A DNA stretch of 64,000 nucleotides from NCBI RefSeq assembly GCF_000337735.1, contig NZ_AOHX01000026.1, positions 26,696 through 90,695 of the forward strand, given 5' to 3'. Position numbers and translations under genes: made by a program. Shown here piece by piece: positions 1 to 64,000 of the stretch. A model generated the notes under the pieces. The model searched no databases, was not told the origin of the DNA, and worked only from the letters and a program-made list of their open reading frames with translations. The DNA is from Natronorubrum sulfidifaciens JCM 14089 (GTDB lineage Archaea; Halobacteriota; Halobacteria; Halobacteriales; Natrialbaceae). Position 1 is the stretch's first letter, and every line of letters starts with the position of its first letter.

Positions 1-18
1 CCCGTTGATGCCAAAAGG

Positions 19-51
19 CCGCCGTCGCGGGGTTTCACCCCGCTCCGGCGG
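19..51 (-). terminator. Strong GC hairpin with T-run on minus strand
   Basis: An outer stem CCGCCG/CGGCGG encloses an inner stem GCGGGG/CCCCGC with a five-base loop TTTCA. Read on the minus strand the hairpin is followed by CCTTTT, so it resembles an intrinsic terminator for minus-strand transcripts entering from the right (the gene at 180-590). Archaeal termination relies mainly on T-runs, so the role is inferred. The rest of bases 1-179 shows no convincing gene. Confidence 0.4.
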
Positions 52-179
52 AGAACCGCTCGCTTCGCTCGCGGATGCCCGACAGTTCCGTAGTGTTCCA
101 CTCGCAGACGTAACTATCAAAGCCACCCCACTGGGTTGTAAGCAGCATTCTGAATGAAAATCGTGCTCCCATCGACTGC

Positions 180-590
180 TTACGATAGCTCGTTAGCCGC
201 GCTGACGTGCATCGTCGCGAACAGCCAGTCGTCCCCGTCGGCGGCTGCCGTCTCCCCGTCTCCGACCCGAACGAGCGTCCCGCTCCAACGCGTCTCGAAG
301 CGCCGGCGCTCGTCGGCGTCGAGATCCATCCACGCCATCGTCACCTCATCGGCAAACGTGGCGACGCCGTCGCGTTCAGTGACGACGAGCTGGTGACTTT
401 CGACAGTCCACGCCGTGGTCGTCTCGGTCTGTTCGCACAAGGCCTTGCTGACCGCCTCGAAGCCGAACAGCGCTTCGCTGATGCCGAACTTGACGGTCGA
501 CGCGTCCTCGAGGAAGTACGGAGACAGCGCTTCGCCGGCTCGAAGCGCCTCGTAGTAGTCGCGGACGACGGTTTCGGCGCGGTCGCTCAT
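180..590 (-). CDS. SnoaL/NTF2-like fold protein
   Basis: The 136-residue protein looks like the SnoaL/NTF2-like alpha+beta barrel family: an N-terminal helical part (AETVVRDYYEALRAG) followed by beta strands rich in Trp and Phe, with ETRWSGTLVR and DDWLFATMHVSAA near the end. This length is normal for the fold. Members are either small enzymes (cyclases, isomerases) or ligand-binding proteins; no catalytic pair can be assigned here, so the substrate is unknown. The ATG at 588-590 (MSDRAETVV) is preferred to an upstream ATG because the family starts at this helix. It is transcribed toward the hairpin at 19-51. Confidence 0.7.
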   Translation of the reverse strand: MSDRAETVVRDYYEALRAGEALSPYFLEDASTVKFGISEALFGFEAVSKALCEQTETTTAWTVESHQLVVTERDGVATFADEVTMAWMDLDADERRRFETRWSGTLVRVGDGETAAADGDDWLFATMHVSAANELS

Positions 591-646
591 ACCGTCCCCT
601 GTCGACGTCCAGTTCAAAAGGCCCACCGGCGACAGACGCCGGCTGA

Positions 647-1198
647 TTACATGAAGCCGCGGTCGACTTCGTCGGTCTCGATCAGGTCGTCGAGTTCCGC
701 GCTCAGTAAGTCGTCAGCCTCCTCGAATCGCTCCGAGAGGTCCTCGAGTTCGTCGGGCCGGTCGTACTGGTCGTAGGCCATCGGGCCGAACGCGGGGCTC
801 TCGATGGCCTCCATCACGTCGTCGAACAGATCCTGTGGACGCGTCGGCGCGTCCGCGTGAGTCTCGAGAACGGTCTCGAGGCGCTTACCGACGGTTTCGG
901 CCTGATCCTCGTCTTCGGGTGGCGACTGGACTGCAAAGCGCCCGCCCTCGTCCCGTTCGGGGAGGAACGAACCGATTTCGTCGTCGAGATTGCGTGCGAC
1001 CTGCGTGCCGACGCCGCGCACCTCGAAGGGGTTTTTTGCGTAGGTTTTCAGGAAGAAGACCCCGGCGCGGGGGTGGGCGAGATACATGTCCTCGCCGACG
1101 CCGCCGGCACGGTCACCGGCGACGGCGCGCCAGTGTTCGGGATCGACGTTCCGCTCGGTGACGTCCTCGAGTATGTCTTGCCACTCGCGAATCCGCAT
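647..1198 (-). CDS. Conserved haloarchaeal hypothetical protein
   Basis: The 183-residue acidic, soluble protein begins MRIREWQDILEDV. It contains EHWRAVAGDRAGGVGEDMYL and a YAKNPFEVRGVGTQVARNLDDEI segment, then an acidic helical C-terminus with many Asp/Glu. No catalytic motif or membrane segment is visible. It appears to be a haloarchaea-specific family of unknown function. A longer reading to base 1369 adds a Arg-rich, poorly haloarchaeal leader and is rejected. It is separated by about 60 bp from the SnoaL-like gene downstream and may be co-transcribed with it. Confidence 0.65.
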   Translation of the reverse strand: MRIREWQDILEDVTERNVDPEHWRAVAGDRAGGVGEDMYLAHPRAGVFFLKTYAKNPFEVRGVGTQVARNLDDEIGSFLPERDEGGRFAVQSPPEDEDQAETVGKRLETVLETHADAPTRPQDLFDDVMEAIESPAFGPMAYDQYDRPDELEDLSERFEEADDLLSAELDDLIETDEVDRGFM

Positions 1199-1320
1199 GG
1201 ATAGTGGTTGTGAGGCCGGCAGAATGAACGTATCGGTCACGGTGAACGGCCGCTGGGACCGTCGCCGAACCAAAAGGGATACGACGACACCCCCGAAGAA
1301 CGGGTACGAACCGTTTGTCC

Positions 1321-1566
1321 ATGTCCGTCCGCCAGTCTCCCTCGCTCGTCGAACTGTTTCGTGCGACACCAGCCAAAAGCGCCCTTCTCATACTCGGCCC
1401 GCTCGCACTGGCCGTCGGACAGCTCACGAACAGCTACGTCAACGGCGTTTCGCCGCTCGTCTCGAGTTCGTTTGCCGTCGTTATGATCGGGTTTGCCGTC
1501 ATCGCAACGCGCCATCACGCTACCGAACACCGACTTCGGCAACTCGAGGCCGAACTGCGCCGGTGA
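1321..1566 (+). CDS. Small two-helix membrane protein
   Basis: This 81-residue protein has two hydrophobic helices (about residues 20-36 around LLILGPLALAVGQL and 46-62 around SSFAVVMIGFAVIA), then a basic/amphipathic tail ending RQLEAELRR. The ATG at 1321 is chosen over an in-frame TTG six bases upstream. It is divergent from the gene at 647-1198 with a short shared upstream region. No family is recognised; a small integral membrane protein of the cytoplasmic membrane is all that can be said. Confidence 0.6.
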   Translation: MSVRQSPSLVELFRATPAKSALLILGPLALAVGQLTNSYVNGVSPLVSSSFAVVMIGFAVIATRHHATEHRLRQLEAELRR

Positions 1567-1662
1567 TGAGACGCAGGCCGGAGACACCGCTCAGACGGAC
1601 TGCTGGCGTCAGTGACCGCCGATCACCGACCTCGTCGCCCGTGGTCGGGACCACAGCCGGTC

Positions 1663-2211
1663 TCAGGCCCGCGTGGATTCGGCGACGACCCGTCGTGCGC
1701 CGCGAGCGTTGTAGGCGTTGTATCCTGCGAAGCCGGCGATAAGCAGTCCGCTGATGAGCGTACTCCAGAACAGCAGATCGACCATCTCGAGCAGCGCCGG
1801 CGAGATGATCAGCCAGATCCCGAGCACCGCGACCAGCGAGGCGACGCCAGTGCTGAGTGGAACGTCGTTCGACAGCTGGTAGACGTTGTAGCCGGCGGCG
1901 ATGAAGACGGCCGAACCGACCAGCAGGTTGTTCCAGAGCAACGCCGCGGCGATATCGACCAGCAGCGCCGAAACGGCGACCCAGACGCCGAGCGCGGCGA
2001 TGAGGGCGCTGAACACCGGTGCCTTGCGTCGCCGCTCTTCGTCCGCGATCGCAGCCCCATCTCGAGGCTCCTGCCGGTCGGGTAGATCGTCGGCGCTGGT
2101 CCCAGCATCGACGTCGGCGGCTGGTGACGGTGTGTGCGCTTCGTGTTCGATTTCACCGTCAGTTCCGTGCGCTGGCTCTCGCTCACGGTCGTCCCTGTTC
2201 GAGTCGGTCAT
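1663..2211 (-). CDS. SPW repeat membrane protein
   Basis: The 182-residue protein has a charged, disordered N-terminal half (residues 1-70, rich in Asp/Glu/Arg) and two tandem copies of an SPW-type unit, each with two transmembrane helices. The first holds ALGVWVAVSALL...WNNLLVGSAVF and the second VLGIWLIISPALL...WSTLISGLLIAG, both ending in a GYN-Y motif. SPW repeat proteins are small four-helix membrane proteins of unknown function widespread in haloarchaea. The start ATG at 2209-2211 (MTDSNRDD) gives a natural hydrophilic N-terminus; the longer ORF overlaps the divergent helicase gene and is not needed. Confidence 0.8.
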   Translation of the reverse strand: MTDSNRDDREREPAHGTDGEIEHEAHTPSPAADVDAGTSADDLPDRQEPRDGAAIADEERRRKAPVFSALIAALGVWVAVSALLVDIAAALLWNNLLVGSAVFIAAGYNVYQLSNDVPLSTGVASLVAVLGIWLIISPALLEMVDLLFWSTLISGLLIAGFAGYNAYNARGARRVVAESTRA

Positions 2212-2395
2212 GCGACTGGGGCGTAGCCGTGGTCGTGCAAAAACGTCGCCGACTGTTCCAGTATGGAGCGGCGTGGCTCGCAGGTAATCAGGTATTATTG
2301 TCTCCGTCAGTTGCACCCCCATGACGGCCTCGCGACCAGCGCAGTCCGTCCGTGACCGATAGCGTTTTTGCCGGCGCGGCCCGTGACGATCAGTC

Positions 2396-5215
2396 GTGCA
2401 CATACGCGGAATCGTCGCGGGGGAGGTCGAAGCGCGCTCGGTGTCGACGAGCTACGGGGAAAGCGAACTCGCCGAGGTGCCGCTGCGACTGGCTACCGAA
2501 GACGGCGAGCGGACACAGACCACACCGCTCGCTCGAGACGGCGACGGTGCGGCGTCGGACCCGGCAGCCGATCACGAGACCACGACCGTCACCCTGTGGA
2601 ACAAGTGGGCCGAGTCGGCCGACTACCTCGAGCCGGGGCTGGAGGTGCTCGTCACCGACGCAAAAGAAGAGACGTATCAGGGCGAGACCCAGTATGCGAC
2701 GACGGGCGACTCCTACGTCGTCGTCGAGCCGAGCTTTCTGGTGAACGTGACGGCGATCCGCAACTGGGTGCAGTGTCCTCGCCTCTACTATCTGAACAAG
2801 CTCTCGGGCGTGCCGCTGAACTACCCCGTCGTCAAGGGGACGCTCGTCCACGAGGTCTTCGGCGACCTCTTGCGAGGACGCGACCTCGAGGAGTCGATCG
2901 ACGCCCGCGTCGACGAACGCGGCCTCGAGCTCGGCTTGCTCGGCGAGACACCCGAGGCCGTCGCCGAGGAGGTCAGAGAGAACGCCACAGCGATCGAAGG
3001 CTGGCTCGAGCAGGGTCGATTAACTGAAGAAGATAGCTGGCGCTCCGAGCAGTTGCTCATCAGCGAAACGTTCGGCATTCGCGGGCGGGCCGACGCCATT
3101 CGTCGCGGTTCGCCGGTCGAACTCAAGACGGGCAAGAACCTGAAAAAAGAGCCGCGGTTCAAAGACAAGGTGCAGGCGGCCTGTTATGCGCTCTTGCTCG
3201 AAGAACACGGCGGCGACGTCGATCACGGGACGCTGCTCTACACGAAGAACTCGGCGCTGGATCGCAACGAGGAGACGGGCGATCTCACCCCGGCAAAGGA
3301 GTTCACGATGGGCGACGGCCTGTTGAAGTTCGTCGTCCGCCAGCGCAACGAACTCGCGGCGATGGAAATCGCCGGCGACATCCCGACCGGCTACGAGGGC
3401 TCGGCGAAGTGTGAGTACTGTTTCGAACAAGACACTTGTATGGTCGTCTCGGGCCGGCTCGATCAGGAGTCGAAAGCCGGCCAGATCGCAACGCCGCTAC
3501 CCGAGGAGGAACGCGAGTACTTCGATCGGTTCTATCGGGCGATCGAAGAAGAACGCCGGGAGGTCCACCGCGAGTACGCCAAACTCTGGGAACAGGACGC
3601 CCAGGAGCGCGCCGACGACGACCGGGCGCTGATCGACCTCGAGTTCGTCGAGAAACGCCCGCTCGAGGGCGGTCGCTGGGAGCTTCGCGCCCGCCGGACG
3701 AGTAGCGCGAACTCGAAGATTCGGGAAGGCGACTTCGTCTTGGCGAGCGACGGCCATCCAGTGCGTGGGAACTCGGAGCTTGCAACGATCGAGCGCTTGG
3801 ACGACGAAGTCGTCCTGACGGCCGACGAGCCCGTCGAGGTCACGCGTCTCGACGTCTACCCCTCCGAACTGACGACCGACCGGCTGCTGGTTGCGATGCA
3901 CGACGCGCTGCTCAAAGGCGACGAGCGCCGCAAGGACATCCTGTTCGGACGGGCCACCCCCGAGTTCGAGGAGAGCGGTGCGTCGGAGACGCACCGAAAC
4001 AGAGCCGGTGAAACCGGCGGCGTCGACGAGACGTTCATCGACAACAACGCCGCCCAGAACGAGGCCGTGACGAAAGCCGTCGGCGCACGGGATTGTGCGC
4101 TGATCCACGGGCCGCCGGGCACCGGCAAGACCTACACCATCGCCCGTGCCATCCGCGCAATGGTCGAACGCGGCGAGCGCGTCCTGCTCTCTGCGTTTAC
4201 GAACCGAGCCGTCGACAACGCCCTCGAGGCCTTGCTCGAGCAACTCGAGGACGGCGTTGAGTCGCAGACGGAACGATCTGGAGACGGCGAAGGCGTCTCC
4301 GTCGTCCGCGTCGGCTCCGAGAGCGGCATCCGCGAGGATATGGAGCCGTATCGCCTCGAGCGCTCGGGCGACCCTGAAGACCGCGTCGCCGAACTCCAGA
4401 ACGCACAGGTCGTCGCCGCGACGACGGCGACCTGTGGCTCTCGAGTGATGAAAGAGCAGGCGTTCGATGTCGCGCTCGTCGACGAGGCCGCCCAACTGAC
4501 GGAGCCGGGGACCTGTGCGGCGATCAATCTCGCCGAGCGATTCGTCCTCGTCGGCGACCACGAACAGCTGCCGCCAGTCGTCCGCGCCGAAAACGACCTC
4601 ACGGAGTCGCTGTTCGAACGGCTCATCGACTGCCATCCCGAGGCCGGCGTCATGCTCGACCGCCAGTACCGGATGAACCAGCGCATTCAGGCCTTCGCCT
4701 CGAAGGAGTTCTACGACGGCGAGCTTCGACCCGCCGAACCCGAGGTCGCGGGTCGGACGCTGGACGATCTCGCGGGCGTCTCCAGAGACGCGCTCCCTCC
4801 GGAACGACGAGACCCAGTCACGTTCGTCGACGTCGAAGGCGACGGCGGGCAGTACACCGACAGCGAGGAGGCAGCCCGGATCGCCGAGTTGATCGAAACC
4901 TACGAGCGCGCGGGCCTCGAGCGATCCGAAATCGGCGTTATCGCTCCCTTCCGGGCGCAGGTCTCCGAACTCTCGAGACACGTGCCCGACGACGTCACCG
5001 TCGATACGGTCGACCGTTTTCAGGGCTCGAGTCAGGAGGTCATCATCATTTCTTTTACTGCGACGGGAACGCTCGAGGGACCCATCTTCGAGGATTACCG
5101 ACGCATCAACGTCGCGCTGACCCGACCGAAACGCGCGCTCGTGCTCGTCGGCGATCCGGCGGCGCTTTCGTCTGATCCGGTCTATGCGCGAATGCTCGAG
5201 TGGGCGCGCACGTAG
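2396..5215 (+). CDS. Dna2-like Cas4-type nuclease / SF1 helicase fusion
   Basis: A 939-residue DNA-processing enzyme. Residues about 1-110 look like an OB-type extension. A RecB/Cas4-like nuclease follows, with LVHEVFGDLL, GRADAI, PVELKTGK and QAACYALLLE motifs and four cysteines (C127, C339, C342, C348) placed like the Fe-S cluster ligands of Cas4, AddB and Dna2. The C-terminal half is an SF1B helicase: Walker A GPPGTGKT at 572-579, DEAAQ at about 696, QYRMN, and VDRFQGSSQEVIIISF plus NVALTRPKRAL near the end. The architecture matches Dna2, which removes flaps and resects ends in replication and repair. The start is a GTG at 2396, close behind the divergent SPW gene. The exact in vivo role in haloarchaea is inferred. 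Confidence 0.9.
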   Translation: MHIRGIVAGEVEARSVSTSYGESELAEVPLRLATEDGERTQTTPLARDGDGAASDPAADHETTTVTLWNKWAESADYLEPGLEVLVTDAKEETYQGETQYATTGDSYVVVEPSFLVNVTAIRNWVQCPRLYYLNKLSGVPLNYPVVKGTLVHEVFGDLLRGRDLEESIDARVDERGLELGLLGETPEAVAEEVRENATAIEGWLEQGRLTEEDSWRSEQLLISETFGIRGRADAIRRGSPVELKTGKNLKKEPRFKDKVQAACYALLLEEHGGDVDHGTLLYTKNSALDRNEETGDLTPAKEFTMGDGLLKFVVRQRNELAAMEIAGDIPTGYEGSAKCEYCFEQDTCMVVSGRLDQESKAGQIATPLPEEEREYFDRFYRAIEEERREVHREYAKLWEQDAQERADDDRALIDLEFVEKRPLEGGRWELRARRTSSANSKIREGDFVLASDGHPVRGNSELATIERLDDEVVLTADEPVEVTRLDVYPSELTTDRLLVAMHDALLKGDERRKDILFGRATPEFEESGASETHRNRAGETGGVDETFIDNNAAQNEAVTKAVGARDCALIHGPPGTGKTYTIARAIRAMVERGERVLLSAFTNRAVDNALEALLEQLEDGVESQTERSGDGEGVSVVRVGSESGIREDMEPYRLERSGDPEDRVAELQNAQVVAATTATCGSRVMKEQAFDVALVDEAAQLTEPGTCAAINLAERFVLVGDHEQLPPVVRAENDLTESLFERLIDCHPEAGVMLDRQYRMNQRIQAFASKEFYDGELRPAEPEVAGRTLDDLAGVSRDALPPERRDPVTFVDVEGDGGQYTDSEEAARIAELIETYERAGLERSEIGVIAPFRAQVSELSRHVPDDVTVDTVDRFQGSSQEVIIISFTATGTLEGPIFEDYRRINVALTRPKRALVLVGDPAALSSDPVYARMLEWART

Positions 5216-5249
5216 CTCGACGCGCTGGCTCCCGACTGGAGATGGCAAC

Positions 5250-5266
5250 GCATATGTATTTATTTT
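5250..5266 (+). promoter_or_regulatory. TATA-box region of lipoprotein gene
   Basis: An AT-rich block, CATATGTATTTATTTT, ends 16 bases before the ATG at 5282 in otherwise GC-rich DNA. A TATA element centred near 5254-5258 would place initiation at or beside the ATG, giving a leaderless transcript as is common in haloarchaea. Confidence 0.55.
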
Positions 5267-5281
5267 CTACCTATTTCATAC

Positions 5282-6193
5282 ATGACGAAATTCTCGAGAC
5301 GAGGACTGCTTGCTGGCGCTGGCACGGTCGTCACAGGCGTGGTCGCTGGCTGTCTAGACGACGCTGCCGTGGGAACTGGGGAGTCAGAGCCCGGCAACGG
5401 CGACGACACCGATGAGACTGACTCGAGTCCGCTGGCTGGTGCGGTGACGGCTGACGCCGTCGTGGACTATCCTGAATTCGTCGACGGCGTGACCGTCAGC
5501 GACGATGGACGACAGATCGAGTTGGCGGACCCAAAACTGGAGTTTTCGCTTTCAGCCGTCGTCGAGGGGACAGAAACAGGGGGAGACGGCCTGCGGGTCA
5601 GCCGCGATCTCGGCAGCGAGGTTCCGACGGCCTACATCGCACCGGAGATAGGCGATGACGGCGTTACGTATCACGTCTTCGCGAACGAGGCGTTCGTCGA
5701 TCACGCCGACTGGGAGGTCGTGACCATCGAAGACAACGCCATCACTGACGAGCGTGCGGCCTCGTTTACCGAACTGCAGGCTGGCGTGTCGCATCTCGCC
5801 AGGGAATCGACTGCCGATATCGACAGTCTCGTCGTTGTCGACGGCGGCCGGGACGCACTCGAGCGAAGCGATAGTGAGGAGACGGCTGTCGGGATTCGCC
5901 AACTGGACGGCGATACTGTGCCAGCGACACCACAGGTTGCGTTCGACATCGACCACGGAACCGATAGCGATCCCGTCGTCGAGATTACCCACGCGTCCGG
6001 CGATACCCTCGAGGGAGATCACGTGGCCGTCGATGTCGACGGAGAACGCATCGAGGACCCGTTCGACGTCGAGACAGTGGCTGCGGGCGAGACGGCGACA
6101 CTCGAGGACGTACCGGCTGGGGCTGCGCTCCGGGTGCTGTACGAAGCAAACGGCGAGACCGCCGTGCTCACATCGACGACGGTTCGGCGTTGA
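5282..6193 (+). CDS. Tat-exported lipoprotein of unknown function
   Basis: The 303-residue protein starts MTKFSRRGLLAGAGTVVTG and has a lipobox-like AGC with Cys at residue 24: a twin-arginine signal followed by lipid attachment, typical of haloarchaeal surface proteins. An Asp/Glu/Gly linker (residues 25-55) leads to a beta-rich domain (about 60-215). The C-terminal ~80 residues (TPQVAFDIDHGTDSDPVVEITHASGDTL...) resemble a small immunoglobulin-like module often found at the end of haloarchaeal lipoproteins. No enzymatic motif is visible. It stands alone with its own promoter. Confidence 0.8.
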   Translation: MTKFSRRGLLAGAGTVVTGVVAGCLDDAAVGTGESEPGNGDDTDETDSSPLAGAVTADAVVDYPEFVDGVTVSDDGRQIELADPKLEFSLSAVVEGTETGGDGLRVSRDLGSEVPTAYIAPEIGDDGVTYHVFANEAFVDHADWEVVTIEDNAITDERAASFTELQAGVSHLARESTADIDSLVVVDGGRDALERSDSEETAVGIRQLDGDTVPATPQVAFDIDHGTDSDPVVEITHASGDTLEGDHVAVDVDGERIEDPFDVETVAAGETATLEDVPAGAALRVLYEANGETAVLTSTTVRR

Positions 6194-6270
6194 CAGCTCC
6201 GCTGGGAGTATTCAGCCCCGTCGCTCGAGTGGGCGTCGTGCTGACGCCTCGCTGACCGCTGTCCAACGGG

Positions 6271-6278
6271 ATATTTAT
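6271..6278 (+). promoter_or_regulatory. TATA box for PAP2 gene
   Basis: The sequence ATATTTAT is centred about 26 nt before the ATG at 6301, the spacing expected for a leaderless haloarchaeal transcript. It also decides the start: an upstream in-frame GTG at 6295 would lie before the predicted transcription start. Confidence 0.55.
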
Positions 6279-6300
6279 CGTTTCGAGACCGTCAGTGCAG

Positions 6301-7152
6301 ATGATGCGACTCGCAGACGAGAGTGCAGTCATCCGTGACGCCATCCCGGCCGAGTACGCAGATGTCGTGGTCATGCTCACCGAACTCGGTGGTGTGTCGG
6401 TGTTGATGGGGCTGCTGGCATTGCTGTTCTGGTGGGGCGACCGACGGCGGAGTGCACTGGTGATCAGCTACGCGATCGCCGGGCTCGCGTTCTTGTTGGC
6501 CCTGAAGTCGCTGCTCGAACTGCCACGGCCGCCGGAAGACGCCATGCTGGTCGCACTCCCCGGTGAACGCGAGGGGTACGGCTTTCCGAGTGGCCATGCG
6601 TTCGCGGCGACGGTCGTCTACGGCGGCCTGCTCTCGGTGTCCGACCGCGCTCGAGAGCCGTGGGCCGTCGTCGGTGTCGGCGCGCTTATCGTCGCTATCT
6701 CGCTCTCGAGAGTCGTTCTCGGGGTCCACTACCTCGGTGATGTGATCGTCGGTGCGATACTCGGCGTCGTCTTCATCGCCGCGATGAACCGGCTCACTCG
6801 CGGCGTGCCGGCGGCCGGCTTCACCGTTGCGCTCGTCCTCGCAGTCCCTGCCGTCTACGTCACCGGTGCCAGCGAGGACACGCTCCTCGCAGTCGGTGGG
6901 GCGGTCGGCGGCCTGCTCACGGCCGGTCGAATCGACCAGCTTCCCGACCTTCGCTCGCGACTCGAGGGAGTCGTCCTCGCTGTCGTCGGCGGCGGCGTGG
7001 TCGCAGGCCTGCAGGTCGTCGAATCACTCGTCGGAACGACGCCGGTACTCGTCGCACTGTATGCTGTGCTCGTCGCGTGGATTGTCGTCGCCCCGATTAT
7101 CGTCAGCCGACTCGGCACCGATCTCGTCGGCGCAACACCGCTCGGGTCGTAG
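6301..7152 (+). CDS. PAP2-family membrane phosphatase
   Basis: A 283-residue polytopic membrane protein with all three PAP2 signature motifs: K69-x6-RP (KSLLELPRPP), P96-SGH-99, and S136-R-x5-H143-x3-D147. H99 and H143 would be the catalytic histidines. About eight hydrophobic helices can be counted. The family dephosphorylates phosphatidate, isoprenyl diphosphates or similar lipid phosphates at the membrane surface; an archaeal polyprenyl-phosphate recycling role is possible but not shown. The C-terminal 110 residues after the core are an extra membrane domain. The start is set by the TATA box 26 nt upstream. Confidence 0.88.
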   Translation: MMRLADESAVIRDAIPAEYADVVVMLTELGGVSVLMGLLALLFWWGDRRRSALVISYAIAGLAFLLALKSLLELPRPPEDAMLVALPGEREGYGFPSGHAFAATVVYGGLLSVSDRAREPWAVVGVGALIVAISLSRVVLGVHYLGDVIVGAILGVVFIAAMNRLTRGVPAAGFTVALVLAVPAVYVTGASEDTLLAVGGAVGGLLTAGRIDQLPDLRSRLEGVVLAVVGGGVVAGLQVVESLVGTTPVLVALYAVLVAWIVVAPIIVSRLGTDLVGATPLGS

Positions 7153-7232
7153 GCGGTCTGGACGCAGGCGGCCATCTTGCGCCCGGTGAGAAGCGACTGG
7201 GGATTTACCGCCGTCGACGGTGTGAACTCGCT

Positions 7233-8363
7233 ATGCTCGACTCCGTACACCCGAATCGGTTCAGCGTTCGGGTCGCGGTCTGGCTCGTCGTCGCGGTCGC
7301 GCTGACGTCGATCGCGACCGGTGTCGTGGCGATTCTCACGGACCCCGCCGTCGAGGCAGCCGGCGTCCTCGGAACGTTGCAGGCGGTTGCGGAGTTCAGC
7401 GGGACCATCATCGGCTTCGCCTTGCTCATCGCTGCGTGGGGAATGCGACGCGGCTACCGAGTTGCGTTCGTCGCCGCCGTCGGCCTCGTCGGCCTGTCGC
7501 TGGCTCACGGCATCGTCCAGTTCCGACTGCTCTCGGTGCCGCTCGTCGTCCTCTCCGTCGGCGGCCTCGTCGTGCTCGTGGCCACGAGTCAACGATTCGG
7601 CCGTTCGAGTCATCTCACTGCGACTCAGATCGGTGCACTGCTGGCGCTTGTCGGCGTCTTCTGTTATGGCACCGCTGGGGCGTACGCGCTCCGCGGACAG
7701 TTCGATGGCGTCGATGGCGTCGTCGACGCGGTCTACTTCACCGTCGTCACCGCGAGTACGGTCGGCTACGGCGACGTCCACGCGGCCACTGAGACGGGCC
7801 GCCTCTTTGCCATCTCGTTGGCCATCCTCGGGCCCGCGGCTATCGCCGCGGCCGCCGGCAGCTTGTTCCAACCCGCACTCGAGGCCCACCTCGAGCGAAC
7901 CGGCCGGCGCGCGATGACGACGACAGACACCGAGGACGGAGACACGCCACAGATCGTCGTCCTCGACGGCGATGCAGCGCTTGCACCCGTAATCGAGGGG
8001 CTTGCGAGACACGCGTCGGTTACGGTCGTCACACGCGAGGACGCAGTGTCGAGCCTGCCTGACGACGTCAGCAGGTTCGTCGCCGAGGTGACAGACGGCG
8101 ACACGCTCGAGCGAGCCGGCCTCGAGCGGTGTCACGCGGTGCTCGTTGCTGGAACCGATGCCGGCGACGCCATTGCTGCCGTCCAGTCACACACTGACGC
8201 CACAGTCGTGGCCGTTGCTTCGGGCGACTCGCTCGCTCGTCTCGGGGCGGACATCGTCGTCGCACCCGACCCGATCCTCATCGAGACGGTCATCGACGCG
8301 GTGCTGGCAGCCAGCAGCCCCACCGATCAGGCCTCAGCGTCGGCCGCCTCCCAGAGCGGGTAG
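7233..8363 (+). CDS. Potassium channel with cytoplasmic RCK/TrkA-N-like domain
   Basis: A 376-residue protein. Four hydrophobic helices (residues about 10-115) precede a further helix, pore loop and inner helix carrying the selectivity filter TVGYGD (176-181) and an alanine/glycine-rich inner helix. After the membrane part, residues about 230-360 form a Rossmann-like RCK/TrkA-N domain (PQIVVLDGDAALAPVIEGL, ...HAVLVAGTDAGDAI), although the usual GxGxxG is only loosely kept. The family gates potassium flux in response to ligand, important for cells accumulating molar KCl. The ATG at 7233 is chosen because upstream residues are Arg-rich and non-membrane. Its last 37 bases overlap the convergent gene. 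Confidence 0.87.
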   Translation: MLDSVHPNRFSVRVAVWLVVAVALTSIATGVVAILTDPAVEAAGVLGTLQAVAEFSGTIIGFALLIAAWGMRRGYRVAFVAAVGLVGLSLAHGIVQFRLLSVPLVVLSVGGLVVLVATSQRFGRSSHLTATQIGALLALVGVFCYGTAGAYALRGQFDGVDGVVDAVYFTVVTASTVGYGDVHAATETGRLFAISLAILGPAAIAAAAGSLFQPALEAHLERTGRRAMTTTDTEDGDTPQIVVLDGDAALAPVIEGLARHASVTVVTREDAVSSLPDDVSRFVAEVTDGDTLERAGLERCHAVLVAGTDAGDAIAAVQSHTDATVVAVASGDSLARLGADIVVAPDPILIETVIDAVLAASSPTDQASASAASQSG

Positions 8364-9313
8364 AGATCGTCTTCGATCGGCTCGGTGATCGACTCGCCGT
8401 CGAGGACGAGTTCGAACGCGCCCTCGCCAACCGTGCCGATTTCGGCTCCCTCGAGGCCTGCCTCGGCGAGCGACTCGAGGCAGTCGTCGACGGCCTCGCT
8501 CGGCACAGTCGCGAGCAAGGCCCCGGAGCCGAAGATCCGCAGCGGATCGACGGCAGCCGCCTCGCATAGCTGCTGGGTCTCCTCGCGAATCGGCACCGCG
8601 TCGCGGGCGATCTCGAGTCGAACGTCGGAGGCGCGGGCGATCTCGAGTGCGCCGGCGGCGACGCCGCCCTCGGTCGGGTCGTGCATCGCGGTGGCGTACT
8701 CGCGGATCGCACGGCCGTCATCGACGATACTGATCTCGTCGACGAATTCCGCGGCGCGCTCGCAGATGGTGTCGTCGACATCGAGGTCGTCACCGAAGTC
8801 GGACGCGAGGATAGCGGTGCCCTCGAGGCCGGCGGCTTTCGTCAGGACGACGCTGTCGCCGGGCTCAGCGCCGTGTGTCGGGACGAACGATTCGGCCATC
8901 CCCATCGCCGTCAGCGACAGCAGTGGGCGCTCGAGCTGGTCGACGTACTCCGAGTGGCCGCCGACGATCGACGCGCCGACGTCTCGAGCGGCCGCGTCGA
9001 GGTCGTGCGTGATTGTCTCGAGTGGCGCGTCCTCGTCGGGGAGCATGATGACGGCCGTCAGCCAGCGCGGGTCAGCACCCGAGGCGGCGACGTCGTTGCA
9101 GGCGACGCGGACGGCGAGCGTGCCGACCTGCGAGGCCGCAAGCGAGATGGGATCGGAGCTGACGACGAGCGTCTCGTCGCAGCCGGGGATTGCGATTCCG
9201 GCGGCGTCCTCGCCGTCCGCGGGTCCCTGTAGCACTGTCTCGTCGTCGGCGGCCGTTCCCGTCCGGCCGAAGACGTGGTCGAGCAAGTCGTCCGGGCTCA
9301 CCTTGCCGGGCAT
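8327..9313 (-). CDS. AIR synthase-related (PurM/HypE/ThiL superfamily) protein
   Basis: The 328-residue protein has the two-domain PurM-like fold: an N-terminal segment with DETLVVSSDPI and CNDVAASGADPRWL, and a C-terminal domain with MHDPTEGGVAAGALEIA and RIFGSGALLATVP. These match the ATP-binding and dimer elements of the AIR synthase superfamily (PurM, HypE, ThiL, SelD). The HDPTEGGV signature is closest to HypE/SelD types, but the C-terminal Cys needed by HypE is absent and no hyp genes are nearby. Substrate is therefore unknown. The ATG at 9311-9313 (MPGKVSPDDLLDHVF) fits the family start. Confidence 0.82.
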   Translation of the reverse strand: MPGKVSPDDLLDHVFGRTGTAADDETVLQGPADGEDAAGIAIPGCDETLVVSSDPISLAASQVGTLAVRVACNDVAASGADPRWLTAVIMLPDEDAPLETITHDLDAAARDVGASIVGGHSEYVDQLERPLLSLTAMGMAESFVPTHGAEPGDSVVLTKAAGLEGTAILASDFGDDLDVDDTICERAAEFVDEISIVDDGRAIREYATAMHDPTEGGVAAGALEIARASDVRLEIARDAVPIREETQQLCEAAAVDPLRIFGSGALLATVPSEAVDDCLESLAEAGLEGAEIGTVGEGAFELVLDGESITEPIEDDLYPLWEAADAEA

Positions 9314-9406
9314 ACCACGAACTGGGTGGATTGGGGGTTTGTAGCTGTCGGGGTCGGCTCGAGCGTATCCGTCAAAAAACACACCGCGGCTGGTCGAGGT
9401 CGACGC

Positions 9407-10411
9407 TCAGGCGTCGTCCGGTGCCACCGCGTCCATCGTCTGTCGAACCTCGTCTTCGGTCGCACCGCGCGGGAAGCTAACGGCGATGGCGTCGATCCCG
9501 TCGACGGCCTCGTAGCGCTCGAGGCTCTCGCGAGCCGATTCGGGGTCGCCCACGGCACAGAGATCGTCGAGCAGGTCGTCGCCGAGACAGTCAAGTGCGC
9601 GCTCGCGGTCGCCTGCCTGCCAGGCGTCGTGGATCTCGACGGCCTCGTCGTAGCCCTGACGCTCGAGGGCGTCGCGGTAGAACGTGCCCATGCCGCCGAC
9701 GTAGAAGGCGACGTGCTGACGGGCGAGGTCGCGGGCACGATCAGTATCGTCCAGCACACAGCAGGTCACGCCGGTCGTGACCTGCACGTCTTCGGGGTCG
9801 CGCTCGCCCAGTTCTGCCCCGCGTTCGATGTCCTCGAGGCGGTCGCGGACGCCATCGGGGGTGAGCATGATGCCGTGCCAGCCGTCGGCAAAGCGGCCGG
9901 CGAGTTCGACGGCCTTCGGCCCCATCCCGGTGACTTCGATCGGTGGGGTGGGTTCCGGCGGCGCACAGCGCAGTCGAAAGCCCGAGAGGTCGAACTCGTC
10001 GCCGTCGTAGTCGACGGGTTCGCCCGAGAGCACCTGCCGGACGATGTCGACAGTTTCACGGGTTCGCTTGAGCGGGTTGCCGTACTCGAGGCCGTGCCAG
10101 TTTTCGATGACGACGGGGCCGCTCGGGCCGAGGCCGAGTCGAAAACGGCCCTCGGAGAGTTCCTGTAACGTTGCTGCCGTCTGGCCCAACAGGGCAGGTG
10201 AGCGCGAGTAGGTGTTGAGGATGCTCGAGCCGATATCAATTTCGTCGGTGCGTTCGGCCATCGCTGTCAGGACGGTCACGCCGTCGCGACCCCACGTCTC
10301 GGGGAGCCACGCGCAGTCGTAGCCACCGGCTTCGGCCCGCTGGGTGTAGTCAACGATCGAGTCGACGGTCGGCTGTGCAGCGACCGGCAGGTGGACGTCT
10401 CGGTCGGTCAT
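9407..10411 (-). CDS. F420-dependent LLM-class oxidoreductase
   Basis: A 334-residue luciferase-like (LLM) flavin/F420 enzyme: VHLPVAAQPTVDSIVDYTQRAE at the N-terminus, GYDCAWLPETWGRD, IDIGSSILNTYSRSP, and RFRLGLGPSGPVVIENWHG, all family landmarks of the TIM barrel and F420-binding face. Such proteins use reduced F420 to reduce imines, ketones or enoyl-type substrates; the natural substrate cannot be read. Its ATG (10409-10411) overlaps the stop of the upstream SDR gene as ATGA, so the two are translationally coupled and probably act in one pathway near the acyl-CoA genes. Confidence 0.88.
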   Translation of the reverse strand: MTDRDVHLPVAAQPTVDSIVDYTQRAEAGGYDCAWLPETWGRDGVTVLTAMAERTDEIDIGSSILNTYSRSPALLGQTAATLQELSEGRFRLGLGPSGPVVIENWHGLEYGNPLKRTRETVDIVRQVLSGEPVDYDGDEFDLSGFRLRCAPPEPTPPIEVTGMGPKAVELAGRFADGWHGIMLTPDGVRDRLEDIERGAELGERDPEDVQVTTGVTCCVLDDTDRARDLARQHVAFYVGGMGTFYRDALERQGYDEAVEIHDAWQAGDRERALDCLGDDLLDDLCAVGDPESARESLERYEAVDGIDAIAVSFPRGATEDEVRQTMDAVAPDDA

Positions 10412-11184
10412 ACCTCGTACTCCTCCGAAATCTGGGGGACGCCACCGGCGGTGATCGTCTCGCCGACGATGTATGAGGCGGCGGGGCTCGCGAGGAACTG
10501 CGCGATGTCGGCGATTTCCTCGACGGTGCCGATCCGTCGGGCGACTGCCTCGCGGTCGATGTTGTCGGCGGAGACGCCCATCTGGCTCTCGACGCCCGGC
10601 GTGGCGACGAAGCCGGGGGCGATGCAGTTGACGCGGACGTCGTCGTGGGCCCACTCGTTGGAGAGGGTCGTCGTCAGGTTGATGACGGCGGCTTTGGCCG
10701 CGCCGTAGGGACTCATCAGCGGCGAGCCGCGCTGGCCGGCGACGCTCGCGAAGTTGATTACGGTGCCGCCGCCGTCTTTGAGGTGTGCCGCGGCGGCGTG
10801 CGTGCAGTGATAGGTGCCGTGGAGGTTGATGTCGACGATGGTCTGCCAGCCGTTCGGCGAGACGTCGTCGAACGCGGCCATGAACGACGCGCCGGCGTTG
10901 TTGACCAGCACATCGAGGCTGCCGAACTCCTCGACGGTGGCTTCGACGAGCCCCTCGACGGCCTCTCGATCCGTCACGTCACACTCGACCGCCAGCGCCC
11001 GGGCGGGGCTGTCGCCCTCGTTGATCTCCTCGGCGACGGGATCGACGTTTTCCTGCTCGCGCGAGCAGACGACGACGTCGACGCCGTCCTCGGCGAACCG
11101 CCGTGCGATTGCCCGCCCGATCCCACTCGAGGACCCGGTGACGATGGCGGTCTCGCCGTCGATGCCGAACTGAGCGGTGCTCAC
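10408..11184 (-). CDS. SDR-family oxidoreductase
   Basis: A 258-residue classical short-chain dehydrogenase/reductase. The cofactor loop TGSSSGIG is at residues 16-23, the NNAG motif near 91, and the catalytic Ser...YGAAK is present, with an INCIAPG-type segment (VRVNCIAPGFVATP). The Arg after the second beta strand region (SREQEN) suggests NADP preference. SDRs of this type often act as 3-oxoacyl-CoA or alcohol reductases, fitting the neighbouring acyl-CoA gene block. The start is taken as the GTG at 11182-11184; an in-frame TTG lies two codons upstream. It overlaps the F420 gene by four bases. Confidence 0.88.
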   Translation of the reverse strand: MSTAQFGIDGETAIVTGSSSGIGRAIARRFAEDGVDVVVCSREQENVDPVAEEINEGDSPARALAVECDVTDREAVEGLVEATVEEFGSLDVLVNNAGASFMAAFDDVSPNGWQTIVDINLHGTYHCTHAAAAHLKDGGGTVINFASVAGQRGSPLMSPYGAAKAAVINLTTTLSNEWAHDDVRVNCIAPGFVATPGVESQMGVSADNIDREAVARRIGTVEEIADIAQFLASPAASYIVGETITAGGVPQISEEYEV

Positions 11185-11329
11185 GCGCAACCACCGACGC
11201 TTCGAGGTATCTGTGTTACCATTGTTAGTTCCACTCGAGTGTATGGAGAGTTTGTTAATAAAGATGGGTATGAATCCCGCAGCGTTAAGTGCGCGGCAAT
11301 CACTGCCACAGACAGACGACAGATCACTA

Positions 11330-11454
11330 TGACAGGCGACACCCTACCCACCCGACTCGAGGGCTCGATTCGGAACCAGAACGCCGCAGACGGCACGCGA
11401 CTCGAGCGACCGCCCGTCACTGGCGATCGAACGATGAGTCAGAGGGCCGACTGA
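11330..11454 (+). CDS. Possible small protein coupled to HAD gene
   Basis: A 41-codon ORF (begins MTGDTLPTRLEGSIRNQN) ends at a TGA whose last base is the first base of the HAD ATG (TGATG). That one-base overlap is typical of translational coupling and is the main support. The peptide is polar with no recognised family, and it may equally be a leader ORF or non-coding. Confidence 0.3.
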
Positions 11455-12179
11455 TGGCCGAACGCGACTCGAGCGCGAGCGATCCCGACTGCATCGAGTG
11501 GGAGGCCGTCTTCTGGGACATCGGGGGTGTCATCCTCGACCTCGAGTCCGTCCGGGAGGCCCACGAGGCGTTTATCGCCACGCTCGTCGAGCGACACGAC
11601 CTCGAGACGACGGTCGAGGAGGCGACGGCGACGTGGCGGTCGGCCGTCGGAAACCACTTCCGAGAGCGCGAGGGGACGGAGTTTCGGGCCGCACGCAACG
11701 CCTACGAGAAGGGGATCGACGAACTCGCCGCCGAACCGATCCCGAAACGGGCGTGGCTGTCGACGTTCGAAGACGTCGTCCAGTCGTCGATCGAACCCGT
11801 GCCGGGTGCCGTCGAGACGATCACGGCACTGGCCGAGCGAGACCTCCACGTCGGCGTCATCAGCGACGTCGACGACGAGGAGGGCAAGTGGATGTTGTCG
11901 CAGTTCGGCGTCCGCGAGCGCTTCGACTCGATCACCACCTCCGAGGAGGTCGGCCGGACGAAACCCGATCCGGCGATGTTCGAAACCGCCCTCGAGAAAG
12001 CCAACGTCGACCCTAGCAGATCGCTGATGATCGGCGATCGTTACGACCACGACGTATACGGGGCCGATCGGATGGGAATGCACGGCGTCGCCTTCGGGGC
12101 CGACGACGGGCCGGCCGTCGCCTATCGAATCGAGTCGCCAGAAGACGTCCTCGAGATCATCGACGACGACGGCTGCTGA
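11454..12179 (+). CDS. HAD-superfamily hydrolase
   Basis: A 241-residue HAD phosphatase. Motif I is FWDIGGVILD with nucleophile D22; the usual +2 acid is replaced by Gly24, a variant known in the DxGG-type HAD families. Motif II is the Ser/Thr in VISDVDD, motif III the Lys in GRTKPDP, and motif IV IGDRYDHDVYGA. An alpha-helical cap lies at about 35-100. Members hydrolyse phosphate esters or haloacids; the replaced acid makes classic phosphatase chemistry less certain. It is immediately followed by a phosphotransferase-like gene, a pairing reminiscent of ACAD10 (HAD plus APH domains) in acyl-CoA metabolism. That parallel is inference. Confidence 0.82.
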   Translation: MAERDSSASDPDCIEWEAVFWDIGGVILDLESVREAHEAFIATLVERHDLETTVEEATATWRSAVGNHFREREGTEFRAARNAYEKGIDELAAEPIPKRAWLSTFEDVVQSSIEPVPGAVETITALAERDLHVGVISDVDDEEGKWMLSQFGVRERFDSITTSEEVGRTKPDPAMFETALEKANVDPSRSLMIGDRYDHDVYGADRMGMHGVAFGADDGPAVAYRIESPEDVLEIIDDDGC

Positions 12180-12314
12180 CGCTCGTTGCGAACAATGTAA
12201 GCACAGAAGGCGGCGAAACTATTTTCGTAAAGTAGTGACGTGGTAGTACCGAACACAGATGCTGAGTTCGTATTGTGATCCGGTCGTCGCCGTCGTACCG
12301 ACACCCCAGCCCAC

Positions 12315-13409
12315 ATGAGCGACAGCTACTACGAGCGGCTGGTCGACGAACCGTCGCTGGTTGCGCACCTCGAGGACCACCTCGGCGCGGTCGACGACTA
12401 CGAAATCGACCGCCACCGAGAAGGACACTCGAACGAGACGCTCTTTCTCGAGTGGGGCGATCGAGACCTGGTGCTCCGTCGCCCACCGCCGGGAAACACC
12501 GCCGACACGGCCCACGATGTCCTTCGGGAGTACCGCGTCACGGCGGCGCTGGCCGAGACCGACGTTCCCGTTCCCGAGCCGGTACTGGCCTGTGAGGACC
12601 ATGACGTCATCGGGAGTGACTTCTACGTCATGGAGCGACTCGAGGGTGACGTCCTCCGAGACGACGAACCCGATCGGTTTGCCGCGTCCGAACACCGTCA
12701 ACGGATCGGCGAGGAACTCGTCGACACGCTCGCGAAAATCCACGACGTGGCGTACGAGTCGGTCGGCCTCGGCGAGTTCGGCCGGCCCGCGGGCTACACG
12801 CAGCGACAGGTCGACCGCTGGGGGACACAGCTATCGTGGGCGTTCGAGGTCACCGAAGACGAGCGGGCAGTGCCGGATCTTCACGCGGTCGGCGACTGGC
12901 TCCGCGACAGCGTGCCCGAGGAGCACCCCCACACGCTCGTTCACGGCGACTACAAACTCGACAACGTCATGTTCGGAACGGGAGGAGCCGATCGCGCGAC
13001 CGACGACAACGCCGAGCGGTCGCCGGCACTCGTCGCGGTCTTCGACTGGGAGATGGCCACGCTCGGCGATCCGCGCGCCGATCTGGGCTGGATGCTGTCC
13101 TACTGGCGCGATCCGAAAGACCCCGCGCCGTCGATGCCCGAACTCACCAGTCGGTTCATGGAACGGGAAGGGTATCCGACACGGGTCGAACTCGTCGACC
13201 GCTGGGAAACCCACACCGGCCTCGAGTTCGAACACGAGCGGTTCTACCGGACACTCGCCGTCTACAAACTGGCCGCCCTCGGCGAGATGTTCTTCCGACG
13301 CTACCTCGAGGGCAACAGCGACAACCCGATCTACCCGAAGATGGAGGCCCGCGTCCCGGCGCTGACCGCTCGAGCGATGCGGATCATCGAGGGTGACGAG
13401 CCGCTGTAG
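12315..13409 (+). CDS. APH/ACAD10-like phosphotransferase family protein
   Basis: A 364-residue kinase-like protein. N-terminal lobe elements include GHSNETLFLEWGDRDLVLRRP; the catalytic loop is HGDYKLDNVMF and the metal motif is FDWEMATLGDPRADLGW, both diagnostic for the aminoglycoside-phosphotransferase fold. The branch resembles ACAD10/11-associated kinases, which phosphorylate hydroxyacyl-CoAs during 4-hydroxy-acid breakdown, and the next gene encodes 3-hydroxyacyl-CoA dehydrogenase. True antibiotic resistance is unlikely from context. The ATG at 12315 follows a 135-bp AT-richer gap after the HAD gene. Confidence 0.85.
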   Translation: MSDSYYERLVDEPSLVAHLEDHLGAVDDYEIDRHREGHSNETLFLEWGDRDLVLRRPPPGNTADTAHDVLREYRVTAALAETDVPVPEPVLACEDHDVIGSDFYVMERLEGDVLRDDEPDRFAASEHRQRIGEELVDTLAKIHDVAYESVGLGEFGRPAGYTQRQVDRWGTQLSWAFEVTEDERAVPDLHAVGDWLRDSVPEEHPHTLVHGDYKLDNVMFGTGGADRATDDNAERSPALVAVFDWEMATLGDPRADLGWMLSYWRDPKDPAPSMPELTSRFMEREGYPTRVELVDRWETHTGLEFEHERFYRTLAVYKLAALGEMFFRRYLEGNSDNPIYPKMEARVPALTARAMRIIEGDEPL

Positions 13410-13494
13410 GCCACTGCGCCAGTCTCTGTTACTGACGTTCACGAGACGCCCGACCCCGCGTACGAGCTGTATCTCTATTGACTTCGTGCTTAAC

Positions 13495-13507
13495 ATTGGT
13501 AACCTAT
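13495..13507 (+). promoter_or_regulatory. Putative operator upstream of 3HCDH gene
   Basis: The sequence ATTGGTAACCTAT lies immediately upstream of a TATA-like box (GTATTAAG, about 13517-13524) that in turn is 27 nt from the ATG at 13548. It matches 12 of 13 bases of the perfect palindrome ATTGGTAACCAAT found at 16747-16759 beside the Lrp-like regulator gene. The position next to the TATA/BRE fits a transcription factor site. Confidence 0.5.
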
Positions 13508-13547
13508 CGTCGGTGGTATTAAGAGCGTCCCGCTCGAGCACACGACC

Positions 13548-15506
13548 ATGTCACTCGGAAACATCGACCACGTCGCCGTCTTAGGGGCGGGGAACATGGG
13601 TCACGGAATCGCCGAAGTAACCGCAATGGCCGGCTACGACGTCTCGATGCGGGATATCAAACCCGAGTTCGTCGAGGACGGCTACGACGCGATCGCCTGG
13701 AGCCTCGAGAAACTCGAGGAGAAGGATCGACTCGACGAATCCGCCGACGAGATCCTCGCGCGGATCGAGACGACGACCGACCTCGAGGCGGCCGTCGCAG
13801 ATGCCGACCTCGTCATCGAGGCCGCACCCGAGAACCTCGAGTTGAAACACGACATCTTCAGCGACCTCGAGCGGTATACGGACGAGGAGACGCTGCTCGC
13901 GACGAACACCTCGAGTCTACCGATCTCGGACATCGCGGACGTCGTCGACACACCCGAGCGCGTCCTCGGCCTGCACTTTTTCAACCCGCCGGTGAAGATG
14001 GATCTCGTCGAGGTTATCTACGGCGAGCGGACGAGCGACGACGCCGCCGAGGCCGGCTCCGAGTGGGTCGAATCGATCGACAAGACGCCGATTTACGTCC
14101 GCAAGGACGTCCGCGGCTTCGTCGTCAACACCATCGTCGGGCCGTTCATCGGCGAACCCGCGTGGATGGTCTCCGACGGTGAGGCGACGATCCGGCAGGC
14201 CGACGCCGCGATGGTCCACCAGCGGGGCTACCCGATGGGACCGTTCGAACTCGGCGATCTGACCGGGATCGACGTCGGCTACCACGTCCGCAAAGAGGCC
14301 GGCGACGAGATCCCGCCGGTCATGGCGGAGAAAGTCGAGGCCGAAGCACTCGGCCGGAAGACCGGTCGCGGCTACTACGACTACGAGGACGGCGACGGTG
14401 CCGACTACGAGCGCGGGGATGGCGAGGGATTCGACACGCTCCGCGTTGAGGCCCGAATGATCAATCGCGCGGCGTACCTCGTCGGCGAGGATGTCGCCAC
14501 TCCCGAGGCGGTCGACACCGGCGTCCAACTCGGACTGGGCTTCCCCGAGGGCATCTGCCGTCGTGCCGACAAACTCGGGCTCGAGCGGGTGCTCGAGAAA
14601 CTCGAGACACTCCACGAGGCAACTGGCGACGACCGGTTCGAGCCCCATCCGTCCCTCGAGGAACTCGTCGACGCGGGGAAAACCGGCGAGGACGCCGGCG
14701 CTGGCTTCTACGAGTACGACGGCGACGACGGCGACCTCGACTCCTACCACCACCTGAACGTCGCACTCGAAGACGGCGTTCTGCAGGTCGAACTCGATCG
14801 ACCCTCGCGGATGAACGCGCTCTCCTCGGAGTTACTCGAGGAGATCGACGACCTGTTCTCGACGATCGACACCGACGACGTGCGGTGTGCGACGATCGAG
14901 GGCGCGGGCGACCGCGCGTTTAGCGCCGGGGCCGACATCGGCGGCTTCGCCGGCGCGGAGCCGACCGACCTGATGGACGTCACGCCGGCGTTCGAGACGG
15001 TCAACGACTTCCCGCGGCCCGTCCTCGCGAAGATCGACGGTTTCTGTCTCGGCGGCGGTTTAGAGCTTGCACTCGCCTGTGACCTGCGCCTCGCGACCGA
15101 GCGCTCGACGTTCGGCGCGCCTGAGATTACTCTTGGATTGATTCCCGGCGGCGGCGGAACCCAGCGCCTGCTGCGGCTGCTCGGTGAGACCCGTGCGAAG
15201 GAACTGGTCTTCCGGGGCAATCACATCGACGCCGACCGCGCCGAGGACTGGGGGCTGATCAACCGCTCAGTCGACCGCGACGAGTTCGACGAAACTGTCG
15301 ACGAGTTCGTCGACGACCTCCGTACCGGCCCGCCGATCGGCCTCGAGGTCGCCAAGAAGGTCATGAACGAGGGGGAAGACGCGAGTCTCGACGCCGCCAT
15401 CGCCATGGAGAGTCAGGGCTTCGGGTTGCTTGCGAGTACGGAAGACGTTTTAGAGGGGACGACGGCCTTCGCCGAGGACCGCGAGCCCGAGTTCGAGGGG
15501 AAATAA
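13548..15506 (+). CDS. 3-hydroxyacyl-CoA dehydrogenase / enoyl-CoA hydratase fusion
   Basis: A 652-residue bifunctional beta-oxidation enzyme. Residues 1-300 are the NAD-binding dehydrogenase (GAGNMG at 13-18; NTSSLPISDIA; GLHFFNPPVKMDLVEV with the catalytic His). Residues about 300-400 are its C-terminal helical domain, and residues about 405-652 the crotonase domain (SAGADIGGFAG for the oxyanion hole, GFCLGGGLELALACD, LIPGGGGTQRL). The order dehydrogenase-then-hydratase is the archaeal and ACAT-less arrangement, inverse to bacterial FadB. It converts enoyl-CoA to 3-hydroxyacyl-CoA to 3-ketoacyl-CoA. It has its own promoter with an operator-like site, and the thioesterase gene abuts its stop codon. 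Confidence 0.93.
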   Translation: MSLGNIDHVAVLGAGNMGHGIAEVTAMAGYDVSMRDIKPEFVEDGYDAIAWSLEKLEEKDRLDESADEILARIETTTDLEAAVADADLVIEAAPENLELKHDIFSDLERYTDEETLLATNTSSLPISDIADVVDTPERVLGLHFFNPPVKMDLVEVIYGERTSDDAAEAGSEWVESIDKTPIYVRKDVRGFVVNTIVGPFIGEPAWMVSDGEATIRQADAAMVHQRGYPMGPFELGDLTGIDVGYHVRKEAGDEIPPVMAEKVEAEALGRKTGRGYYDYEDGDGADYERGDGEGFDTLRVEARMINRAAYLVGEDVATPEAVDTGVQLGLGFPEGICRRADKLGLERVLEKLETLHEATGDDRFEPHPSLEELVDAGKTGEDAGAGFYEYDGDDGDLDSYHHLNVALEDGVLQVELDRPSRMNALSSELLEEIDDLFSTIDTDDVRCATIEGAGDRAFSAGADIGGFAGAEPTDLMDVTPAFETVNDFPRPVLAKIDGFCLGGGLELALACDLRLATERSTFGAPEITLGLIPGGGGTQRLLRLLGETRAKELVFRGNHIDADRAEDWGLINRSVDRDEFDETVDEFVDDLRTGPPIGLEVAKKVMNEGEDASLDAAIAMESQGFGLLASTEDVLEGTTAFAEDREPEFEGK

Positions 15507-15953
15507 ATGGCGCAGGAACCGAGCCAGTCAACGGACTGGCCTGAGTGGGGCTCGTTCGTCGACCAGCACGGCTACCTCTCGTGGCTCGACGTCAGCGTTG
15601 TTCGTCTCGAGGACGGGACGGCGGTCCTCGAGGTCGAACACAACGAAGAGTTCGAGAACCCGGTCGGAAGCGACGGCTACGATCCGGTTCACGGCGGTAT
15701 CGTCGCCACGCTGATCGACACGGCGAGTGCGTTCGCCCTCCGAACGACGTTCGACGAGCCGGCAACGGCGCGGCTGACGACGACCGATCTCAACGTCTCG
15801 TACCTTCGGCCGGCGACGGGTGACCTCCGAGCGAGGGCGGAAGTGATTCGCGCTGGCGGAACGACCGGCGTCACCGACGTGTCGGTCACCGGTGCCGACG
15901 GCGAGGCAGCCGTCGGACGCACTACCTACCGGCTGTTCCGGCCCGGCGACTGA
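15507..15953 (+). CDS. PaaI-type hotdog thioesterase
   Basis: A 148-residue hotdog-fold protein. The core helix region YDPVHGGIVATLIDTASAFA carries the HGG and catalytic Asp pattern of the PaaI/YbdB thioesterases, and TTDLNVSYLRPATGDL is the following strand pair. It should hydrolyse acyl-CoA or aryl-CoA esters, releasing CoA during fatty acid or aromatic acid catabolism. The ATG follows the dehydrogenase stop directly (TAAATG), so both are one transcription and translation unit. Confidence 0.87.
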   Translation: MAQEPSQSTDWPEWGSFVDQHGYLSWLDVSVVRLEDGTAVLEVEHNEEFENPVGSDGYDPVHGGIVATLIDTASAFALRTTFDEPATARLTTTDLNVSYLRPATGDLRARAEVIRAGGTTGVTDVSVTGADGEAAVGRTTYRLFRPGD

Positions 15954-15990
15954 GCCGGGATGGCTAACCCTCGGCGGGTTCAGGTCCCAC

Positions 15991-16509
15991 TCACTGCTCG
16001 TCGTGAAGGTCTTTGTAGATCTGTGGGTCGGTCTGGAACTTCAACACGTTGTGGACCGACGAGTTGCGAATGTTCGCGATGACGTCGCCGTACTCCTTGT
16101 AGCAGTTGTGAATCCACTTCGAGATCTGTTCGCGGCTGCGAAACATCATGACGGTCTTCCACTGGTACTCCCCGTCCGAGAGGAAGAAAAACAGGGTGTG
16201 TTTGTCCCCTTGGATGTGTTCCATCGCATTACGCCAGCTCTCTTCGAAGTGTTCCGTGTTGAACTTGAACTCGAACAGCGCAAAGATGTAGTACTCCTCG
16301 TTGGGGATGATCGCCTCCCGGAAGACCCCCTCGTCGCGCATCCGCCGGATCGATTCACTGACGGTGACGTGGGAGACGTCGATATCGTACTCCGATTTGA
16401 GCACGCTCGTCAACTCTCGCGAGGAGAGCTGTGGATCGTTCGCAAGCTCACACAGGATGGCAATATCGCGGTCCTTGAAATCCCAGTTTGGGCGTTCGCC
16501 GTCGGTCAT
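15991..16509 (-). CDS. Lrp/AsnC-like winged-helix regulator
   Basis: The 172-residue protein begins with an Lrp-type HTH: DFKDRDIAILCELANDP, then SSRELTSVLKSEYDIDVSHVTVSESIRRM as recognition helices. The C-terminal part (residues 70-172) is a mixed domain rich in Phe/Tyr and His, not a canonical RAM domain, so the effector may differ. It is convergent with the thioesterase gene (37 bp between stops) and is the best candidate to read the ATTGGTAACCAAT sites around this acyl-CoA block. A TATA-like CATACTAAT on the minus strand at about 16534-16543 suits a leaderless start at 16509. Confidence 0.8.
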   Translation of the reverse strand: MTDGERPNWDFKDRDIAILCELANDPQLSSRELTSVLKSEYDIDVSHVTVSESIRRMRDEGVFREAIIPNEEYYIFALFEFKFNTEHFEESWRNAMEHIQGDKHTLFFFLSDGEYQWKTVMMFRSREQISKWIHNCYKEYGDVIANIRNSSVHNVLKFQTDPQIYKDLHDEQ

Positions 16510-16800
16510 ATTAGTGTGCAGTGTGGTGGGTCATTAGTATGCATCTGTTCCGTCCAGAGCAGTCGGTCGCTGTCGACAGCCAGCCGACCCTCTCGAGGTC
16601 AGGACCTGACTGAGCGAGTGCCGACGACGGGCAGTTCTGCGCCTGTGGCCACGACAGACACGTCGTCCGACTGGCTCGACAAATTTCCGTGGTGACATAT
16701 CCGCACTTCGATTTCCAACACAAAATCAGTTCGGGAGAGTGCTTCCATTGGTAACCAATTCCGGAGGTGTGCCGCCGACTGCACAGCGTCGATCGACTGG
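16510..16800. other. Intergenic region upstream of regulator
   Basis: This 291-bp gap holds the promoter of the Lrp-like gene (TATA-like element near 16534-16543) and the perfect palindrome described separately. No ORF in it looks coding. Confidence 0.5.
16747..16759. promoter_or_regulatory. Perfect 13-bp palindrome ATTGGTAACCAAT
   Basis: Arms ATTGGT and ACCAAT flank a single central base. A near-identical copy sits at 13495-13507 before the dehydrogenase/hydratase gene, and the core GGTAAC occurs again (minus strand, 11215-11220) about 30 bp before the SDR start. It is 240 bp upstream of the regulator start and 42 bp past the end of the helicase gene, so which promoter it controls here is unclear. 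Confidence 0.5.
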
Positions 16801-19581
16801 CTACTCGTCGCCCGTCCCAGTCGCGAGCCCTCGCACCGACTCGTCGCCGATCTCCTCGAGGACGTGTTCGTGAAACGCCTGTAAGGCGGCGCTTTCGTCT
16901 TCGGCAAGGACGACGTCGCTGGCCGACAGCGTCGCCAGCCCGAACGCCCGCGGCGTCGGCGAATCGTGCAGCTGTCGAGAAACGTCGAGGTCGCCAGCCT
17001 CGAGCGCGCCGACGAGTTGCTCGATTTCGCCGACGGTGAGTTTGTCCTCGAGGATCTCCCGGTACGTCTCCTCGATGACGGCGAACTCCTCGAGTTCCTC
17101 GGCGAAACCGAGTAACATCTCGCTCGAGACCTGCTGTTCGCTCGCCGATTTCTCGTAGCCCTTGTAGCGTTTGAGAATCATCAGCGCCCGCGTCGCGTTG
17201 ATCCGGAAATAGCGCTGGAGGAGGTCCGTGCCCGAAATCGCCTGCCGGAGATCCTCGCGGACGTCGTCGGCCTCGAGGTCGTCGATGAGTCCCTTGAGGT
17301 CGACTTTTCGGTTCAACGGCATCGAGAGGACGAAGCCGTTGTCCGCGACGGCGACACGGACGTTGGCGGTCGCCTGCTGGGCACAGTGGTACGCGAACAG
17401 CCGCGAGAGGCCGTCGTTGACCCTGCGGCCGTACGCCGAGTGAACGTAGTAGTGGCGTTCGTACTCCTCGCGGTCGCGGACGACCTCGATGGCGAGTCGG
17501 TCGTGGGTGCTCACGCTCTCGGGACCCGCGTACTGGAGTTGGTGGTCGAACAGCCGGGCGATCGCGCGCACGCTGTCGTCGTCTAGCGGGAACTCCCGGA
17601 GCCAGGCGCGAACGCGTGGTGGGCCACCCGCCTCGTAGTGGTCGAGCAGGGCAGCCTGAAACGTGAGGATCTCTCGGCCGAGGTCGACCGACAGCGGCAG
17701 CCGTTCGGAGTACCACGAGGGGACAGTCGGGCGGGCGCTCGTGCGGTCGACGTACACCTTCGAGCCGCGTCGGTAGCGATACTCGAAGTGGTCGCCGCCG
17801 AGGACGAACACGTCGCCTTTCTCGAGCGTATCGAGGTAGTTCTCGTCTAACTGGCCGACCCACTCGTCGCTGGCGCGCGTGGAGACATCGCAGGTGAACG
17901 AATCCGGAATCGTCCCGATGTTGGTCATGTAGATGACCCGCGCCAGCCGGCCGCGTTTGCCGATCAGGGGTTCGCCGACCGGGAACGCCTCGTGGTGGTG
18001 CTCGCCGTCGGGCGGATCGTTCTCATCGCGCCAGATCTTCGCGTAGACGTTTCGATCCTCGAGGCCGGCGTACTCGGCGGTGAGATACCGCATCAACGAC
18101 TCGTACTCGGCATCAGTGTAGTTCCGGTAAGGGTAGGCCCGCTTCAAAGTCGCTTTCAGGTCGGCCTCCGGGCGGATCTCCGCGATCGCCATCCCGTAGA
18201 CGTGCTGGGCGGCGACGTCTTGGGCGTTCTCGGGAATCGACACCGAGTCGACGAACCCCTCGTCGGCTTTTTTGAGCATGACTGCACACTCGAGCAGTTC
18301 GTCCCGATCGAGGGCGATCACCCGGCCGGTGACGGTCTGGCCGACGCGGTGGCCCGCGCGGCCGACCCGCTGGAGCAACGCGGCGACGCTTTTCGGCGAG
18401 CCGACCTGGATCACCATATCGACGTGGGGCATGTCGATCCCCAACTCGAGGCTCGTCGAGGTGGTGACGACCTCGAGGTCACCGTCTTTCAGTCGTCCTT
18501 CGATATCCTGACGAACGTCTTTCGAGAGGCTGCCGTGATGACAGCCGGAGTTTCCCTCGTCGTAGGCGTCGAAGCGCTCGCGGAGGGTGTGTAAGACGCG
18601 TTCGGCACCCGAGCGCGTGTTGGTAAAGACGAGCGTGTTCGTGTGGGCCTGAATGTGGTCGTGCAGTTGGCGATAAAACCGCTCCTGGACGACCTCGCGG
18701 GAGGTGTTGATCAGGTCGTCGGTCGGACACTCGAGTTCGATGTCGAACTCGCGAGCGAAGCGGGCGTCGACGATGTCGTACGGACGAGCGTCGCCACCCG
18801 GCGTTGCCTGCCCGACCAAAAATTCGGCCACCTCCTCGAGCGGATCGACCGTCGCCGAACAGCCGATTCTGGTGATCTCGCCTTCGGCCATCGCCTCGAG
18901 TCGCTCGAGGCTAACCGACAGGTGAGTGCCGCGTTTGCCGTCCGCTAATGAATGAATCTCGTCGACGATGACGTACTCGACGGTGCGCAGTTTCTCGCGG
19001 AACTTCGGCGAGTTCAGCAGGATCGCGAGCGTTTCAGGTGTCGTGTTGAGGATGTGGGGCGTCTCCTCGAGCATCTTCTGACGGTCGCTCGAGGACGTAT
19101 CGCCGTGGCGGATGGCATGGCGGATCTCGCCCATTTCTTCGTCGTCGTCTCGGCTCGCGACGATGTCTTCGATTCCCTCGAGGGGGACCTCGAGGTTCCG
19201 GTGGATGTCGTTGGCGAGTGACTTCAGCGGCGAAATGTAGAGACAGTAGACCGAGTTCTCGAGGCCGTCCTCCGAATCCCGATCCGTGGTAAACAGCGCA
19301 TTGAGAATCGACGTAAAGCTCGCAAGCGTCTTGCCGCTGCCCGTCGGCGCACAGATCAGGGTGTTCGTTCCCTCGTGAATCTTCGGGATCGCCCCCCGCT
19401 GTGGCGGTGTGAAAAAGCCCTCATTTTCGGGGATGTACTCGCCGAAAGCCTCGAGCCACCACTGCTGGACGGCGGGCTCGAGCAACGCAAAGACGTCGCG
19501 GTCCTCGATCGTGACCGCGTCGGGATCGAACGGCAACTCGGCGTCGGAGTCCAGCACCGATTGGCGCACACTCCCGTCCAT
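16801..19581 (-). CDS. lhr: Lhr-family large ATP-dependent helicase
   Basis: A 926-residue SF2 helicase. It has a Q-motif region (TPPQRGAIPKI, 58-68), Walker A APTGSGKT (78-85), DEIH box (VIVDEIHSLADGKRG), SATVDP motif III, and domain-2 motifs TNTRSGAERVL, HHGSLSKD, STSLELGIDMPHVD and QRVGRAGHR. A long C-terminal half (about 420-926) corresponds to the winged-helix and beta-barrel domains of Lhr-core proteins. Lhr helicases unwind 3'-tailed DNA or RNA:DNA hybrids in repair or recombination. The ATG at 19579-19581 (MDGSVRQSVLDSD) is preferred; upstream codons are a Ser/Arg-rich artefact. Confidence 0.9.
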   Translation of the reverse strand: MDGSVRQSVLDSDAELPFDPDAVTIEDRDVFALLEPAVQQWWLEAFGEYIPENEGFFTPPQRGAIPKIHEGTNTLICAPTGSGKTLASFTSILNALFTTDRDSEDGLENSVYCLYISPLKSLANDIHRNLEVPLEGIEDIVASRDDDEEMGEIRHAIRHGDTSSSDRQKMLEETPHILNTTPETLAILLNSPKFREKLRTVEYVIVDEIHSLADGKRGTHLSVSLERLEAMAEGEITRIGCSATVDPLEEVAEFLVGQATPGGDARPYDIVDARFAREFDIELECPTDDLINTSREVVQERFYRQLHDHIQAHTNTLVFTNTRSGAERVLHTLRERFDAYDEGNSGCHHGSLSKDVRQDIEGRLKDGDLEVVTTSTSLELGIDMPHVDMVIQVGSPKSVAALLQRVGRAGHRVGQTVTGRVIALDRDELLECAVMLKKADEGFVDSVSIPENAQDVAAQHVYGMAIAEIRPEADLKATLKRAYPYRNYTDAEYESLMRYLTAEYAGLEDRNVYAKIWRDENDPPDGEHHHEAFPVGEPLIGKRGRLARVIYMTNIGTIPDSFTCDVSTRASDEWVGQLDENYLDTLEKGDVFVLGGDHFEYRYRRGSKVYVDRTSARPTVPSWYSERLPLSVDLGREILTFQAALLDHYEAGGPPRVRAWLREFPLDDDSVRAIARLFDHQLQYAGPESVSTHDRLAIEVVRDREEYERHYYVHSAYGRRVNDGLSRLFAYHCAQQATANVRVAVADNGFVLSMPLNRKVDLKGLIDDLEADDVREDLRQAISGTDLLQRYFRINATRALMILKRYKGYEKSASEQQVSSEMLLGFAEELEEFAVIEETYREILEDKLTVGEIEQLVGALEAGDLDVSRQLHDSPTPRAFGLATLSASDVVLAEDESAALQAFHEHVLEEIGDESVRGLATGTGDE

Positions 19582-19651
19582 TGTCGTCGTCTGGGGGACG
19601 GGTATGTAAGAGGGTTTGCCCACCGGAGCGAAAGTGAACCCTGTGTCGTCG

Positions 19652-19900
19652 TCAGAGGATCGCTGTCGCGATCGCGACGATGACGAACACATGCCAGACG
19701 AGGACGGCGGCTCTGGCACCCGTTGTCGGCAGCGGCGGGTTGCGAAACATCGCATCGTAGACGAACAACGTCGCAAACACCGCACCGCCGGCAAGCCCGA
19801 CTTCGAGCGCGACGGATGTGGCGACACCGATCGCCAGTCCGAACGCGAGGCTCCCGGCGATGGCGAGCAAGAGTTTGTCGTAGTACTCGAGCGATGGCAC
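19652..19900 (-). CDS. Small haloarchaeal membrane protein
   Basis: An 82-residue protein, read from a GTG at 19898-19900 (PSLEYYDKLLLAIAGSLAFG), with three hydrophobic stretches. The sequence ends HVFVIVAIATAIL. The start is chosen because the PSLEYYDKLLL segment looks like the natural N-terminus; upstream ATG codons at 19933 or 19978 give less typical residues. Function unknown. It lies just upstream of the helicase gene in the same direction. Confidence 0.6.
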   Translation of the reverse strand: MPSLEYYDKLLLAIAGSLAFGLAIGVATSVALEVGLAGGAVFATLFVYDAMFRNPPLPTTGARAAVLVWHVFVIVAIATAIL

Positions 19901-20068
19901 TGTCCTTCTACAGGAATGTAGGGCGTCCATCATCGAAAACCCCTCGCCGAATACGGGCCTGTGGGCATTGATATCCATTGTGCTGTGCTAGCATACTCGA
20001 GTATCGTCGTGGTGAGTGACGATCCGAAAGAGGCTACCCTTATCGGGGAGGCCGTCCGAGGACCCCGT

Positions 20069-20803
20069 ATGCGTGTCACCTTTCTCGGAACCGGGAGCGC
20101 GATGCCGACTGGTGAGCGCTTCCAGACGGGAGTGCTCGTACAGGAGAACGGTCGAACGCTGCTCGTCGACTGTGGCTCGGGCGTCTTGCACCGACTCCAG
20201 CAATCCGGCGTCGGCTACGAGCGGATCTCGACGGTGTTGTTGACTCACCATCACCTCGATCACGTCGCCGACTTGCTGCCGCTGATGAAAGCCCGCTGGC
20301 TCGCCGGCGAAGACCACCTCGAGGTCGTCGGTCCACAGGGAACGAAAGCACTGGTCGACGACCTGCTCGACGTTCACGAGTACATGCAGGATAAACTCGA
20401 TCTGCAGGTTCGGGAGGTCGTCGCTGGCGAGTTCTCCGTCGCTGGCTTCGACGTCTCGGCCTACGAAACGCGCCATTCGCTGCCGTGTCTGGCCTACCGG
20501 TTTGGCGATCTGTTCACCTTCAGCGGCGACACCGAGGCGTTTGCCGGACTGGCAAACTTCGCCGAAGGCTCGGCAATCCTGGCACACGACTGTTCGTTCC
20601 CCGACGACGTCGACGTCTCGAACCACCCGACACCGGAAACGCTCGGCACGGCACTTGCCGGCCGAGAGATCGGACGGGTTTACCTGACGCATCTGTATCC
20701 ACACACCGAGGGCCGTCACGACGAGATGCTCGAGTCGATCGGTGCCCACTACGACGGCGACGTGCGATTCGCCGAGGATCTGAAAACGATCTCGATCGAG
20801 TAA
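20069..20803 (+). CDS. MBL-fold metallo-hydrolase, RNase Z-like
   Basis: The 244-residue protein starts MRVTFLGTGSAMPTGERFQ and has VDCGSG, the metal motif THHHLDHVADL, a later AYETRHS, FSGDTEAF and AHDCSF, and a final His in LTHLYPH. This is the beta-lactamase/RNase Z/arylsulfatase-like branch. It lacks the long exosite of tRNA-processing RNase Z, and haloarchaea carry a separate one, so it is better called a phosphodiesterase- or arylsulfatase-like hydrolase of unknown substrate. The ATG at 20069 is chosen as the family start, immediately at the first beta strand. Confidence 0.85.
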   Translation: MRVTFLGTGSAMPTGERFQTGVLVQENGRTLLVDCGSGVLHRLQQSGVGYERISTVLLTHHHLDHVADLLPLMKARWLAGEDHLEVVGPQGTKALVDDLLDVHEYMQDKLDLQVREVVAGEFSVAGFDVSAYETRHSLPCLAYRFGDLFTFSGDTEAFAGLANFAEGSAILAHDCSFPDDVDVSNHPTPETLGTALAGREIGRVYLTHLYPHTEGRHDEMLESIGAHYDGDVRFAEDLKTISIE

Positions 20804-21014
20804 CCACGGGACGGTACGGTTCGTCTCGACGATTCGCTCTTTTGGACTGGACATCGTCTGCGCCGTGGCCACCGACACCGCCGGATGTGTGCAATGGCAC
20901 CGACAGCCACACCTAACAACGGTATCCGAACGAAGTATATAGCCGCAGTTTGTAGGATCATAACAACAGAATGGTCCCACAACCCCAGTCGACTGCTTTC
21001 GAGGCGAGGAGCGG

Positions 21015-24000
21015 ATGAGCCTCCCGAATCGTCTCGCGGACATGGTGACTTCGCACGCTCGAATCGTGATCGTTGCCCTGCTGTTGACGACCGCACTCGT
21101 CGGCGCGGGTATGCCGATGGTCGACGACGACTCGTCGCTCGATCAGTTCGAGAGCGACTCGCCGGAGGGAGAGGCACTCGAGGACATCAACGAGCGATTC
21201 GCCGCCGAGGGCGATGAGAACACGACCTCAGTACAACTGATCGCGAGGGGCGATACCGTCCTCACACAGGAGTCGCTGCTCAGTTCACTTGAGTTCCAAG
21301 AGGAGATCCACGCCAACGAGTCGATCAGCGCGACGCTCGTCGAAAACGACTCGATCACCGGCGTCGAGAATCTCGTCGCGATTACGGCGATCACGAACGA
21401 ACAGATCGCCGAAATCGAAGCCCAAGGCGCAGAACTCGAGCAACGCGAGGCCGATCTCGAGGCCAGAAGCGAGACGCTCGAGGACGGACTCAACGAGACG
21501 GTCGAACTCGAGCGGCAGTATCAGGCCGAACTCGCAGCAGGCGATGAGGCGGCTGCCACGGAGACGGACGCCGAAATCGAGGCGACACTCACACAGGCCG
21601 CCGCGGACGCCGAACTCGACGACGAACAGACCGCGGAGTACACCGAGTTTGGCGACCAGGCTCGAGGGATCGAGGCTGACCGCTGGGCACTCGAACAACA
21701 GTACGACGACCCGGCCACGAACCCCGAGGTCGCTGACGACTACGAGGCGCTAACTGAGGGCCTCGAGGACGTCTACGCCGGCGCGACGTTCGGCGTTCTC
21801 GAAGCCGAGTACGACCAGCTCGAAGCGGACTCCGAACAGCTTCAGGAAGACCAACAGGCACTCGAAGAGGGTGGTGATGAGCGACCGTCGCTCGAGGCTC
21901 AGATCGAGGCGCTCGAGGACCTCGATGAGGATGAGTTCGAGGACGCACTCACACAGACGCTATCCGACGACAACGGCGGGGCGGCACTCGGCTTCATGCC
22001 GACGTCGTATGAGCCCGGCACGACCGACGCCGACGCTCGCATGACGCTGGTCTCCCAGGAGATGGGCGGCGATCAGATGGAGATGGGTGGTGGAACCAGT
22101 GCATCGCTCGACGCCCAACTCGACCTTCGTGAGCTCGCAAACCAGAACGAACAGGAGTATCTGGTCTTCGGCTTTGGCATCATCAACGACGAGATCGAGC
22201 GGTCGATGGGCGATAGCTTAGCGATCGTCGGCCCGCTCGCGCTGTTGTTCGTCGTCATTGCCCTGTCGATCGCCTACCGTGATCCACTCGACATCGTGCT
22301 GGGCGTCGTCGGCATCCTCACCGTGCTCGTCTGGACGTTCGGCTTCATGGGCTGGGCCGGGATCGCCTTCAACCAGATGATGATCGCGGTGCCGGTGTTG
22401 TTGATCGGGCTCTCGATCGACTACGCGATACACGTTTTCATGCGCCATCGAGAGCAACGCGAGATGGATGGTGTGACGAGCACTGTCCGCGGATCGATGA
22501 CGATTGCACTCGCGGGCGTCGGTGTCGCGCTCATTTGGGTGACGGCGACGACCGCGATCGGCTTCCTCGCGAATCTCGTCAGCCCGATTGGCCCCATTCG
22601 GGAGTTCGGGGTCATCAGCTCCGTCGGCATCATCGCCGCGCTAATTATCTTCGGCGCGTTGATTCCTGCCCTCAAAGTCGAGATCGACTCGGCACTCGAG
22701 GCACGCGGCTGGAGCCGACAGAAGCGTGCGTTCGGAACCGGCGGGGGTCGCTTCGCCAGCGCCCTCACGCTCGGGTCGACCGCGGCACGAAAGGCACCGC
22801 TGGCTATTCTGGTCGTCGCGTTGGTGCTCACCGCCGGCGGTGTCTACGGCGCAAGCGAGGTTGACACCAGCTTCGACGAGGAGGACTTCCTCGCCGAGAG
22901 CCCGCCCGCCTGGACCGAAAATCTGCCGGCAGGCATGGCTCCCGGTGAGTATCAGGCCAAAGACGACCTCGAGTTCGTCAACGAGAACTTCCAGCGTGAT
23001 GACACACAAGCACAGATACTCGTCGAGGGTGATGTCGCCGACGACGGCACATTGCGGGCGTTAGCCGACGCACAGGAGGAAGCAGCCGACTCCGAGACCG
23101 TTTACACGCTTCCGAACGGCGAGGCGGACGTCCGTGGACCGCTTTCGGTAATGGAAACAACGGCAGCCCAAAACGAGTCGTTCAACGAGTCGTTCCACGC
23201 TGCCGATACCGAAGACGACGGCGTCCCGGATCAGAACATCGAAGCGCTGTACGACGAACTGTTCGAAGTCAACGAAGACGAGGCAAGTACCGTCCTCTAC
23301 CGAACCGATGACGGCGAGTACGACTCGACACGGCTGATGATCGCTACCCGTGGCGATGCCGGCTTCGACCAGACGACCGACGAGATGCGCGCCATCGCCG
23401 GAACGATCGACGCCAGCGGGACCGGCGACCAGCGGAATCTCGACGCCGGTGCTGGCGAACTCAACGCCATCGCAACCGGTGACCCGATCGTGAGCTACAT
23501 CGTCGAACAGGACCTGCTCGAGACGGTGCTCCAGAGCCTGCTGATCACGCTCGTGGCCGTCTTCGGGTTCCTGACGATTGCCTACCGGCTGACCGGAAAC
23601 AGCGCGACGCTCGGGGCCGTAACACTGTTGCCGGTCGCGTTCTCGGTGAGTTGGATTCTGGGGACGATGTACCTCATCGGCATGCCGTTTAACGTGTTGA
23701 CGGGGATGATCACCAGCCTCACAGTCGGGTTGGGTGTCGCCTACAGTATCCACATCAGTGCCCGCTATACGCTCGAACTCGAGCGGCAGGGCAACGTCTG
23801 GTCGGCGATGCAGACGACCGTGACGGGAACCGGCGGCGCGCTGCTCGGCAGTGCGGCGACGACAGTCGGTGGCTTCGGCACGCTCGCCTTCGCCATCCTG
23901 CCCGTGCTCCGGCAGTTCGGCATCATCACCGGGCTGACGATCACGTACGCGTTCTTCGCGAGTGTCGTCGTCCTGCCGGCGCTGTTGGTGTTCTGGACGC

Positions 24001-24119
24001 GCTATTTCGGCCCGGACGTCTCCTTTGCGGTGTCGGGGGCGACTGCCCAAACGCCGACGGCGAGCGACGGCGGTATCGAAACGGACACAGCCGACGAGCC
24101 ACGAGGGGACGACCAGTGA
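21015..24119 (+). CDS. RND/MMPL family exporter
   Basis: A 1034-residue polytopic transporter. One N-terminal helix (residues 17-36) is followed by a large external domain, six helices (about 395-560) containing GLSIDYAIHVFMRHRE, a second single helix and external domain (about 590-840), and a final six-helix bundle (about 840-1010). This two-repeat layout is the RND superfamily, nearest to the MMPL/HpnN-like archaeal branch that moves lipids or hydrophobic molecules using the proton or sodium gradient. The first external domain carries a Glu/Gln-rich coiled coil (about 126-318). A TATA-like AGTATATAG at about 20933-20941 precedes it. The TrmB-type regulator overlaps its stop by four bases. 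Confidence 0.88.
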   Translation: MSLPNRLADMVTSHARIVIVALLLTTALVGAGMPMVDDDSSLDQFESDSPEGEALEDINERFAAEGDENTTSVQLIARGDTVLTQESLLSSLEFQEEIHANESISATLVENDSITGVENLVAITAITNEQIAEIEAQGAELEQREADLEARSETLEDGLNETVELERQYQAELAAGDEAAATETDAEIEATLTQAAADAELDDEQTAEYTEFGDQARGIEADRWALEQQYDDPATNPEVADDYEALTEGLEDVYAGATFGVLEAEYDQLEADSEQLQEDQQALEEGGDERPSLEAQIEALEDLDEDEFEDALTQTLSDDNGGAALGFMPTSYEPGTTDADARMTLVSQEMGGDQMEMGGGTSASLDAQLDLRELANQNEQEYLVFGFGIINDEIERSMGDSLAIVGPLALLFVVIALSIAYRDPLDIVLGVVGILTVLVWTFGFMGWAGIAFNQMMIAVPVLLIGLSIDYAIHVFMRHREQREMDGVTSTVRGSMTIALAGVGVALIWVTATTAIGFLANLVSPIGPIREFGVISSVGIIAALIIFGALIPALKVEIDSALEARGWSRQKRAFGTGGGRFASALTLGSTAARKAPLAILVVALVLTAGGVYGASEVDTSFDEEDFLAESPPAWTENLPAGMAPGEYQAKDDLEFVNENFQRDDTQAQILVEGDVADDGTLRALADAQEEAADSETVYTLPNGEADVRGPLSVMETTAAQNESFNESFHAADTEDDGVPDQNIEALYDELFEVNEDEASTVLYRTDDGEYDSTRLMIATRGDAGFDQTTDEMRAIAGTIDASGTGDQRNLDAGAGELNAIATGDPIVSYIVEQDLLETVLQSLLITLVAVFGFLTIAYRLTGNSATLGAVTLLPVAFSVSWILGTMYLIGMPFNVLTGMITSLTVGLGVAYSIHISARYTLELERQGNVWSAMQTTVTGTGGALLGSAATTVGGFGTLAFAILPVLRQFGIITGLTITYAFFASVVVLPALLVFWTRYFGPDVSFAVSGATAQTPTASDGGIETDTADEPRGDDQ

Positions 24120-24877
24120 CTGGTGACGAAAGCGCAGCCATCGACGCGTTCGAGCGACTGGGCCTCACCAGCTACGAGGCCAAGGTCTTCATCGCGCTCC
24201 ACAGACTCAGCTCCGGAACCGCACGCGACGTCGCCAGCGTCACCGACGTTCCGCGATCGCAGGTCTACAGCGTCGCCGAGAGCTTAGAGGACCGCGGCCT
24301 CCTCGAGATCCAGCAATCCAACCCGATCCGATATCGGCCAGTCAGCATCGAAGAAGCACAGGCCACGCTCGAGGCCCGCTTCGAACGCGAACGCGAACGG
24401 GCCTTCGAGTACGTCGACACGGTCAAACAGGAGTCGGCGACCGAGGAGACACAGGAGGACATCTGGACCGTCCGGAGTCGCGACCGCGTCGACGACCGCG
24501 TCGTCGACCTGCTCTCACAGGCCGAGGAGACGATCGTCTTCGGGACGCGGCTGCCGTCGTTCGTCACGGAGTCGATCGAGCGCAGGCTCGAGGAACGGGC
24601 CGCAGCCGGCGTCTCGGTGCTCGCGATCAGCCGAACCGAGTCGGTTCGAGCGCGACTGGGGACACTCGAGGGTGTCGAGACCGCGGTTCCACCGGCCCAT
24701 CGAGACAGCGACGAGCGATCCGGCCGAATCGTCATCGTCGACGGCGACAGCCTCCTGTTGAGCGTCGTCGCCGACGACGGCAGCGAGACGGCGATCTGGA
24801 GCTCCGACTCGCTGTTTGCCTCGGTGTTGATCCAGTTGATCCAGGCGAGCGACGAGTTACAGCCGGTCGCCGACTGA
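24116..24877 (+). CDS. TrmB-family transcriptional regulator
   Basis: A 253-residue protein with an N-terminal winged helix of TrmB type (FERLGLTSYEAKVFIALHRL, then TARDVASVTDVPRSQVYSVAE and the wing ESLEDRGLLEIQ). A short coiled linker (RFERERERAFEYVDTVKQE) leads to a C-terminal PLD-like effector domain (about 115-245: ETIVFGTRLPSFVTESIERRL). The start GTG overlaps the exporter stop (GTGA), so the two are coupled. It most likely controls the exporter operon in response to an unknown ligand; sugar binding, known for the founding members, is not implied. Confidence 0.87.
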   Translation: MTGDESAAIDAFERLGLTSYEAKVFIALHRLSSGTARDVASVTDVPRSQVYSVAESLEDRGLLEIQQSNPIRYRPVSIEEAQATLEARFERERERAFEYVDTVKQESATEETQEDIWTVRSRDRVDDRVVDLLSQAEETIVFGTRLPSFVTESIERRLEERAAAGVSVLAISRTESVRARLGTLEGVETAVPPAHRDSDERSGRIVIVDGDSLLLSVVADDGSETAIWSSDSLFASVLIQLIQASDELQPVAD

Positions 24878-24904
24878 CCGGGAGAAAACGTCCAGGCGAG
24901 CGAC

Positions 24905-25972
24905 TCACTCGAGTCGGTATCGAAGCAGTGCCGCGATCCCGCCGAGATTGGCGAGTTGTTGGCCGGGTGGGAACTCACTCGAGAAGACCGTCACCTCGCC
25001 GCCTTTCTGTTCTGCTGTGCGAACGATGTCGTCGACGTCGATGGCCCACTCGCCGTCGGGGCCACGTTCTTTCCGGAGTCGGTCGTCGAGGATGAGCAGT
25101 CGTTCGATCGCGCCGAACTCGGCTGCCTGCTTGACCTCCTCGGGGCCGTAGGCGGCTTTCGCGCCCTCGGCGATCCGTTTCGTGAGTTCGTCGATGTCCT
25201 CGGCTTCGCTCTCGATGCGGGTCTCCTGTTGGACGTCGGCGACGGCGCCGCGTTTGAGTACTTCGTGGACGCCACGGTCGCCGACTGCTGCGGTGTCGAC
25301 CATCGTGATCTGCTCGGTGATCTCGGGCACGTTCTGCTCGAAATACTTGTAGGCGTCCTGTTTCGTAAAGCCGGGCCCGGCGAGGATGATCGCGTCCGCG
25401 TCCTGCCGTTTGAGAACCGTGCCGAGTTCGGAGAATAACTCCGAGCGCCCACGGGCGTACTCGCCTTTCCCGGTCGTGCCGGTGATCGTCGCCCGCTCTT
25501 CGGTGCCGTACTGGGCGACCGTATGGACGTGGGCCTGTCCCTCCTCGACAGTTGCGATGGCGACATCGGGGTTTTCAGTTGCTTCTTCGGCTTCCTCGAG
25601 GCGAGCCTCCTGATCCGGCTTGAACCGTTTCTCGATCGAGAGTTCGTCGCGTTCTTCGACGTTCAAGGTGTGGTGAAAGCCCAACTGGTCCTCGCGCGAA
25701 CAGGCGACGATCTCGCCGCCGACACGGAGCCGATTCGCGAACTTGTGGAACTCGATGTCGTCGACGGCGATCGCGACCCACATATGCTCGCGCTCGCCGC
25801 CGGTATCACGCATCTGGTCGTCGTTGCGCTGAATCCGTCGGGTCGTATCGCCCGCAACGCGGTCACCGGGCTCTAAGACGTACTGCAAGTGCCAGAGGTC
25901 GTCGACGCTCTCGGGGACGACGGTCACCCGTTCGCGCCCGCCCTCGACGTGCTCCCGGTCTTTGATCTGCAT
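24905..25972 (-). CDS. pelA: mRNA surveillance protein pelota
   Basis: A 355-residue protein with the three eRF1-like domains of archaeal pelota: N-terminal Sm-like domain ([20 protein letters not shown], residues 1-130), central domain (about 131-260, with [17 protein letters not shown]), and C-terminal domain ([25 protein letters not shown] and [18 protein letters not shown]). It lacks the GGQ of release factors, as expected. With the aEF1A/ABCE1 system it splits stalled ribosomes. The start ATG at 25970-25972 agrees with the family N-terminus. The RqcH gene, another stalled-ribosome factor, is encoded 0.9 kb away on the same strand. Confidence 0.93.
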
Positions 25973-26154
25973 GGCCGTGGCTTTGCGCGGAATCGGTAAG
26001 TGGGCTGCGATCCCTCGAGCGGGGTGACTCGAACGAGTCTCGCGTGGTCGACGGGTTCGCTCGGCGTTCATATCGGTTCGCGCCACAGTCACGTTTGGTA
26101 CAGTGTGGCATAGTTAGGGACGCGTTGTATGCGCGCCCGAAGCCAACGGTATGT

Positions 26155-26703
26155 ATGAAGCTCGCACACGTTCAGCTCTTCGAGGACTTCGGCACACGCT
26201 CGCTTGCGATCCATGCGGTCATGGTCGTCGCCTTTGCCAACGCGATTCTGGCGGGGCTGTTCGTCGGGGGAGAGATCGGGCTCGTCTCCTTCGTCGCCCT
26301 GCTCAACTTCACCGCCGGGCTGTGGGTCGCCCACTCGATTCACTCGCTCGGCAACGTCTCGCACGACGACGAGTACAGCGGGATCATCAACGAACTGCTG
26401 GACACCGGCACCGACGACGCCGGCTCGGGCTTCGACACCGGCCGCTTCGGTCGCCTGCTCGCGCTGATCGCCGCCGTGACCGCGGTATCGTTGCTGACCT
26501 CCGCGCAGGTGCTGGGCGGTGAACTCCTGTCGGTCGCCGTCGTCGCCGTCGGCGCAATCGCGGTGATCACCGCAATCATCGGCTTCCTGATCGCGCTCGG
26601 GGCATCCTACGACGAGAGTCAGCAGAAATGGGCCGACCGCCTCGAGCACGACGCCAACGCGGACGCGGACGTCGATGTCGACGTAGATGTCACCGACGGG
26701 TAG
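26155..26703 (+). CDS. Four-helix membrane protein, unknown function
   Basis: A 182-residue protein: a short cytoplasmic start (MKLAHVQLFEDFGTRSL), then four hydrophobic helices (about 18-38, 42-62, 100-120, 125-150), ending in an acidic tail of alternating Asp and Val (ADADVDVDVDV). The acidic tail is low-complexity. No catalytic motif is visible and no family is recognised with certainty. It is divergent from pelota and sits between the two ribosome-rescue genes; no functional link can be claimed from sequence. Confidence 0.7.
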   Translation: MKLAHVQLFEDFGTRSLAIHAVMVVAFANAILAGLFVGGEIGLVSFVALLNFTAGLWVAHSIHSLGNVSHDDEYSGIINELLDTGTDDAGSGFDTGRFGRLLALIAAVTAVSLLTSAQVLGGELLSVAVVAVGAIAVITAIIGFLIALGASYDESQQKWADRLEHDANADADVDVDVDVTDG

Positions 26704-26829
26704 TCGTAGTCGGACCGGTATCTCACCCGCAGCCAACTGTACGACATCGCCTGCGACTCCTCGACACACGCCATCGTGGACACGCGTGTCTGGACGATCC
26801 TCGAACGATTCGACGAAAGTGGGTGAGCG

Positions 26830-28980
26830 CTACTCCTCGGCGATCCGGCTGCCACCCGGCGGCATGAAGTGCTGGATGCGGTCCGGACTCGCGATTTTGC
26901 GGACGAACGACTCGTCTTCGAACTCCTCGCGGAAGCGTCGATACAGTCGCTTCGCCGCGTCGGCCTGGGCGTAGCGCCCCGGCTCGAGTTCGATCGTCGT
27001 CTCCGCGGTCGCCTCGATCGCTGCCGGCGGACCGCCGATGACGCGAGTGTAAGGCTCACACTGGATGCCGACCGCGACGCCGACCGGCGTATCGCGGTGG
27101 TAGGTGCGCTCGCCCCGGATCGCGAAGCCACCCTTCTCTAAGTACTCGCCGCTTTCGGGCGTCTTCGTCACCTGGTCGGAGTCGACGGCGTAGACGTCAC
27201 CCGCGTAGCGGCCATCCTTCCAGACCGACGAGTAGGAGACGGCGAACTGGGCGGCCTCCTCGATACTCGAGTCGGGCAACTCGATATCCGAGGAGGAGGC
27301 TTCGCTCGGGTCCGTCGCCTTCAACACGGTGACGGGGCCGCCGTGGGCCTGCGTGTGCAGGACCTTGTCGCCGGGCTCGAGATACTTCTTGACGAGCTCC
27401 TCGTTCTGGTCGGCGTTGCGCCCACCGATCACGAGGTAGCCGTCGCTGGTGTGGAACCAGCGGAAGCGATCGAACCAGGGCTCGTTCTCGCGGATCGGAA
27501 TCGAGGGCATCTCGAGCCAATTTGTCTCCTCTGTGTCCTCGTCGTCGGCTTGCTCGTCGCCCTCGTCGTCGGCGTCCCACTCGTCGCGGCGACGCTTTGC
27601 GTCCTCGAGATCCTCGCGGGTGTCCTCGATGGCCGCCAGCGCGCCTTCTTTCTTTTCTGCGACGCGTTTCGCCTCGGTGTAGAGTCGGTCGGCGTTCTGC
27701 TCGACGCCGTCGTGGGCGACGAGGTCGATCCGGTCGCCGTCGATGTCGACCGTCACGATCCCCTCACTGCTATCGATGCCGACGACCGCCTCGGCGGCTT
27801 CGATCCCGCGCTCGGCACCCTCTTCGAAGCGTGCTTCGATCTCGTCCCAGGGACGGTCCTGCGCGCGAGCGTCCTGAATCGTCGAGAGGATGTCGTCGAC
27901 GAGGCCGTACTCGGCGTAGAGCAACTCGGCTTGCTCCCGAAGGTCGTCTGCCTGCTGTTCGAACCCCTCGATCGCGCCCTGCTGTTGGTCGATGATTCGT
28001 TCGTATTTAGCGATCTCCTCGCCGAAATCGGGTTTCTGTGTCGTTGGGTCCGGCTCCTCCTCGTCGTCGAGTTCTAGCCGGAAGAAGTAGTCGTCCAGCG
28101 CGGCCAAAAACGAGTCGTAGGGCTCGGCCGCCAGTTCGGCGTGTTCCTCGAGTGGGAACGGCGTCGCGTCGACGACACGAGCACTCTCGGTGCTGTCATC
28201 GCTCTCGTCGTCATCGTCGCCGTCTTCACCGTCCTCGAGATACAGTCGCGGCTCGAAGTTCGCGTTCCGAAGGTCGAGGGCGAGGCGTTCGATGGCCTCG
28301 TAGAGGCGATCGTAGTCGTCCTCGTCGGCGTCGGCGATATCCATCCCTTTCTCGATCCCGGCGCGGGTACAGATCTCCTCGGCGTAGAGGCCGCCGAAGT
28401 TGAGTTGCGTTGCCAGCGTTCGGACGATGTCTGTATCCGAGTCTTCCATCTCGAGGTCGAACGCCTCTCGGGAGACCGTCAGCGGGTTGAGCCGGCTGTC
28501 GGGGAACTCATAGCGCGAGCCCGGCACGACGGTTCGGGATTTGAGTCGCACCGTCTCGAGACAGTCGATCACTTCGTACTCGCCGTCGGTGACGGCGACG
28601 TTCCCCTGCCCGAACAGTTCGACGATGAGTCGGGTTGTGCCGTCCTCACGCTCGAAGACGAACTCGAGGATGCGGTCGAACTCGTACTGCTCGACGCCGG
28701 CGAAGTCAGCCCCCGAGAGTCGGTTCCGAAGCATCATCGCGAACTGCGGCGGTCGTCCGGGTGCGTCGGGTACCCGCTCGGGGGCGACCGTGTGGGCGCG
28801 TTTGATCTCGCCGACCTCGAGGATGAGTTCGATGCGGCCGCGGTCGAAATCTCGCATCTTGAGTCGGACGAGATCGTCGCCGTAGAGATACGCCTTGTCG
28901 AGCTTTGCGCCCTCGTAGGCCCCGAGTTCCCCGACGAGGGCAGCGAGGTCGACGCTCGTCAGCTCGCGCTTTGAATCCAT
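26830..28980 (-). CDS. rqcH: Ribosome rescue protein RqcH (NFACT family)
   Basis: A 716-residue NFACT protein. Residues 1-230 form NFACT-N (SVDLAALVGELGAYEGAKLDK, PPQFAMMLRNRLSGADF), residues about 280-500 the HhH and long coiled-coil segments (KYERIIDQQQGAIEGFEQQADDL...), and residues about 500-620 the NFACT-R core (WFDRFRWFHTSDGYLVIGGR, QNEELVKKYLEPGDKVLH). This is the archaeal/bacterial RqcH orthologue of eukaryotic Rqc2/NEMF, which recruits Ala-tRNA to stalled large subunits and adds C-terminal degradation tails. Length is typical. The start MDSKRELTSVDL is the normal family start. Confidence 0.92.
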   Translation of the reverse strand: MDSKRELTSVDLAALVGELGAYEGAKLDKAYLYGDDLVRLKMRDFDRGRIELILEVGEIKRAHTVAPERVPDAPGRPPQFAMMLRNRLSGADFAGVEQYEFDRILEFVFEREDGTTRLIVELFGQGNVAVTDGEYEVIDCLETVRLKSRTVVPGSRYEFPDSRLNPLTVSREAFDLEMEDSDTDIVRTLATQLNFGGLYAEEICTRAGIEKGMDIADADEDDYDRLYEAIERLALDLRNANFEPRLYLEDGEDGDDDDESDDSTESARVVDATPFPLEEHAELAAEPYDSFLAALDDYFFRLELDDEEEPDPTTQKPDFGEEIAKYERIIDQQQGAIEGFEQQADDLREQAELLYAEYGLVDDILSTIQDARAQDRPWDEIEARFEEGAERGIEAAEAVVGIDSSEGIVTVDIDGDRIDLVAHDGVEQNADRLYTEAKRVAEKKEGALAAIEDTREDLEDAKRRRDEWDADDEGDEQADDEDTEETNWLEMPSIPIRENEPWFDRFRWFHTSDGYLVIGGRNADQNEELVKKYLEPGDKVLHTQAHGGPVTVLKATDPSEASSSDIELPDSSIEEAAQFAVSYSSVWKDGRYAGDVYAVDSDQVTKTPESGEYLEKGGFAIRGERTYHRDTPVGVAVGIQCEPYTRVIGGPPAAIEATAETTIELEPGRYAQADAAKRLYRRFREEFEDESFVRKIASPDRIQHFMPPGGSRIAEE

Positions 28981-29147
28981 ACGTACACCTGCCCGGCGCG
29001 GTCAAAAAGACGTGTCGCTCCGGCGTGGCGACGGTCGAGGCTGCGGTCGGAAAGGCTAATCCGCACCCGGTACCTCCATGCGGGTATGTACGACGCTGTC
29101 GACACTGCTTGCCACCACGGCCAGCCCACACACGGAGGGGAGTGCCC

Positions 29148-29792
29148 ATGAGCCAGCCCGATGACCGCCCATGGAAGCACGTCTCTCGGTTCCCCACGTT
29201 CGTCGGCCATCTCGAGGACGAAGGTGCGTTCTCCGTGCGCTCCATCGTCGATCAGATCGACGCCGACATCGACGTCGACGGAATCGTCTACCACGACCGT
29301 GGCATCCGCGCCCCCGGCTACGACGCCACCTTCGTCCACGAACCGTCCGGCGCGCGTGGCCGACCCGCGTTCAGCGTCGAAGTCGATACGATCGGTCCCC
29401 GGAACACCTGGGCGGTGTTCGACGCCCAGCTCGGCTGGGATCTGTACCTGCTCCAGACCGACGACGTGGCGGCGCTCGCGTGGGTCAGCGACGAGGAGTA
29501 CAAAACTGAAGAGGCGACGATGTTCGAGTCGAAACACGACGCCCTCGCTGCCGGTCGCTTCTCGTTCGGCGTCTTTCTCTATTCGGGCAGCGACTGGGAG
29601 GAACGCCTCGAGCGAATCCAACGGACGGACGCCCCCGCCTACCTCAAACGCGACGACGGCACACCGATGATCCCACAGAGCCAGTCCGAGTTCTACGACT
29701 ACGTCGGCTCAACGCCCACGGAGTTCCGGACGACCGCCGGCAGCGCACCCGATTATCTGGGTGTGCTCGAACTCGAGGTCACGATCGACTGA
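29148..29792 (+). CDS. Haloarchaeal hypothetical protein
   Basis: The 214-residue acidic protein begins MSQPDDRPWKHVSRFPTF. It is Trp/Tyr-rich and has no membrane segment. Segments such as WAVFDAQLGWDLYLLQTDDVAAL and FSFGVFLYSGSDWEERLE suggest a compact alpha/beta domain. I do not recognise a named family. It is divergent from rqcH and convergent with tenA (16 bp between stops). The ATG at 29148 is the first codon giving a natural acidic N-terminus. Confidence 0.65.
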   Translation: MSQPDDRPWKHVSRFPTFVGHLEDEGAFSVRSIVDQIDADIDVDGIVYHDRGIRAPGYDATFVHEPSGARGRPAFSVEVDTIGPRNTWAVFDAQLGWDLYLLQTDDVAALAWVSDEEYKTEEATMFESKHDALAAGRFSFGVFLYSGSDWEERLERIQRTDAPAYLKRDDGTPMIPQSQSEFYDYVGSTPTEFRTTAGSAPDYLGVLELEVTID

Positions 29793-29808
29793 GCGGGTTC
29801 GTGGCCGG

Positions 29809-30480
29809 CTACAGGTCCCGCGTCAGCTCCCAGTCTTCGAGCGTGTAGGCCATCTCCCAAAACCGGTACTCGAGTTTCGCGCTCGTGAGGAAGGCTTCGC
29901 GCATGGCGTCGTGGTCGCCCGGGAACCGCTCGCCGCAGTCGTCGACGAACTCGCGACACCACGCGGTGGCCTCGCGGAACTCCTCGCTGGTGTACATGTC
30001 GATGAAGGGCGTGTACTGATGCTCGCCGTCGGCGAGGTCGGCCATATGCTCGGCCACGTCGAGATACCCCTGCATACAGGGGAACAGCGCGGCCGCGATC
30101 TCGGCGATCGAACCGTCATAGGCCGTCCGCACGAGGAAGTTCGTGTAGGCGACACAGGTCGGTGCTTTCTCGACTGACTCGAGGTCCGCCCGGGAGATGC
30201 CGTAGTCGGCGGCGAACTCCCGGTGGAGGTCCATCTCGTGGTCGAGAACCTCGTGGGCGACCCCAAGCAGATGGGTCATCGTCGCCTCGTCGCGAGCTTT
30301 CGACCCCGCGATCGAGAACAGCCGCGCGTAATCGAGCAGATACCGATAATCCTGTTTCACCCAGTGTTTGAACGCCCGCTCATCGAGCGTCCCTGCCGCG
30401 AGTTCGCGGATGAACGGGTGGTCTTTCTGTGCATCCCAGATGTGTGCGCCGTCCTCGAGCAATCGGTCGCTGAATGTCAT
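29809..30480 (-). CDS. tenA: TenA-family aminopyrimidine aminohydrolase / thiaminase II
   Basis: A 223-residue all-helical TenA protein. The catalytic set of the family is present at the classical numbering: Asp44 and Tyr47 (VKQDYRYLLDYARLF), Cys135 and Tyr139 (FPCMQGY), and Glu209 (YRFWEMAY). TenA hydrolyses base-degraded thiamin (aminomethyl-HMP) to HMP-pyrimidine for salvage, or cleaves thiamin. No thi genes flank it and I found no TPP riboswitch, so it is a stand-alone salvage gene. A TATA-like ACATATATT on the minus strand (about 30508-30516) precedes the ATG. Confidence 0.9.
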   Translation of the reverse strand: MTFSDRLLEDGAHIWDAQKDHPFIRELAAGTLDERAFKHWVKQDYRYLLDYARLFSIAGSKARDEATMTHLLGVAHEVLDHEMDLHREFAADYGISRADLESVEKAPTCVAYTNFLVRTAYDGSIAEIAAALFPCMQGYLDVAEHMADLADGEHQYTPFIDMYTSEEFREATAWCREFVDDCGERFPGDHDAMREAFLTSAKLEYRFWEMAYTLEDWELTRDL

Positions 30481-30534
30481 CTCGTCTCGAGAAAGGGTGG
30501 CCTCGAGAATATATGTAATGAATACAACTCAGTT

Positions 30535-30711
30535 ATGATCCGAGGCGACGTCGAGAACTCAGACGCGACTCGAGACGCGCCGCTCTCGAGTTCGTCCTGG
30601 TCACCGAAAAGACACGCCGCGGGGGTGCTCGTTCGGTGGGGGACGAACGAGCTGGGGAGTTCACGGCGCGCTGAGAGGCAACTCGGTGCCGTTGTCGGGG
30701 GTGGGGAGTGA
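30535..30711 (+). CDS. Possible 58-aa protein divergent from tenA
   Basis: The ORF starts MIRGDVENSDATRDAPLSSS about 24 bases after an AT-rich ATATATGTAAT stretch, the spacing of a leaderless haloarchaeal gene, and runs to TGA at 30709-30711. Composition is Ser/Arg/Gly-rich and less acidic than neighbours. No family is recognised; it could be a non-coding transcript. Confidence 0.3.
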   Translation: MIRGDVENSDATRDAPLSSSSWSPKRHAAGVLVRWGTNELGSSRRAERQLGAVVGGGE

Positions 30712-30720
30712 TGACAACGG

Positions 30721-30738
30721 TGCCGACGATCGTCGGCA
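30721..30738. repeat. Perfect 18-bp palindrome
   Basis: TGCCGACGATCGTCGGCA is fully self-complementary with no spacer and sits ten bases past the possible small ORF, followed by AT-rich DNA (TATAAATTTT, then GTTATATTAG). It could be an operator or a hairpin at a transcript end. Confidence 0.4.
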
Positions 30739-30933
30739 ACTAATACGTTATCCATAGTGCCGTATAAATTTTCTGGAGAGGTATTGTTATATTAGCTCTC
30801 GAGAATCGGCAATTGTGTCCCGTTCTCGAGCGTGAAACCACTCGATAGCGTCACGATTGGCGGTCCGACTCGAGCGGGCAGACCGACGAACACAGGTGTC
30901 GAGTAAAAAGCCGCGAGTTTCGAACAGCGAATC

Positions 30934-32595
30934 TCAGAGTCGCTTGCTGACGTACGGACCGTCCTGGTGGTAGCCGAGTTTGTTCCGGTAGTACTCCCGG
31001 GCACCGATACCGGAGATCACGCTGACTTTGTCGTAGCCCGCGTCAGCGGCGAGTTCTTCGGCACGGTTCATCAGGCGCTGGCCGTAGCCCTGATGCTGGT
31101 GTTGGTCCGTCTCACCCGTCCCGCCGACGGCGACTTCCGAGCCGTAGACGTGGAGTTCGCGGACGAGCGCCGTGTTCTCGAGTTCCGGCCGAACCGGGTC
31201 GTTCGGGAACCGAAGCCGGCAGAAGCCGACCAGCAAGTCCTGTTCGAAGTCCTCGAAGGAAATGTAGTGCTCCGTGCCGCCACAGGCGTCGTAAGTCATG
31301 ACGTCGAGTTCGATTTCGTCGGGTTCGGCGTCGTTCATGCCGGCCTCGCGACAGCGGATGCACTCACACTCCCAGCCGTGTTCGTCCATGCGCTGGCGCG
31401 CGAGTTGGCGGAGGTTGGATTTCCAGACGCCGGCGTCGATAAAGTCCGCTGGAATGTCGCGCTGGACCCGCTGAAGGCGAGTGTATCGCGGGATCATGTC
31501 CTTGATTTCGGCGACCAGTTCGGCGGCCTCCTCGTTTCCGAGTGGGTCGTACTCGCCGTTGTGCCACCAGTCGTAGGTCGCCGTCCCGCGAACGATCAGC
31601 GTCGGGTAGATCTTCAGATAGTCGGGCTTCCACTCCTCCTGTTCGAAGATCCGCCGGAAGTCCTCGAGACACATCTCCTTGCTCATTCCCGGCTGGCCGG
31701 GCATCATGTGGAAGCCGACTTTGAACGCCGAATCGCGCAGGCGCTGGTTGGCCTCGATGGATTCGGCGACGCCGTGACCCCGGTGCATCTCCCGGTTGAT
31801 CCGCTCGAACGTGGTCTGGACGCCAACCTCGACTTTCGTGCCGCCGAGTTCGAGCATCCGGTCGATCTGTTCGGGATCACACCAGTCGGGTTTGGTCTCG
31901 AACGTCGTCCCGATGTTGCGGATATCTGCGGTCTCGTTTTCCTCGATGACGTCCTCGACGTACTTCCACTCGTACTCCTCAGGGTCCTGTGCGAAGCTTT
32001 CGCCTTCTGCCGGTTCGGGCTCTTTCTCGACGTCGTAGTCGTTCATCGCCTCCAAGGCCCGCTTGACGAACCACTCCTGATAGTCGTGGCTGCGGGCGGT
32101 CATCGTTCCGCCCATCAAAATGAGTTCGGCCTTGTCGACGGGATGGCCGATCTCGCGCAGTTGCTCGAGTCGCAGCGTCACCTGCCCATAGGGGTCGTAA
32201 TCGTTCTGGACGCCGCGGGCTGCAGCGGGCTCTTCGCCCGTATAGCTCTGCGAGGAGGAAAACTCTGAGTCGGGGCCGCCGGGACAGTACAGACACTTCC
32301 CGTGAGGACAGCGCTCAGGCGACGTCATGATCGCAACCGGCGAGACGCCTGAAGCGGTGCGGACGGGTTTGCGCTGGAGAACTTCCTGCAACTCCTCGCG
32401 GTGCTCGTTAGGGGCGTGATCGAGCAGTTCGGAGTTTTTCGGCACCTTCGGCGCCGAGTGCTCCGAACAGGCCTCGAGTTTGGCCGTCTCGAGTTCGTCG
32501 CGCTCGATCTCGCCCGCGAGAATTCGCTCGACGATCATCTCACAGACCTGTTCGAACGCGTCGGTTTCGGTTGGATCGGGCGTCTCGGTACTCAC
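30934..32595 (-). CDS. elp3: Archaeal Elp3, tRNA U34 modification enzyme
   Basis: A 553-residue Elp3: radical-SAM domain with cluster cysteines C96, C101 and C104 (RCPHGKCLYCPGG), then GGTMTARS and the TKVEVGVQTTFERIN segment, a zinc-site Cys pair (ECECIRCREAG), and a C-terminal GNAT acetyltransferase domain (ELHVYGSEVAVG, HQGYGQRLMNRAEELA). It forms the carboxymethyl group on wobble U34 of tRNA using acetyl-CoA and SAM. The start is a GTG at 32593-32595 (STETPDPTETDAF). The upstream ATG adds 50 non-family residues. Confidence 0.93.
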   Translation of the reverse strand: MSTETPDPTETDAFEQVCEMIVERILAGEIERDELETAKLEACSEHSAPKVPKNSELLDHAPNEHREELQEVLQRKPVRTASGVSPVAIMTSPERCPHGKCLYCPGGPDSEFSSSQSYTGEEPAAARGVQNDYDPYGQVTLRLEQLREIGHPVDKAELILMGGTMTARSHDYQEWFVKRALEAMNDYDVEKEPEPAEGESFAQDPEEYEWKYVEDVIEENETADIRNIGTTFETKPDWCDPEQIDRMLELGGTKVEVGVQTTFERINREMHRGHGVAESIEANQRLRDSAFKVGFHMMPGQPGMSKEMCLEDFRRIFEQEEWKPDYLKIYPTLIVRGTATYDWWHNGEYDPLGNEEAAELVAEIKDMIPRYTRLQRVQRDIPADFIDAGVWKSNLRQLARQRMDEHGWECECIRCREAGMNDAEPDEIELDVMTYDACGGTEHYISFEDFEQDLLVGFCRLRFPNDPVRPELENTALVRELHVYGSEVAVGGTGETDQHQHQGYGQRLMNRAEELAADAGYDKVSVISGIGAREYYRNKLGYHQDGPYVSKRL

Positions 32596-32883
32596 TGTAC
32601 TGATTTGGTCGCCGTTTGCGAATAAGCGTGTCGGACTCACAACCGCTCGAGCCGACGCCAGTTCGGTCGCGGTCAGACTGTGGTGTACGCCGACAACTCG
32701 CCCGACGGCTCGAGGGCGTCGCTCGTCAACGGCTCGTCGCCGCATGGCCCCATGCCCGGCGAGTGCTGGGGCATTCGCGGTGCCGAGACTCGTCCGCGAA
32801 CAGTTCCTCGATCGCCTCGAGCGGGACGTGACCCTCGATCAGCGAGGTGTCTCGGTTGGCACCACGTCTCGGATCGCAGTCAG
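32596..32883. other. Intergenic; possible gene remnant
   Basis: This 288-bp gap between elp3 and the SHOCT gene has coding-like composition but no ORF with a recognisable protein. On the minus strand one frame reads SLIEGHVPLEAIEELFADES before drifting, which could be a decayed coding fragment. No promoter stands out. Confidence 0.3.
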
Positions 32884-33372
32884 TCAGGATTCGTACTCGA
32901 CGTCCCGGTTCTGGTCTCGATCCCGGTTCGGAGTGGCTGCCGATCCGTGGTGGCGGTCTCGAGCCCGCTCTGTGGCGTCCTCGAGCGTCTCGGTCTCGAG
33001 CAGTCGCTCGAGTTTGTGCTCGAACTGCTCGTCGGTTACCTCGCCTGCCGCATACCGATCCCGAAGCGTCTCGAGGGCGTCCTGCCGACCCCGTGAGGGA
33101 CGCGTCGAGTCGGCGGTTCGATCCGTCGACTGCTCCGCACTCGTGTCGGCTGCTTCAACCCACGTCCCGTCCCACCATTCTGCTCGCGCCTGCTCGTCGC
33201 CGAACAACAGCGCGACCAGCGGCACGACGACCAGGTAGCCGATGAGCATCAACGGGAGCCACAGCTGCCCGCCCCACGGGCTGAACATGAGCGACAGCCA
33301 CACCCCGGTTACGATCATCGCCGTCACGCCAGTGATGTTCTCACGGAGCTGTCGGCCCGGCTCGGTGCCCAT
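32884..33372 (-). CDS. SHOCT-domain membrane protein
   Basis: A 162-residue protein with two hydrophobic helices (about 12-32 and 36-58), a polar linker, and a C-terminal SHOCT domain (DALETLRDRYAAGEVTDEQFEHKLERLLE). SHOCT is a short oligomerisation helix pair found at the end of many small haloarchaeal membrane proteins of unknown role. The ATG at 33370-33372 (MGTEPGRQ) is chosen; an upstream ATG adds nine residues. The tail ends Arg/Asp/His-rich. Confidence 0.8.
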   Translation of the reverse strand: MGTEPGRQLRENITGVTAMIVTGVWLSLMFSPWGGQLWLPLMLIGYLVVVPLVALLFGDEQARAEWWDGTWVEAADTSAEQSTDRTADSTRPSRGRQDALETLRDRYAAGEVTDEQFEHKLERLLETETLEDATERARDRHHGSAATPNRDRDQNRDVEYES

Positions 33373-33445
33373 ACTGATAGCTGTGTGACGGATCGACAAA
33401 GAAGTTTCTCAGGGGGGAGATGTCCGAACGGAGACAGTGGGCCGA

Positions 33446-35578
33446 TTACGCGAGCGTCTCGCCGAGTGCCTCGAGGGCAGCCGCACGAACAGCGTCGCGT
33501 TCGCCGGGCAGGAACTCGATGTGGCCGTCCTGTCCGCCGACGACGCCGACACCGGCGTTCGGTGCGGCGTCGGCGATCGTTTCGCCGAGTTCGCGGACGT
33601 TGACGGACTCGGTCGCACGAACGTGGAGTTCGTCGTCGCCGAGACCAAGCGTCACGAACGGGCCGTCGTCGCGCTGACTGCGGTGGAGTGCATCCAGCAG
33701 CAGCGTCGTCGTCGGGAAGTTGTACCGGTGGACGAACGCGTCGGTGTCGAGAACGGCGACCGTTACGCCGTCGACGGCTTCGGTCTCTAAGTTCTCGCGA
33801 GCGGTCTCGAGTTCGGTCTCGAGTTTCGCGCGGAACTGCTCGGAGACGTGCGCGGCGAGGTTTCCGTCTCGTGGGGTCGTTGCCTCGCCATCACCGAACA
33901 GCAGGTCGATAATGAGTTCGCGTTTGTCCTTGTACGACTGGTAGTACGCCTGCAGCGCGACGGCTTCGCGGCGCTCGGAGACTGCTGTCTCGTCGTAGCC
34001 GGCCTCGGTCGCGAGGGCAGTGTAGGCCTCGGGGGTGTCCTCCCAGTAGCTGACGGCAGGGAGGTGCTCGAGGTCGGCGCGAACGTCGTCGTTGATGTGT
34101 GCAGCGATGTTCGCGGCGAGTGCCGTCGACGTCAGGTTCGAGACGTCGACGCCAGCAAGCGACGGTGTGACGGTAACCGACACGGCGTCGGTGATCTCGT
34201 CGTCGGCGCGGCTGTCGTCGATGACGACCGTTTCGGCGTCGTACAGCGACAACAGCTCGTAGCCGTCGATGGATTCGACGGTCGAGCCAGCGTCGACCAG
34301 CACGATCAGCGGCAGTTGCTCGCCGTGGCGGTCACGGGCCTCGAGCATCGAGGTGACGTCGTTGGTCGCCGCATCCATGTCGTAGACGCGGCCGTCGAGC
34401 GGTCGGCGCTCGAAGTAGTGGTACTCCGCGTCCTCGCGAGTGTGTTTCTCACGGATCAGCGGGAGGACGGCGCGTTCGATGGCTGCGCCGGCAACGTAGC
34501 CGTCGGCGGTCGCGCCGTGGCGGACGACGACCGGGCGAGCCTCCATGACGGCACGGCGGATCGCGGTCGCCGCATCGGCGACCTCGTCTTCGACGGTCGT
34601 GACGGCGTCGTGGCCGGCCAGCAGGTCGATGTCGGCCGGTCGAGCTTCGCTCTCGAGTGCGCTTTCGAGTCGATTCTGAACGGTCTCACGAGCCTCGCCC
34701 TCGAGGATGTCGAGGGTCTCGGTTTCGACCTGCAACTCGCCGTGGTGGCGCTCGACCTCGCCCTCGAGGGCAACGACGTCCTCGATGTCGACGGCGGGGT
34801 AGGCGCGAACGCCAGCCTCTTTGAAGGCGGCGCATTCGACGGTCGCGGTCTCGTCGCGCAGTTCGAAGACGGTCGGGCCACTGGTCTGTCGAACGCCGGT
34901 GATCTCGCCCTCGAGTCGGACGACGCTGCCGACTTGCGACTCGATCGTGTCGATCGTCGTTCGGTTCAGTGCCGGTTCGGTCTCGGGTTCGGCGTCGGTC
35001 GCCGGCGTCGATGCGGCGGCGCTTTCGGTTGCGACGGAGCCGTCGGCGCTGGCGACGGTGTCGGACGCGCTCGGCGCGCCAGCGCCGTCATCGGCTGCGG
35101 GCTCGTCGGCGGCCGTCTGCAGGTCGCCGGCGGCGGTGTCGGTGTCGGCATCAGCCTGCGACTCGTCGTCGGTCTCGTCGGCTGTGTCGTCGTCGAACTC
35201 CTCGGGGCGCTGTTCGCTGCTCCCCGTATCGATCAGTTCGCCGCGAAAGTCGCGTTCGCGCTGGCGGATCGACCAGCCGAGGTCGACGTTATCGTTGTCT
35301 CGGACGTCGAGAACCTGAACGAAGACATCGTCCCCGGGCTCCCAGTCGAGACTCTCGAGTCGTTGGTCGAGTTCGCTTCGGTGCAACAGGCCAGTGACGT
35401 GATCGCCGATGTCGACGAAAACGCCGAAGTCGGCGTAGCCGTCGACGGTCCCCCGGTAATACCGACCGGAGGTGAGCTGCGAGGGAGCGTTGCCGCGGAA
35501 CTCGAAGACAACGTCTTCCTGATGACTCTCGCAGATCTCGCCGTCAACGGGTGTGCCACAGATGATACAGTTACCCAT
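33446..35578 (-). CDS. DHH-superfamily protein with zinc finger, S1 and OB domains
   Basis: The 710-residue protein starts with a zinc finger (C4, C7, C16, H19), then an S1-type domain (about 35-110: YYRGTVDGYADFGVFVDIGDHV). A low-complexity Ala/Asp/Glu linker (about 115-215) is followed by an OB domain (about 220-290: GSVVRLEGEITGVRQ). The rest resembles archaeal RecJ-like DHH phosphoesterases (VRHGATADGYVAGAAIERA, LPLIVLVDAGSTVESI). At the position of the diagnostic DHH the protein reads VVIDDSRADD (about 450-458), so metal-dependent nuclease activity is doubtful. It may be a nucleic-acid-binding, Cdc45/GINS-related or regulatory paralogue; this is inference. Confidence 0.8.
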   Translation of the reverse strand: MGNCIICGTPVDGEICESHQEDVVFEFRGNAPSQLTSGRYYRGTVDGYADFGVFVDIGDHVTGLLHRSELDQRLESLDWEPGDDVFVQVLDVRDNDNVDLGWSIRQRERDFRGELIDTGSSEQRPEEFDDDTADETDDESQADADTDTAAGDLQTAADEPAADDGAGAPSASDTVASADGSVATESAAASTPATDAEPETEPALNRTTIDTIESQVGSVVRLEGEITGVRQTSGPTVFELRDETATVECAAFKEAGVRAYPAVDIEDVVALEGEVERHHGELQVETETLDILEGEARETVQNRLESALESEARPADIDLLAGHDAVTTVEDEVADAATAIRRAVMEARPVVVRHGATADGYVAGAAIERAVLPLIREKHTREDAEYHYFERRPLDGRVYDMDAATNDVTSMLEARDRHGEQLPLIVLVDAGSTVESIDGYELLSLYDAETVVIDDSRADDEITDAVSVTVTPSLAGVDVSNLTSTALAANIAAHINDDVRADLEHLPAVSYWEDTPEAYTALATEAGYDETAVSERREAVALQAYYQSYKDKRELIIDLLFGDGEATTPRDGNLAAHVSEQFRAKLETELETARENLETEAVDGVTVAVLDTDAFVHRYNFPTTTLLLDALHRSQRDDGPFVTLGLGDDELHVRATESVNVRELGETIADAAPNAGVGVVGGQDGHIEFLPGERDAVRAAALEALGETLA

Positions 35579-35659
35579 CTACTCGAACCAAGCAGTTTCG
35601 CCCTAAAACGGTTGTCGAAATGCGCTCGGCAATACTACACGGCGCGTGCGAGCGATCGC

Positions 35660-35923
35660 TTACTCGAAAACCGGCGAGTCGTCCTCGAGTTTTTCGATAT
35701 CGTCGACGATCTTCCGAACGTCGTCAGGGAACAGCGACACCTGAATCTCGCTACCGTCTGCGTCCTCGAAGACGAGTTTGACACGCTTGTCACCGAACTC
35801 GCGGGCCTCGGCGGACTCGACGTCGAACAGCTTGACCGTCGCCGACTTGTTCGTCGGGCCGACGTTCTTGATCGATCCCTCGTTCAACTCCACCATGAAC
35901 TCCTCGAGCGACAGGGTGAGCAT
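35660..35923 (-). CDS. Small haloarchaeal hypothetical protein
   Basis: An 87-residue acidic protein beginning [16 protein letters not shown] and containing [14 protein letters not shown] and [21 protein letters not shown]. The alternating strands suggest a small beta-rich domain followed by a C-terminal helix ([11 protein letters not shown]). No named family is recognised but the sequence is clean, with a good ATG at 35921-35923. It lies 80 bp upstream of nothing on its strand except the DHH gene it precedes, and may be co-transcribed with it. Confidence 0.65.
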
Positions 35924-36041
35924 ACCCCCAGTACGGACCCCGGATAAAAAACGGCGCGCATCGGTCGCGGGGCCGGACCGGGCCGTGTGCCGGCGCTCGC
36001 GACTACTTTTAAGTCCCATTCGACCCAACGGGTCGCATGCT

Positions 36042-36764
36042 ATGGAGCTCACCTGGCACGGCCACTCGACGTGGCACGTCACCGTCGGAGAGACAGCGCT
36101 GTTGATCGATCCGTTTTTCGATAACCCGAAGACCGACCTCGAGCCGGCCGATATCGACACGCCGGATTACGTGTTGTTGACACACGGCCACGCCGACCAT
36201 ATCGCCGACGCGGGGGCGTTCTCGGACGCAACGCTGGTCGCGACGCCGGAGCTCGTCTCCTACTGTCAAGACGAGTTCGGCTTCGAAGACGCCGTCGGCG
36301 GGATGGGGATGAACCTCGGCGGCACCGTCGAGTGTGGCGACGCGTTCGTCACCATGGTTCGTGCTGACCACACGAACGGGATCATGACCGAAAACGACGC
36401 CAGCGGCGGCATGCCGGCCGGGTTCGTTATTTCGGACACCAAACCGACACAGGTCGCGGACGAAGAGTCAACGGCGTTCTACAACGCCGGCGACACCTCT
36501 CTGATGACCGAGATGCGCGAGGTCGTCGGTCCGTATCTCGAGCCCGACGCCGCCGCCGTGCCGATCGGCGACCACTTCACGATGGGGCCGTGGCAAGCCG
36601 CCGTCGCCGTCGACTGGCTCGACGTCGACTACGCACTGCCCCAACACTACGATACGTTCCCACCGATCGAACAGGACCCCGAGGAGTTCGAACGCGAAGT
36701 CAAAGCGACGGGCAGCGACGCCGACGTCGTGATCGCCGAGGCCGACGAGCCGTTCGACATCTAG
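36042..36764 (+). CDS. Metal-dependent hydrolase, UPF0173/MBL fold
   Basis: A 240-residue metallo-beta-lactamase-like protein: [20 protein letters not shown], then [15 protein letters not shown] (the HxHxDH metal motif), a later His in MVRADHTNG, Asp in YNAGDTSLM, and a final His near the C-terminus ([11 protein letters not shown]). The pattern is that of the UPF0173 (YtkL-like) hydrolases. Substrate unknown. An intrinsic-terminator-like hairpin with six T follows its stop closely. Confidence 0.88.
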
Positions 36765-36769
36765 ATCGG

Positions 36770-36800
36770 GACGACCGCCGGCGACGGTCGTCGATTTTTT
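36770..36800 (+). terminator. Hairpin plus T6 terminator
   Basis: Inverted arms GACGACCG (36770-36777) and CGGTCGTC (36785-36792) are followed after two bases by TTTTTT (36795-36800), five bases beyond the stop of the hydrolase gene. T-runs are the main archaeal terminator element; the added GC hairpin is bacterial in appearance. Confidence 0.6.
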
Positions 36801-36847
36801 CGCTCGGACGAACTGCCAACTGAGGGAGACGACCACCAGTAACGTTT

Positions 36848-36861
36848 ACACCACCTGGTGT
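36848..36861 (+). promoter_or_regulatory. Inverted repeat at OsmC promoter
   Basis: Arms ACACCA and TGGTGT are separated by CC. The repeat overlaps the 3' side of a TATA-like GTTTACA (36844-36850) and ends 16 bases before the ATG at 36878, a place where a bound repressor would block initiation. Confidence 0.4.
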
Positions 36862-36877
36862 GGACGTCCCGAGTGCG

Positions 36878-37273
36878 ATGACGAAAACAGTCACCACCGT
36901 CTCCGAGGAGGGGTTCAGTTCGACGAACGAGATTCGCGAGTTCGAGACGAGCATCGATCCGAACGGGGAGGACGCACCCGACACACTCGAGGCCCTGCTT
37001 GCGGCCTACGGCTCCTGTTACGTGCCGGCGCTGCGAGTCGGCGGCCAACAGCGCGGGGCAGACGACCTCGGGAAAATCGAAATCGAGACGAGCGGCGAAC
37101 TCAACGATGACGACAAACTCGAGTCGGTCGCGTTCGAGATCCACGTCGAAGCCGAGGTCGACGACGACACCGCCGACGACGTCGTTGAGCGCGCGTTCGA
37201 ACTCTGTAAGGTCCACGACGCGCTGAAAGACAGTCTCCACGCCGAGACGACCGTAACCACCGACGCGTTCTGA
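36878..37273 (+). CDS. OsmC-family peroxiredoxin-like protein
   Basis: A 131-residue OsmC/Ohr-fold protein. The two redox cysteines are present: C47 (AAYGSCYVPALR) and C110 (AFELCKVHDAL), positioned as the peroxidatic and resolving residues of the family. Such proteins reduce organic hydroperoxides or handle thiol stress. The ATG at 36878 (MTKTVTTVSEEGF) is six codons inside a longer ORF and fits the promoter spacing. It appears monocistronic, with an inverted repeat at the promoter suggesting regulation. Confidence 0.85.
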   Translation: MTKTVTTVSEEGFSSTNEIREFETSIDPNGEDAPDTLEALLAAYGSCYVPALRVGGQQRGADDLGKIEIETSGELNDDDKLESVAFEIHVEAEVDDDTADDVVERAFELCKVHDALKDSLHAETTVTTDAF

Positions 37274-37433
37274 GATCGCCGGTTGTCCGGCCCTCGAGAC
37301 ACAGCATCGACCCGCGTGTTCGGCACACGATCGGGGCCGTCTCGAGTGGCCGGCGATGGAAACATGTACTCTCGAAAGAGTGTCTTGGTGAGTGATCACA
37401 ACCCACATATTCGATGATACCTTCGAACCGAAT

Positions 37434-38513
37434 ATGCAACGCCGCCGCGGGTTTGGAGTCGTGTTGGTCGCGGGGATGCTCGTGTTGTCGGGCTGTCTCG
37501 GCGGTGTCAGTGCGGACGAGGAGGTCAACGCCGACGGGACCCTCGATGGTGAACTCGAGGTCCATCACATCGACGTCGGGCAGGCCGATTCGACGCTGCT
37601 CGTGACGCCTGCCGGTGAAACGATTCTGATCGATACGGGCGACTGGCGGGCGGACGGGCAAGCAGTCATCGACTACCTCGAGACACAGGATATCGACCGG
37701 ATCGACCACCTCGTGGCGACCCATGGCCATGCCGATCATATCGGTGGCCATGCGGCCGTCATCGAGCAGTTCGAAACGCACGGCGAGGGTGTCGGTGCGG
37801 TCTACGATTCGGGCGTCGTCCACACGAGTCAGACCTACGAGAACTACCTCGATGCTATCGAAACGCATGAGATAACCTTGATTCAGGTTACTGAGGGGTA
37901 TACACTGAACCTCGAGGACGAGGCTGTCGAGGCAACCGTGTTGAACCCGCCTGAAGACGGATCCACCGTCGGGCTTGATACCAACAGCGTCGCCCTTGCC
38001 GTCGAGTTCGGCTCGTTCACCTATCTGACGACTGGCGATGCCGACCGAACGGCCGAACAGCGGCTGGTCGACGCACACGGCGATGCGCTTGGGGCCGACG
38101 CCTATCAGGCCGGCCACCACGGCTCCTCGACGTCATCGACGTCACCGTTTCTCGACCGTGTCGACCCCGAGATCGCCGTCGTCTCGAGCGCACTCGAGTC
38201 CCAGTACGGCCATCCACACGACGAAGTCCTCGAGTCGTTTGCCGACCGCGGCGTCGAGACGTACTGGACCGGCGTCCACGGCGACGTCGTGCTCACGACC
38301 GACGGTACGGACGTGACGGTGACGACCGAACACGACGCAACGACTGATCCAGCGGTCTTACTCGAGCGAAAACACGACGCCCACTCGTCGACTGACTCGC
38401 TGACGCCACCGACGCTGCCCGGCGCGGCGCTCGAGTCTATGTATCTCGGAACTGTTGCCGTCGGACTGGAGCCAGTGATTGATACCGTGGCCGCGCTTAC
38501 TCACAGCCCATGA
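37434..38513 (+). CDS. ComEC-like MBL-fold lipoprotein
   Basis: A 359-residue protein: signal with lipobox (VLVAGMLVLSGCLGG; Cys at about residue 22), then a metallo-beta-lactamase domain of the ComEC C-terminal type ([64 protein letters not shown]). No competence membrane part is fused, so this is the exported hydrolase alone, lipid-anchored on the cell surface. It may degrade nucleic acids or other phosphodiesters outside the cell. It overlaps the DUF3006 gene by four bases (ATGA). Confidence 0.87.
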   Translation: MQRRRGFGVVLVAGMLVLSGCLGGVSADEEVNADGTLDGELEVHHIDVGQADSTLLVTPAGETILIDTGDWRADGQAVIDYLETQDIDRIDHLVATHGHADHIGGHAAVIEQFETHGEGVGAVYDSGVVHTSQTYENYLDAIETHEITLIQVTEGYTLNLEDEAVEATVLNPPEDGSTVGLDTNSVALAVEFGSFTYLTTGDADRTAEQRLVDAHGDALGADAYQAGHHGSSTSSTSPFLDRVDPEIAVVSSALESQYGHPHDEVLESFADRGVETYWTGVHGDVVLTTDGTDVTVTTEHDATTDPAVLLERKHDAHSSTDSLTPPTLPGAALESMYLGTVAVGLEPVIDTVAALTHSP

Positions 38514-38782
38514 CCGACTCCGACACCGCAGTCCTCGACCGAATCGTCGACGGAACAACGGCTGTCCTGTTGTGCGAGGCGGACGGAACAGTAGTCGACG
38601 AACGCACTCTCCCTGTCGAGCGACTGCCCGAGGAGGGCCGCCACGAGGGGGCCGTCTTCGAACTCGAACTCGAGGACGAGACGGTTCGGACGGTAACTTA
38701 CCGTCCGGCGGAGACGGCCGACCGGCGAGCAGCGATGCAAGAGCGATTCGATCGGCTCGCGAATCGACTCGGCGAGGAGTGA
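38510..38782 (+). CDS. DUF3006 domain protein
   Basis: A 90-residue protein with the DUF3006 pattern: VLDRIVDGTTAVLLCEADG, a strand pair ending in RTVTYRPAETADRRAAM, and a C-terminal helix. DUF3006 genes commonly accompany ComEC-like MBL genes in bacteria and haloarchaea, as here, where the ATG overlaps the upstream stop. A partner or modulator of the hydrolase is a fair inference; direct function is unknown. Confidence 0.82.
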   Translation: MTDSDTAVLDRIVDGTTAVLLCEADGTVVDERTLPVERLPEEGRHEGAVFELELEDETVRTVTYRPAETADRRAAMQERFDRLANRLGEE

Positions 38783-39178
38783 TCGCGAGCACAAGCGACA
38801 CGGAGCGAAAAACCAAGGAAGGGGGATGGGGTTCGAGTGGGGAGAGGTGTGGGATGATACCCCGCCAGCCAGCGGCCGGTAACCGCCCCATCGCGGTGCA
38901 CGGCTCGTCGCCCGCACGACGACCGAGACAAGCGAGTGGGGCGCGAATCGTGGTGGCTGCGGGTATCCAACGACGGATGCCCTCCGTCGATGCGGTCAGG
39001 GTCCGTCGCAATCGGTGCTTGTGCGGACGACGTGATAGCCGTACTGCCAATGTGTGTTGGGACCGCCACGGTGTGTGCTCCCACTCAGTTCAGGAGGCAT
39101 CTCGAGGAAGAGTCGTCTGAAACCGGGGCTGAAACGACAATGGGCATCTTCAAGGCGATCCCCGAGACAGATGCTGGC
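38783..39178. other. 396-bp region without a clear gene
   Basis: No ORF on either strand here has a plausible protein. The sequence has a G-rich stretch (around 38820-38860) and coding-like GC content. The carbonic anhydrase reading frame is open back to 39140 (ATG) but those residues do not belong to the family. I see no promoter box of good quality. Confidence 0.4.
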
Positions 39179-39679
39179 ATGTTACGTTCGTTCGACGGAA
39201 CGGAGCCACAGGTCGCTGACTCGGCGTACGTCGACGAGGCGGCGGTCGTCATCGGCGACGTCGTCATCGAGGCGGACGCCAGCGTCTGGCCGAACACGAC
39301 GCTTCGAGGCGACCACGGACAGATCGTCGTCGGCGAAGGCGCAAACGTCCAGGACAACGCCGTCCTCCACGAGGACGCCGTCCTCGAGCCGTACTCGACG
39401 GTCGGCCACAGCGCGATTGTCCACGACGCGACCGTCGCCGAGCGCGCGCTGGTTGGCATGAACGCGGTGGTTCTCGACGGCGCCCACGTCGGCGAGCGTG
39501 CCGTCGTCGCGGCCGGCAGCGTCGTCACCGAAGACACCGAGATCCCGCCATCGACGCTTGTCGTCGGCGCGCCCGCCGAGGTGAAAACCGAGATCGACGA
39601 CCCACATCTCGGTGCGACGGCCGACCGCTACGTCGAACTGTCGACGAAACACGCCGAGACATCCGACCGACTCGAGTAA
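39179..39679 (+). CDS. Gamma-class carbonic anhydrase-like protein
   Basis: A 166-residue left-handed beta-helix protein of hexapeptide repeats (VVIGDVVIEADASVWPN...). The three zinc ligands of the gamma class are kept: H64 (NAVLH), H77 (STVGH) and H82 (AIVH), along with RGDHG near residue 43-47. It would hydrate CO2, or be one of the acyltransferase-like relatives. The start MLRSFDGTEPQVADSAY is the normal family beginning; an upstream ATG at 39140 gives 13 extra residues and cannot be excluded. Confidence 0.87.
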   Translation: MLRSFDGTEPQVADSAYVDEAAVVIGDVVIEADASVWPNTTLRGDHGQIVVGEGANVQDNAVLHEDAVLEPYSTVGHSAIVHDATVAERALVGMNAVVLDGAHVGERAVVAAGSVVTEDTEIPPSTLVVGAPAEVKTEIDDPHLGATADRYVELSTKHAETSDRLE

Positions 39680-39769
39680 GTCGATCGAAGCCGTCGATCG
39701 GAATCGACGGCATGTCGTGTGGTTGTGCTGATAAAAACGCTGATACAGCCACCGCACCAATCGGCTGCT

Positions 39770-40237
39770 ATGAGCGACAACTCGTGGACGGACCGGATCG
39801 TCGGCGCGCGAATGACCGTCGATCAGGCGTTTTCGACACGGATCGCGGAGTCGGAGTTTTCGAACCAGCAGTGGAGTCTAATTATGACTGCCACGGAGTT
39901 CGAGATCGAACACGCCGACGATCCCGACCGCGCACGGATCGTCGCTAACACCGACAGCGTCGAGCAGATTATCCCCGAACTCGACAACATGCCGACCGGC
40001 ATGGGCGCGATGGGCGGGCAGGGTGGCGGCCAACAGGGTGGCTCCTCGAGCGGTGGTCTCGTCGGCTCGATCAAGGGCGCGCTCGGGCTGGGCGGCAGCG
40101 ACGACGGCGACGGCGATGCCGACAAACTGCGGGCCGCCGAACGGCTCACACAGGAGTACGCCGAGGAGTTACAGTCACACCTCGAGTCGGACGGACGCTG
40201 GGAGTCGGTTCGACAGGCGGCAGCCGCCGACGCGTAG
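39770..40237 (+). CDS. Haloarchaeal conserved protein (DUF5799-like)
   Basis: A 155-residue protein: MSDNSWTDRIVGARMTVDQAF and FSNQQWSLIMTATEFEIEHAD look like a haloarchaeal family that I recall as DUF5799, assigned from memory. The middle has a Gly/Gln/Ser-rich flexible linker (GGQGGGQQGGSSSGG) and the end a helix (KLRAAERLTQEYAEELQ). No catalytic motif is visible. The ATG at 39770 follows a TATA-poor region. It is likely cytosolic. Confidence 0.65.
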   Translation: MSDNSWTDRIVGARMTVDQAFSTRIAESEFSNQQWSLIMTATEFEIEHADDPDRARIVANTDSVEQIIPELDNMPTGMGAMGGQGGGQQGGSSSGGLVGSIKGALGLGGSDDGDGDADKLRAAERLTQEYAEELQSHLESDGRWESVRQAAAADA

Positions 40238-40310
40238 CGGTCGTCTGCCGGCTGCGGTCAGACACTCCCAAGCCACAGCACCTATAGGTGCGCTACCCGA
40301 CCGTACGGGT

Positions 40311-40601
40311 ATGAGCGATGACGTTGAAACCACGACCGTCTCGATCAGCACCGACGATGACACGACCGACGAAGTGACGATTCCGTCCGGTCTCATCGAC
40401 CTCGTCGCGGAGGGCGACCAGACCGACGCCGAAACGATCGGCGACGTCGCGCTGCTGTCGTTCGCCAGCCGCGCCCACCACCTCGTCCACCACGGACAGG
40501 GCGCAGACGAAGACCTCGAGGCCCAAGAAGCCCGCATCATGGACCTGTTCGAGGAACGCTTCGGCGTCACCTACGGCGAAGCAACCGGCCACCAGCACTG
40601 A
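40311..40601 (+). CDS. Small haloarchaeal hypothetical protein
   Basis: A 96-residue acidic protein starting MSDDVETTTVSISTDDDTTD, then VTIPSGLIDLVAEGDQ and a helical segment with several His (SFASRAHHLVHHG, GVTYGEATGHQH at the end). The His-rich parts could bind metal but no known site is matched. It follows the previous gene by 73 bp in the same direction and may share its transcript. Confidence 0.6.
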   Translation: MSDDVETTTVSISTDDDTTDEVTIPSGLIDLVAEGDQTDAETIGDVALLSFASRAHHLVHHGQGADEDLEAQEARIMDLFEERFGVTYGEATGHQH

Positions 40602-40717
40602 CCGAGACGACCGTCGGATTCGACACCGACTCGAGCGATAGATGACGTATGATCACGTGATCGAACAGCCACAGCTACCGCGCCGTCTCGGACTTCGAGG
40701 CGGGTGTTACGGATGGA

Positions 40718-43700
40718 TTATAGTATCAACTGAATCCCGTCGGTCGCGACCGCGGTGAACGGATCGTTCTCGAACGGATCATCGTCGAACGGGCTGTCAT
40801 CACTCGGGTCCTCCTCGAACGGGCTGTCATCGCCCGGGTCCTCCTCGAACGGGCTGTCATCACTCGGGTCCTCCTCGAACGGGCTGTCATCGCCCGGGTC
40901 CTCCTCGAACGGGCTGTCATCACCCGGGTCCTCCTCGAACGGGCTGTCATCACCCGGGTCCTCCTCGAACGGGCCGTCATCGCCCGGGTCCTCCTCGAAT
41001 GGGCTGTCATCGCTCGAGTCGTCTTCCACCGGCGGCTCCGGCTCATCGGCCGCGTCGACCGTCACCGTCGTCTCGGCGAGGGCGTCCTCACTCGAGACCG
41101 TCACCGGATAGTCGCCGGGCTCGAGCGTAGCGGTATCCGCAGTCAGCGTCAGTGTCGTCGACTCATCGGGCTCGAGCGAGACCGTGTCGGTATCGACGAC
41201 GGCGTTGCCGACGGCCAGTTCGATCTCCTGTGTTCCCGCCTCACCGCCGACGTTTTCGATCTCGGCGTCCACCTCGAGTGGCTCACCCTGTTCAAGAGGG
41301 TCGTTTGTGCCCGTGATCGAGACGGCGAACTCGGCTGGTTCGCTCGGCGCGAGTTCACCGGCCGTCGCCGTTGCAGCGGGTTCGACGGCGTCTGCGTCGT
41401 AGTCGTATCTGCTCATGTCGACCGCCCAGACGAGCCGTTCGTCGTCGGTTTCGGGCGTCCACTCGACGGTGAACGTGTTCGTCCCGGGCTCGAGTTCGTC
41501 GACTGGTTCGTCGGCCGTCGCCCCCTCGAGGAACTCGCTGTCGACCACCAGCGTCGCGTCGTTCGGGTTCTCGTAGCCGAAGGTGACGTCGATGCCGTCC
41601 TCGCTCGGCGTTGTCTCTTCGACGCTCAGCGTCGGCAGTTCGGGGCGAACCTCCGCGAGACACTCGCTGGCGTCGGGGTTCGGATAGTCGATCTCGCCCG
41701 GCACCGCATCGGGCGAGGCGAAGCCGGTGATCGCGACGCCGAAGTCGCCCTCAGGAACGGTGACGGTCGCGCCGGCATCGGTCTCGGTGACAGTGAACTC
41801 CTCGCCGGGCTCGTAGGTAATCGTCCCCTCGAACGGTGCCTCGACGTCCTCGCCGACCGTAATCGCGTACTCGCCGAGCGTGTTGCCAAAGCCACCCGAC
41901 TCGTAGAAGCCGGTGGCGACAATGACCGTGTCACCCTCGTCGAACGACCCCGTCACCGCAGCCTGTGAGCAATCGATGAACTCGACATCGAACGTCGCCG
42001 GATCGCCGTCGAGCGTGTACTCGATCGGCTCAGTCGCGAGTTCGTCACCGGCCGTGTCGACGATGGCGATCTCGAGTGTCGTGTTCGCTTCGAGTGGGGG
42101 CTCGAGGGCCAGCGATTCGAACTCGGCGGTCTCAGTGGCCTCGAAGACCTCGCTTTCGCCGCGTTGCTCGCCATCCTCGTCGATGACGATGAGGCGATAG
42201 TCGACGCCAGCGCTTGCTTCGTCGACGACGGCCGTCTCACCATCGCCCGTCTGGTCGCTGACCTCGAGGGTCGCTTCCGGCTCGGGTTCGTCCTCGAGCG
42301 TGTACTCGATCGTCTCGGTCGCGAGTTCGTCGCCCTCGCTGTCGACGACCGCAACGTCGACGGTCGTGGATTCCTCGAGCGGCGGCTCGAGGGCGAGGTC
42401 TAGCCCAGTGACCGTCTCCTCGACCTCGAATGTGTCGCTCTCGCCGGACGTGTCGTCAGCGGTGGCCGTGACGGTGTACTCGACGTCTGCGCTCGCCTCA
42501 TCGACGACGACCGTCTCGCCATCGCCCGTCTGGTCGCCGACCTCGAGCGTCGCTTCCGGCTCAGCTTCGTCGGGCTCGTCGGGCTCGTCGATCTCACCGA
42601 CAGTGACGAGTGCCGTGTCGAGGACCGGTGCTCCGACAGGAGTGACGTACGGCTCGTCATCGGTACCATCGCTCGCTGCGTACTGGAACGTCTCGTCGCC
42701 GGTCGTCTCGTGGTGGACCACCGCGACGAGTGGCTGGTCGTCTTCGATCGGTGTCTCGAGGTCAATCTCAACCTCGCTGTGCGCGCCGGGCTCGAGGTAG
42801 TCCGACGAGCCGAGCACGCCGGCCGGGTCGGCGACGGCATCGCCGTCGTAGATCGCCACGAAGCCGCCCTCCGAGAGCTCGACGCTATCGACGACGACAC
42901 TGTCGCCGTCACGCTCCTGATCGGCGAACGTGATCATCGCCTCACCCTCGAGTTCGTCGATTGTCTCGACGCGCTGGGTGAGTTCGACCGCGAGGAACTG
43001 GCTGAGTTCGACGTCGTCGTCGATCTCCTCTTGAACGGCGTACGCGGTCGCATCTGCCGCCGAGTCCTGTGTCAGAACCTGCAGCTGCGTGATGCTAATT
43101 CGCTGGTACTGCACTGCTCGAGCTGTCTCCTGACAGGCGGCGCTGGCGGCGAACTGAAGCTGTTCCACGGTCGCCTCCTGATGCTGGACCAGCACGCCGC
43201 TTGCGCTGCCGGCTGCGAGCACTTGCACCTGCGTGACGTCGATGACCTGTTTCTGGATCACAGCACCCTCGCCAGCACCGAACGAAGCGGCCTGAATCTG
43301 TTCGACGTTGACGACCTGTTGTTGGATCGCCGACTCGAGCGCTCCCTGTGACGCACCGATGGCGGCGTGTTGGATCTGCGTGATCGAAACCTCCTGTTGT
43401 TGGACGAGCACGCCACCAGCCGCCCCGTCAGCCGCGGCCTGAATCTGCTCGACAGTCGCCTCCTGACTCTGTGTTATCGACCCCTTGGCCGCACCGAAGG
43501 ATGCCTCCTGAATCTGCGTGATCGAGATCCGCTGGACCTGCTCGATGCTGATCGACTGGACCTGTATCAACGCCCCCTTGCTCGCCCCGTGTGCGGCCGC
43601 CTGCGTCTGCTCGACCGTCACCGTCTGTTGCTGGACGAGCGCGCCCTTTGCAGCCCCGGTTGCGGCCTTCTGGATCTGCTTGACCGTCGCCCGCTGGTAC

Positions 43701-44563
43701 TGTTCGACCTCGACGCGCTGTTCTTGTTCGAGGCCGAGCTCGCTGCTTCCCTCGAGCGCCCCTGCGGATGCGCCCGCGGCTGCGTACTGGACGTGCTCGA
43801 GGGTGACTTGCTGGCGCTGTTCGACCGTGATCTGCTGATACTGCTCGAGGACGCCGTAGGCCGCACCCTGTGCGGCCTCCTGAATCTTCGGTGCGTGGGT
43901 GATCTCTTTGTCACCGGCTTCGCTCGCTGCACCGGCAGCGGCACCGCGAGTTGCGACCTGAATCTGCTCGACGGTGACGCGCTGTTCTTGGGCGACCGCG
44001 CCGTGTGCTGCGCCCCACGTCGCACTCTGCATCTGGCTCGCTGAGACCGTCTGATACTGGGCGAGTGCGCCGTCGGTCGCCCCGCTGACGGCAAACTGGA
44101 CCTGCTCGGCTTCGACCTGCTGGGCCTGCATGAGCGAGCCGTGGACTGCCCCCGTCGTCGCCTCTTGGACCTGCTCGACGTCGGCTTGCTGATGTTGGAC
44201 AACTGACTCGCGTGCGCCCTCGAGCGCCGCCTCGCGCTGCTCTTGGCTCACCTCGACACCCTGAGACTGGGCGAGTTCGATCCCGTCGTCGACGCCGTCC
44301 TCGACGGCATCGTCCTGTTGAACCGACAGCGATGGCTGTGGACCGCTGTTCGGTGCATTCAGTTCCGCTATCGGCTCCAGCGAGACGAGCTCGAGGTCGC
44401 TTGCAGCCTGCGGGCTGTCGGCGGCCGCCCCCTCGGCGCTCACACCGTTTGGCTGGTCGCCGTCGGGCACGCCGCTACTCCCGCCGAGTGCCGGTACCGC
44501 CAGAACGCTCGTTACCAGCAACGCGGCGACGAGCGCGACGGCGACCGACCCCCGTCCGCTCAT
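40718..44563 (-). CDS. Large secreted repeat protein with DUF7282/CARDB-like domains
   Basis: A 1281-residue exported protein. Residues 1-28 are a Sec signal (GSVAVALVAALLVTSVLAVP). Residues about 95-515 are some sixteen units of about 23 residues, built as x-Q-x-V-x-VEQIQxAAxGAAxGALxQ. A beta-rich region (about 520-860) has repeated acidic modules (twice DQTGDGET-VVDEASA). A DUF7282-like domain follows (about 870-1000, FDVEFIDCSQAAVTGSF), then CARDB-type Ig domains and an Asp/Pro/Phe 10-residue tandem repeat at the C-terminus. No PGF-CTERM or other membrane anchor is visible. It is likely a surface or extracellular protein; partner unknown. It is monocistronic. Confidence 0.8.
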   Translation of the reverse strand: MSGRGSVAVALVAALLVTSVLAVPALGGSSGVPDGDQPNGVSAEGAAADSPQAASDLELVSLEPIAELNAPNSGPQPSLSVQQDDAVEDGVDDGIELAQSQGVEVSQEQREAALEGARESVVQHQQADVEQVQEATTGAVHGSLMQAQQVEAEQVQFAVSGATDGALAQYQTVSASQMQSATWGAAHGAVAQEQRVTVEQIQVATRGAAAGAASEAGDKEITHAPKIQEAAQGAAYGVLEQYQQITVEQRQQVTLEHVQYAAAGASAGALEGSSELGLEQEQRVEVEQYQRATVKQIQKAATGAAKGALVQQQTVTVEQTQAAAHGASKGALIQVQSISIEQVQRISITQIQEASFGAAKGSITQSQEATVEQIQAAADGAAGGVLVQQQEVSITQIQHAAIGASQGALESAIQQQVVNVEQIQAASFGAGEGAVIQKQVIDVTQVQVLAAGSASGVLVQHQEATVEQLQFAASAACQETARAVQYQRISITQLQVLTQDSAADATAYAVQEEIDDDVELSQFLAVELTQRVETIDELEGEAMITFADQERDGDSVVVDSVELSEGGFVAIYDGDAVADPAGVLGSSDYLEPGAHSEVEIDLETPIEDDQPLVAVVHHETTGDETFQYAASDGTDDEPYVTPVGAPVLDTALVTVGEIDEPDEPDEAEPEATLEVGDQTGDGETVVVDEASADVEYTVTATADDTSGESDTFEVEETVTGLDLALEPPLEESTTVDVAVVDSEGDELATETIEYTLEDEPEPEATLEVSDQTGDGETAVVDEASAGVDYRLIVIDEDGEQRGESEVFEATETAEFESLALEPPLEANTTLEIAIVDTAGDELATEPIEYTLDGDPATFDVEFIDCSQAAVTGSFDEGDTVIVATGFYESGGFGNTLGEYAITVGEDVEAPFEGTITYEPGEEFTVTETDAGATVTVPEGDFGVAITGFASPDAVPGEIDYPNPDASECLAEVRPELPTLSVEETTPSEDGIDVTFGYENPNDATLVVDSEFLEGATADEPVDELEPGTNTFTVEWTPETDDERLVWAVDMSRYDYDADAVEPAATATAGELAPSEPAEFAVSITGTNDPLEQGEPLEVDAEIENVGGEAGTQEIELAVGNAVVDTDTVSLEPDESTTLTLTADTATLEPGDYPVTVSSEDALAETTVTVDAADEPEPPVEDDSSDDSPFEEDPGDDGPFEEDPGDDSPFEEDPGDDSPFEEDPGDDSPFEEDPSDDSPFEEDPGDDSPFEEDPSDDSPFDDDPFENDPFTAVATDGIQLIL
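40782..41020 (-). repeat. Eight 30-bp tandem repeats (DDSPFEEDPG units)
   Basis: The 30-bp unit recurs with exact spacing; the core GGGCTGTCAT (plus strand) starts at 40791, 40821, 40851, 40881, 40911, 40941, 40971 (one variant) and 41001. It lies wholly inside the large secreted gene and encodes acidic DDSPFEEDPG/S units, so it is a coding minisatellite that could vary in copy number. Confidence 0.9.
43020..44280 (-). repeat. About sixteen 69-bp Gln/Ala coding repeats
   Basis: Within the large secreted gene, units of about 23 codons share VEQIQ, AAxGAAxGAL and a closing Gln. Some are longer where an extra strand (for example ISIEQVQR before ISITQIQ) is inserted. The DNA copies have diverged, unlike the nearly exact C-terminal minisatellite. 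Confidence 0.8.
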
Positions 44564-44992
44564 GGCTCGAGTCTCCCGTCGACGGGGACGGTCGGATGGC
44601 TATCGAGAATCGCCCCCTCGCCAGTCGGTCGCTGGCGTCGGCCCGTCGTGCAGTCGCCCCACCGATTGACCCTCGGACTCACGGATTGCATTGATTCTCT
44701 CACACGGAGTGACTGCATGCATAAGCCCCGCTGGTCGTTTCAGTTAGCGGTGAGACACAATCCGGGATTATCGTCATGGAACCCGACAGCTTGCTCGGTT
44801 CGATCGAGAGCCGGTGTCGAGACCGCGACCCGATCCGGCAGCCGACTCGAGTAGCCAGCCGAGTGAGAGGTAGCAGCCTGTTTCGCTCGAATCAGTACAC
44901 CCAAGAGCGTACTGCGGACGCGAGGTGACGGTTCGGTGTCGACCATCTCGGAAACCGAAGTGTTGAACTAGGTTTACGAGAGTGGCAGTGGT
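44564..44992. other. Divergent intergenic region before bioY
   Basis: This 429-bp gap separates the secreted protein gene (minus) from bioY (plus). AACTAGGTTTA at about 44968-44978 is a TATA-like element placing initiation near the bioY ATG. A short minus ORF at 44740-44946 lacks family features. I cannot identify a biotin operator. Confidence 0.45.
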
Positions 44993-45580
44993 ATGGCAAC
45001 AGAACAAAATTCGGTGGATCTCGTCGATGGCGATATCGTTCGTCAGTTCGCTCGTGCGGCATTGCTCGCCGCACTACTCGGCGCGGCAGCGCCCGTCTCG
45101 ATACCAATCCCGCTGTCGCCGGCCCCGATCACGCTGCAGGTACTGTTCGTCTTCCTCGCCGGCCTCGTCCTGGGGCCGGTGTGGGGACCCACCTCGATTC
45201 TACTCTATCTCGCCGCAGGAGCCATCGGGCTGCCTGTCTTCTCGGGGATGAGTGCGGGACTCGGCGTGCTGGTCGGCAACACGGCCGGCTACCTCTGGTC
45301 GTACCCGCTCGCCGCGGGCCTGATCGGGCTCATGGTCCATCGAGACACCGAGCTTCGAGATCCCGCTGCCGTTTCGCTTCCGGTCGTCATCGTCGCGCTC
45401 GTCGTCGGGACGATCCTCATCTACGGCATGGGCACCGGCTACATGGCCTGGCTCCTCGAGCTCGGGGCGTGGGAGGCGATTTCCCTCGGTGCGCTGCCGT
45501 TTCTCCCCGGCGAACTGCTCAAGATAGCCGCGGCGATCGCCATCGTCAAAAGCGGCCGTATCAAGCCGATCCAGTCGTGA
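44993..45580 (+). CDS. bioY: BioY, substrate-binding subunit of biotin ECF transporter
   Basis: A 195-residue membrane protein with about six helices. The BioY landmarks are present: ALLGAAAPVSIPIPLSPAPI, TLQVLFVFLAGLVLGP, and GAIGLPVFSGMSAGLGVLVGNTAGYLWSYP. It captures biotin in the membrane and couples to the ATPase/T subunits encoded just downstream (25 and 9 bp gaps). Haloarchaea often lack full biotin synthesis, making uptake important. The start is an ATG close to a TATA-like element. Confidence 0.93.
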   Translation: MATEQNSVDLVDGDIVRQFARAALLAALLGAAAPVSIPIPLSPAPITLQVLFVFLAGLVLGPVWGPTSILLYLAAGAIGLPVFSGMSAGLGVLVGNTAGYLWSYPLAAGLIGLMVHRDTELRDPAAVSLPVVIVALVVGTILIYGMGTGYMAWLLELGAWEAISLGALPFLPGELLKIAAAIAIVKSGRIKPIQS

Positions 45581-45605
45581 GCTGGCGTTTCCTGACCACG
45601 ACGAC

Positions 45606-46310
45606 ATGATCGAGTTTCGCTCCGTCTCGTACGCCTTCGACGACGTCCCCGTCCTCGAGGACGTCTCACTGTCGATCGACGACGGCGAGTTCGTCCTCTT
45701 CGCGGGAGCCAACGGCAGCGGGAAGACGACGCTGTTGCGCCACTGCAATGGCCTCCTCGAGCCAGACTCCGGCGAAGTCCTCGTCAACAGCACGCCCGTC
45801 GCGGATGACTTGATCGCCGCCCGTTCAGCCGTCGGCATGGTCTTTCAACACCCTCGTGACCAGTTCGTCGCCGCGACGATCGGTGCTGACGTCGCCTTCG
45901 GGCCCGAAAACCTCGGTCTCGCACGCGAGGAGATCGATCACCGGGTCGAGGCCGCTCTCGAGGCCGTCAACATGGCCGGTCGCAGCGACGAGCGTATCGA
46001 CGCGCTCTCGGGTGGCGAACAGTCGCGCGTGGCCATCGCGGGCGCACTCGCGATGGACCCGGACCATCTCGTCCTCGACGAACCCTTTACCGGACTCGAC
46101 GACCCCGCTCGCCGATCCGTCCTCGAGCGCCTCGAGTCGCTCGCAGCCGACGGCACCGGGATCTTGCTGACGACTCACGACCTCCGTGACGTCGTCGACC
46201 TCGCCGACCGTATCGTCGCCATGAAAAACGGCGAGATTGTCGTCGACGACCCGCCTGAACGCGCACTCGAGGCACTGGCGGGACTCGAGGTTCGCGTCCC
46301 CGACACCTGA
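45606..46310 (+). CDS. bioM: Biotin ECF transporter ATPase
   Basis: A 234-residue ABC ATPase: Walker A GANGSGKT (34-41), Q-loop GMVFQHPRDQFVAATIG with the DQ pair typical of ECF-type ATPases, signature LSGGEQ, Walker B HLVLDEPF and H-loop TTHD. It powers transport by the BioY/BioN complex. It stands between bioY and the T-component gene in one operon. Confidence 0.92.
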   Translation: MIEFRSVSYAFDDVPVLEDVSLSIDDGEFVLFAGANGSGKTTLLRHCNGLLEPDSGEVLVNSTPVADDLIAARSAVGMVFQHPRDQFVAATIGADVAFGPENLGLAREEIDHRVEAALEAVNMAGRSDERIDALSGGEQSRVAIAGALAMDPDHLVLDEPFTGLDDPARRSVLERLESLAADGTGILLTTHDLRDVVDLADRIVAMKNGEIVVDDPPERALEALAGLEVRVPDT

Positions 46311-46319
46311 CCACTGACG

Positions 46320-47024
46320 ATGCTCACCTACGATCCCGACGACACGCTCGCCCACCGGCTCGATCCCCGCACGAAGCTGGCCGTCCAGATCGGCTTCGCG
46401 ACGACGGCGCTGGCACACACCAGCCCGCGGGCGCTGTTCGTCCTCTCCATCGTCGCCGGCTTGATCCTGTTCAGCGCTCGTGTCCCACTGCTCGAGGCGC
46501 TCTCTGCTTACCGCTTCGCCCTGGTCATCCTCGCCATCGCGCCGTTGGTCGCCGGGCTGACGCTGGGGTCGCCGTGGTTCGATCTCACGGACGCCAGCGC
46601 CTCCGGGCGGGCAAGCTACCGGGTCCTGCTCATTTTGCTCGTCAGCGCGGCCTACATCCGCTCGACCCCGGTTCGTGCCTCGCGGGCCGCGATCCAGCGG
46701 ACGATCCCCGGCAAGCCCGGACAGGTGCTTGGCATCGGCGTCGCGCTCGTCTTTCGGTTCCTGCCGGTCTTGCAGGCCGACCTCCGGACGATCCGTGATG
46801 CGATGGCTGCCCGTCTGGGCGACGAGCGCGGCGTCGTCGAGCGCGCCAGCACGCTTTCGCTGCTCGGTCTTTCGCGGGCGTTCGACCGGGCCGATCGACT
46901 CGCACTCGCCTTGCAGGCACGCTGTTTCGCCTGGAATCCGACGCTGCCCACGCTGGCGTTTTCGCGGGTCGATTACCCCGTGCTCGCGGGAGCGCTCGTG
47001 CTCGCGCTTTCGGCTGCGCTGTGA
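46320..47024 (+). CDS. bioN: ECF transporter T component (BioN/EcfT)
   Basis: A 234-residue membrane protein of the CbiQ/EcfT family, with about five helices, the N-terminal TLAHRLDPRTKL signature, and two Ala-Arg coupling motifs near the C-terminal half (AMAARLGDERG and LALQARCF) that contact the ATPases. It completes the biotin transporter. Its stop is 4 bp from the stop of the convergent reductase gene. Confidence 0.9.
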   Translation: MLTYDPDDTLAHRLDPRTKLAVQIGFATTALAHTSPRALFVLSIVAGLILFSARVPLLEALSAYRFALVILAIAPLVAGLTLGSPWFDLTDASASGRASYRVLLILLVSAAYIRSTPVRASRAAIQRTIPGKPGQVLGIGVALVFRFLPVLQADLRTIRDAMAARLGDERGVVERASTLSLLGLSRAFDRADRLALALQARCFAWNPTLPTLAFSRVDYPVLAGALVLALSAAL

Positions 47025-47028
47025 ACGC

Positions 47029-48444
47029 TCAGCGAAGGCTCCCAGCGAGCACCTTTGCGGCGACGAGCACCGGGTCCCACGTCGTGTTGAACGGCGGGGC
47101 GTACGCGAGGTCGTAGTTCTCGAGTTCGAAAACGGTTGTTTCCTCCATGAGTGCGCCGACGATAGCGTGGCTGCGGTGGACGGCCCCCTCGCCGTACTCA
47201 CTGACGAGACTCCCGCCGAGGATACGCCCGGAGTCACGATCAGCGGTCAGCGTGATCGTGACGTCGCCACCCTCGGGATAGTAGCCCGCGCGTGATTTCG
47301 CTGTTACCGTCTCGGTGACGGGATCGAACCCGGCTGCTCGTGCCTCGTCGTGGTCCAGAATCCCGGTTCGGGCTGCCTCGACGTCGAACGCCTTAATCGC
47401 CGCCGTGCCGGCGACGCCGCCGCCTTCGGTCGGCTGACCGCTGACGGTCTGACCGACCGCTCGGCCGTGGCGGTTGGCCGAGAGCGCCAGCGGGACGTGC
47501 ACCGACTCGCCCGTCACGACGTGTGTGGCTTCGGCACAGTCGCCTGCCGCGTAGACGTCCGACACGTTCGTCTCGCGATAGGCGTCGGTCGCGATTGCAC
47601 CCGTCTTCCCCAGCTCGATGCCGGCGTCCTCGGCGAGAGCCGTTCGCGGGCGAACCCCTGTGCCGAGCAACACCATCTCGACGGCGATCCGATCGTCATC
47701 CGTGACGACTGCTTCGACCGCCTCCCCGCCGGCGAGTTCCTCGACCGACGCATTGAGATGGACCGCGACGTCTTCCTCACGGAGATGGTCGGCGACGGCC
47801 TCGCTCGTCTCCTCGCTAAAGCCTTTCAATAGGCGGTCGCCGCGCTGGAACAGGTTCACCTCGAAGCCGTTCGCCGCCAGCGCTTCGGCCATCTCGATGC
47901 CGATGTAGCCACCGCCGACGACGCCGACCGGGCCGGTACAGTCCTCGAGGAACCGACAGGCCGGGCCGCGATCCGGCTGCTGGAACGACTCCCCGCCGCG
48001 GGCTCGAGCGACGTACTCGCGCAGTTCCTTCCCGTCGCTCATCGAGCCGAGGGTGTAGACCCCCTCCCGGTCGGTGCCGTCGATCTCCGGTACGACCGCC
48101 GCTGCGCCGGTTGCGATCAGCAGGTGATCGTACGACTGAACGACCGTCTCCGACGCCGATTCGGCGGTGACCGTCCGCTCGTCGGGATCGATCGCAACCA
48201 CCTCGTGACCCGTCCGGAGGTCGATATCGCGCTCCTCCCGAAACTCCTCGGGCGTGACCGAGACCAGCGCCTCGAGCGACTGAATCTCGCCTTTGATATA
48301 GTACGGCAGCCCGCAGGCCCCATACGAGACCCACTCGCCTTTCTCGAAGACGACGACCTCGAGGTCGGGATCATCTCGTTTCGCCTTGCTCGCCGCAGAC
48401 ATGCCGGCTGCATCGCCACCGACGACGACGAAGGTATTCGTCAT
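47029..48444 (-). CDS. FAD-dependent CoA-disulfide-reductase-like enzyme
   Basis: A 471-residue flavoprotein with an N-terminal FAD motif (VVVGGDAAGMSAASKAK), a single active-site Cys44 (SYGACGLPYYI) as in CoA-disulfide reductase and NADH oxidase/peroxidases, an internal NAD(P) motif (VGVVGGGYIGIEMAEALA), AAGDCAEATHVVTG, and a C-terminal dimerisation domain (VVALMEETTVF-like, residues about 340-460). It probably keeps CoA or small thiols reduced; haloarchaea use gamma-glutamylcysteine as well. Assignment between CoA-disulfide reductase and other single-Cys family members is tentative. Confidence 0.85.
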   Translation of the reverse strand: MTNTFVVVGGDAAGMSAASKAKRDDPDLEVVVFEKGEWVSYGACGLPYYIKGEIQSLEALVSVTPEEFREERDIDLRTGHEVVAIDPDERTVTAESASETVVQSYDHLLIATGAAAVVPEIDGTDREGVYTLGSMSDGKELREYVARARGGESFQQPDRGPACRFLEDCTGPVGVVGGGYIGIEMAEALAANGFEVNLFQRGDRLLKGFSEETSEAVADHLREEDVAVHLNASVEELAGGEAVEAVVTDDDRIAVEMVLLGTGVRPRTALAEDAGIELGKTGAIATDAYRETNVSDVYAAGDCAEATHVVTGESVHVPLALSANRHGRAVGQTVSGQPTEGGGVAGTAAIKAFDVEAARTGILDHDEARAAGFDPVTETVTAKSRAGYYPEGGDVTITLTADRDSGRILGGSLVSEYGEGAVHRSHAIVGALMEETTVFELENYDLAYAPPFNTTWDPVLVAAKVLAGSLR

Positions 48445-48577
48445 ACCACCCCCTGCGAGCGGCAGGGTTGTATACTGTTGGCCGACAGGATCGCGACCGA
48501 ACGCTAGTATCGGTTTCTCGAGGAGCCGTCTTAGAAATTATCCCGCCCGTCTGACTAGTCAACAGCGTGTCTGAGAG

Positions 48578-48585
48578 CTATTTAA
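48578..48585 (+). promoter_or_regulatory. TATA box of Tat-signal protein gene
   Basis: CTATTTAA lies about 27 bases before the ATG at 48609. It favours this start over an in-frame upstream codon at 48567, which lies before the box. Confidence 0.55.
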
Positions 48586-48608
48586 TGTGGCTTGTGATCG
48601 CATACGAC

Positions 48609-49106
48609 ATGCAAAACGGCGATTCACGTTCCCGCCGAGACGTGCTGGCAAGCATCAGTGTCGCGGCCAGTGGCAGTGTCATCGCAGAGATCGCCACCGC
48701 AGACGACCGCGACCCAAGCGAATACGACCGGCCCCGGACAGTGAGCGAAAACGGTGTCGAGATCACGAAATGGGACTGCTCACGCGTGCTCATCGACGGC
48801 GACCCGGACCAGGTCGGGACGATCAGGATCGGTGTCGAGTACGTGATCGACTACTGGCGGGACGAACTCGAGACACAGACGGCGATGGACAGCATTGAAA
48901 TAGGGTATCCCGAACTCCCCGAAGACATCAACACGAACGAATACGTCCCAGAAGCGGGCGCGTATGCGGATGCTGATCGTCTCAGCTATGTCATCATCTA
49001 TATGGTCAGCGTTGCAGATCACGCCGGTAGAACCGTGGCTGAACTCGACTGGCCCACGGAAGAATGGGACTGTCGCGAGATGATGGACGCCACCGTCGAG
49101 AGATGA
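48609..49106 (+). CDS. Tat-secreted protein of unknown function
   Basis: A 165-residue protein beginning MQNGDSRSRRDVLASISVAAS, a twin-arginine signal, followed by an acidic domain (GVEITKWDCSRVLIDGD, SYVIIYMVSVADHAGRTV). Two cysteines (in WDCS and EWDCRE) could form a disulfide after export. No family is recognised. It is the last clear host gene before the att-like sequences of the provirus. Confidence 0.68.
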   Translation: MQNGDSRSRRDVLASISVAASGSVIAEIATADDRDPSEYDRPRTVSENGVEITKWDCSRVLIDGDPDQVGTIRIGVEYVIDYWRDELETQTAMDSIEIGYPELPEDINTNEYVPEAGAYADADRLSYVIIYMVSVADHAGRTVAELDWPTEEWDCREMMDATVER

Positions 49107-49149
49107 CTCGAGTCCTTCGTTACTCGAGACGACCAGTCACGAAAAGCAA

Positions 49150-49320
49150 GCCGGTGGAGGCGATTGTGAACCACGGTCGGAGCGAAGCTGCTCCCTGATT
49201 CAAATCCCTCCAGTCGCTCTTCTTTTCTCACTGTCGTTCGAACAGAAAGAGCCGGTGGAGGGATTTGATACCCTCGACGCGCCTACGGCGCTTACAGGCC
49301 GTCTACGACGGCAATCCTAA
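49150..49320. other. Cluster of tRNA-3'-end-like att scars
   Basis: Three related copies of GCCGGTGGAGGGATTTGA occur: 49150-49172 (degenerate, plus), 49199-49218 (inverted; TTCAAATCCCTCC then AGTCGCT), and 49251-49270 (plus). Read on the minus strand the last copy gives GAGGG-TATCAAAT-CCCTC-CACCGGCT, the T-arm and acceptor 3' strand of a tRNA with one extra loop base. I recall haloarchaeal tRNA-Thr with such an end, but no complete tRNA folds here. Location directly before the integrase gene suggests an attachment site with decayed copies. Confidence 0.5.
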
Positions 49321-49369
49321 TCCCTCACGGATTCACCGCGCAGCCAGTCGGGGTTAAGGGGGATACCCC

Positions 49370-50377
49370 ATGGAAGTGAAACCCACCCCACCTCGCGACG
49401 CGATGAAGAGATACCTGAAACGTAAAGAAGCACACGTCAGCGAGAAAACACTCTACAACTATACAACTGCGCTCACACGGTTCATGGAATATCTCGACAA
49501 ACGCGAGATAACCAATATGGCCGAAATCGATAGTGACGAGATCGCTAAGTTCGAGGAATGGCGGCTCGAGAACGTGAAACCCATCACTTGCCGGAACGAC
49601 ATGAGGACCGTCAAGAACTTCATACAGTTCTGCGAGTCCATCCAAGCCGTTCCCATCGGCCTGCACGAACTCGTCAACATCACCAAAGTCGATTCCGACG
49701 ACGAAATATCCGACGAGTACCTCACTCGAGACGAAGCTGTCGCGATTCTCGACTACCTCGAGAAGTACGAGTATGCCAGCCTGCGACACGTCATCGTACT
49801 ATTGCTATGGAAATGCGGAATGCGTATTGGGGGCCTTCGAGCGCTTGACCTCGACGACTATGACGACGTTCGGCCCGCAATAGGGCTGCGTCATCGTCCT
49901 GATAGCGGAACGCCCCTCAAACGGAAAAGCAGCAGCGAACGAGACGTTATCATCACTCCCGAAGCCGCAGAGATCGTTGACGACTACATCGAGAACACTC
50001 GCCCGAACGTGACTGACGACCACGGACGAGAACCGCTGATTGCCACGACTCACGGTAGAGCAGGACGTACAGCCATCACGAAACACGTCTACATGGCAAC
50101 CAAGCCGTGCTACTATAACGGAGAGTCGTGCCCATTTGACGAAGATCCCGATACCTGTGAAGCGACTCAGTGGAGACACGCATCAAAGTGCCCCGGTTCC
50201 GTCAGCCCACACGCGCTGCGACGAGGATACGTTACTGCTGCGCGGAACGCGGGGCAACCAAAAGAAGTGACGAGTGAGAGGGTCAATATGAGCGGGAAAA
50301 TCTTAGACAAACACTACGACAAAGGATCTCACGACGACAAAGCAGAGCGGCGGAGAGACTTCCTCAAGGATATTTAG
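49370..50377 (+). CDS. Tyrosine recombinase / integrase
   Basis: A 335-residue phage-type integrase. The N-terminal SAM-like domain (AMKRYLKRKEAHVSEKTLYN...) spans residues 10-100. The catalytic residues are R152 (KCGMRIGGLRALD), likely K184 in the beta hairpin, H281 and R284 (SPHALRRGYVTAA), and the nucleophile Y316 (LDKHYDKGS). Four cysteines (C247, C254, C263, C274) form a probable zinc-binding insert before motif II, common in haloarchaeal integrases. The start ATG lies 20 bp after the att-like region. It catalyses integration/excision of the provirus. Confidence 0.92.
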   Translation: MEVKPTPPRDAMKRYLKRKEAHVSEKTLYNYTTALTRFMEYLDKREITNMAEIDSDEIAKFEEWRLENVKPITCRNDMRTVKNFIQFCESIQAVPIGLHELVNITKVDSDDEISDEYLTRDEAVAILDYLEKYEYASLRHVIVLLLWKCGMRIGGLRALDLDDYDDVRPAIGLRHRPDSGTPLKRKSSSERDVIITPEAAEIVDDYIENTRPNVTDDHGREPLIATTHGRAGRTAITKHVYMATKPCYYNGESCPFDEDPDTCEATQWRHASKCPGSVSPHALRRGYVTAARNAGQPKEVTSERVNMSGKILDKHYDKGSHDDKAERRRDFLKDI

Positions 50378-50714
50378 AGAGCTACCGCTATCAGGTTTTA
50401 ACAATAGTTGGTAGTACGGTTTCTGTATTCAGAGTTCGGTGTGACACTCGCGGTAAGTACAGGGCAAAGATGTAACGCGGCAAGTTGCGATTTATTCACT
50501 GGCTGATGAGAAGCCTATGCAAGATACAGAGGTTCATTGCGTCATGCTGTAGGGGTCTCATCGGAACTCTCTGATGCTTCCCCGGGTATAATAAGCAGAG
50601 GACGTTGATCGTCTCTTGTTGAGTTATATGTCACAAAGAATTGATGAAATATAATCGAACCTAAGTGAATAGAGTAATAATAAGTTTTATATTCTAAGGT
50701 GAATATATTGAATC
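50378..50714. other. AT-rich non-coding region of provirus
   Basis: No ORF here looks coding. The DNA is much AT-richer than the host side. TTTATATT at 50687-50693 is a TATA box about 25 bases before the ATG of the next gene. No direct repeat resembling an origin stands out. Confidence 0.5.
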
Positions 50715-51401
50715 ATGGATCAAGCTGATCCGGTTGGAGCGAATAGAAGAAAAGTACTCTCAAGCATTGCTGGTCTTGGAGCCCTCGGGACAATTACAGT
50801 AACGCCGGTTTCTGCAGACGAAGACTGGGACGAAGGGCACCGAGATGAAGAAGAATACCCGAAGGGACCGGTAACGACTACGTACAGCAGACAAGTTGAG
50901 AACCAGATTACCTATGACGAATACCGGGACGTTCTAGAGGGCCCCAATAACGGAGATGTTAGACTCAGCGATGGACGGGTAAAAAACGAACGGATCTACA
51001 TAGGTGACGACCGTAACGTCACGGTGAATGAGGTCGAAGAAAGGTTCTCGAGTATTCGTACCGATGCCGATTCCGGAACGTGGGAGGTTGACTGTCGTAC
51101 CCTCCCTCTCATTGGTACGGAAGTCTGTACCGAAATCACGTTTGACGTGTATACATGGGGCGTTGAGGTCGATCTTATCATTTACGGGTATCCCGTCTGG
51201 GGTGGAGGAATCGAGTTCGCGGATGGCGCCGTTACTCCCAAATTCAACGTTCCGGTGCTCCCGGTCAAAGGAGAAGCCACGATCGGAGCTCGGCAACTCG
51301 GCGGATGCGATGCCGAGCTAGAAGCTGAGATCGAGCTGGAGGTTCTCAATCGACGAAGTGTTGGGCCGTTCGGCGGTACCAGAGACATTGACTACTGCTG
51401 A
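50715..51401 (+). CDS. Provirus-encoded Tat-exported protein
   Basis: A 228-residue protein with a twin-arginine-type signal (NRRKVLSSIAGLGALG) and probable cleavage after VSA. The mature part is hydrophilic, with GVEVDLIIYGYPVWGGGIEF, and six cysteines in the second half, so it may be disulfide-bonded outside the cell. The family is unknown. It has its own promoter and lies between integrase and the late genes, the usual position of accessory (moron) genes. It could change the host surface. Confidence 0.65.
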   Translation: MDQADPVGANRRKVLSSIAGLGALGTITVTPVSADEDWDEGHRDEEEYPKGPVTTTYSRQVENQITYDEYRDVLEGPNNGDVRLSDGRVKNERIYIGDDRNVTVNEVEERFSSIRTDADSGTWEVDCRTLPLIGTEVCTEITFDVYTWGVEVDLIIYGYPVWGGGIEFADGAVTPKFNVPVLPVKGEATIGARQLGGCDAELEAEIELEVLNRRSVGPFGGTRDIDYC

Positions 51402-51482
51402 AGGAGAGAAGGTATCCTTTCGCGTAGCGCTTCATCGAAAGACCGTAGAAACAAAGACCCTCAGAAGAACGACTCTGTCGTA

Positions 51483-51704
51483 TCACGTCGTGTAATCGGG
51501 GAGATCGTCCCGATCTATGTCAAGAGCGGTACGAACTTCAGCCATGTACTTCAGCCGGTTCGGCGTTTCAGGGTAGCTGTGGCTGTCTTCAACCCGAAAC
51601 AGTGAAGCACGATGTGCATCCAGCGAGTGAACCCGCCCTAGTGCTTTGGCAAGTTTAAATAGGTCACGGCACTGTTCAATGAACTCAAGGATATCGATTT
51701 CCAA
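51483..51704 (-). pseudogene. Possible fragment of a hypothetical gene
   Basis: A 73-codon reading frame (KLAKALGRVHSLDAHRASLF, ending DDLPDYTT) has protein-like composition but only a TTG start; the frame meets a stop eight codons further upstream. It may be the 3' remnant of a decayed gene or a short gene with a rare start. Confidence 0.3.
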
Positions 51705-51912
51705 ACCGAGTTCGATTCCTCGACTTCACGCTTCTAAAACCGAGATGTCAGCAAATTAGACCGCTATTTACCACAGCAATTCGAACCTGTACTGAAGATC
51801 ACGTCGGGTAATTGAGACACTGGCATGGACTGTTAGGCTCACCACCGCCAAATATTGTCGGGGATTTCACTATTGACGGTAAATTTATGTTCCTGGGAGC
51901 TGTATTTCATCT

Positions 51913-52269
51913 ATGGCGTCAGCCCCATCCCCACCTGATAGTACAGAAAAAACGGCTTTGGCGACCGTCGTCCATCTGATTGGGATATTTACTGGATTTG
52001 TTGGAGCGGGGTTAGTATACCTTATATCCGATAACGAGTTCACGAAAAGTAATGCGAAAAACGCTCTCAATTGGCAGATATTCTTCACCGTCTCTTTCAT
52101 TGCGTTGCTACTGGTGGCTATGCTGGATACCTTTTTTAGCGTCCTGATCGCGGTTATTGGTATTACGTTGTTGTTCTTTATTCTTAACCCCGCTTTCTGT
52201 ATTTGGGCGACATACAGAGCAAACCAAGGCGAGGACTGGAAATATCCGATAGCGCCACAGTTCATTTAA
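51913..52269 (+). CDS. DUF4870-like membrane protein
   Basis: A 118-residue protein with three membrane helices (TALATVVHLIGIFTGFVGAG, IFFTVSFIALLLVAML, FSVLIAVIGITLLFFIL) and the NAKNALNWQ segment, all of the DUF4870/Tic20-like small membrane family. AAATTTAT (about 51880-51887) gives a leaderless promoter 26 bases before the ATG. Its role in a provirus is unknown. Confidence 0.78.
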   Translation: MASAPSPPDSTEKTALATVVHLIGIFTGFVGAGLVYLISDNEFTKSNAKNALNWQIFFTVSFIALLLVAMLDTFFSVLIAVIGITLLFFILNPAFCIWATYRANQGEDWKYPIAPQFI

Positions 52270-52705
52270 CATCTGATTTTATTGTCCTCTGGCTCTATCG
52301 AAATCCTCTTGCAGCCGTGCGGTTTGCTGAGATGCCAGTTTCGCATCGGACCTGTAGAATCCGATAGACAGAGTAGCTTTAGGCAATGTCAACTCTGAAG
52401 TGTCTCAACAGATACACATGGCGATAACATCGAGCAATTGTAGTTTAAAAACAGTCAGTCGATGAGTGGTGCGAACTACAGTCGATTCTCTGCGGAGCCC
52501 TCCCGTAAGATATGCGCCCTCTATCTTGCACCGTGCTCCAAAAACCATCTGAAACTGATAGAAAGCCCAGCGGTCATTACGCATCTGTAGTTGCCGAACT
52601 CTCTGTTTCGGCTTCTGGTATGTGGCTGAATAAAGAAACTGTGCTACTATCTACTGTTAAATCAATAGAAGGGAGAAACGTGGCCCGGAGGCCGCCGTAG
52701 AAGAG
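52270..52705. other. 436-bp gap without a clear gene
   Basis: The stretch lies between DUF4870 (plus) and the late operon (minus), which converge here. A 62-codon plus ORF at 52512-52700 has no protein-like features. It probably contains both transcript ends. Confidence 0.45.
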
Positions 52706-53332
52706 TTACCGCTCCGGGGCCGCTTCCGTCACCGGACCCCACATCCCGGCCACGTCCACCACGTCGAGGCCGGAGTTCTGCTCGAGATTGCGAAGGACGT
52801 AACCTACGCCACGCTCTCGATCCATACCGATCCCTCGGACGTGTTTATACGCCACAAGGGGATTCATCGAACTGTACTCGTAGTGAGCGTACAGGTCGAA
52901 CGTTCCATCCCCGTTATCGAACACGAATACGTGCGTCTGCCAGAAGGCAAGCGGGTCAGGGATCAGCGAGTTGTCCGACTCCCTGTACGCCCACGTCGTC
53001 ACTTCGAAGTCCTCGTCCTCGAGATTGCCACGGTACTTCAGACCCGCCATCGGGTTTCGATCGTACCCCATGTCGTGTAGCCACCTCTCAATGGACGGAA
53101 GGTCCGCCTCAACCGTTGCCACGAACTCTGACTCATACGCTCGGTTCAGAGTGAAGAAACCGATCTTTCGAGCGTAAGAGTCGAGAGCTGGGAGCAGGCT
53201 TGGACGAAGTTCGTTCCAGAACGTATCTTCCGGGCCAAGGAACTGTCCATCGAGAACGTGGTAGAAGACATACACCGCAATGAGAACAACTACACTTGCG
53301 AGTAGCTGCTCGAGATAAACTTGCTCAATCAT
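52706..53332 (-). CDS. Late-operon protein with N-terminal membrane helix
   Basis: A 208-residue protein with one hydrophobic helix at residues 10-28 (LLASVVVLIAVYVFYHV), then a soluble alpha/beta domain rich in aromatic residues (YESEFVATVEADLPSIERWL, DGTFDLYAHYEYSSMNPL). It is the last gene of the minus-strand tail operon, 8 bp from the upstream small membrane gene. A membrane-anchored protein at the end of a tail operon may be lysis-related or fibre-related; this is inference. Confidence 0.65.
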   Translation of the reverse strand: MIEQVYLEQLLASVVVLIAVYVFYHVLDGQFLGPEDTFWNELRPSLLPALDSYARKIGFFTLNRAYESEFVATVEADLPSIERWLHDMGYDRNPMAGLKYRGNLEDEDFEVTTWAYRESDNSLIPDPLAFWQTHVFVFDNGDGTFDLYAHYEYSSMNPLVAYKHVRGIGMDRERGVGYVLRNLEQNSGLDVVDVAGMWGPVTEAAPER

Positions 53333-53340
53333 AGATAAGA

Positions 53341-53559
53341 TTACTTTCCGAGTATACCGCTGAGATCGACCGAGATGTCCACGTCAACGCTGTCGGAAGC
53401 GGCCCACAGGAACGTTGAGACAACTGCGAGAACCGTTAGCTCGAGAAATGGGCCACCAACCACAGCTACTTTCACCGCCTCACTGATGAACAGTAGCGGG
53501 AAGAACGGACACGAGACTAACTCTCCGTAGATCTGTTTTAGAGTTCGACCATCGGCCAT
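53341..53559 (-). CDS. Small membrane protein, holin candidate
   Basis: A 72-residue protein with two hydrophobic segments (FFPLLFISEAVKVAVVGG and LTVLAVVSTFLWAA) and a short acidic C-terminus. Size, two helices and position after the tail fibre match holins of tailed viruses, but no homology is recognised and haloarchaeal lysis is poorly known. It sits 4 bp after the 100-aa gene and 8 bp before the next. Confidence 0.6.
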   Translation of the reverse strand: MADGRTLKQIYGELVSCPFFPLLFISEAVKVAVVGGPFLELTVLAVVSTFLWAASDSVDVDISVDLSGILGK

Positions 53560-53563
53560 TGGC

Positions 53564-53866
53564 CTACTCCTCGTCGCTTACGTCGTCCTCTGCGCCTTCC
53601 GCCACACCATCAGGTGTGTCTATCTGGATCTGCTCGAACAGTTCAGTTGGCTCGTATCCTGACGGATCGAGGTCCTTGTTCGCCGGGCTGTACTCGAGGT
53701 ACTCAGCTACGTGTTCGTTACCATTCTCGCGAACGTCAAACGATTTCTCAGCATCCACTTCATCGGAAACGGGGTGTGTTCCGGGTCCAACGTCTGCTTT
53801 GCCAACGACTCTGCCATCCACGTTTAGGATGACGAACTTGCCAGTCTCAGAGGTATATTCTGCCAT
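53564..53866 (-). CDS. Small virion-associated hypothetical protein
   Basis: A 100-residue acidic protein starting MAEYTSETGKFVILNVDGRV. It has a beta-strand N-terminal half and an acidic C-terminal tail (DVSDEE). It follows the tail fibre in the same operon. A tail-fibre accessory or cap role is possible. No family is recognised. Confidence 0.6.
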   Translation of the reverse strand: MAEYTSETGKFVILNVDGRVVGKADVGPGTHPVSDEVDAEKSFDVRENGNEHVAEYLEYSPANKDLDPSGYEPTELFEQIQIDTPDGVAEGAEDDVSDEE

Positions 53867-53903
53867 ATTACGGTGAAGAGATCAGTCTCTCGTCGATACT
53901 CGA

Positions 53904-54914
53904 TTAATTGTACGAGATGTCTGCGCCGATCGCGAGTGCGTACTCTGTCCACTCAACCAGCTCTGTCGTCTCGGGACACACAACTGCATAGTACCAGTTC
54001 GGGGGGACAAAGAACGGTGTGCCCAATCGGAAACTTTCGTTCTGCGAATGCAGATCCCAAAGCATGATATCGTTCTGCTCAACGGTCGGTGAGATTTGAA
54101 TCTGGTATATCGCACGCCCACCGACCGATGCATAGACGCAGATAGGATGTTCCGTGGTGTTCTGATACCATGTATTGAGACTCCGGTTTATGTCTCCATC
54201 AGACATAATCCACGGACCACCACCACCGACTTCGTTTGAGAGATCGACGTATTCCTTCGTGACAGCGTGCTTGTCGTGCGTCACCGGCCCGTCAACGAAG
54301 ACCTGCGGGGTGATAATTCGGTCCTCGTTCAGCAGGATTCCCTCGTGCTGAATGTCGCCAGTCACGATACCGCCACCAGTCGGTAGCGCTCCTGTCTGAC
54401 TTGCTGTGACGTTGTGTGGATTACTGGTGTTCGGGATGTGATCGTTGACGGCTTGAGCAATGCCGTTGTGAGCATCAACAAGAGCAGCGAAGTCAGCGGT
54501 GCTCGGCGCACCAACCTGATCGTTCGTCACGTTGTGCGGGTTCGTGGTGTCCGCTTCGTGGTCGTCGATCTGGTCACGGATCGGTACTAAGTCTGCTTCC
54601 GTCTCCGCAACATCGGATCGGAACGCGACTTCGCGCCATCCGTTGTATTCCTCGTCGTAGATCGCGAGCCTACTGTTGTCGGAACGCCAGCACAGTTCAC
54701 CATTCTCCGGGCTGCCAGGATAGTTCGTCCCTTTCCCTGACTCGAGGCGCTTGTTCGTTAATGACACCAAGTGGTCGATGTCTTTCTGTGCGTTGTGGTT
54801 GAAGAAATTGTCCCACGCATCGACCGGCTGTTCGCCTTCGACGTAGTTGTAGCCATCCGGGTACTCTGACCCGGTATCGCCCCACGTCTTGAGATTAGAA
54901 GTGTAGTCTGCCAT
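53904..54914 (-). CDS. Tail fibre protein
   Basis: A 336-residue protein. The N-terminal part (residues 1-90) probably attaches to the baseplate. The middle has the fibre-type repeats DDHEADTTNPHNVTNDQVGA and NDHIPNTSNPHNVTASQTGA, a hallmark of tail fibres of tailed viruses. GDIQHEGILLNEDRII and HAVTKEYVD lead to a C-terminal beta-rich receptor-binding part (about 225-336). It should recognise the haloarchaeal surface. It is short for a fibre, and no second fibre gene is seen. Confidence 0.85.
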   Translation of the reverse strand: MADYTSNLKTWGDTGSEYPDGYNYVEGEQPVDAWDNFFNHNAQKDIDHLVSLTNKRLESGKGTNYPGSPENGELCWRSDNSRLAIYDEEYNGWREVAFRSDVAETEADLVPIRDQIDDHEADTTNPHNVTNDQVGAPSTADFAALVDAHNGIAQAVNDHIPNTSNPHNVTASQTGALPTGGGIVTGDIQHEGILLNEDRIITPQVFVDGPVTHDKHAVTKEYVDLSNEVGGGGPWIMSDGDINRSLNTWYQNTTEHPICVYASVGGRAIYQIQISPTVEQNDIMLWDLHSQNESFRLGTPFFVPPNWYYAVVCPETTELVEWTEYALAIGADISYN

Positions 54915-54916
54915 AG

Positions 54917-55558
54917 TTACTCGAGATAGCCAGCGTAGGTCCCACCGTCGCCTGTTGGTTCACCGTTTTCGTCGAGTCCGCCGTATCCGAACTCGGGATT
55001 GTTCTCACCAAGGTCGTAATCCTGCGGCGTTCTGTACGTGAATGTCCCTTGGATGCTCGTTTCTGTTTGATACCCTGCAGCAACGTTTTCGTTGACGATC
55101 TGTGCCAGCTCAGACGCGCTCAGGCCGAGTTTCTCAATCTCACTCCCCGGAGCGAAGACGAGAACTGTCCCTGGGTTATCTACCATCTCGCGGTAGCCGA
55201 TCCGCTCAACGTCAACATCGAGAATGCGAGCCAGTGCATAGAGAAGGTCGCCAACCGTTCCCTCCCCGGACATGAGCGCGAACCGTGCAAACACCCGAGC
55301 GCGGTATCGCTCCACTGGCTCATCCGTGTGTGGCGGAAGCCCCACCATCTTCGCCAACTCGAACAGTTGATCGATCGTCCGAGCATCGCGAACACGTATT
55401 GCATCAGAGACCGTCTGAACGTCCTCGTCCAATTCATCGATCGCGTGCCCAATCACATCGAGCAGCGCGTAATTGGGGCTGTTGGGATCGTTAGGGATGT
55501 ACGAGGGTAGCTCGTGGACTAATTGATCGCCGTTGGTACTCGCCTTCCGCTCACTCAT
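54917..55558 (-). CDS. gpI-like baseplate/tail protein
   Basis: A 213-residue protein: SYIPNDPNSPNYALLDVIGHAIDEL and GLPPHTDEPVERYRARVF resemble the P2 gpI/YmfQ-like proteins that join the baseplate to the fibres. Its position between baseplate J and the fibre matches P2 order. The ATG at 55556-55558 overlaps the end of the J gene by eight bases, arguing for coupling. Confidence 0.78.
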   Translation of the reverse strand: MSERKASTNGDQLVHELPSYIPNDPNSPNYALLDVIGHAIDELDEDVQTVSDAIRVRDARTIDQLFELAKMVGLPPHTDEPVERYRARVFARFALMSGEGTVGDLLYALARILDVDVERIGYREMVDNPGTVLVFAPGSEIEKLGLSASELAQIVNENVAAGYQTETSIQGTFTYRTPQDYDLGENNPEFGYGGLDENGEPTGDGGTYAGYLE

Positions 55559-56777
55559 GGGAGATCGTAATCGAATCGTCGATCGCACTGGTTAGCGCCT
55601 GTTCGTTGAACTCCACCGAGAGATTCGCAGTCTCAGTTGGTGGATCAACTCGTCCAATTTTTAGATCAGTAACGTCGTAGACTCCGCGAACGCTACGGAT
55701 CGCGAACTCGACCTCACCATAGAGCACGTCCCCGCCAACATCGACCTTCCCCTGAATCTCGTTTTCACTCGAGAGGACACCGCCAATATACGACGTAATA
55801 GAGTCCCTCACGGCAACGTCGCCCTCGTACTCGTCCGTTGTCTGGAGGGTTGCATCAACGTAGATTGGGACCACGTTCGGCCTCGAGAACTTGACCTCGT
55901 GTGTCTGCCCGTTCGGTAGCCGACCCTCAACCTCAACCAGCTCACCGTTGACGCCACCCCACGCCGTGTCACCTGCGGCCTTCTTCTCGATGATCATGTC
56001 ACCGATTGACTGGTCTTCGCCGCCGTCAACGACTAACTCAAATGAGTGGGCCGGAAGGCCACCCGAACTAGTCTGATCGATGTTCGTGTCGTTGATGAAG
56101 ATACCAACACTGCGAACGTCATCGACACTCTGGACCGCAGTAATCAACGCAGGTGCTGTAGACGCAGAACCTTCCGCCAGGTCTTCCTTTGCACGCTCGC
56201 GCAGCTCATTGTCTGTCTCTTCGTTGCGACCACCGGACGTGCCCTCCTCGTTCGTCACCGCGTCGATCCCCGTCGGTGGACTCGGCATCACGGTGATCGT
56301 GTTCGAGCCAACGTTTCCGTTGATACCGCCCTCGAGCGCACGAATCGGGACCGTGATCTCTGTCTCTCCCTGCTCGATGATCGCAGTTTCCCGTGTTAGG
56401 AACCGAACCGGATCGATACCCTCAGTCTGTACGATCATGCCCGATGGGATTGCGTAATCGATCGATGCGGGACTGTTTCGATAGAACGTCACCTCTCCCT
56501 CTGCACGTTCAGCCTCGCGACGAGGGACTCCGATCAACGCCGTCAGTAAGTCCAATGCTCGCCCTTCAGCGTAGTCGATTTGTGCAGAACTCAGGACGAG
56601 ACCGATATGCTGCTGCGCTTCCGCAAGCCGATTCGCGACCGGCTGATAGAAGAGACGGAAGACAGCCAGTTGTTCATCGTTCAGATCCTCACCAAAGTAC
56701 TCTTTTGCGTCCTCGAGCAGTGCCTCAATGATGTCGTCACTGCTGTCCGGCTGAAAATGTCCATCCTCGATTTTCAT
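55551..56777 (-). CDS. Baseplate J / gp47-like protein
   Basis: A 408-residue baseplate wedge protein. Landmarks are QIDYAEGRALDLLTALIGVPR, EGEVTFYR, IPSGMIVQTEG, VPIRALEGGINGNVG and the GGRNEETDNELRERAK motif of the baseplate J family, followed by a strand-rich C-terminal part. It builds the hexagonal baseplate ring of the contractile tail with gp25 and gpI. It is adjacent to the gp25-like gene with no gap. Confidence 0.92.
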   Translation of the reverse strand: MKIEDGHFQPDSSDDIIEALLEDAKEYFGEDLNDEQLAVFRLFYQPVANRLAEAQQHIGLVLSSAQIDYAEGRALDLLTALIGVPRREAERAEGEVTFYRNSPASIDYAIPSGMIVQTEGIDPVRFLTRETAIIEQGETEITVPIRALEGGINGNVGSNTITVMPSPPTGIDAVTNEEGTSGGRNEETDNELRERAKEDLAEGSASTAPALITAVQSVDDVRSVGIFINDTNIDQTSSGGLPAHSFELVVDGGEDQSIGDMIIEKKAAGDTAWGGVNGELVEVEGRLPNGQTHEVKFSRPNVVPIYVDATLQTTDEYEGDVAVRDSITSYIGGVLSSENEIQGKVDVGGDVLYGEVEFAIRSVRGVYDVTDLKIGRVDPPTETANLSVEFNEQALTSAIDDSITISHE

Positions 56778-57098
56778 CTACGATAAAGTCAGATTAAATG
56801 TTTCGCCAGCGAGGTAGATGATAGAGACGTCAATCGAATCAACGGCGTCCTCACTGGGGGATACAACGATCGATGAGATCGAATCAATCCGGCCATGCAC
56901 TCGAGCGACACGCTGAACCTGAAGCTCGATACTTCGAATTACATCCGGGCTATTGAACGAGCCAACCTCCTCCGATAGATACGCGGTAAGCCAGAGACGA
57001 AGTGACTGCTCGAATTGCTCACGTCCATCGACGATCTCGAGGTCGTTCCTCGGCCCGATGACGATCTCGAGGTTTTCGTCTAACTCCAGATCCTTCAT
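56778..57098 (-). CDS. gp25/gpW-like baseplate wedge protein
   Basis: A 106-residue protein with the gp25 signature pattern: GREQFEQSLRLWLTAYLSEEVG, then SPDVIRSIELQVQRVARVHGRI and a final strand pair. gp25 links the baseplate wedge to the sheath. The ATG overlaps the spike gene stop (ATGA). The length fits the family. Confidence 0.85.
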   Translation of the reverse strand: MKDLELDENLEIVIGPRNDLEIVDGREQFEQSLRLWLTAYLSEEVGSFNSPDVIRSIELQVQRVARVHGRIDSISSIVVSPSEDAVDSIDVSIIYLAGETFNLTLS

Positions 57099-57568
57099 TC
57101 GGCCCTCGTCTTGTCCGTGTACTCGGGAATTACATCTGTGACGTTCCCATCGCCATCTCTCTGTACTTCCAACCCCGTGATGAGCGGAACGCCCGCTTCA
57201 CCGAGATCGATCTCCTGACCGTCAACGTGGACCGTTCCGCTCGCCCGAACGTGAACGTCAAAGCTCTCACCCGAGCGCTGTACGCGGATCTCGGTGTCGT
57301 CGTCGAACTTGAACGCAAAGTCGCCTTCCGCCAACGAATCCGGTATCTCGAACGGGGGCGCACTGTGCGGGAAACGGGCAACGAACTCTCGATCCGTCTC
57401 CGCTACCTCTACAACGTCGCCTTCGTGCGGAACGATCCACATACCAGAAGCGGGCGTTAGGAACCGCATCTGCCTGCCTTCACTTCGTGGCGTTAGCGCG
57501 ACGTTCACGAATATGTCTGCAGACTGTTCATCAACAGTGACCGATGTGACTCTACCTAACTGAACCAT
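57095..57568 (-). CDS. gpV-like baseplate spike protein
   Basis: A 157-residue OB-fold spike-base protein: LGRVTSVTVDEQSADIFVNV, then WIVPHEGDVVEVAETD and the later EIRVQRSGESFDVHVRASGT beta repeats. This is the gpV family, the central spike under the tail tube that punctures the envelope. It is short, without a long spike extension. It lies between hub gene D and the gp25 gene as in P2-like viruses. Confidence 0.82.
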   Translation of the reverse strand: MVQLGRVTSVTVDEQSADIFVNVALTPRSEGRQMRFLTPASGMWIVPHEGDVVEVAETDREFVARFPHSAPPFEIPDSLAEGDFAFKFDDDTEIRVQRSGESFDVHVRASGTVHVDGQEIDLGEAGVPLITGLEVQRDGDGNVTDVIPEYTDKTRAE

Positions 57569-57574
57569 AGTATC

Positions 57575-59005
57575 TCACCAGAACCAACTGAACCACCCAT
57601 CGTCGTCATCATCGTCGTTGCTGCCACCGAAGATCCACCAGCCGTCGTCTTCTTCTTGAGCTTGCCAGTAGTCGTCTACCGAGTCGTACACATCGAGGCT
57701 CTGTCGATCCACCATGTACGACTTCGAGTCGATGTCGTCAGGTACACCGCCCACCGAGACGGTGATCTGCCAGCCGACTCGCGTGTTGATCTGATGCTGT
57801 ATCTCGTTCACGACGAAGTGGCCACCATCGACTTCACGGCGACAGTGTTCACCGATCCGCTGTGAGACGAGGATCGAGTCACCGATATTCAACGTCACCA
57901 GCCCTTTGTCGTTGTCGGAAGCCAGCCCATTGAAGACGATATTTCCGTTCTTATAGCGGGCGTACTCGCCAACCAGAGTCGCCCGCACGTAACGCTCGAG
58001 TGCTTCCTGTGAGCGGATACGTAGTGGCTCCTCGAACGCGAGAACTTCATCGCCATCGTTGATCCACGCTTCCGCCTCGGGATACAGGTTTGCCGTGTTG
58101 CGTCCCCGATCGTCAGGATACAGGTGTGAGGAACCCTTCGCCATGACGCGGTTGATGTGACTGTGGCCCTGCGTGACGTTGTACTCCTTGATCCGGTACT
58201 CGTCACGATCGGGATTACCGTAGATTGGTAGGATTTCTTTGTCCGTCAGCTCGGGAAGGCCGATCCATAACCTGCCATCTTCCTTTACCCACGCGGTGAG
58301 ACCGAACTCGTTGCACACCTCCATGAGCGCCTCGAGAAGTGGTGTGTTATCAAACGAGAACCCTCCCTCGTAGTTCGGAGTGTCGATACCAGGCATCACG
58401 TCCAAGAACTGATCTGCGGCCCACACTGTCGCTGTCTCGAACGCTCGGGCAGCTTTAGCACGATACCGATCGTCACCTGCTGTCCGTTCATGGATCGTCG
58501 TTCCGTCCATGTCGAAGTTGAAGATGTCCGAGATCACCTGCCGGTTATTCCGCGAGACCTGCGACTCGAGGCCTTCCTCAACGAACCGGATTCCTGTAAT
58601 CGCTCGGTGGGGGTCATGAAGCTCGCGCCAAATCGTGCGAATAGCGATGTTCGGCGTCACTGAATCCCATGTCTTCGTGATCGTACTCTTGTTGAACAGC
58701 TTCAGTGGGTCGTGAAAGGAGATCCATGCCTGCTCGTCACCCTGTACGATGCTGATCTCTTGGGGATCGAAGAGATACCGACCCTGTACCACGTCACCGA
58801 TTGCGATGTGAACTGGCTCGTACTCTAAGCCCTCTTCATCATGGCGGTCAGAGAGGAGGTACGCCGCTTCCGTCGAGACCTTTGCTCGAGCATGGATGAA
58901 GCGGTCACGCTGTACCCGAATCGTTAGCTCATACGCCCGAAGTACGACGCCAGATCGAAGAAAGCGAAGCTCAACGCCGTTCTGAAAGTTACAGGCTTGG
59001 GTCAT
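57575..59005 (-). CDS. Tail hub protein (gpD, late control D)
   Basis: A 476-residue hub protein. The N-terminal and middle domains match the gpD family (LKLFNKSTITKTWDSVTPNIAIRTI, LLEALMEVCNEFGLTAWVKEDG, SQRIGEHCRREVDGGHFVVNEI). It trimerises at the tip of the tape and binds the spike. The last 30 residues are unusual: DDGWWIFGGSNDDDDDDGWF-type sequence rich in Trp, Phe and Asp. It follows gene U with no gap and precedes gpV. Confidence 0.85.
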   Translation of the reverse strand: MTQACNFQNGVELRFLRSGVVLRAYELTIRVQRDRFIHARAKVSTEAAYLLSDRHDEEGLEYEPVHIAIGDVVQGRYLFDPQEISIVQGDEQAWISFHDPLKLFNKSTITKTWDSVTPNIAIRTIWRELHDPHRAITGIRFVEEGLESQVSRNNRQVISDIFNFDMDGTTIHERTAGDDRYRAKAARAFETATVWAADQFLDVMPGIDTPNYEGGFSFDNTPLLEALMEVCNEFGLTAWVKEDGRLWIGLPELTDKEILPIYGNPDRDEYRIKEYNVTQGHSHINRVMAKGSSHLYPDDRGRNTANLYPEAEAWINDGDEVLAFEEPLRIRSQEALERYVRATLVGEYARYKNGNIVFNGLASDNDKGLVTLNIGDSILVSQRIGEHCRREVDGGHFVVNEIQHQINTRVGWQITVSVGGVPDDIDSKSYMVDRQSLDVYDSVDDYWQAQEEDDGWWIFGGSNDDDDDDGWFSWFW

Positions 59006-59491
59006 CTATATCAGATACGAGCCGCGACCCCGTTGGCGGCTACTTCGGCCATCATTCACGATACCACTCCCAGCAAACCGCATATGCTCAGCTTCGTCTT
59101 CGCCAGTGCTGACCAGATCAAGCGTGTACTGCCAGAGGAAGTCGTTATTCCGCGAATCCCATCCGATCGGCCCTTCGTAGTCACCTTGCATGACACGAAC
59201 GTTTCCAGACCAACCGGGGGTAATCAGCGTCGCCTCCTGATTATGATCGAGAAGGCGCTCGAACGAGCCGAGTTCCGAGTGAAGCAGATTGCCGCTGATA
59301 TGGACCTCCCGGTTCCGCCCATGTATCTCGAACACGTCCTCGAGTCCGCAAAAGTTCGCGTGACGGACGAGATTGCGCTCCTTTCCGACCTGGATTCGGT
59401 TCGGGACGTATGTCGGAGTGAAGTTCGCACCGTTACCACGAACGCGGAACGGGAGACCCTTCTGCCCAGGAATATCGATACGGCTACTCAT
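59006..59491 (-). CDS. gpU-position tail protein
   Basis: A 161-residue protein starting MSSRIDIPGQKGLPF. The sequence (FERLLDHNQEATLITPGWSG, QYTLDLVSTGEDEAEHM) suits a tail terminator or hub-adjacent protein. Position between tape measure and gpD matches P2 gene U. Direct homology is not evident. Its ATG shares one base with the stop of the tape measure gene, showing tight coupling. Confidence 0.7.
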   Translation of the reverse strand: MSSRIDIPGQKGLPFRVRGNGANFTPTYVPNRIQVGKERNLVRHANFCGLEDVFEIHGRNREVHISGNLLHSELGSFERLLDHNQEATLITPGWSGNVRVMQGDYEGPIGWDSRNNDFLWQYTLDLVSTGEDEAEHMRFAGSGIVNDGRSSRQRGRGSYLI

Positions 59492-61326
59492 TACGGCATC
59501 TCCGTGCTTTCGTCAATATCCCGCTCCTGACGATACAGGCCGGGGAAGTCGTCTTTCAGTCTGTTCTGTGTCTCACGATCGTAGCTTCCGTTAATGATGA
59601 TCGTATTTCCACCCGCAGCGGAAGGGCTAGCGCCGAAGCTACCACCATATCCACCACTGAAGCCGCCGCTTCCGTGTCCACCAGTGTCCGGGGCAGCAGC
59701 GTCGATTGCTCGAGCAGCGGCGATACCAGCACCGACAGCGAGTGTCGCAAGTCCGAGCGTGGCAACACCGAGGAGCAGCGCCTTCGCTTTCGAGGCGGCA
59801 ATAGCCGCAGCTGCATAGGCGTACAACGCACCCGCAGCTTGCAGTAACGGGCCAACGAGTGCGACAAACGCCGCACCAAGTCCCATCGCTTTCACGAGTG
59901 CCATCATCTTGACGACCTTCGTGAGGAGGATCAGGAACGCAGTGCCCGCGATGATCGTTGCGGTGATTCCGGCGACCCACTTGTTCGTGAAGATGTTCGC
60001 AATTCTCGTCAACACGTCAGCGACCGGCTGCAGAACCGAGAAGAGGAACGCCCACAGCATAAAGATCCGATAGATCAGGATCAGCAGGGACTTGCCAACA
60101 CTGAGGACCGCGATAATCGCCTCCTGGTTCTCATACAACTCGAGGACGAGCCACTCGAAGAAGTTCAGCAGATTCGTTCCCATCAACTGTCCGAACCGGG
60201 ACGTGACCTGCGATATTTCGGGCTGTAGCTGCACCGCCTTCTGAATCAGCGCGTCAACGAAGTTGATGAGGCCGTGTCCGTGACTACGGAGTGCCGGAAC
60301 GAAGACAGTGAGTTGCTGTAGAGTTCCGGTCAACCGACCGAGTGCATGGGGTGCTCGTCGGAAGAACTGATCCATGATCGGCGCGAACGTCTTCGTGACC
60401 GGCTTGAACACCTTGAAGAGTTCACGACCGAACAGACGCAGCCGGACCTGTGCTAAATGCAGCGAATCGGCTGCGTTCTCACCAAAGCCGATCAACCCGA
60501 GCAGGCCAACGCTCAGCCCAGCAGCGGCGGTCGCCCCCATCGTGGCTGCGAGACCTGCAACTGCCGTGTACATGACCGCCATGAACGGCATCATGAACGC
60601 GAAGAGGTCCTGTGACAGCTGTCCTTTCGGGATTAGCCACTTGTACGCGCCACGCAGTGTTCGACGGGCAAATGTCGGCTCACGATCCTGGTCGCGGCCA
60701 CCACCTCCTGAACCACGTCGTCCTCCACCACCCCCTCCGCCACTTCCGCCACCAGATTGCTCCCTGCGGAACGCGAGGAAGTTATCAAAGATCGTTGGCG
60801 GGATAAGGTTCTCAGCGATACGCTCACGCTGTCGCTGGCGCATAGCCGCACCCTTCGGTGAGAGGTCATCAGGAAGCCTGTACTCTCGAGGTGGCTTTGG
60901 TGCGACACCCTCAAACTCTCTTGCTCGCTGTGTTGAACGCGATATGCGGCCAAGGAACGAACTCGAGGCTGCCGATCCATGCAACCCACCAGTGGCCGCT
61001 TTCATCGCTGCCAGCTTTGCGGCTGCCCGATCGACCTGATTATCGTGAACGCGAAGCCTGACGTGCTCGGTGGAACTGAGCGACTCTATTTTCGCCTTTG
61101 TCCGGTCGATCTTCCCGTCACCATGAACCGCCGTGAGGATCTCGATAATCTCGTCGAGTGACTCGAGCTTCAACTTGAGCCGGTCAACGTCACCAGTCCC
61201 TGTGATCTCGAGACGTGGCGTGAGAACCTTTCTGCTGATCTTATCGAGCTGCTCATCGAGACGGGTCAGCGTATCGCTGAAGTTGTCGATGAGGTTGACG
61301 GTGACTCTAACGCTATTGCTACTCAT
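59491..61326 (-). CDS. Tape measure protein
   Basis: A 611-residue protein: an N-terminal coiled-coil region (residues 15-125), a Gly-rich linker (about 190-220), then hydrophobic helices (about 235-280 and 420-560) and a short C-terminal tail. The mixture of coiled coil and membrane-like helices is standard for tape measures, which set tail length and form a channel during injection. At about 0.15 nm per residue this predicts a tail near 90 nm. It overlaps the small upstream gene by eight bases. Confidence 0.85.
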   Translation of the reverse strand: MSSNSVRVTVNLIDNFSDTLTRLDEQLDKISRKVLTPRLEITGTGDVDRLKLKLESLDEIIEILTAVHGDGKIDRTKAKIESLSSTEHVRLRVHDNQVDRAAAKLAAMKAATGGLHGSAASSSFLGRISRSTQRAREFEGVAPKPPREYRLPDDLSPKGAAMRQRQRERIAENLIPPTIFDNFLAFRREQSGGGSGGGGGGGRRGSGGGGRDQDREPTFARRTLRGAYKWLIPKGQLSQDLFAFMMPFMAVMYTAVAGLAATMGATAAAGLSVGLLGLIGFGENAADSLHLAQVRLRLFGRELFKVFKPVTKTFAPIMDQFFRRAPHALGRLTGTLQQLTVFVPALRSHGHGLINFVDALIQKAVQLQPEISQVTSRFGQLMGTNLLNFFEWLVLELYENQEAIIAVLSVGKSLLILIYRIFMLWAFLFSVLQPVADVLTRIANIFTNKWVAGITATIIAGTAFLILLTKVVKMMALVKAMGLGAAFVALVGPLLQAAGALYAYAAAAIAASKAKALLLGVATLGLATLAVGAGIAAARAIDAAAPDTGGHGSGGFSGGYGGSFGASPSAAGGNTIIINGSYDRETQNRLKDDFPGLYRQERDIDESTEMP

Positions 61327-61603
61327 CAGAACCTACGTTGACGTACGTCGTTGACTCGCCGCCACCGCCGTTCGGTTGCGCCATACTGTTCATCACAGGG
61401 CCAGGGCCACCGGACCCTGCCCCGTTCATCGCCTGTTCGTGTTCCTCCTGCTCTTTGACAATCGACAACTCGAGGACGTATCGCTGAAGTGGGGTCAGTT
61501 CGGCCTGCGTCTTCGCGAGCGGAACGCCCGCCTTCGTAGAGATCAGGTATCTACCGATCCCTGAACCCGTTTCCACGAAAGCGCTCAGCGTCGCGAATGT
61601 CAC
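61319..61603 (-). CDS. Tail assembly chaperone, second frame
   Basis: This frame gives about 94 residues from GTG 61603 (TFATLSAFVETGSGIGRYLI, ELTPLQRYVLELSIVKEQEE, then a Gly/Asn-rich end). It overlaps the first chaperone gene by about 53-65 bp in a different frame, before the tape measure gene, the classical position of the frameshift-extended chaperone (like gpE/gpE'). No ATG exists; only GTG 61603 and TTG 61615. A +1 or -2 frameshift in the overlap would fuse it to the upstream protein. Confidence 0.65.
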   Translation of the reverse strand: MTFATLSAFVETGSGIGRYLISTKAGVPLAKTQAELTPLQRYVLELSIVKEQEEHEQAMNGAGSGGPGPVMNSMAQPNGGGGESTTYVNVGSDE

Positions 61604-62033
61604 CCGAGAGATCAAGAACTTCGCCGCCTAATTCGACAGAATAGCCACCGACCATGTTCTCGACCATGAAGTCAACCTCGTCCTGCGTGTAGCCCATCGC
61701 TTCGCCATCGATTCCGAGCTTCGCGGCCTTCTGCATGAGAACAACGAAGTCCTCGTCGAACTGCGAAATATCGATGGGAGCACCATCGCCATCCTCGGCT
61801 TCCGCATCCTCTTTCGCTTCGCGGATCTGCTCGACGGCCTCTTCCTCGTCAATGTCGAGAAGTTCCTGCATCATCGCCGTGATCGGAAGGAACTCAGCGT
61901 CAACGAGGGGGCGCAGAACAACGTCAACCGTCTCACCGAGAATCTCGAAATCGAGAGTCTCACGGTAGTCTTTTCCGCGAACAACCATATCCATCAGCGT
62001 CGATCGGCTCTTCTCCGTAGTGTCGTCAGTCAT
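61551..62033 (-). CDS. Tail assembly chaperone, first frame
   Basis: A 160-residue protein: DMVVRGKDYRETLDFEILGE, then LPITAMMQELLDIDEEEAVEQ, a long acidic helix and EDFVVLMQKAAKLGIDG. It sits between tube and tape measure and matches tail assembly chaperones in size and place. Such proteins bind the tape measure during assembly and are absent from virions. The stop TAG at 61551-61553 lies within the second frame. Confidence 0.78.
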   Translation of the reverse strand: MTDDTTEKSRSTLMDMVVRGKDYRETLDFEILGETVDVVLRPLVDAEFLPITAMMQELLDIDEEEAVEQIREAKEDAEAEDGDGAPIDISQFDEDFVVLMQKAAKLGIDGEAMGYTQDEVDFMVENMVGGYSVELGGEVLDLSGDIRDAERFRGNGFRDR

Positions 62034-62090
62034 AGTGAAGTAGAGAGTGTAAAGGGGAGGAACGGGAGTCTGCGTCTGCTCGATTGGGAT

Positions 62091-62498
62091 CTATGCGGCG
62101 TCAGTCGGGTTCGTATCCTCGTCTTTCGACATCGCGACGAACTCAAAGCTCGTCTCGGTGGTTTCACCGGACGTGACCTCGTAGCCCTGGCTCGTCACCA
62201 AGACGGTATCATACGAGGTAGCGTCACCATTGAGATGTGTAATGACAATCGCAGGGAGAACCTTCGGAACGCCGTTCCCATCGAAGAACTTGTCCTCGAG
62301 ATCCTTCTTGTTGCCCTTGACCGTCATATTCCCCGAGTACTCTATCTGCGTAATCGCGAACCCGGACGGGATGATGTTACCCGCACCGTAGATCGTCTCA
62401 ATCTCAATGTCCTTCGTGACACTGAGCTGTTCAACTGGTACTTGTTCCTCACCGACGTTGACGCGAATGTCCGCCGCTGATTCCTTTCGATTGACCAT
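62091..62498 (-). CDS. Tail tube protein
   Basis: A 135-residue protein with a beta-rich sequence (QVPVEQLSVTKDIEIETIYG, GFAITQIEYSGNMTVKG, TSYDTVLVTSQGYEVTSGE) characteristic of contractile-tail tube subunits. It assembles into the inner tube through which DNA passes. Position between sheath and chaperones supports the call. Confidence 0.85.
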   Translation of the reverse strand: MVNRKESAADIRVNVGEEQVPVEQLSVTKDIEIETIYGAGNIIPSGFAITQIEYSGNMTVKGNKKDLEDKFFDGNGVPKVLPAIVITHLNGDATSYDTVLVTSQGYEVTSGETTETSFEFVAMSKDEDTNPTDAA

Positions 62499-62560
62499 AG
62501 AAGATTAAAGAAGAAACTGCAAACTGCTCGTAGATTGCTCAGAAGTGCCGGAATCGGGCC

Positions 62561-63835
62561 TTATTCGACCTGTCCAGCAGTGACCGTCGCCCGGATATTT
62601 CGAAGCGGCTTGATCGTCTCAACGCCGACGTTAACACGCGCTTCCATCGCGCTGATCGGCTCAACTTCGACGGTGTAACCAGTGATTGCGTTCAGCGAGA
62701 GGAGGTCCTTCAACTCGGACTTGATGTTGCCGCGTAGTGCGTTCCGTGCCGATTGCGTGTGCAACTCGCCAATGAACACGTCCGCGTTCTCGTTCGTGAT
62801 GACGGCCACATAGTCCGTTACGAGACGAGCGATTCCCTGCTGCATCTCGAACTCCTCGTTGTTCTCTACCGACACGGTAGTCATGTCGTCCATGACGAGC
62901 GCACCAGCTCGCTCACTCTTGATGGGGTTAACACGCTGTTCGGACAGCGCTTCCATCTCTTCACGACTGAGTGAGTGATAGAGCGTTTCCTGACCCGAGA
63001 GGCGCTTTTTCATCGGGCTGGCACTCATCCCAAGGCCCGCCCGAAGACCGATGTAAGAGCCGATCATGCTCCGACCGTCGCCGTTCCGCATCGGATACTG
63101 GACTTGTATCCGAGACGAGTCGAACGGGTTCTCATAGCTGAACACGTCGTCGAGATACGGTGAAGCGCCAGCAATTGCGATAGCGAAGTCACCCTTCGAC
63201 TCCATGTCCTTCACGACTCCGTGCAAGTAGTCCGAAGTGTCCGCGTTCTCGGAGAGAATGCCGATGAAATCGAGAATATCACCCTCTTCATCGACCAATG
63301 CATCGATCGCACTCTCGTAATCGAGCGCGACGTAATTCACCGTTCCCTCGATATTGCTCCCAGCATCGAGGTGATACGTGCCATCGACTGCGTTGACCAG
63401 TACCTCGTTTTCGGAAGGCGAGAGGTCTTCGGGAGCCTCGAGAACGACCGTCGTAGAGAGCGTGATTCCGCCCACGTTGAAGCTAATATCGTCGGCGTTC
63501 TCTGAGATTGGTGCAGAACTAAGTTCTCCAGTCGAACCCATCACGTCGTCTTCGACTTCGACCTCAGCAGGTGCAACCGCATAGACGGGAAACGCACCCT
63601 CGCTAAGCGCATCCGTCACGTTCGTCGCAAGGGGACTTCCGTTACCGAAAAGCGTCGCAGCAGTCGGTGCGTTCGTAATTCGGTGTACTTCGTTGGGTTG
63701 AGCGGTCCCTTCAGTGAAGTCGGCCTGTCCGATTAGACCTGCTTCGCCAGGAGACCCGACGTTCACGCCAACAGAACGGGAACTCTGAACGGTAAGCTGT
63801 ACTCCAGGTAGTCGAGTGTTTCCAATAGTGACCAT
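62561..63835 (-). CDS. Tail sheath protein
   Basis: A 424-residue sheath protein. It opens with RLPGVQLTVQSSRSVGVNVG and GEAGLIGQADFTEG, typical of sheath N-termini, has a variable beta-insert (about 100-180), and ends with the conserved C-terminal handshake strands (FIGELHTQSARNALRGNIKS, NVGVETIKPLRNIRATV). It contracts to drive the tube. This proves a contractile tail and thus a myovirus-type element rather than a siphovirus. It is shorter than the ~480-residue average. Confidence 0.92.
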   Translation of the reverse strand: MVTIGNTRLPGVQLTVQSSRSVGVNVGSPGEAGLIGQADFTEGTAQPNEVHRITNAPTAATLFGNGSPLATNVTDALSEGAFPVYAVAPAEVEVEDDVMGSTGELSSAPISENADDISFNVGGITLSTTVVLEAPEDLSPSENEVLVNAVDGTYHLDAGSNIEGTVNYVALDYESAIDALVDEEGDILDFIGILSENADTSDYLHGVVKDMESKGDFAIAIAGASPYLDDVFSYENPFDSSRIQVQYPMRNGDGRSMIGSYIGLRAGLGMSASPMKKRLSGQETLYHSLSREEMEALSEQRVNPIKSERAGALVMDDMTTVSVENNEEFEMQQGIARLVTDYVAVITNENADVFIGELHTQSARNALRGNIKSELKDLLSLNAITGYTVEVEPISAMEARVNVGVETIKPLRNIRATVTAGQVE

Positions 63836-63870
63836 AGTAGAGAGAAAACTGAGAGAGGCGGCGCTTCCGC

Positions 63871-64000
63871 CTACGTAGACGTTACGTTGCGCTCGATAAT
63901 CTCGAGGGTGTCAACGTCGTCGTTGGTGTATTCCTTCACGTAGCGGAATTTCACCGTCTGATCCGTCTCGAACCAGTTGGGTTCTTCAGTTGGAACGGAT
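63871..64000 (-). CDS. Partial neck/connector protein (C-terminal end)
   Basis: The last 42 codons of a minus-strand gene reach the window end. They read SVPTEEPNWFETDQTVKFRY, then VKEYTNDDVDTLEI and end RNVTST before a TAG at 63871-63873. The gene lies directly upstream of the sheath, where neck or tail-completion proteins are usually encoded. The family cannot be fixed from so short a piece. Confidence 0.6.
   Translation of the reverse strand, partial: SVPTEEPNWFETDQTVKFRYVKEYTNDDVDTLEIIERNVTST

Follow-up and report, generated by a model that had tools for sequence, protein, structure and literature searches.

The 64,000-nucleotide window from Natronorubrum sulfidifaciens encodes an exported protein whose N-terminal half carries sixteen Gln/Ala-rich units, and this conserved repeat domain represents a so far undescribed family among the exported proteins of haloarchaea. 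Covariation among homologous units supports, in silico, both a strand and a helix within each unit and a periodicity of two units along the array. The domain is widespread and highly conserved, is absent from the libraries searched, and comes from a group in which surface and matrix proteins have been little characterised. Its fixed unit number and strand/helix covariation make the fold directly testable, and once the family has a name, many proteins now labelled "hypothetical", WP_276239771.1 of Halobaculum marinum among them, could be annotated.

Architecture of the exported repeat protein

The minus-strand frame running from 44563 to 40718 opens with ATG and translates into 1281 residues with no internal stop, while the plus strand of the same interval contains several stops (Table 1). 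An N-terminal hydrophobic signal sequence, read by eye, appears to be of the Sec type, without a twin-arginine motif. Translation and signal sequence thus agree with the sequence-only reading, which had described an exported protein of this length without giving a strand. Residues 29-84 form a variable linker.

Table 1 Features of the repeat protein and its locus (positions in the window)
Feature	Position	Strand	Basis
CDS, 1281-aa exported repeat protein (P0001)	40718..44563	minus	translation from ATG; orthologues
Signal peptide, residues 1-28 (approximate)	44480..44563	minus	sequence reading
Gln/Ala repeat domain with N-terminal cap, residues 85-513	43025..44311	minus	16 units at 103-513; no family match
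DUF7282 domain, residues 542-654	42602..42940	minus	Pfam E 2.5e-34
Tandem pair of similar domains of ~90 aa, residues 666-755 and 761-853, probably beta-rich	42005..42568	minus	sequence reading
C-terminal region, residues 856-1175, probably beta-rich, CARDB-like stretch 1080-1165	41039..41998	minus	Pfam, sub-threshold
30-bp tandem array, 7.6 copies, encoding acidic tail (DDSPFEEDPG)n	40785..41011	minus	tandem repeat analysis
DUF7545, downstream neighbour; adjoins bioY where the repeat gene is missing	40311..40601	plus	
bioY, biotin ECF transporter S component, divergent neighbour upstream	44993..45580	plus	
ECF transporter ATPase	45606..46310	plus	
ECF transporter T component (CbiQ family)	46320..47024	plus	

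The period of 23 is well above chance: its autocorrelation score is 0.90, and in 200 shuffles no period between 5 and 40 scored higher than 0.08. A unit profile built from homologues detects exactly 16 units within residues 103-513, starting at residues 103, 127, 150, 173, 196, 222, 253, 292, 315, 346, 369, 392, 418, 441, 464 and 489. The earlier count of sixteen 23-residue repeats therefore stands as to unit number and period. The exact 23-residue spacing holds for about half of the units only; other spacings range from 24 to 39 residues because of insertions of 1-3 residues and extra strands of eight residues, for example ITVEQRQQ. The unit consensus reads V-T/S-V-E-Q-I-Q-x-A-A-x-G-A-A-x-G-A-L-x-Q-x-Q-x, in which Q5, Q7, A9, G12, G16, Q20 and Q22 are near-invariant in orthologues. 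Position 2 is T, S, N or D in 82% of cases, resembling a helix N-cap. For an exported domain of a halophile, the repeat domain is low in acidic residues (12% D+E versus 27% in the adjoining region).

Downstream of the repeats, the DUF7282 match scores 118 bits against a Pfam gathering score of 27, placing the domain in that family. Both ~90-residue domains are kept in orthologues. The CARDB-like stretch is a near miss (21.0 bits against a Pfam cut-off of 22.7), and no known adhesion family exceeds its Pfam cut-off in the protein. A 1256-residue ORF of the same genome shares 50% identity with residues 851-1175 and contains further copies of the CARDB-like domain. The final stretch, residues 1176-1281, consists of 44% Asp/Glu and less than 6% Ile, Leu and Val, and none of the Natrialbaceae orthologues scanned has a C-terminal hydrophobic segment, in keeping with the earlier remark that no membrane anchor is visible. 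The copies of the underlying 30-bp array match at 94%, and the encoded acidic tail, which also contains Pro and Phe, varies in sequence and length between close orthologues.

Residues 85-513 gave no match in Pfam, NCBIfam, PHROGs or the PDB sequences. An alignment of the family likewise retrieved nothing from the PDB and nothing significant from Pfam, and Rfam had no match around the locus. The repeats thus could not be placed in a named family of these libraries, in agreement with the sequence-only reading. Our literature search returned nothing relevant on a described haloarchaeal Gln-rich surface repeat and no published work on DUF7282 (PF23951). The haloarchaeal DUF7282 proteins are one of the nearest known points of contact: the repeat protein has one such domain well above the Pfam cut-off, and relatives in two further families of the order also combine it with the repeats. 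DUF7282, however, spans only residues 542-654 and has no assigned function, whereas the repeats form a domain of their own that has not been described.

Distribution and conservation of the repeats

Matches were present in 104 of the 125 Natrialbaceae genomes, the closest named orthologue being that of Natronorubrum thiooxidans (81% over the protein). Among 34 orthologues, defined as those recognised by a conserved motif, 30 have 16 units. No part of the protein is more conserved than the repeats: their median identity in this set is 0.77, whereas the linker reaches 0.23 and the remaining domains of the mature protein 0.50-0.67. The constant unit number and the high conservation indicate a fixed structural element and not a freely varying array. 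The protein is absent from several genera and is thus not generally essential. Within Natrialbaceae, Natrinema gari J7-2 is genetically tractable, having been edited by means of its endogenous CRISPR system (PMC10433800).

An order-wide draw yielded matches in 123 of 394 genomes, belonging to Natrialbaceae and, patchily, to four other families; one carrier outside Natrialbaceae is Halobaculum (Haloferacaceae), where the protein is annotated as hypothetical. A draw across the phylum produced no convincing relative beyond the order. A weak match there (genome G213, E 6e-5) proved on reading to be rich in Gly and Asn and to carry another kind of repeat, and was rejected. No relatives were found on viral contigs, and one plasmid record, from Halobaculum, matched.

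The relatives carry about 9-22 units in the N-terminal part of the protein, in most cases after an N-terminal hydrophobic or Tat-like segment. The modules joined to the repeats include DUF7282, TSP3 and a right-handed beta helix, as well as, judging from the sequence, a CAP-like domain. Some relatives end in a C-terminal hydrophobic membrane tail terminating in Arg. In one ORF of 2292 residues (L076), read by eye, the repeats are joined to Asp-rich repeats resembling TSP3 and, at the C-terminus, to a CAP/SCP-like domain that has a membrane tail. L072 and L073 are shorter members with a twin-arginine signal and a Gly/Asn-rich tail, without DUF7282. L077 and L078 are short paralogues; they have only a handful of units, and their tail consists of QSQSVDVSQSQ motifs. 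The L078 match (genome G008) spans one TGA.

Covariation within and between units

Structure prediction of the repeat region, proposed as a check in the sequence-only reading, was carried out in two AlphaFold runs. Residues 55-663, run with three sequences (two of them added orthologues), reached a mean pLDDT of 37, with helices at 81-172 (pLDDT about 50-82) and the remaining repeats unresolved. Residues 81-218, for which a pseudo-alignment of 15 shifted repeat arrays served as input, gave an all-strand model with a pLDDT of 51.5, four of the five models staying below 40. The two runs are unconfident and mutually inconsistent, and neither is usable for assigning the fold.

Covariation was calculated by mean-field DCA on 1887 distinct units. 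Across positions 19-7, mean couplings were 1.12, 1.06, 0.64 and 1.09 at separations of 2, 4, 6 and 8, but 0.27, -0.11 and -0.13 at separations of 3, 5 and 7. Across positions 8-18, couplings were 0.93 and 1.87 at separations of 3 and 4, compared with 0.00 and 0.03 at 2 and 5. Both patterns, even separations in 19-7 and i+3/i+4 in 8-18, recur in the Natrialbaceae orthologues alone and in all other sequences alone. Furthermore, the entropy power of positions 20-7 is concentrated at 180 degrees. These results support a unit made up of an extended Gln-rich strand, from position 19 to about 2-7, and a helix reaching position 18, the support being covariation and not a structure. The alternation of strand and helix described earlier is thereby supported. 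Couplings also cross the boundary between the two elements (3-6, 3-7, 4-8, 5-8 and 6-13), and together with the N-cap-like position 2 they leave room for a helix that starts already at position 3.

In neighbouring units, a number of the strongest coupled pairs are antiparallel (17-10, 9-18, 10-15, 9-16, 14-9), while pairs linking every second unit are mostly parallel (16-14, 12-9, 17-14, 15-15). Both sets of inter-unit couplings lie far above pairing shuffles. Over the top 20 pairs, however, the correlations are weak (-0.05 and 0.29); some pairs do not fit, and the orthologue subset shows the signal less clearly, so the inter-unit geometry is a lead only. Units separated by an even gap are more alike than those separated by an odd gap in 122 of 141 proteins, although the Wilcoxon p-value, like the coupling z-scores, is inflated because the proteins and units are phylogenetically related. 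Taken together, the antiparallel neighbours, the parallel second neighbours and the even-gap likeness favour a 46-residue structural repeat of two units over a simple one-unit solenoid. Of the beta/alpha solenoid originally suggested, the strand and helix in each unit are backed by covariation, but a one-unit solenoid is not established.

Alternative folds and comparison with known repeats

An all-helical fold is doubtful but accounts for several of these observations without changing the proposed role. It would place one helix in each unit (3-19), joined by Gln-rich loops, in an alpha-solenoid of 46-residue hairpins. The composition of position 2 with hydrophobic positions 1 and 6, resembling an N-cap with a hydrophobic staple, the Pro at position 3 of terminal units, the helices predicted at 81-172 and the antiparallel/parallel order of the inter-unit couplings would all fit such an arrangement. 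It is opposed by the even-separation couplings and period-2 entropy, which extend from 19 through 7, by the preservation of the period-2 pattern across the 8-residue insertions, and by the all-beta outcome of the 81-218 run.

The Q-x-Q-x-V-x-V-x-Q-x-Q alternation and the 180-degree entropy signal would suit a polymerising, amyloid-like or silk-like subunit of an extracellular fibre, with its Gln-rich strands in intermolecular cross-beta ladders. The low acidity of the domain and the single low-confidence all-beta model agree with this, as does the staining of Haloferax volcanii biofilms by Congo red and thioflavin T (PMC4180959). We nonetheless consider such a fibre unlikely: the helical covariation at 8-18 appears in both subsets, the longer AlphaFold run places helices at 81-172, and the constant unit number with strong unit-specific conservation suggests a defined monomeric fold. 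The curlin motif is also missing, with no occurrence in P0001 or any homologue collected.

Curli subunits CsgA and CsgB are secreted proteins with Gln-containing repeats of about 20-23 residues, similar to the unit length seen here. They differ by their S-x5-Q-x-G-x2-N-x-A-x3-Q motif, which none of the homologues collected here has, and by the helical covariation in the A/G half of the haloarchaeal unit. Beta/alpha solenoids such as leucine-rich repeats share units of 20-30 residues in which an extended segment alternates with a helix, as well as invariant amide residues with the potential to form ladders. In contrast to these, the couplings of the repeat protein suggest a two-unit structural repeat, and its repeats matched neither leucine-rich nor other repeat families in Pfam or the PDB sequences.

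Proposed role

We give even chances to the view that this Natrialbaceae protein is structural, exported by the Sec route and either soluble or associated with the surface, with a rigid N-terminal rod of 16 units serving surface architecture, cell-cell contact or a matrix. Each Gln/Ala unit would consist of an extended, Gln-flanked segment and then a helix of small residues (G/A). Packing between units may involve the A/G-lined faces of the helices (9, 12, 13 and 16), and ladders of the invariant Gln residues (5, 7, 20 and 22) could hold the units together. The rod would present DUF7282, Ig-like modules and the acidic tail, so that the whole may act as an exported rigid spacer or scaffold that displays beta-rich modules on the surface of the cell or within a matrix. 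The rod shape, the Gln ladders, the adhesive or matrix role and the surface or secreted location are what we infer, the last from the signal sequence and the accompanying modules. The earlier suggestion of a fibre, matrix or adhesin role is plausible. Only tentatively do we extend the proposal to a new extracellular fold of Halobacteriales, in which a solenoid with a 46-residue two-unit repeat, Gln ladders and, in Natrialbaceae, a fixed number of 16 units would be the standard N-terminal rod of surface or matrix proteins.

The locus and the biotin transporter

DUF7545 downstream, and bioY with two further ECF genes upstream, are kept in nearly all Natrialbaceae loci examined. The repeat gene divergently adjoins these transporter genes in most of the loci, across many genera, an arrangement that could suggest a protein serving bioYMN, for instance as an extracellular biotin scavenger or docking protein. 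We regard this as very improbable. Other flanking genes, such as DUF7545, are also conserved around the repeat gene, which marks the linkage to bioY as background synteny. Where the repeat gene is missing, DUF7545 and bioY lie about 200-500 bp apart in unchanged order (at least three genera), so the repeat protein and the biotin transporter are not obligate partners. One genus includes four genomes with the repeat gene located elsewhere and the DUF7545-bioY pair still together. The gene thus occupies a stable site but is itself dispensable, and its link to biotin is weak. Neither bioYMN nor the flanking genes were found beside the relatives in other families, and ECF transporters are not known to use an extracellular binding protein. 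At 39179-39679, beside DUF5799 and DUF7545, lies a gene for a hexapeptide-repeat protein that is probably gamma-carbonic anhydrase-like.
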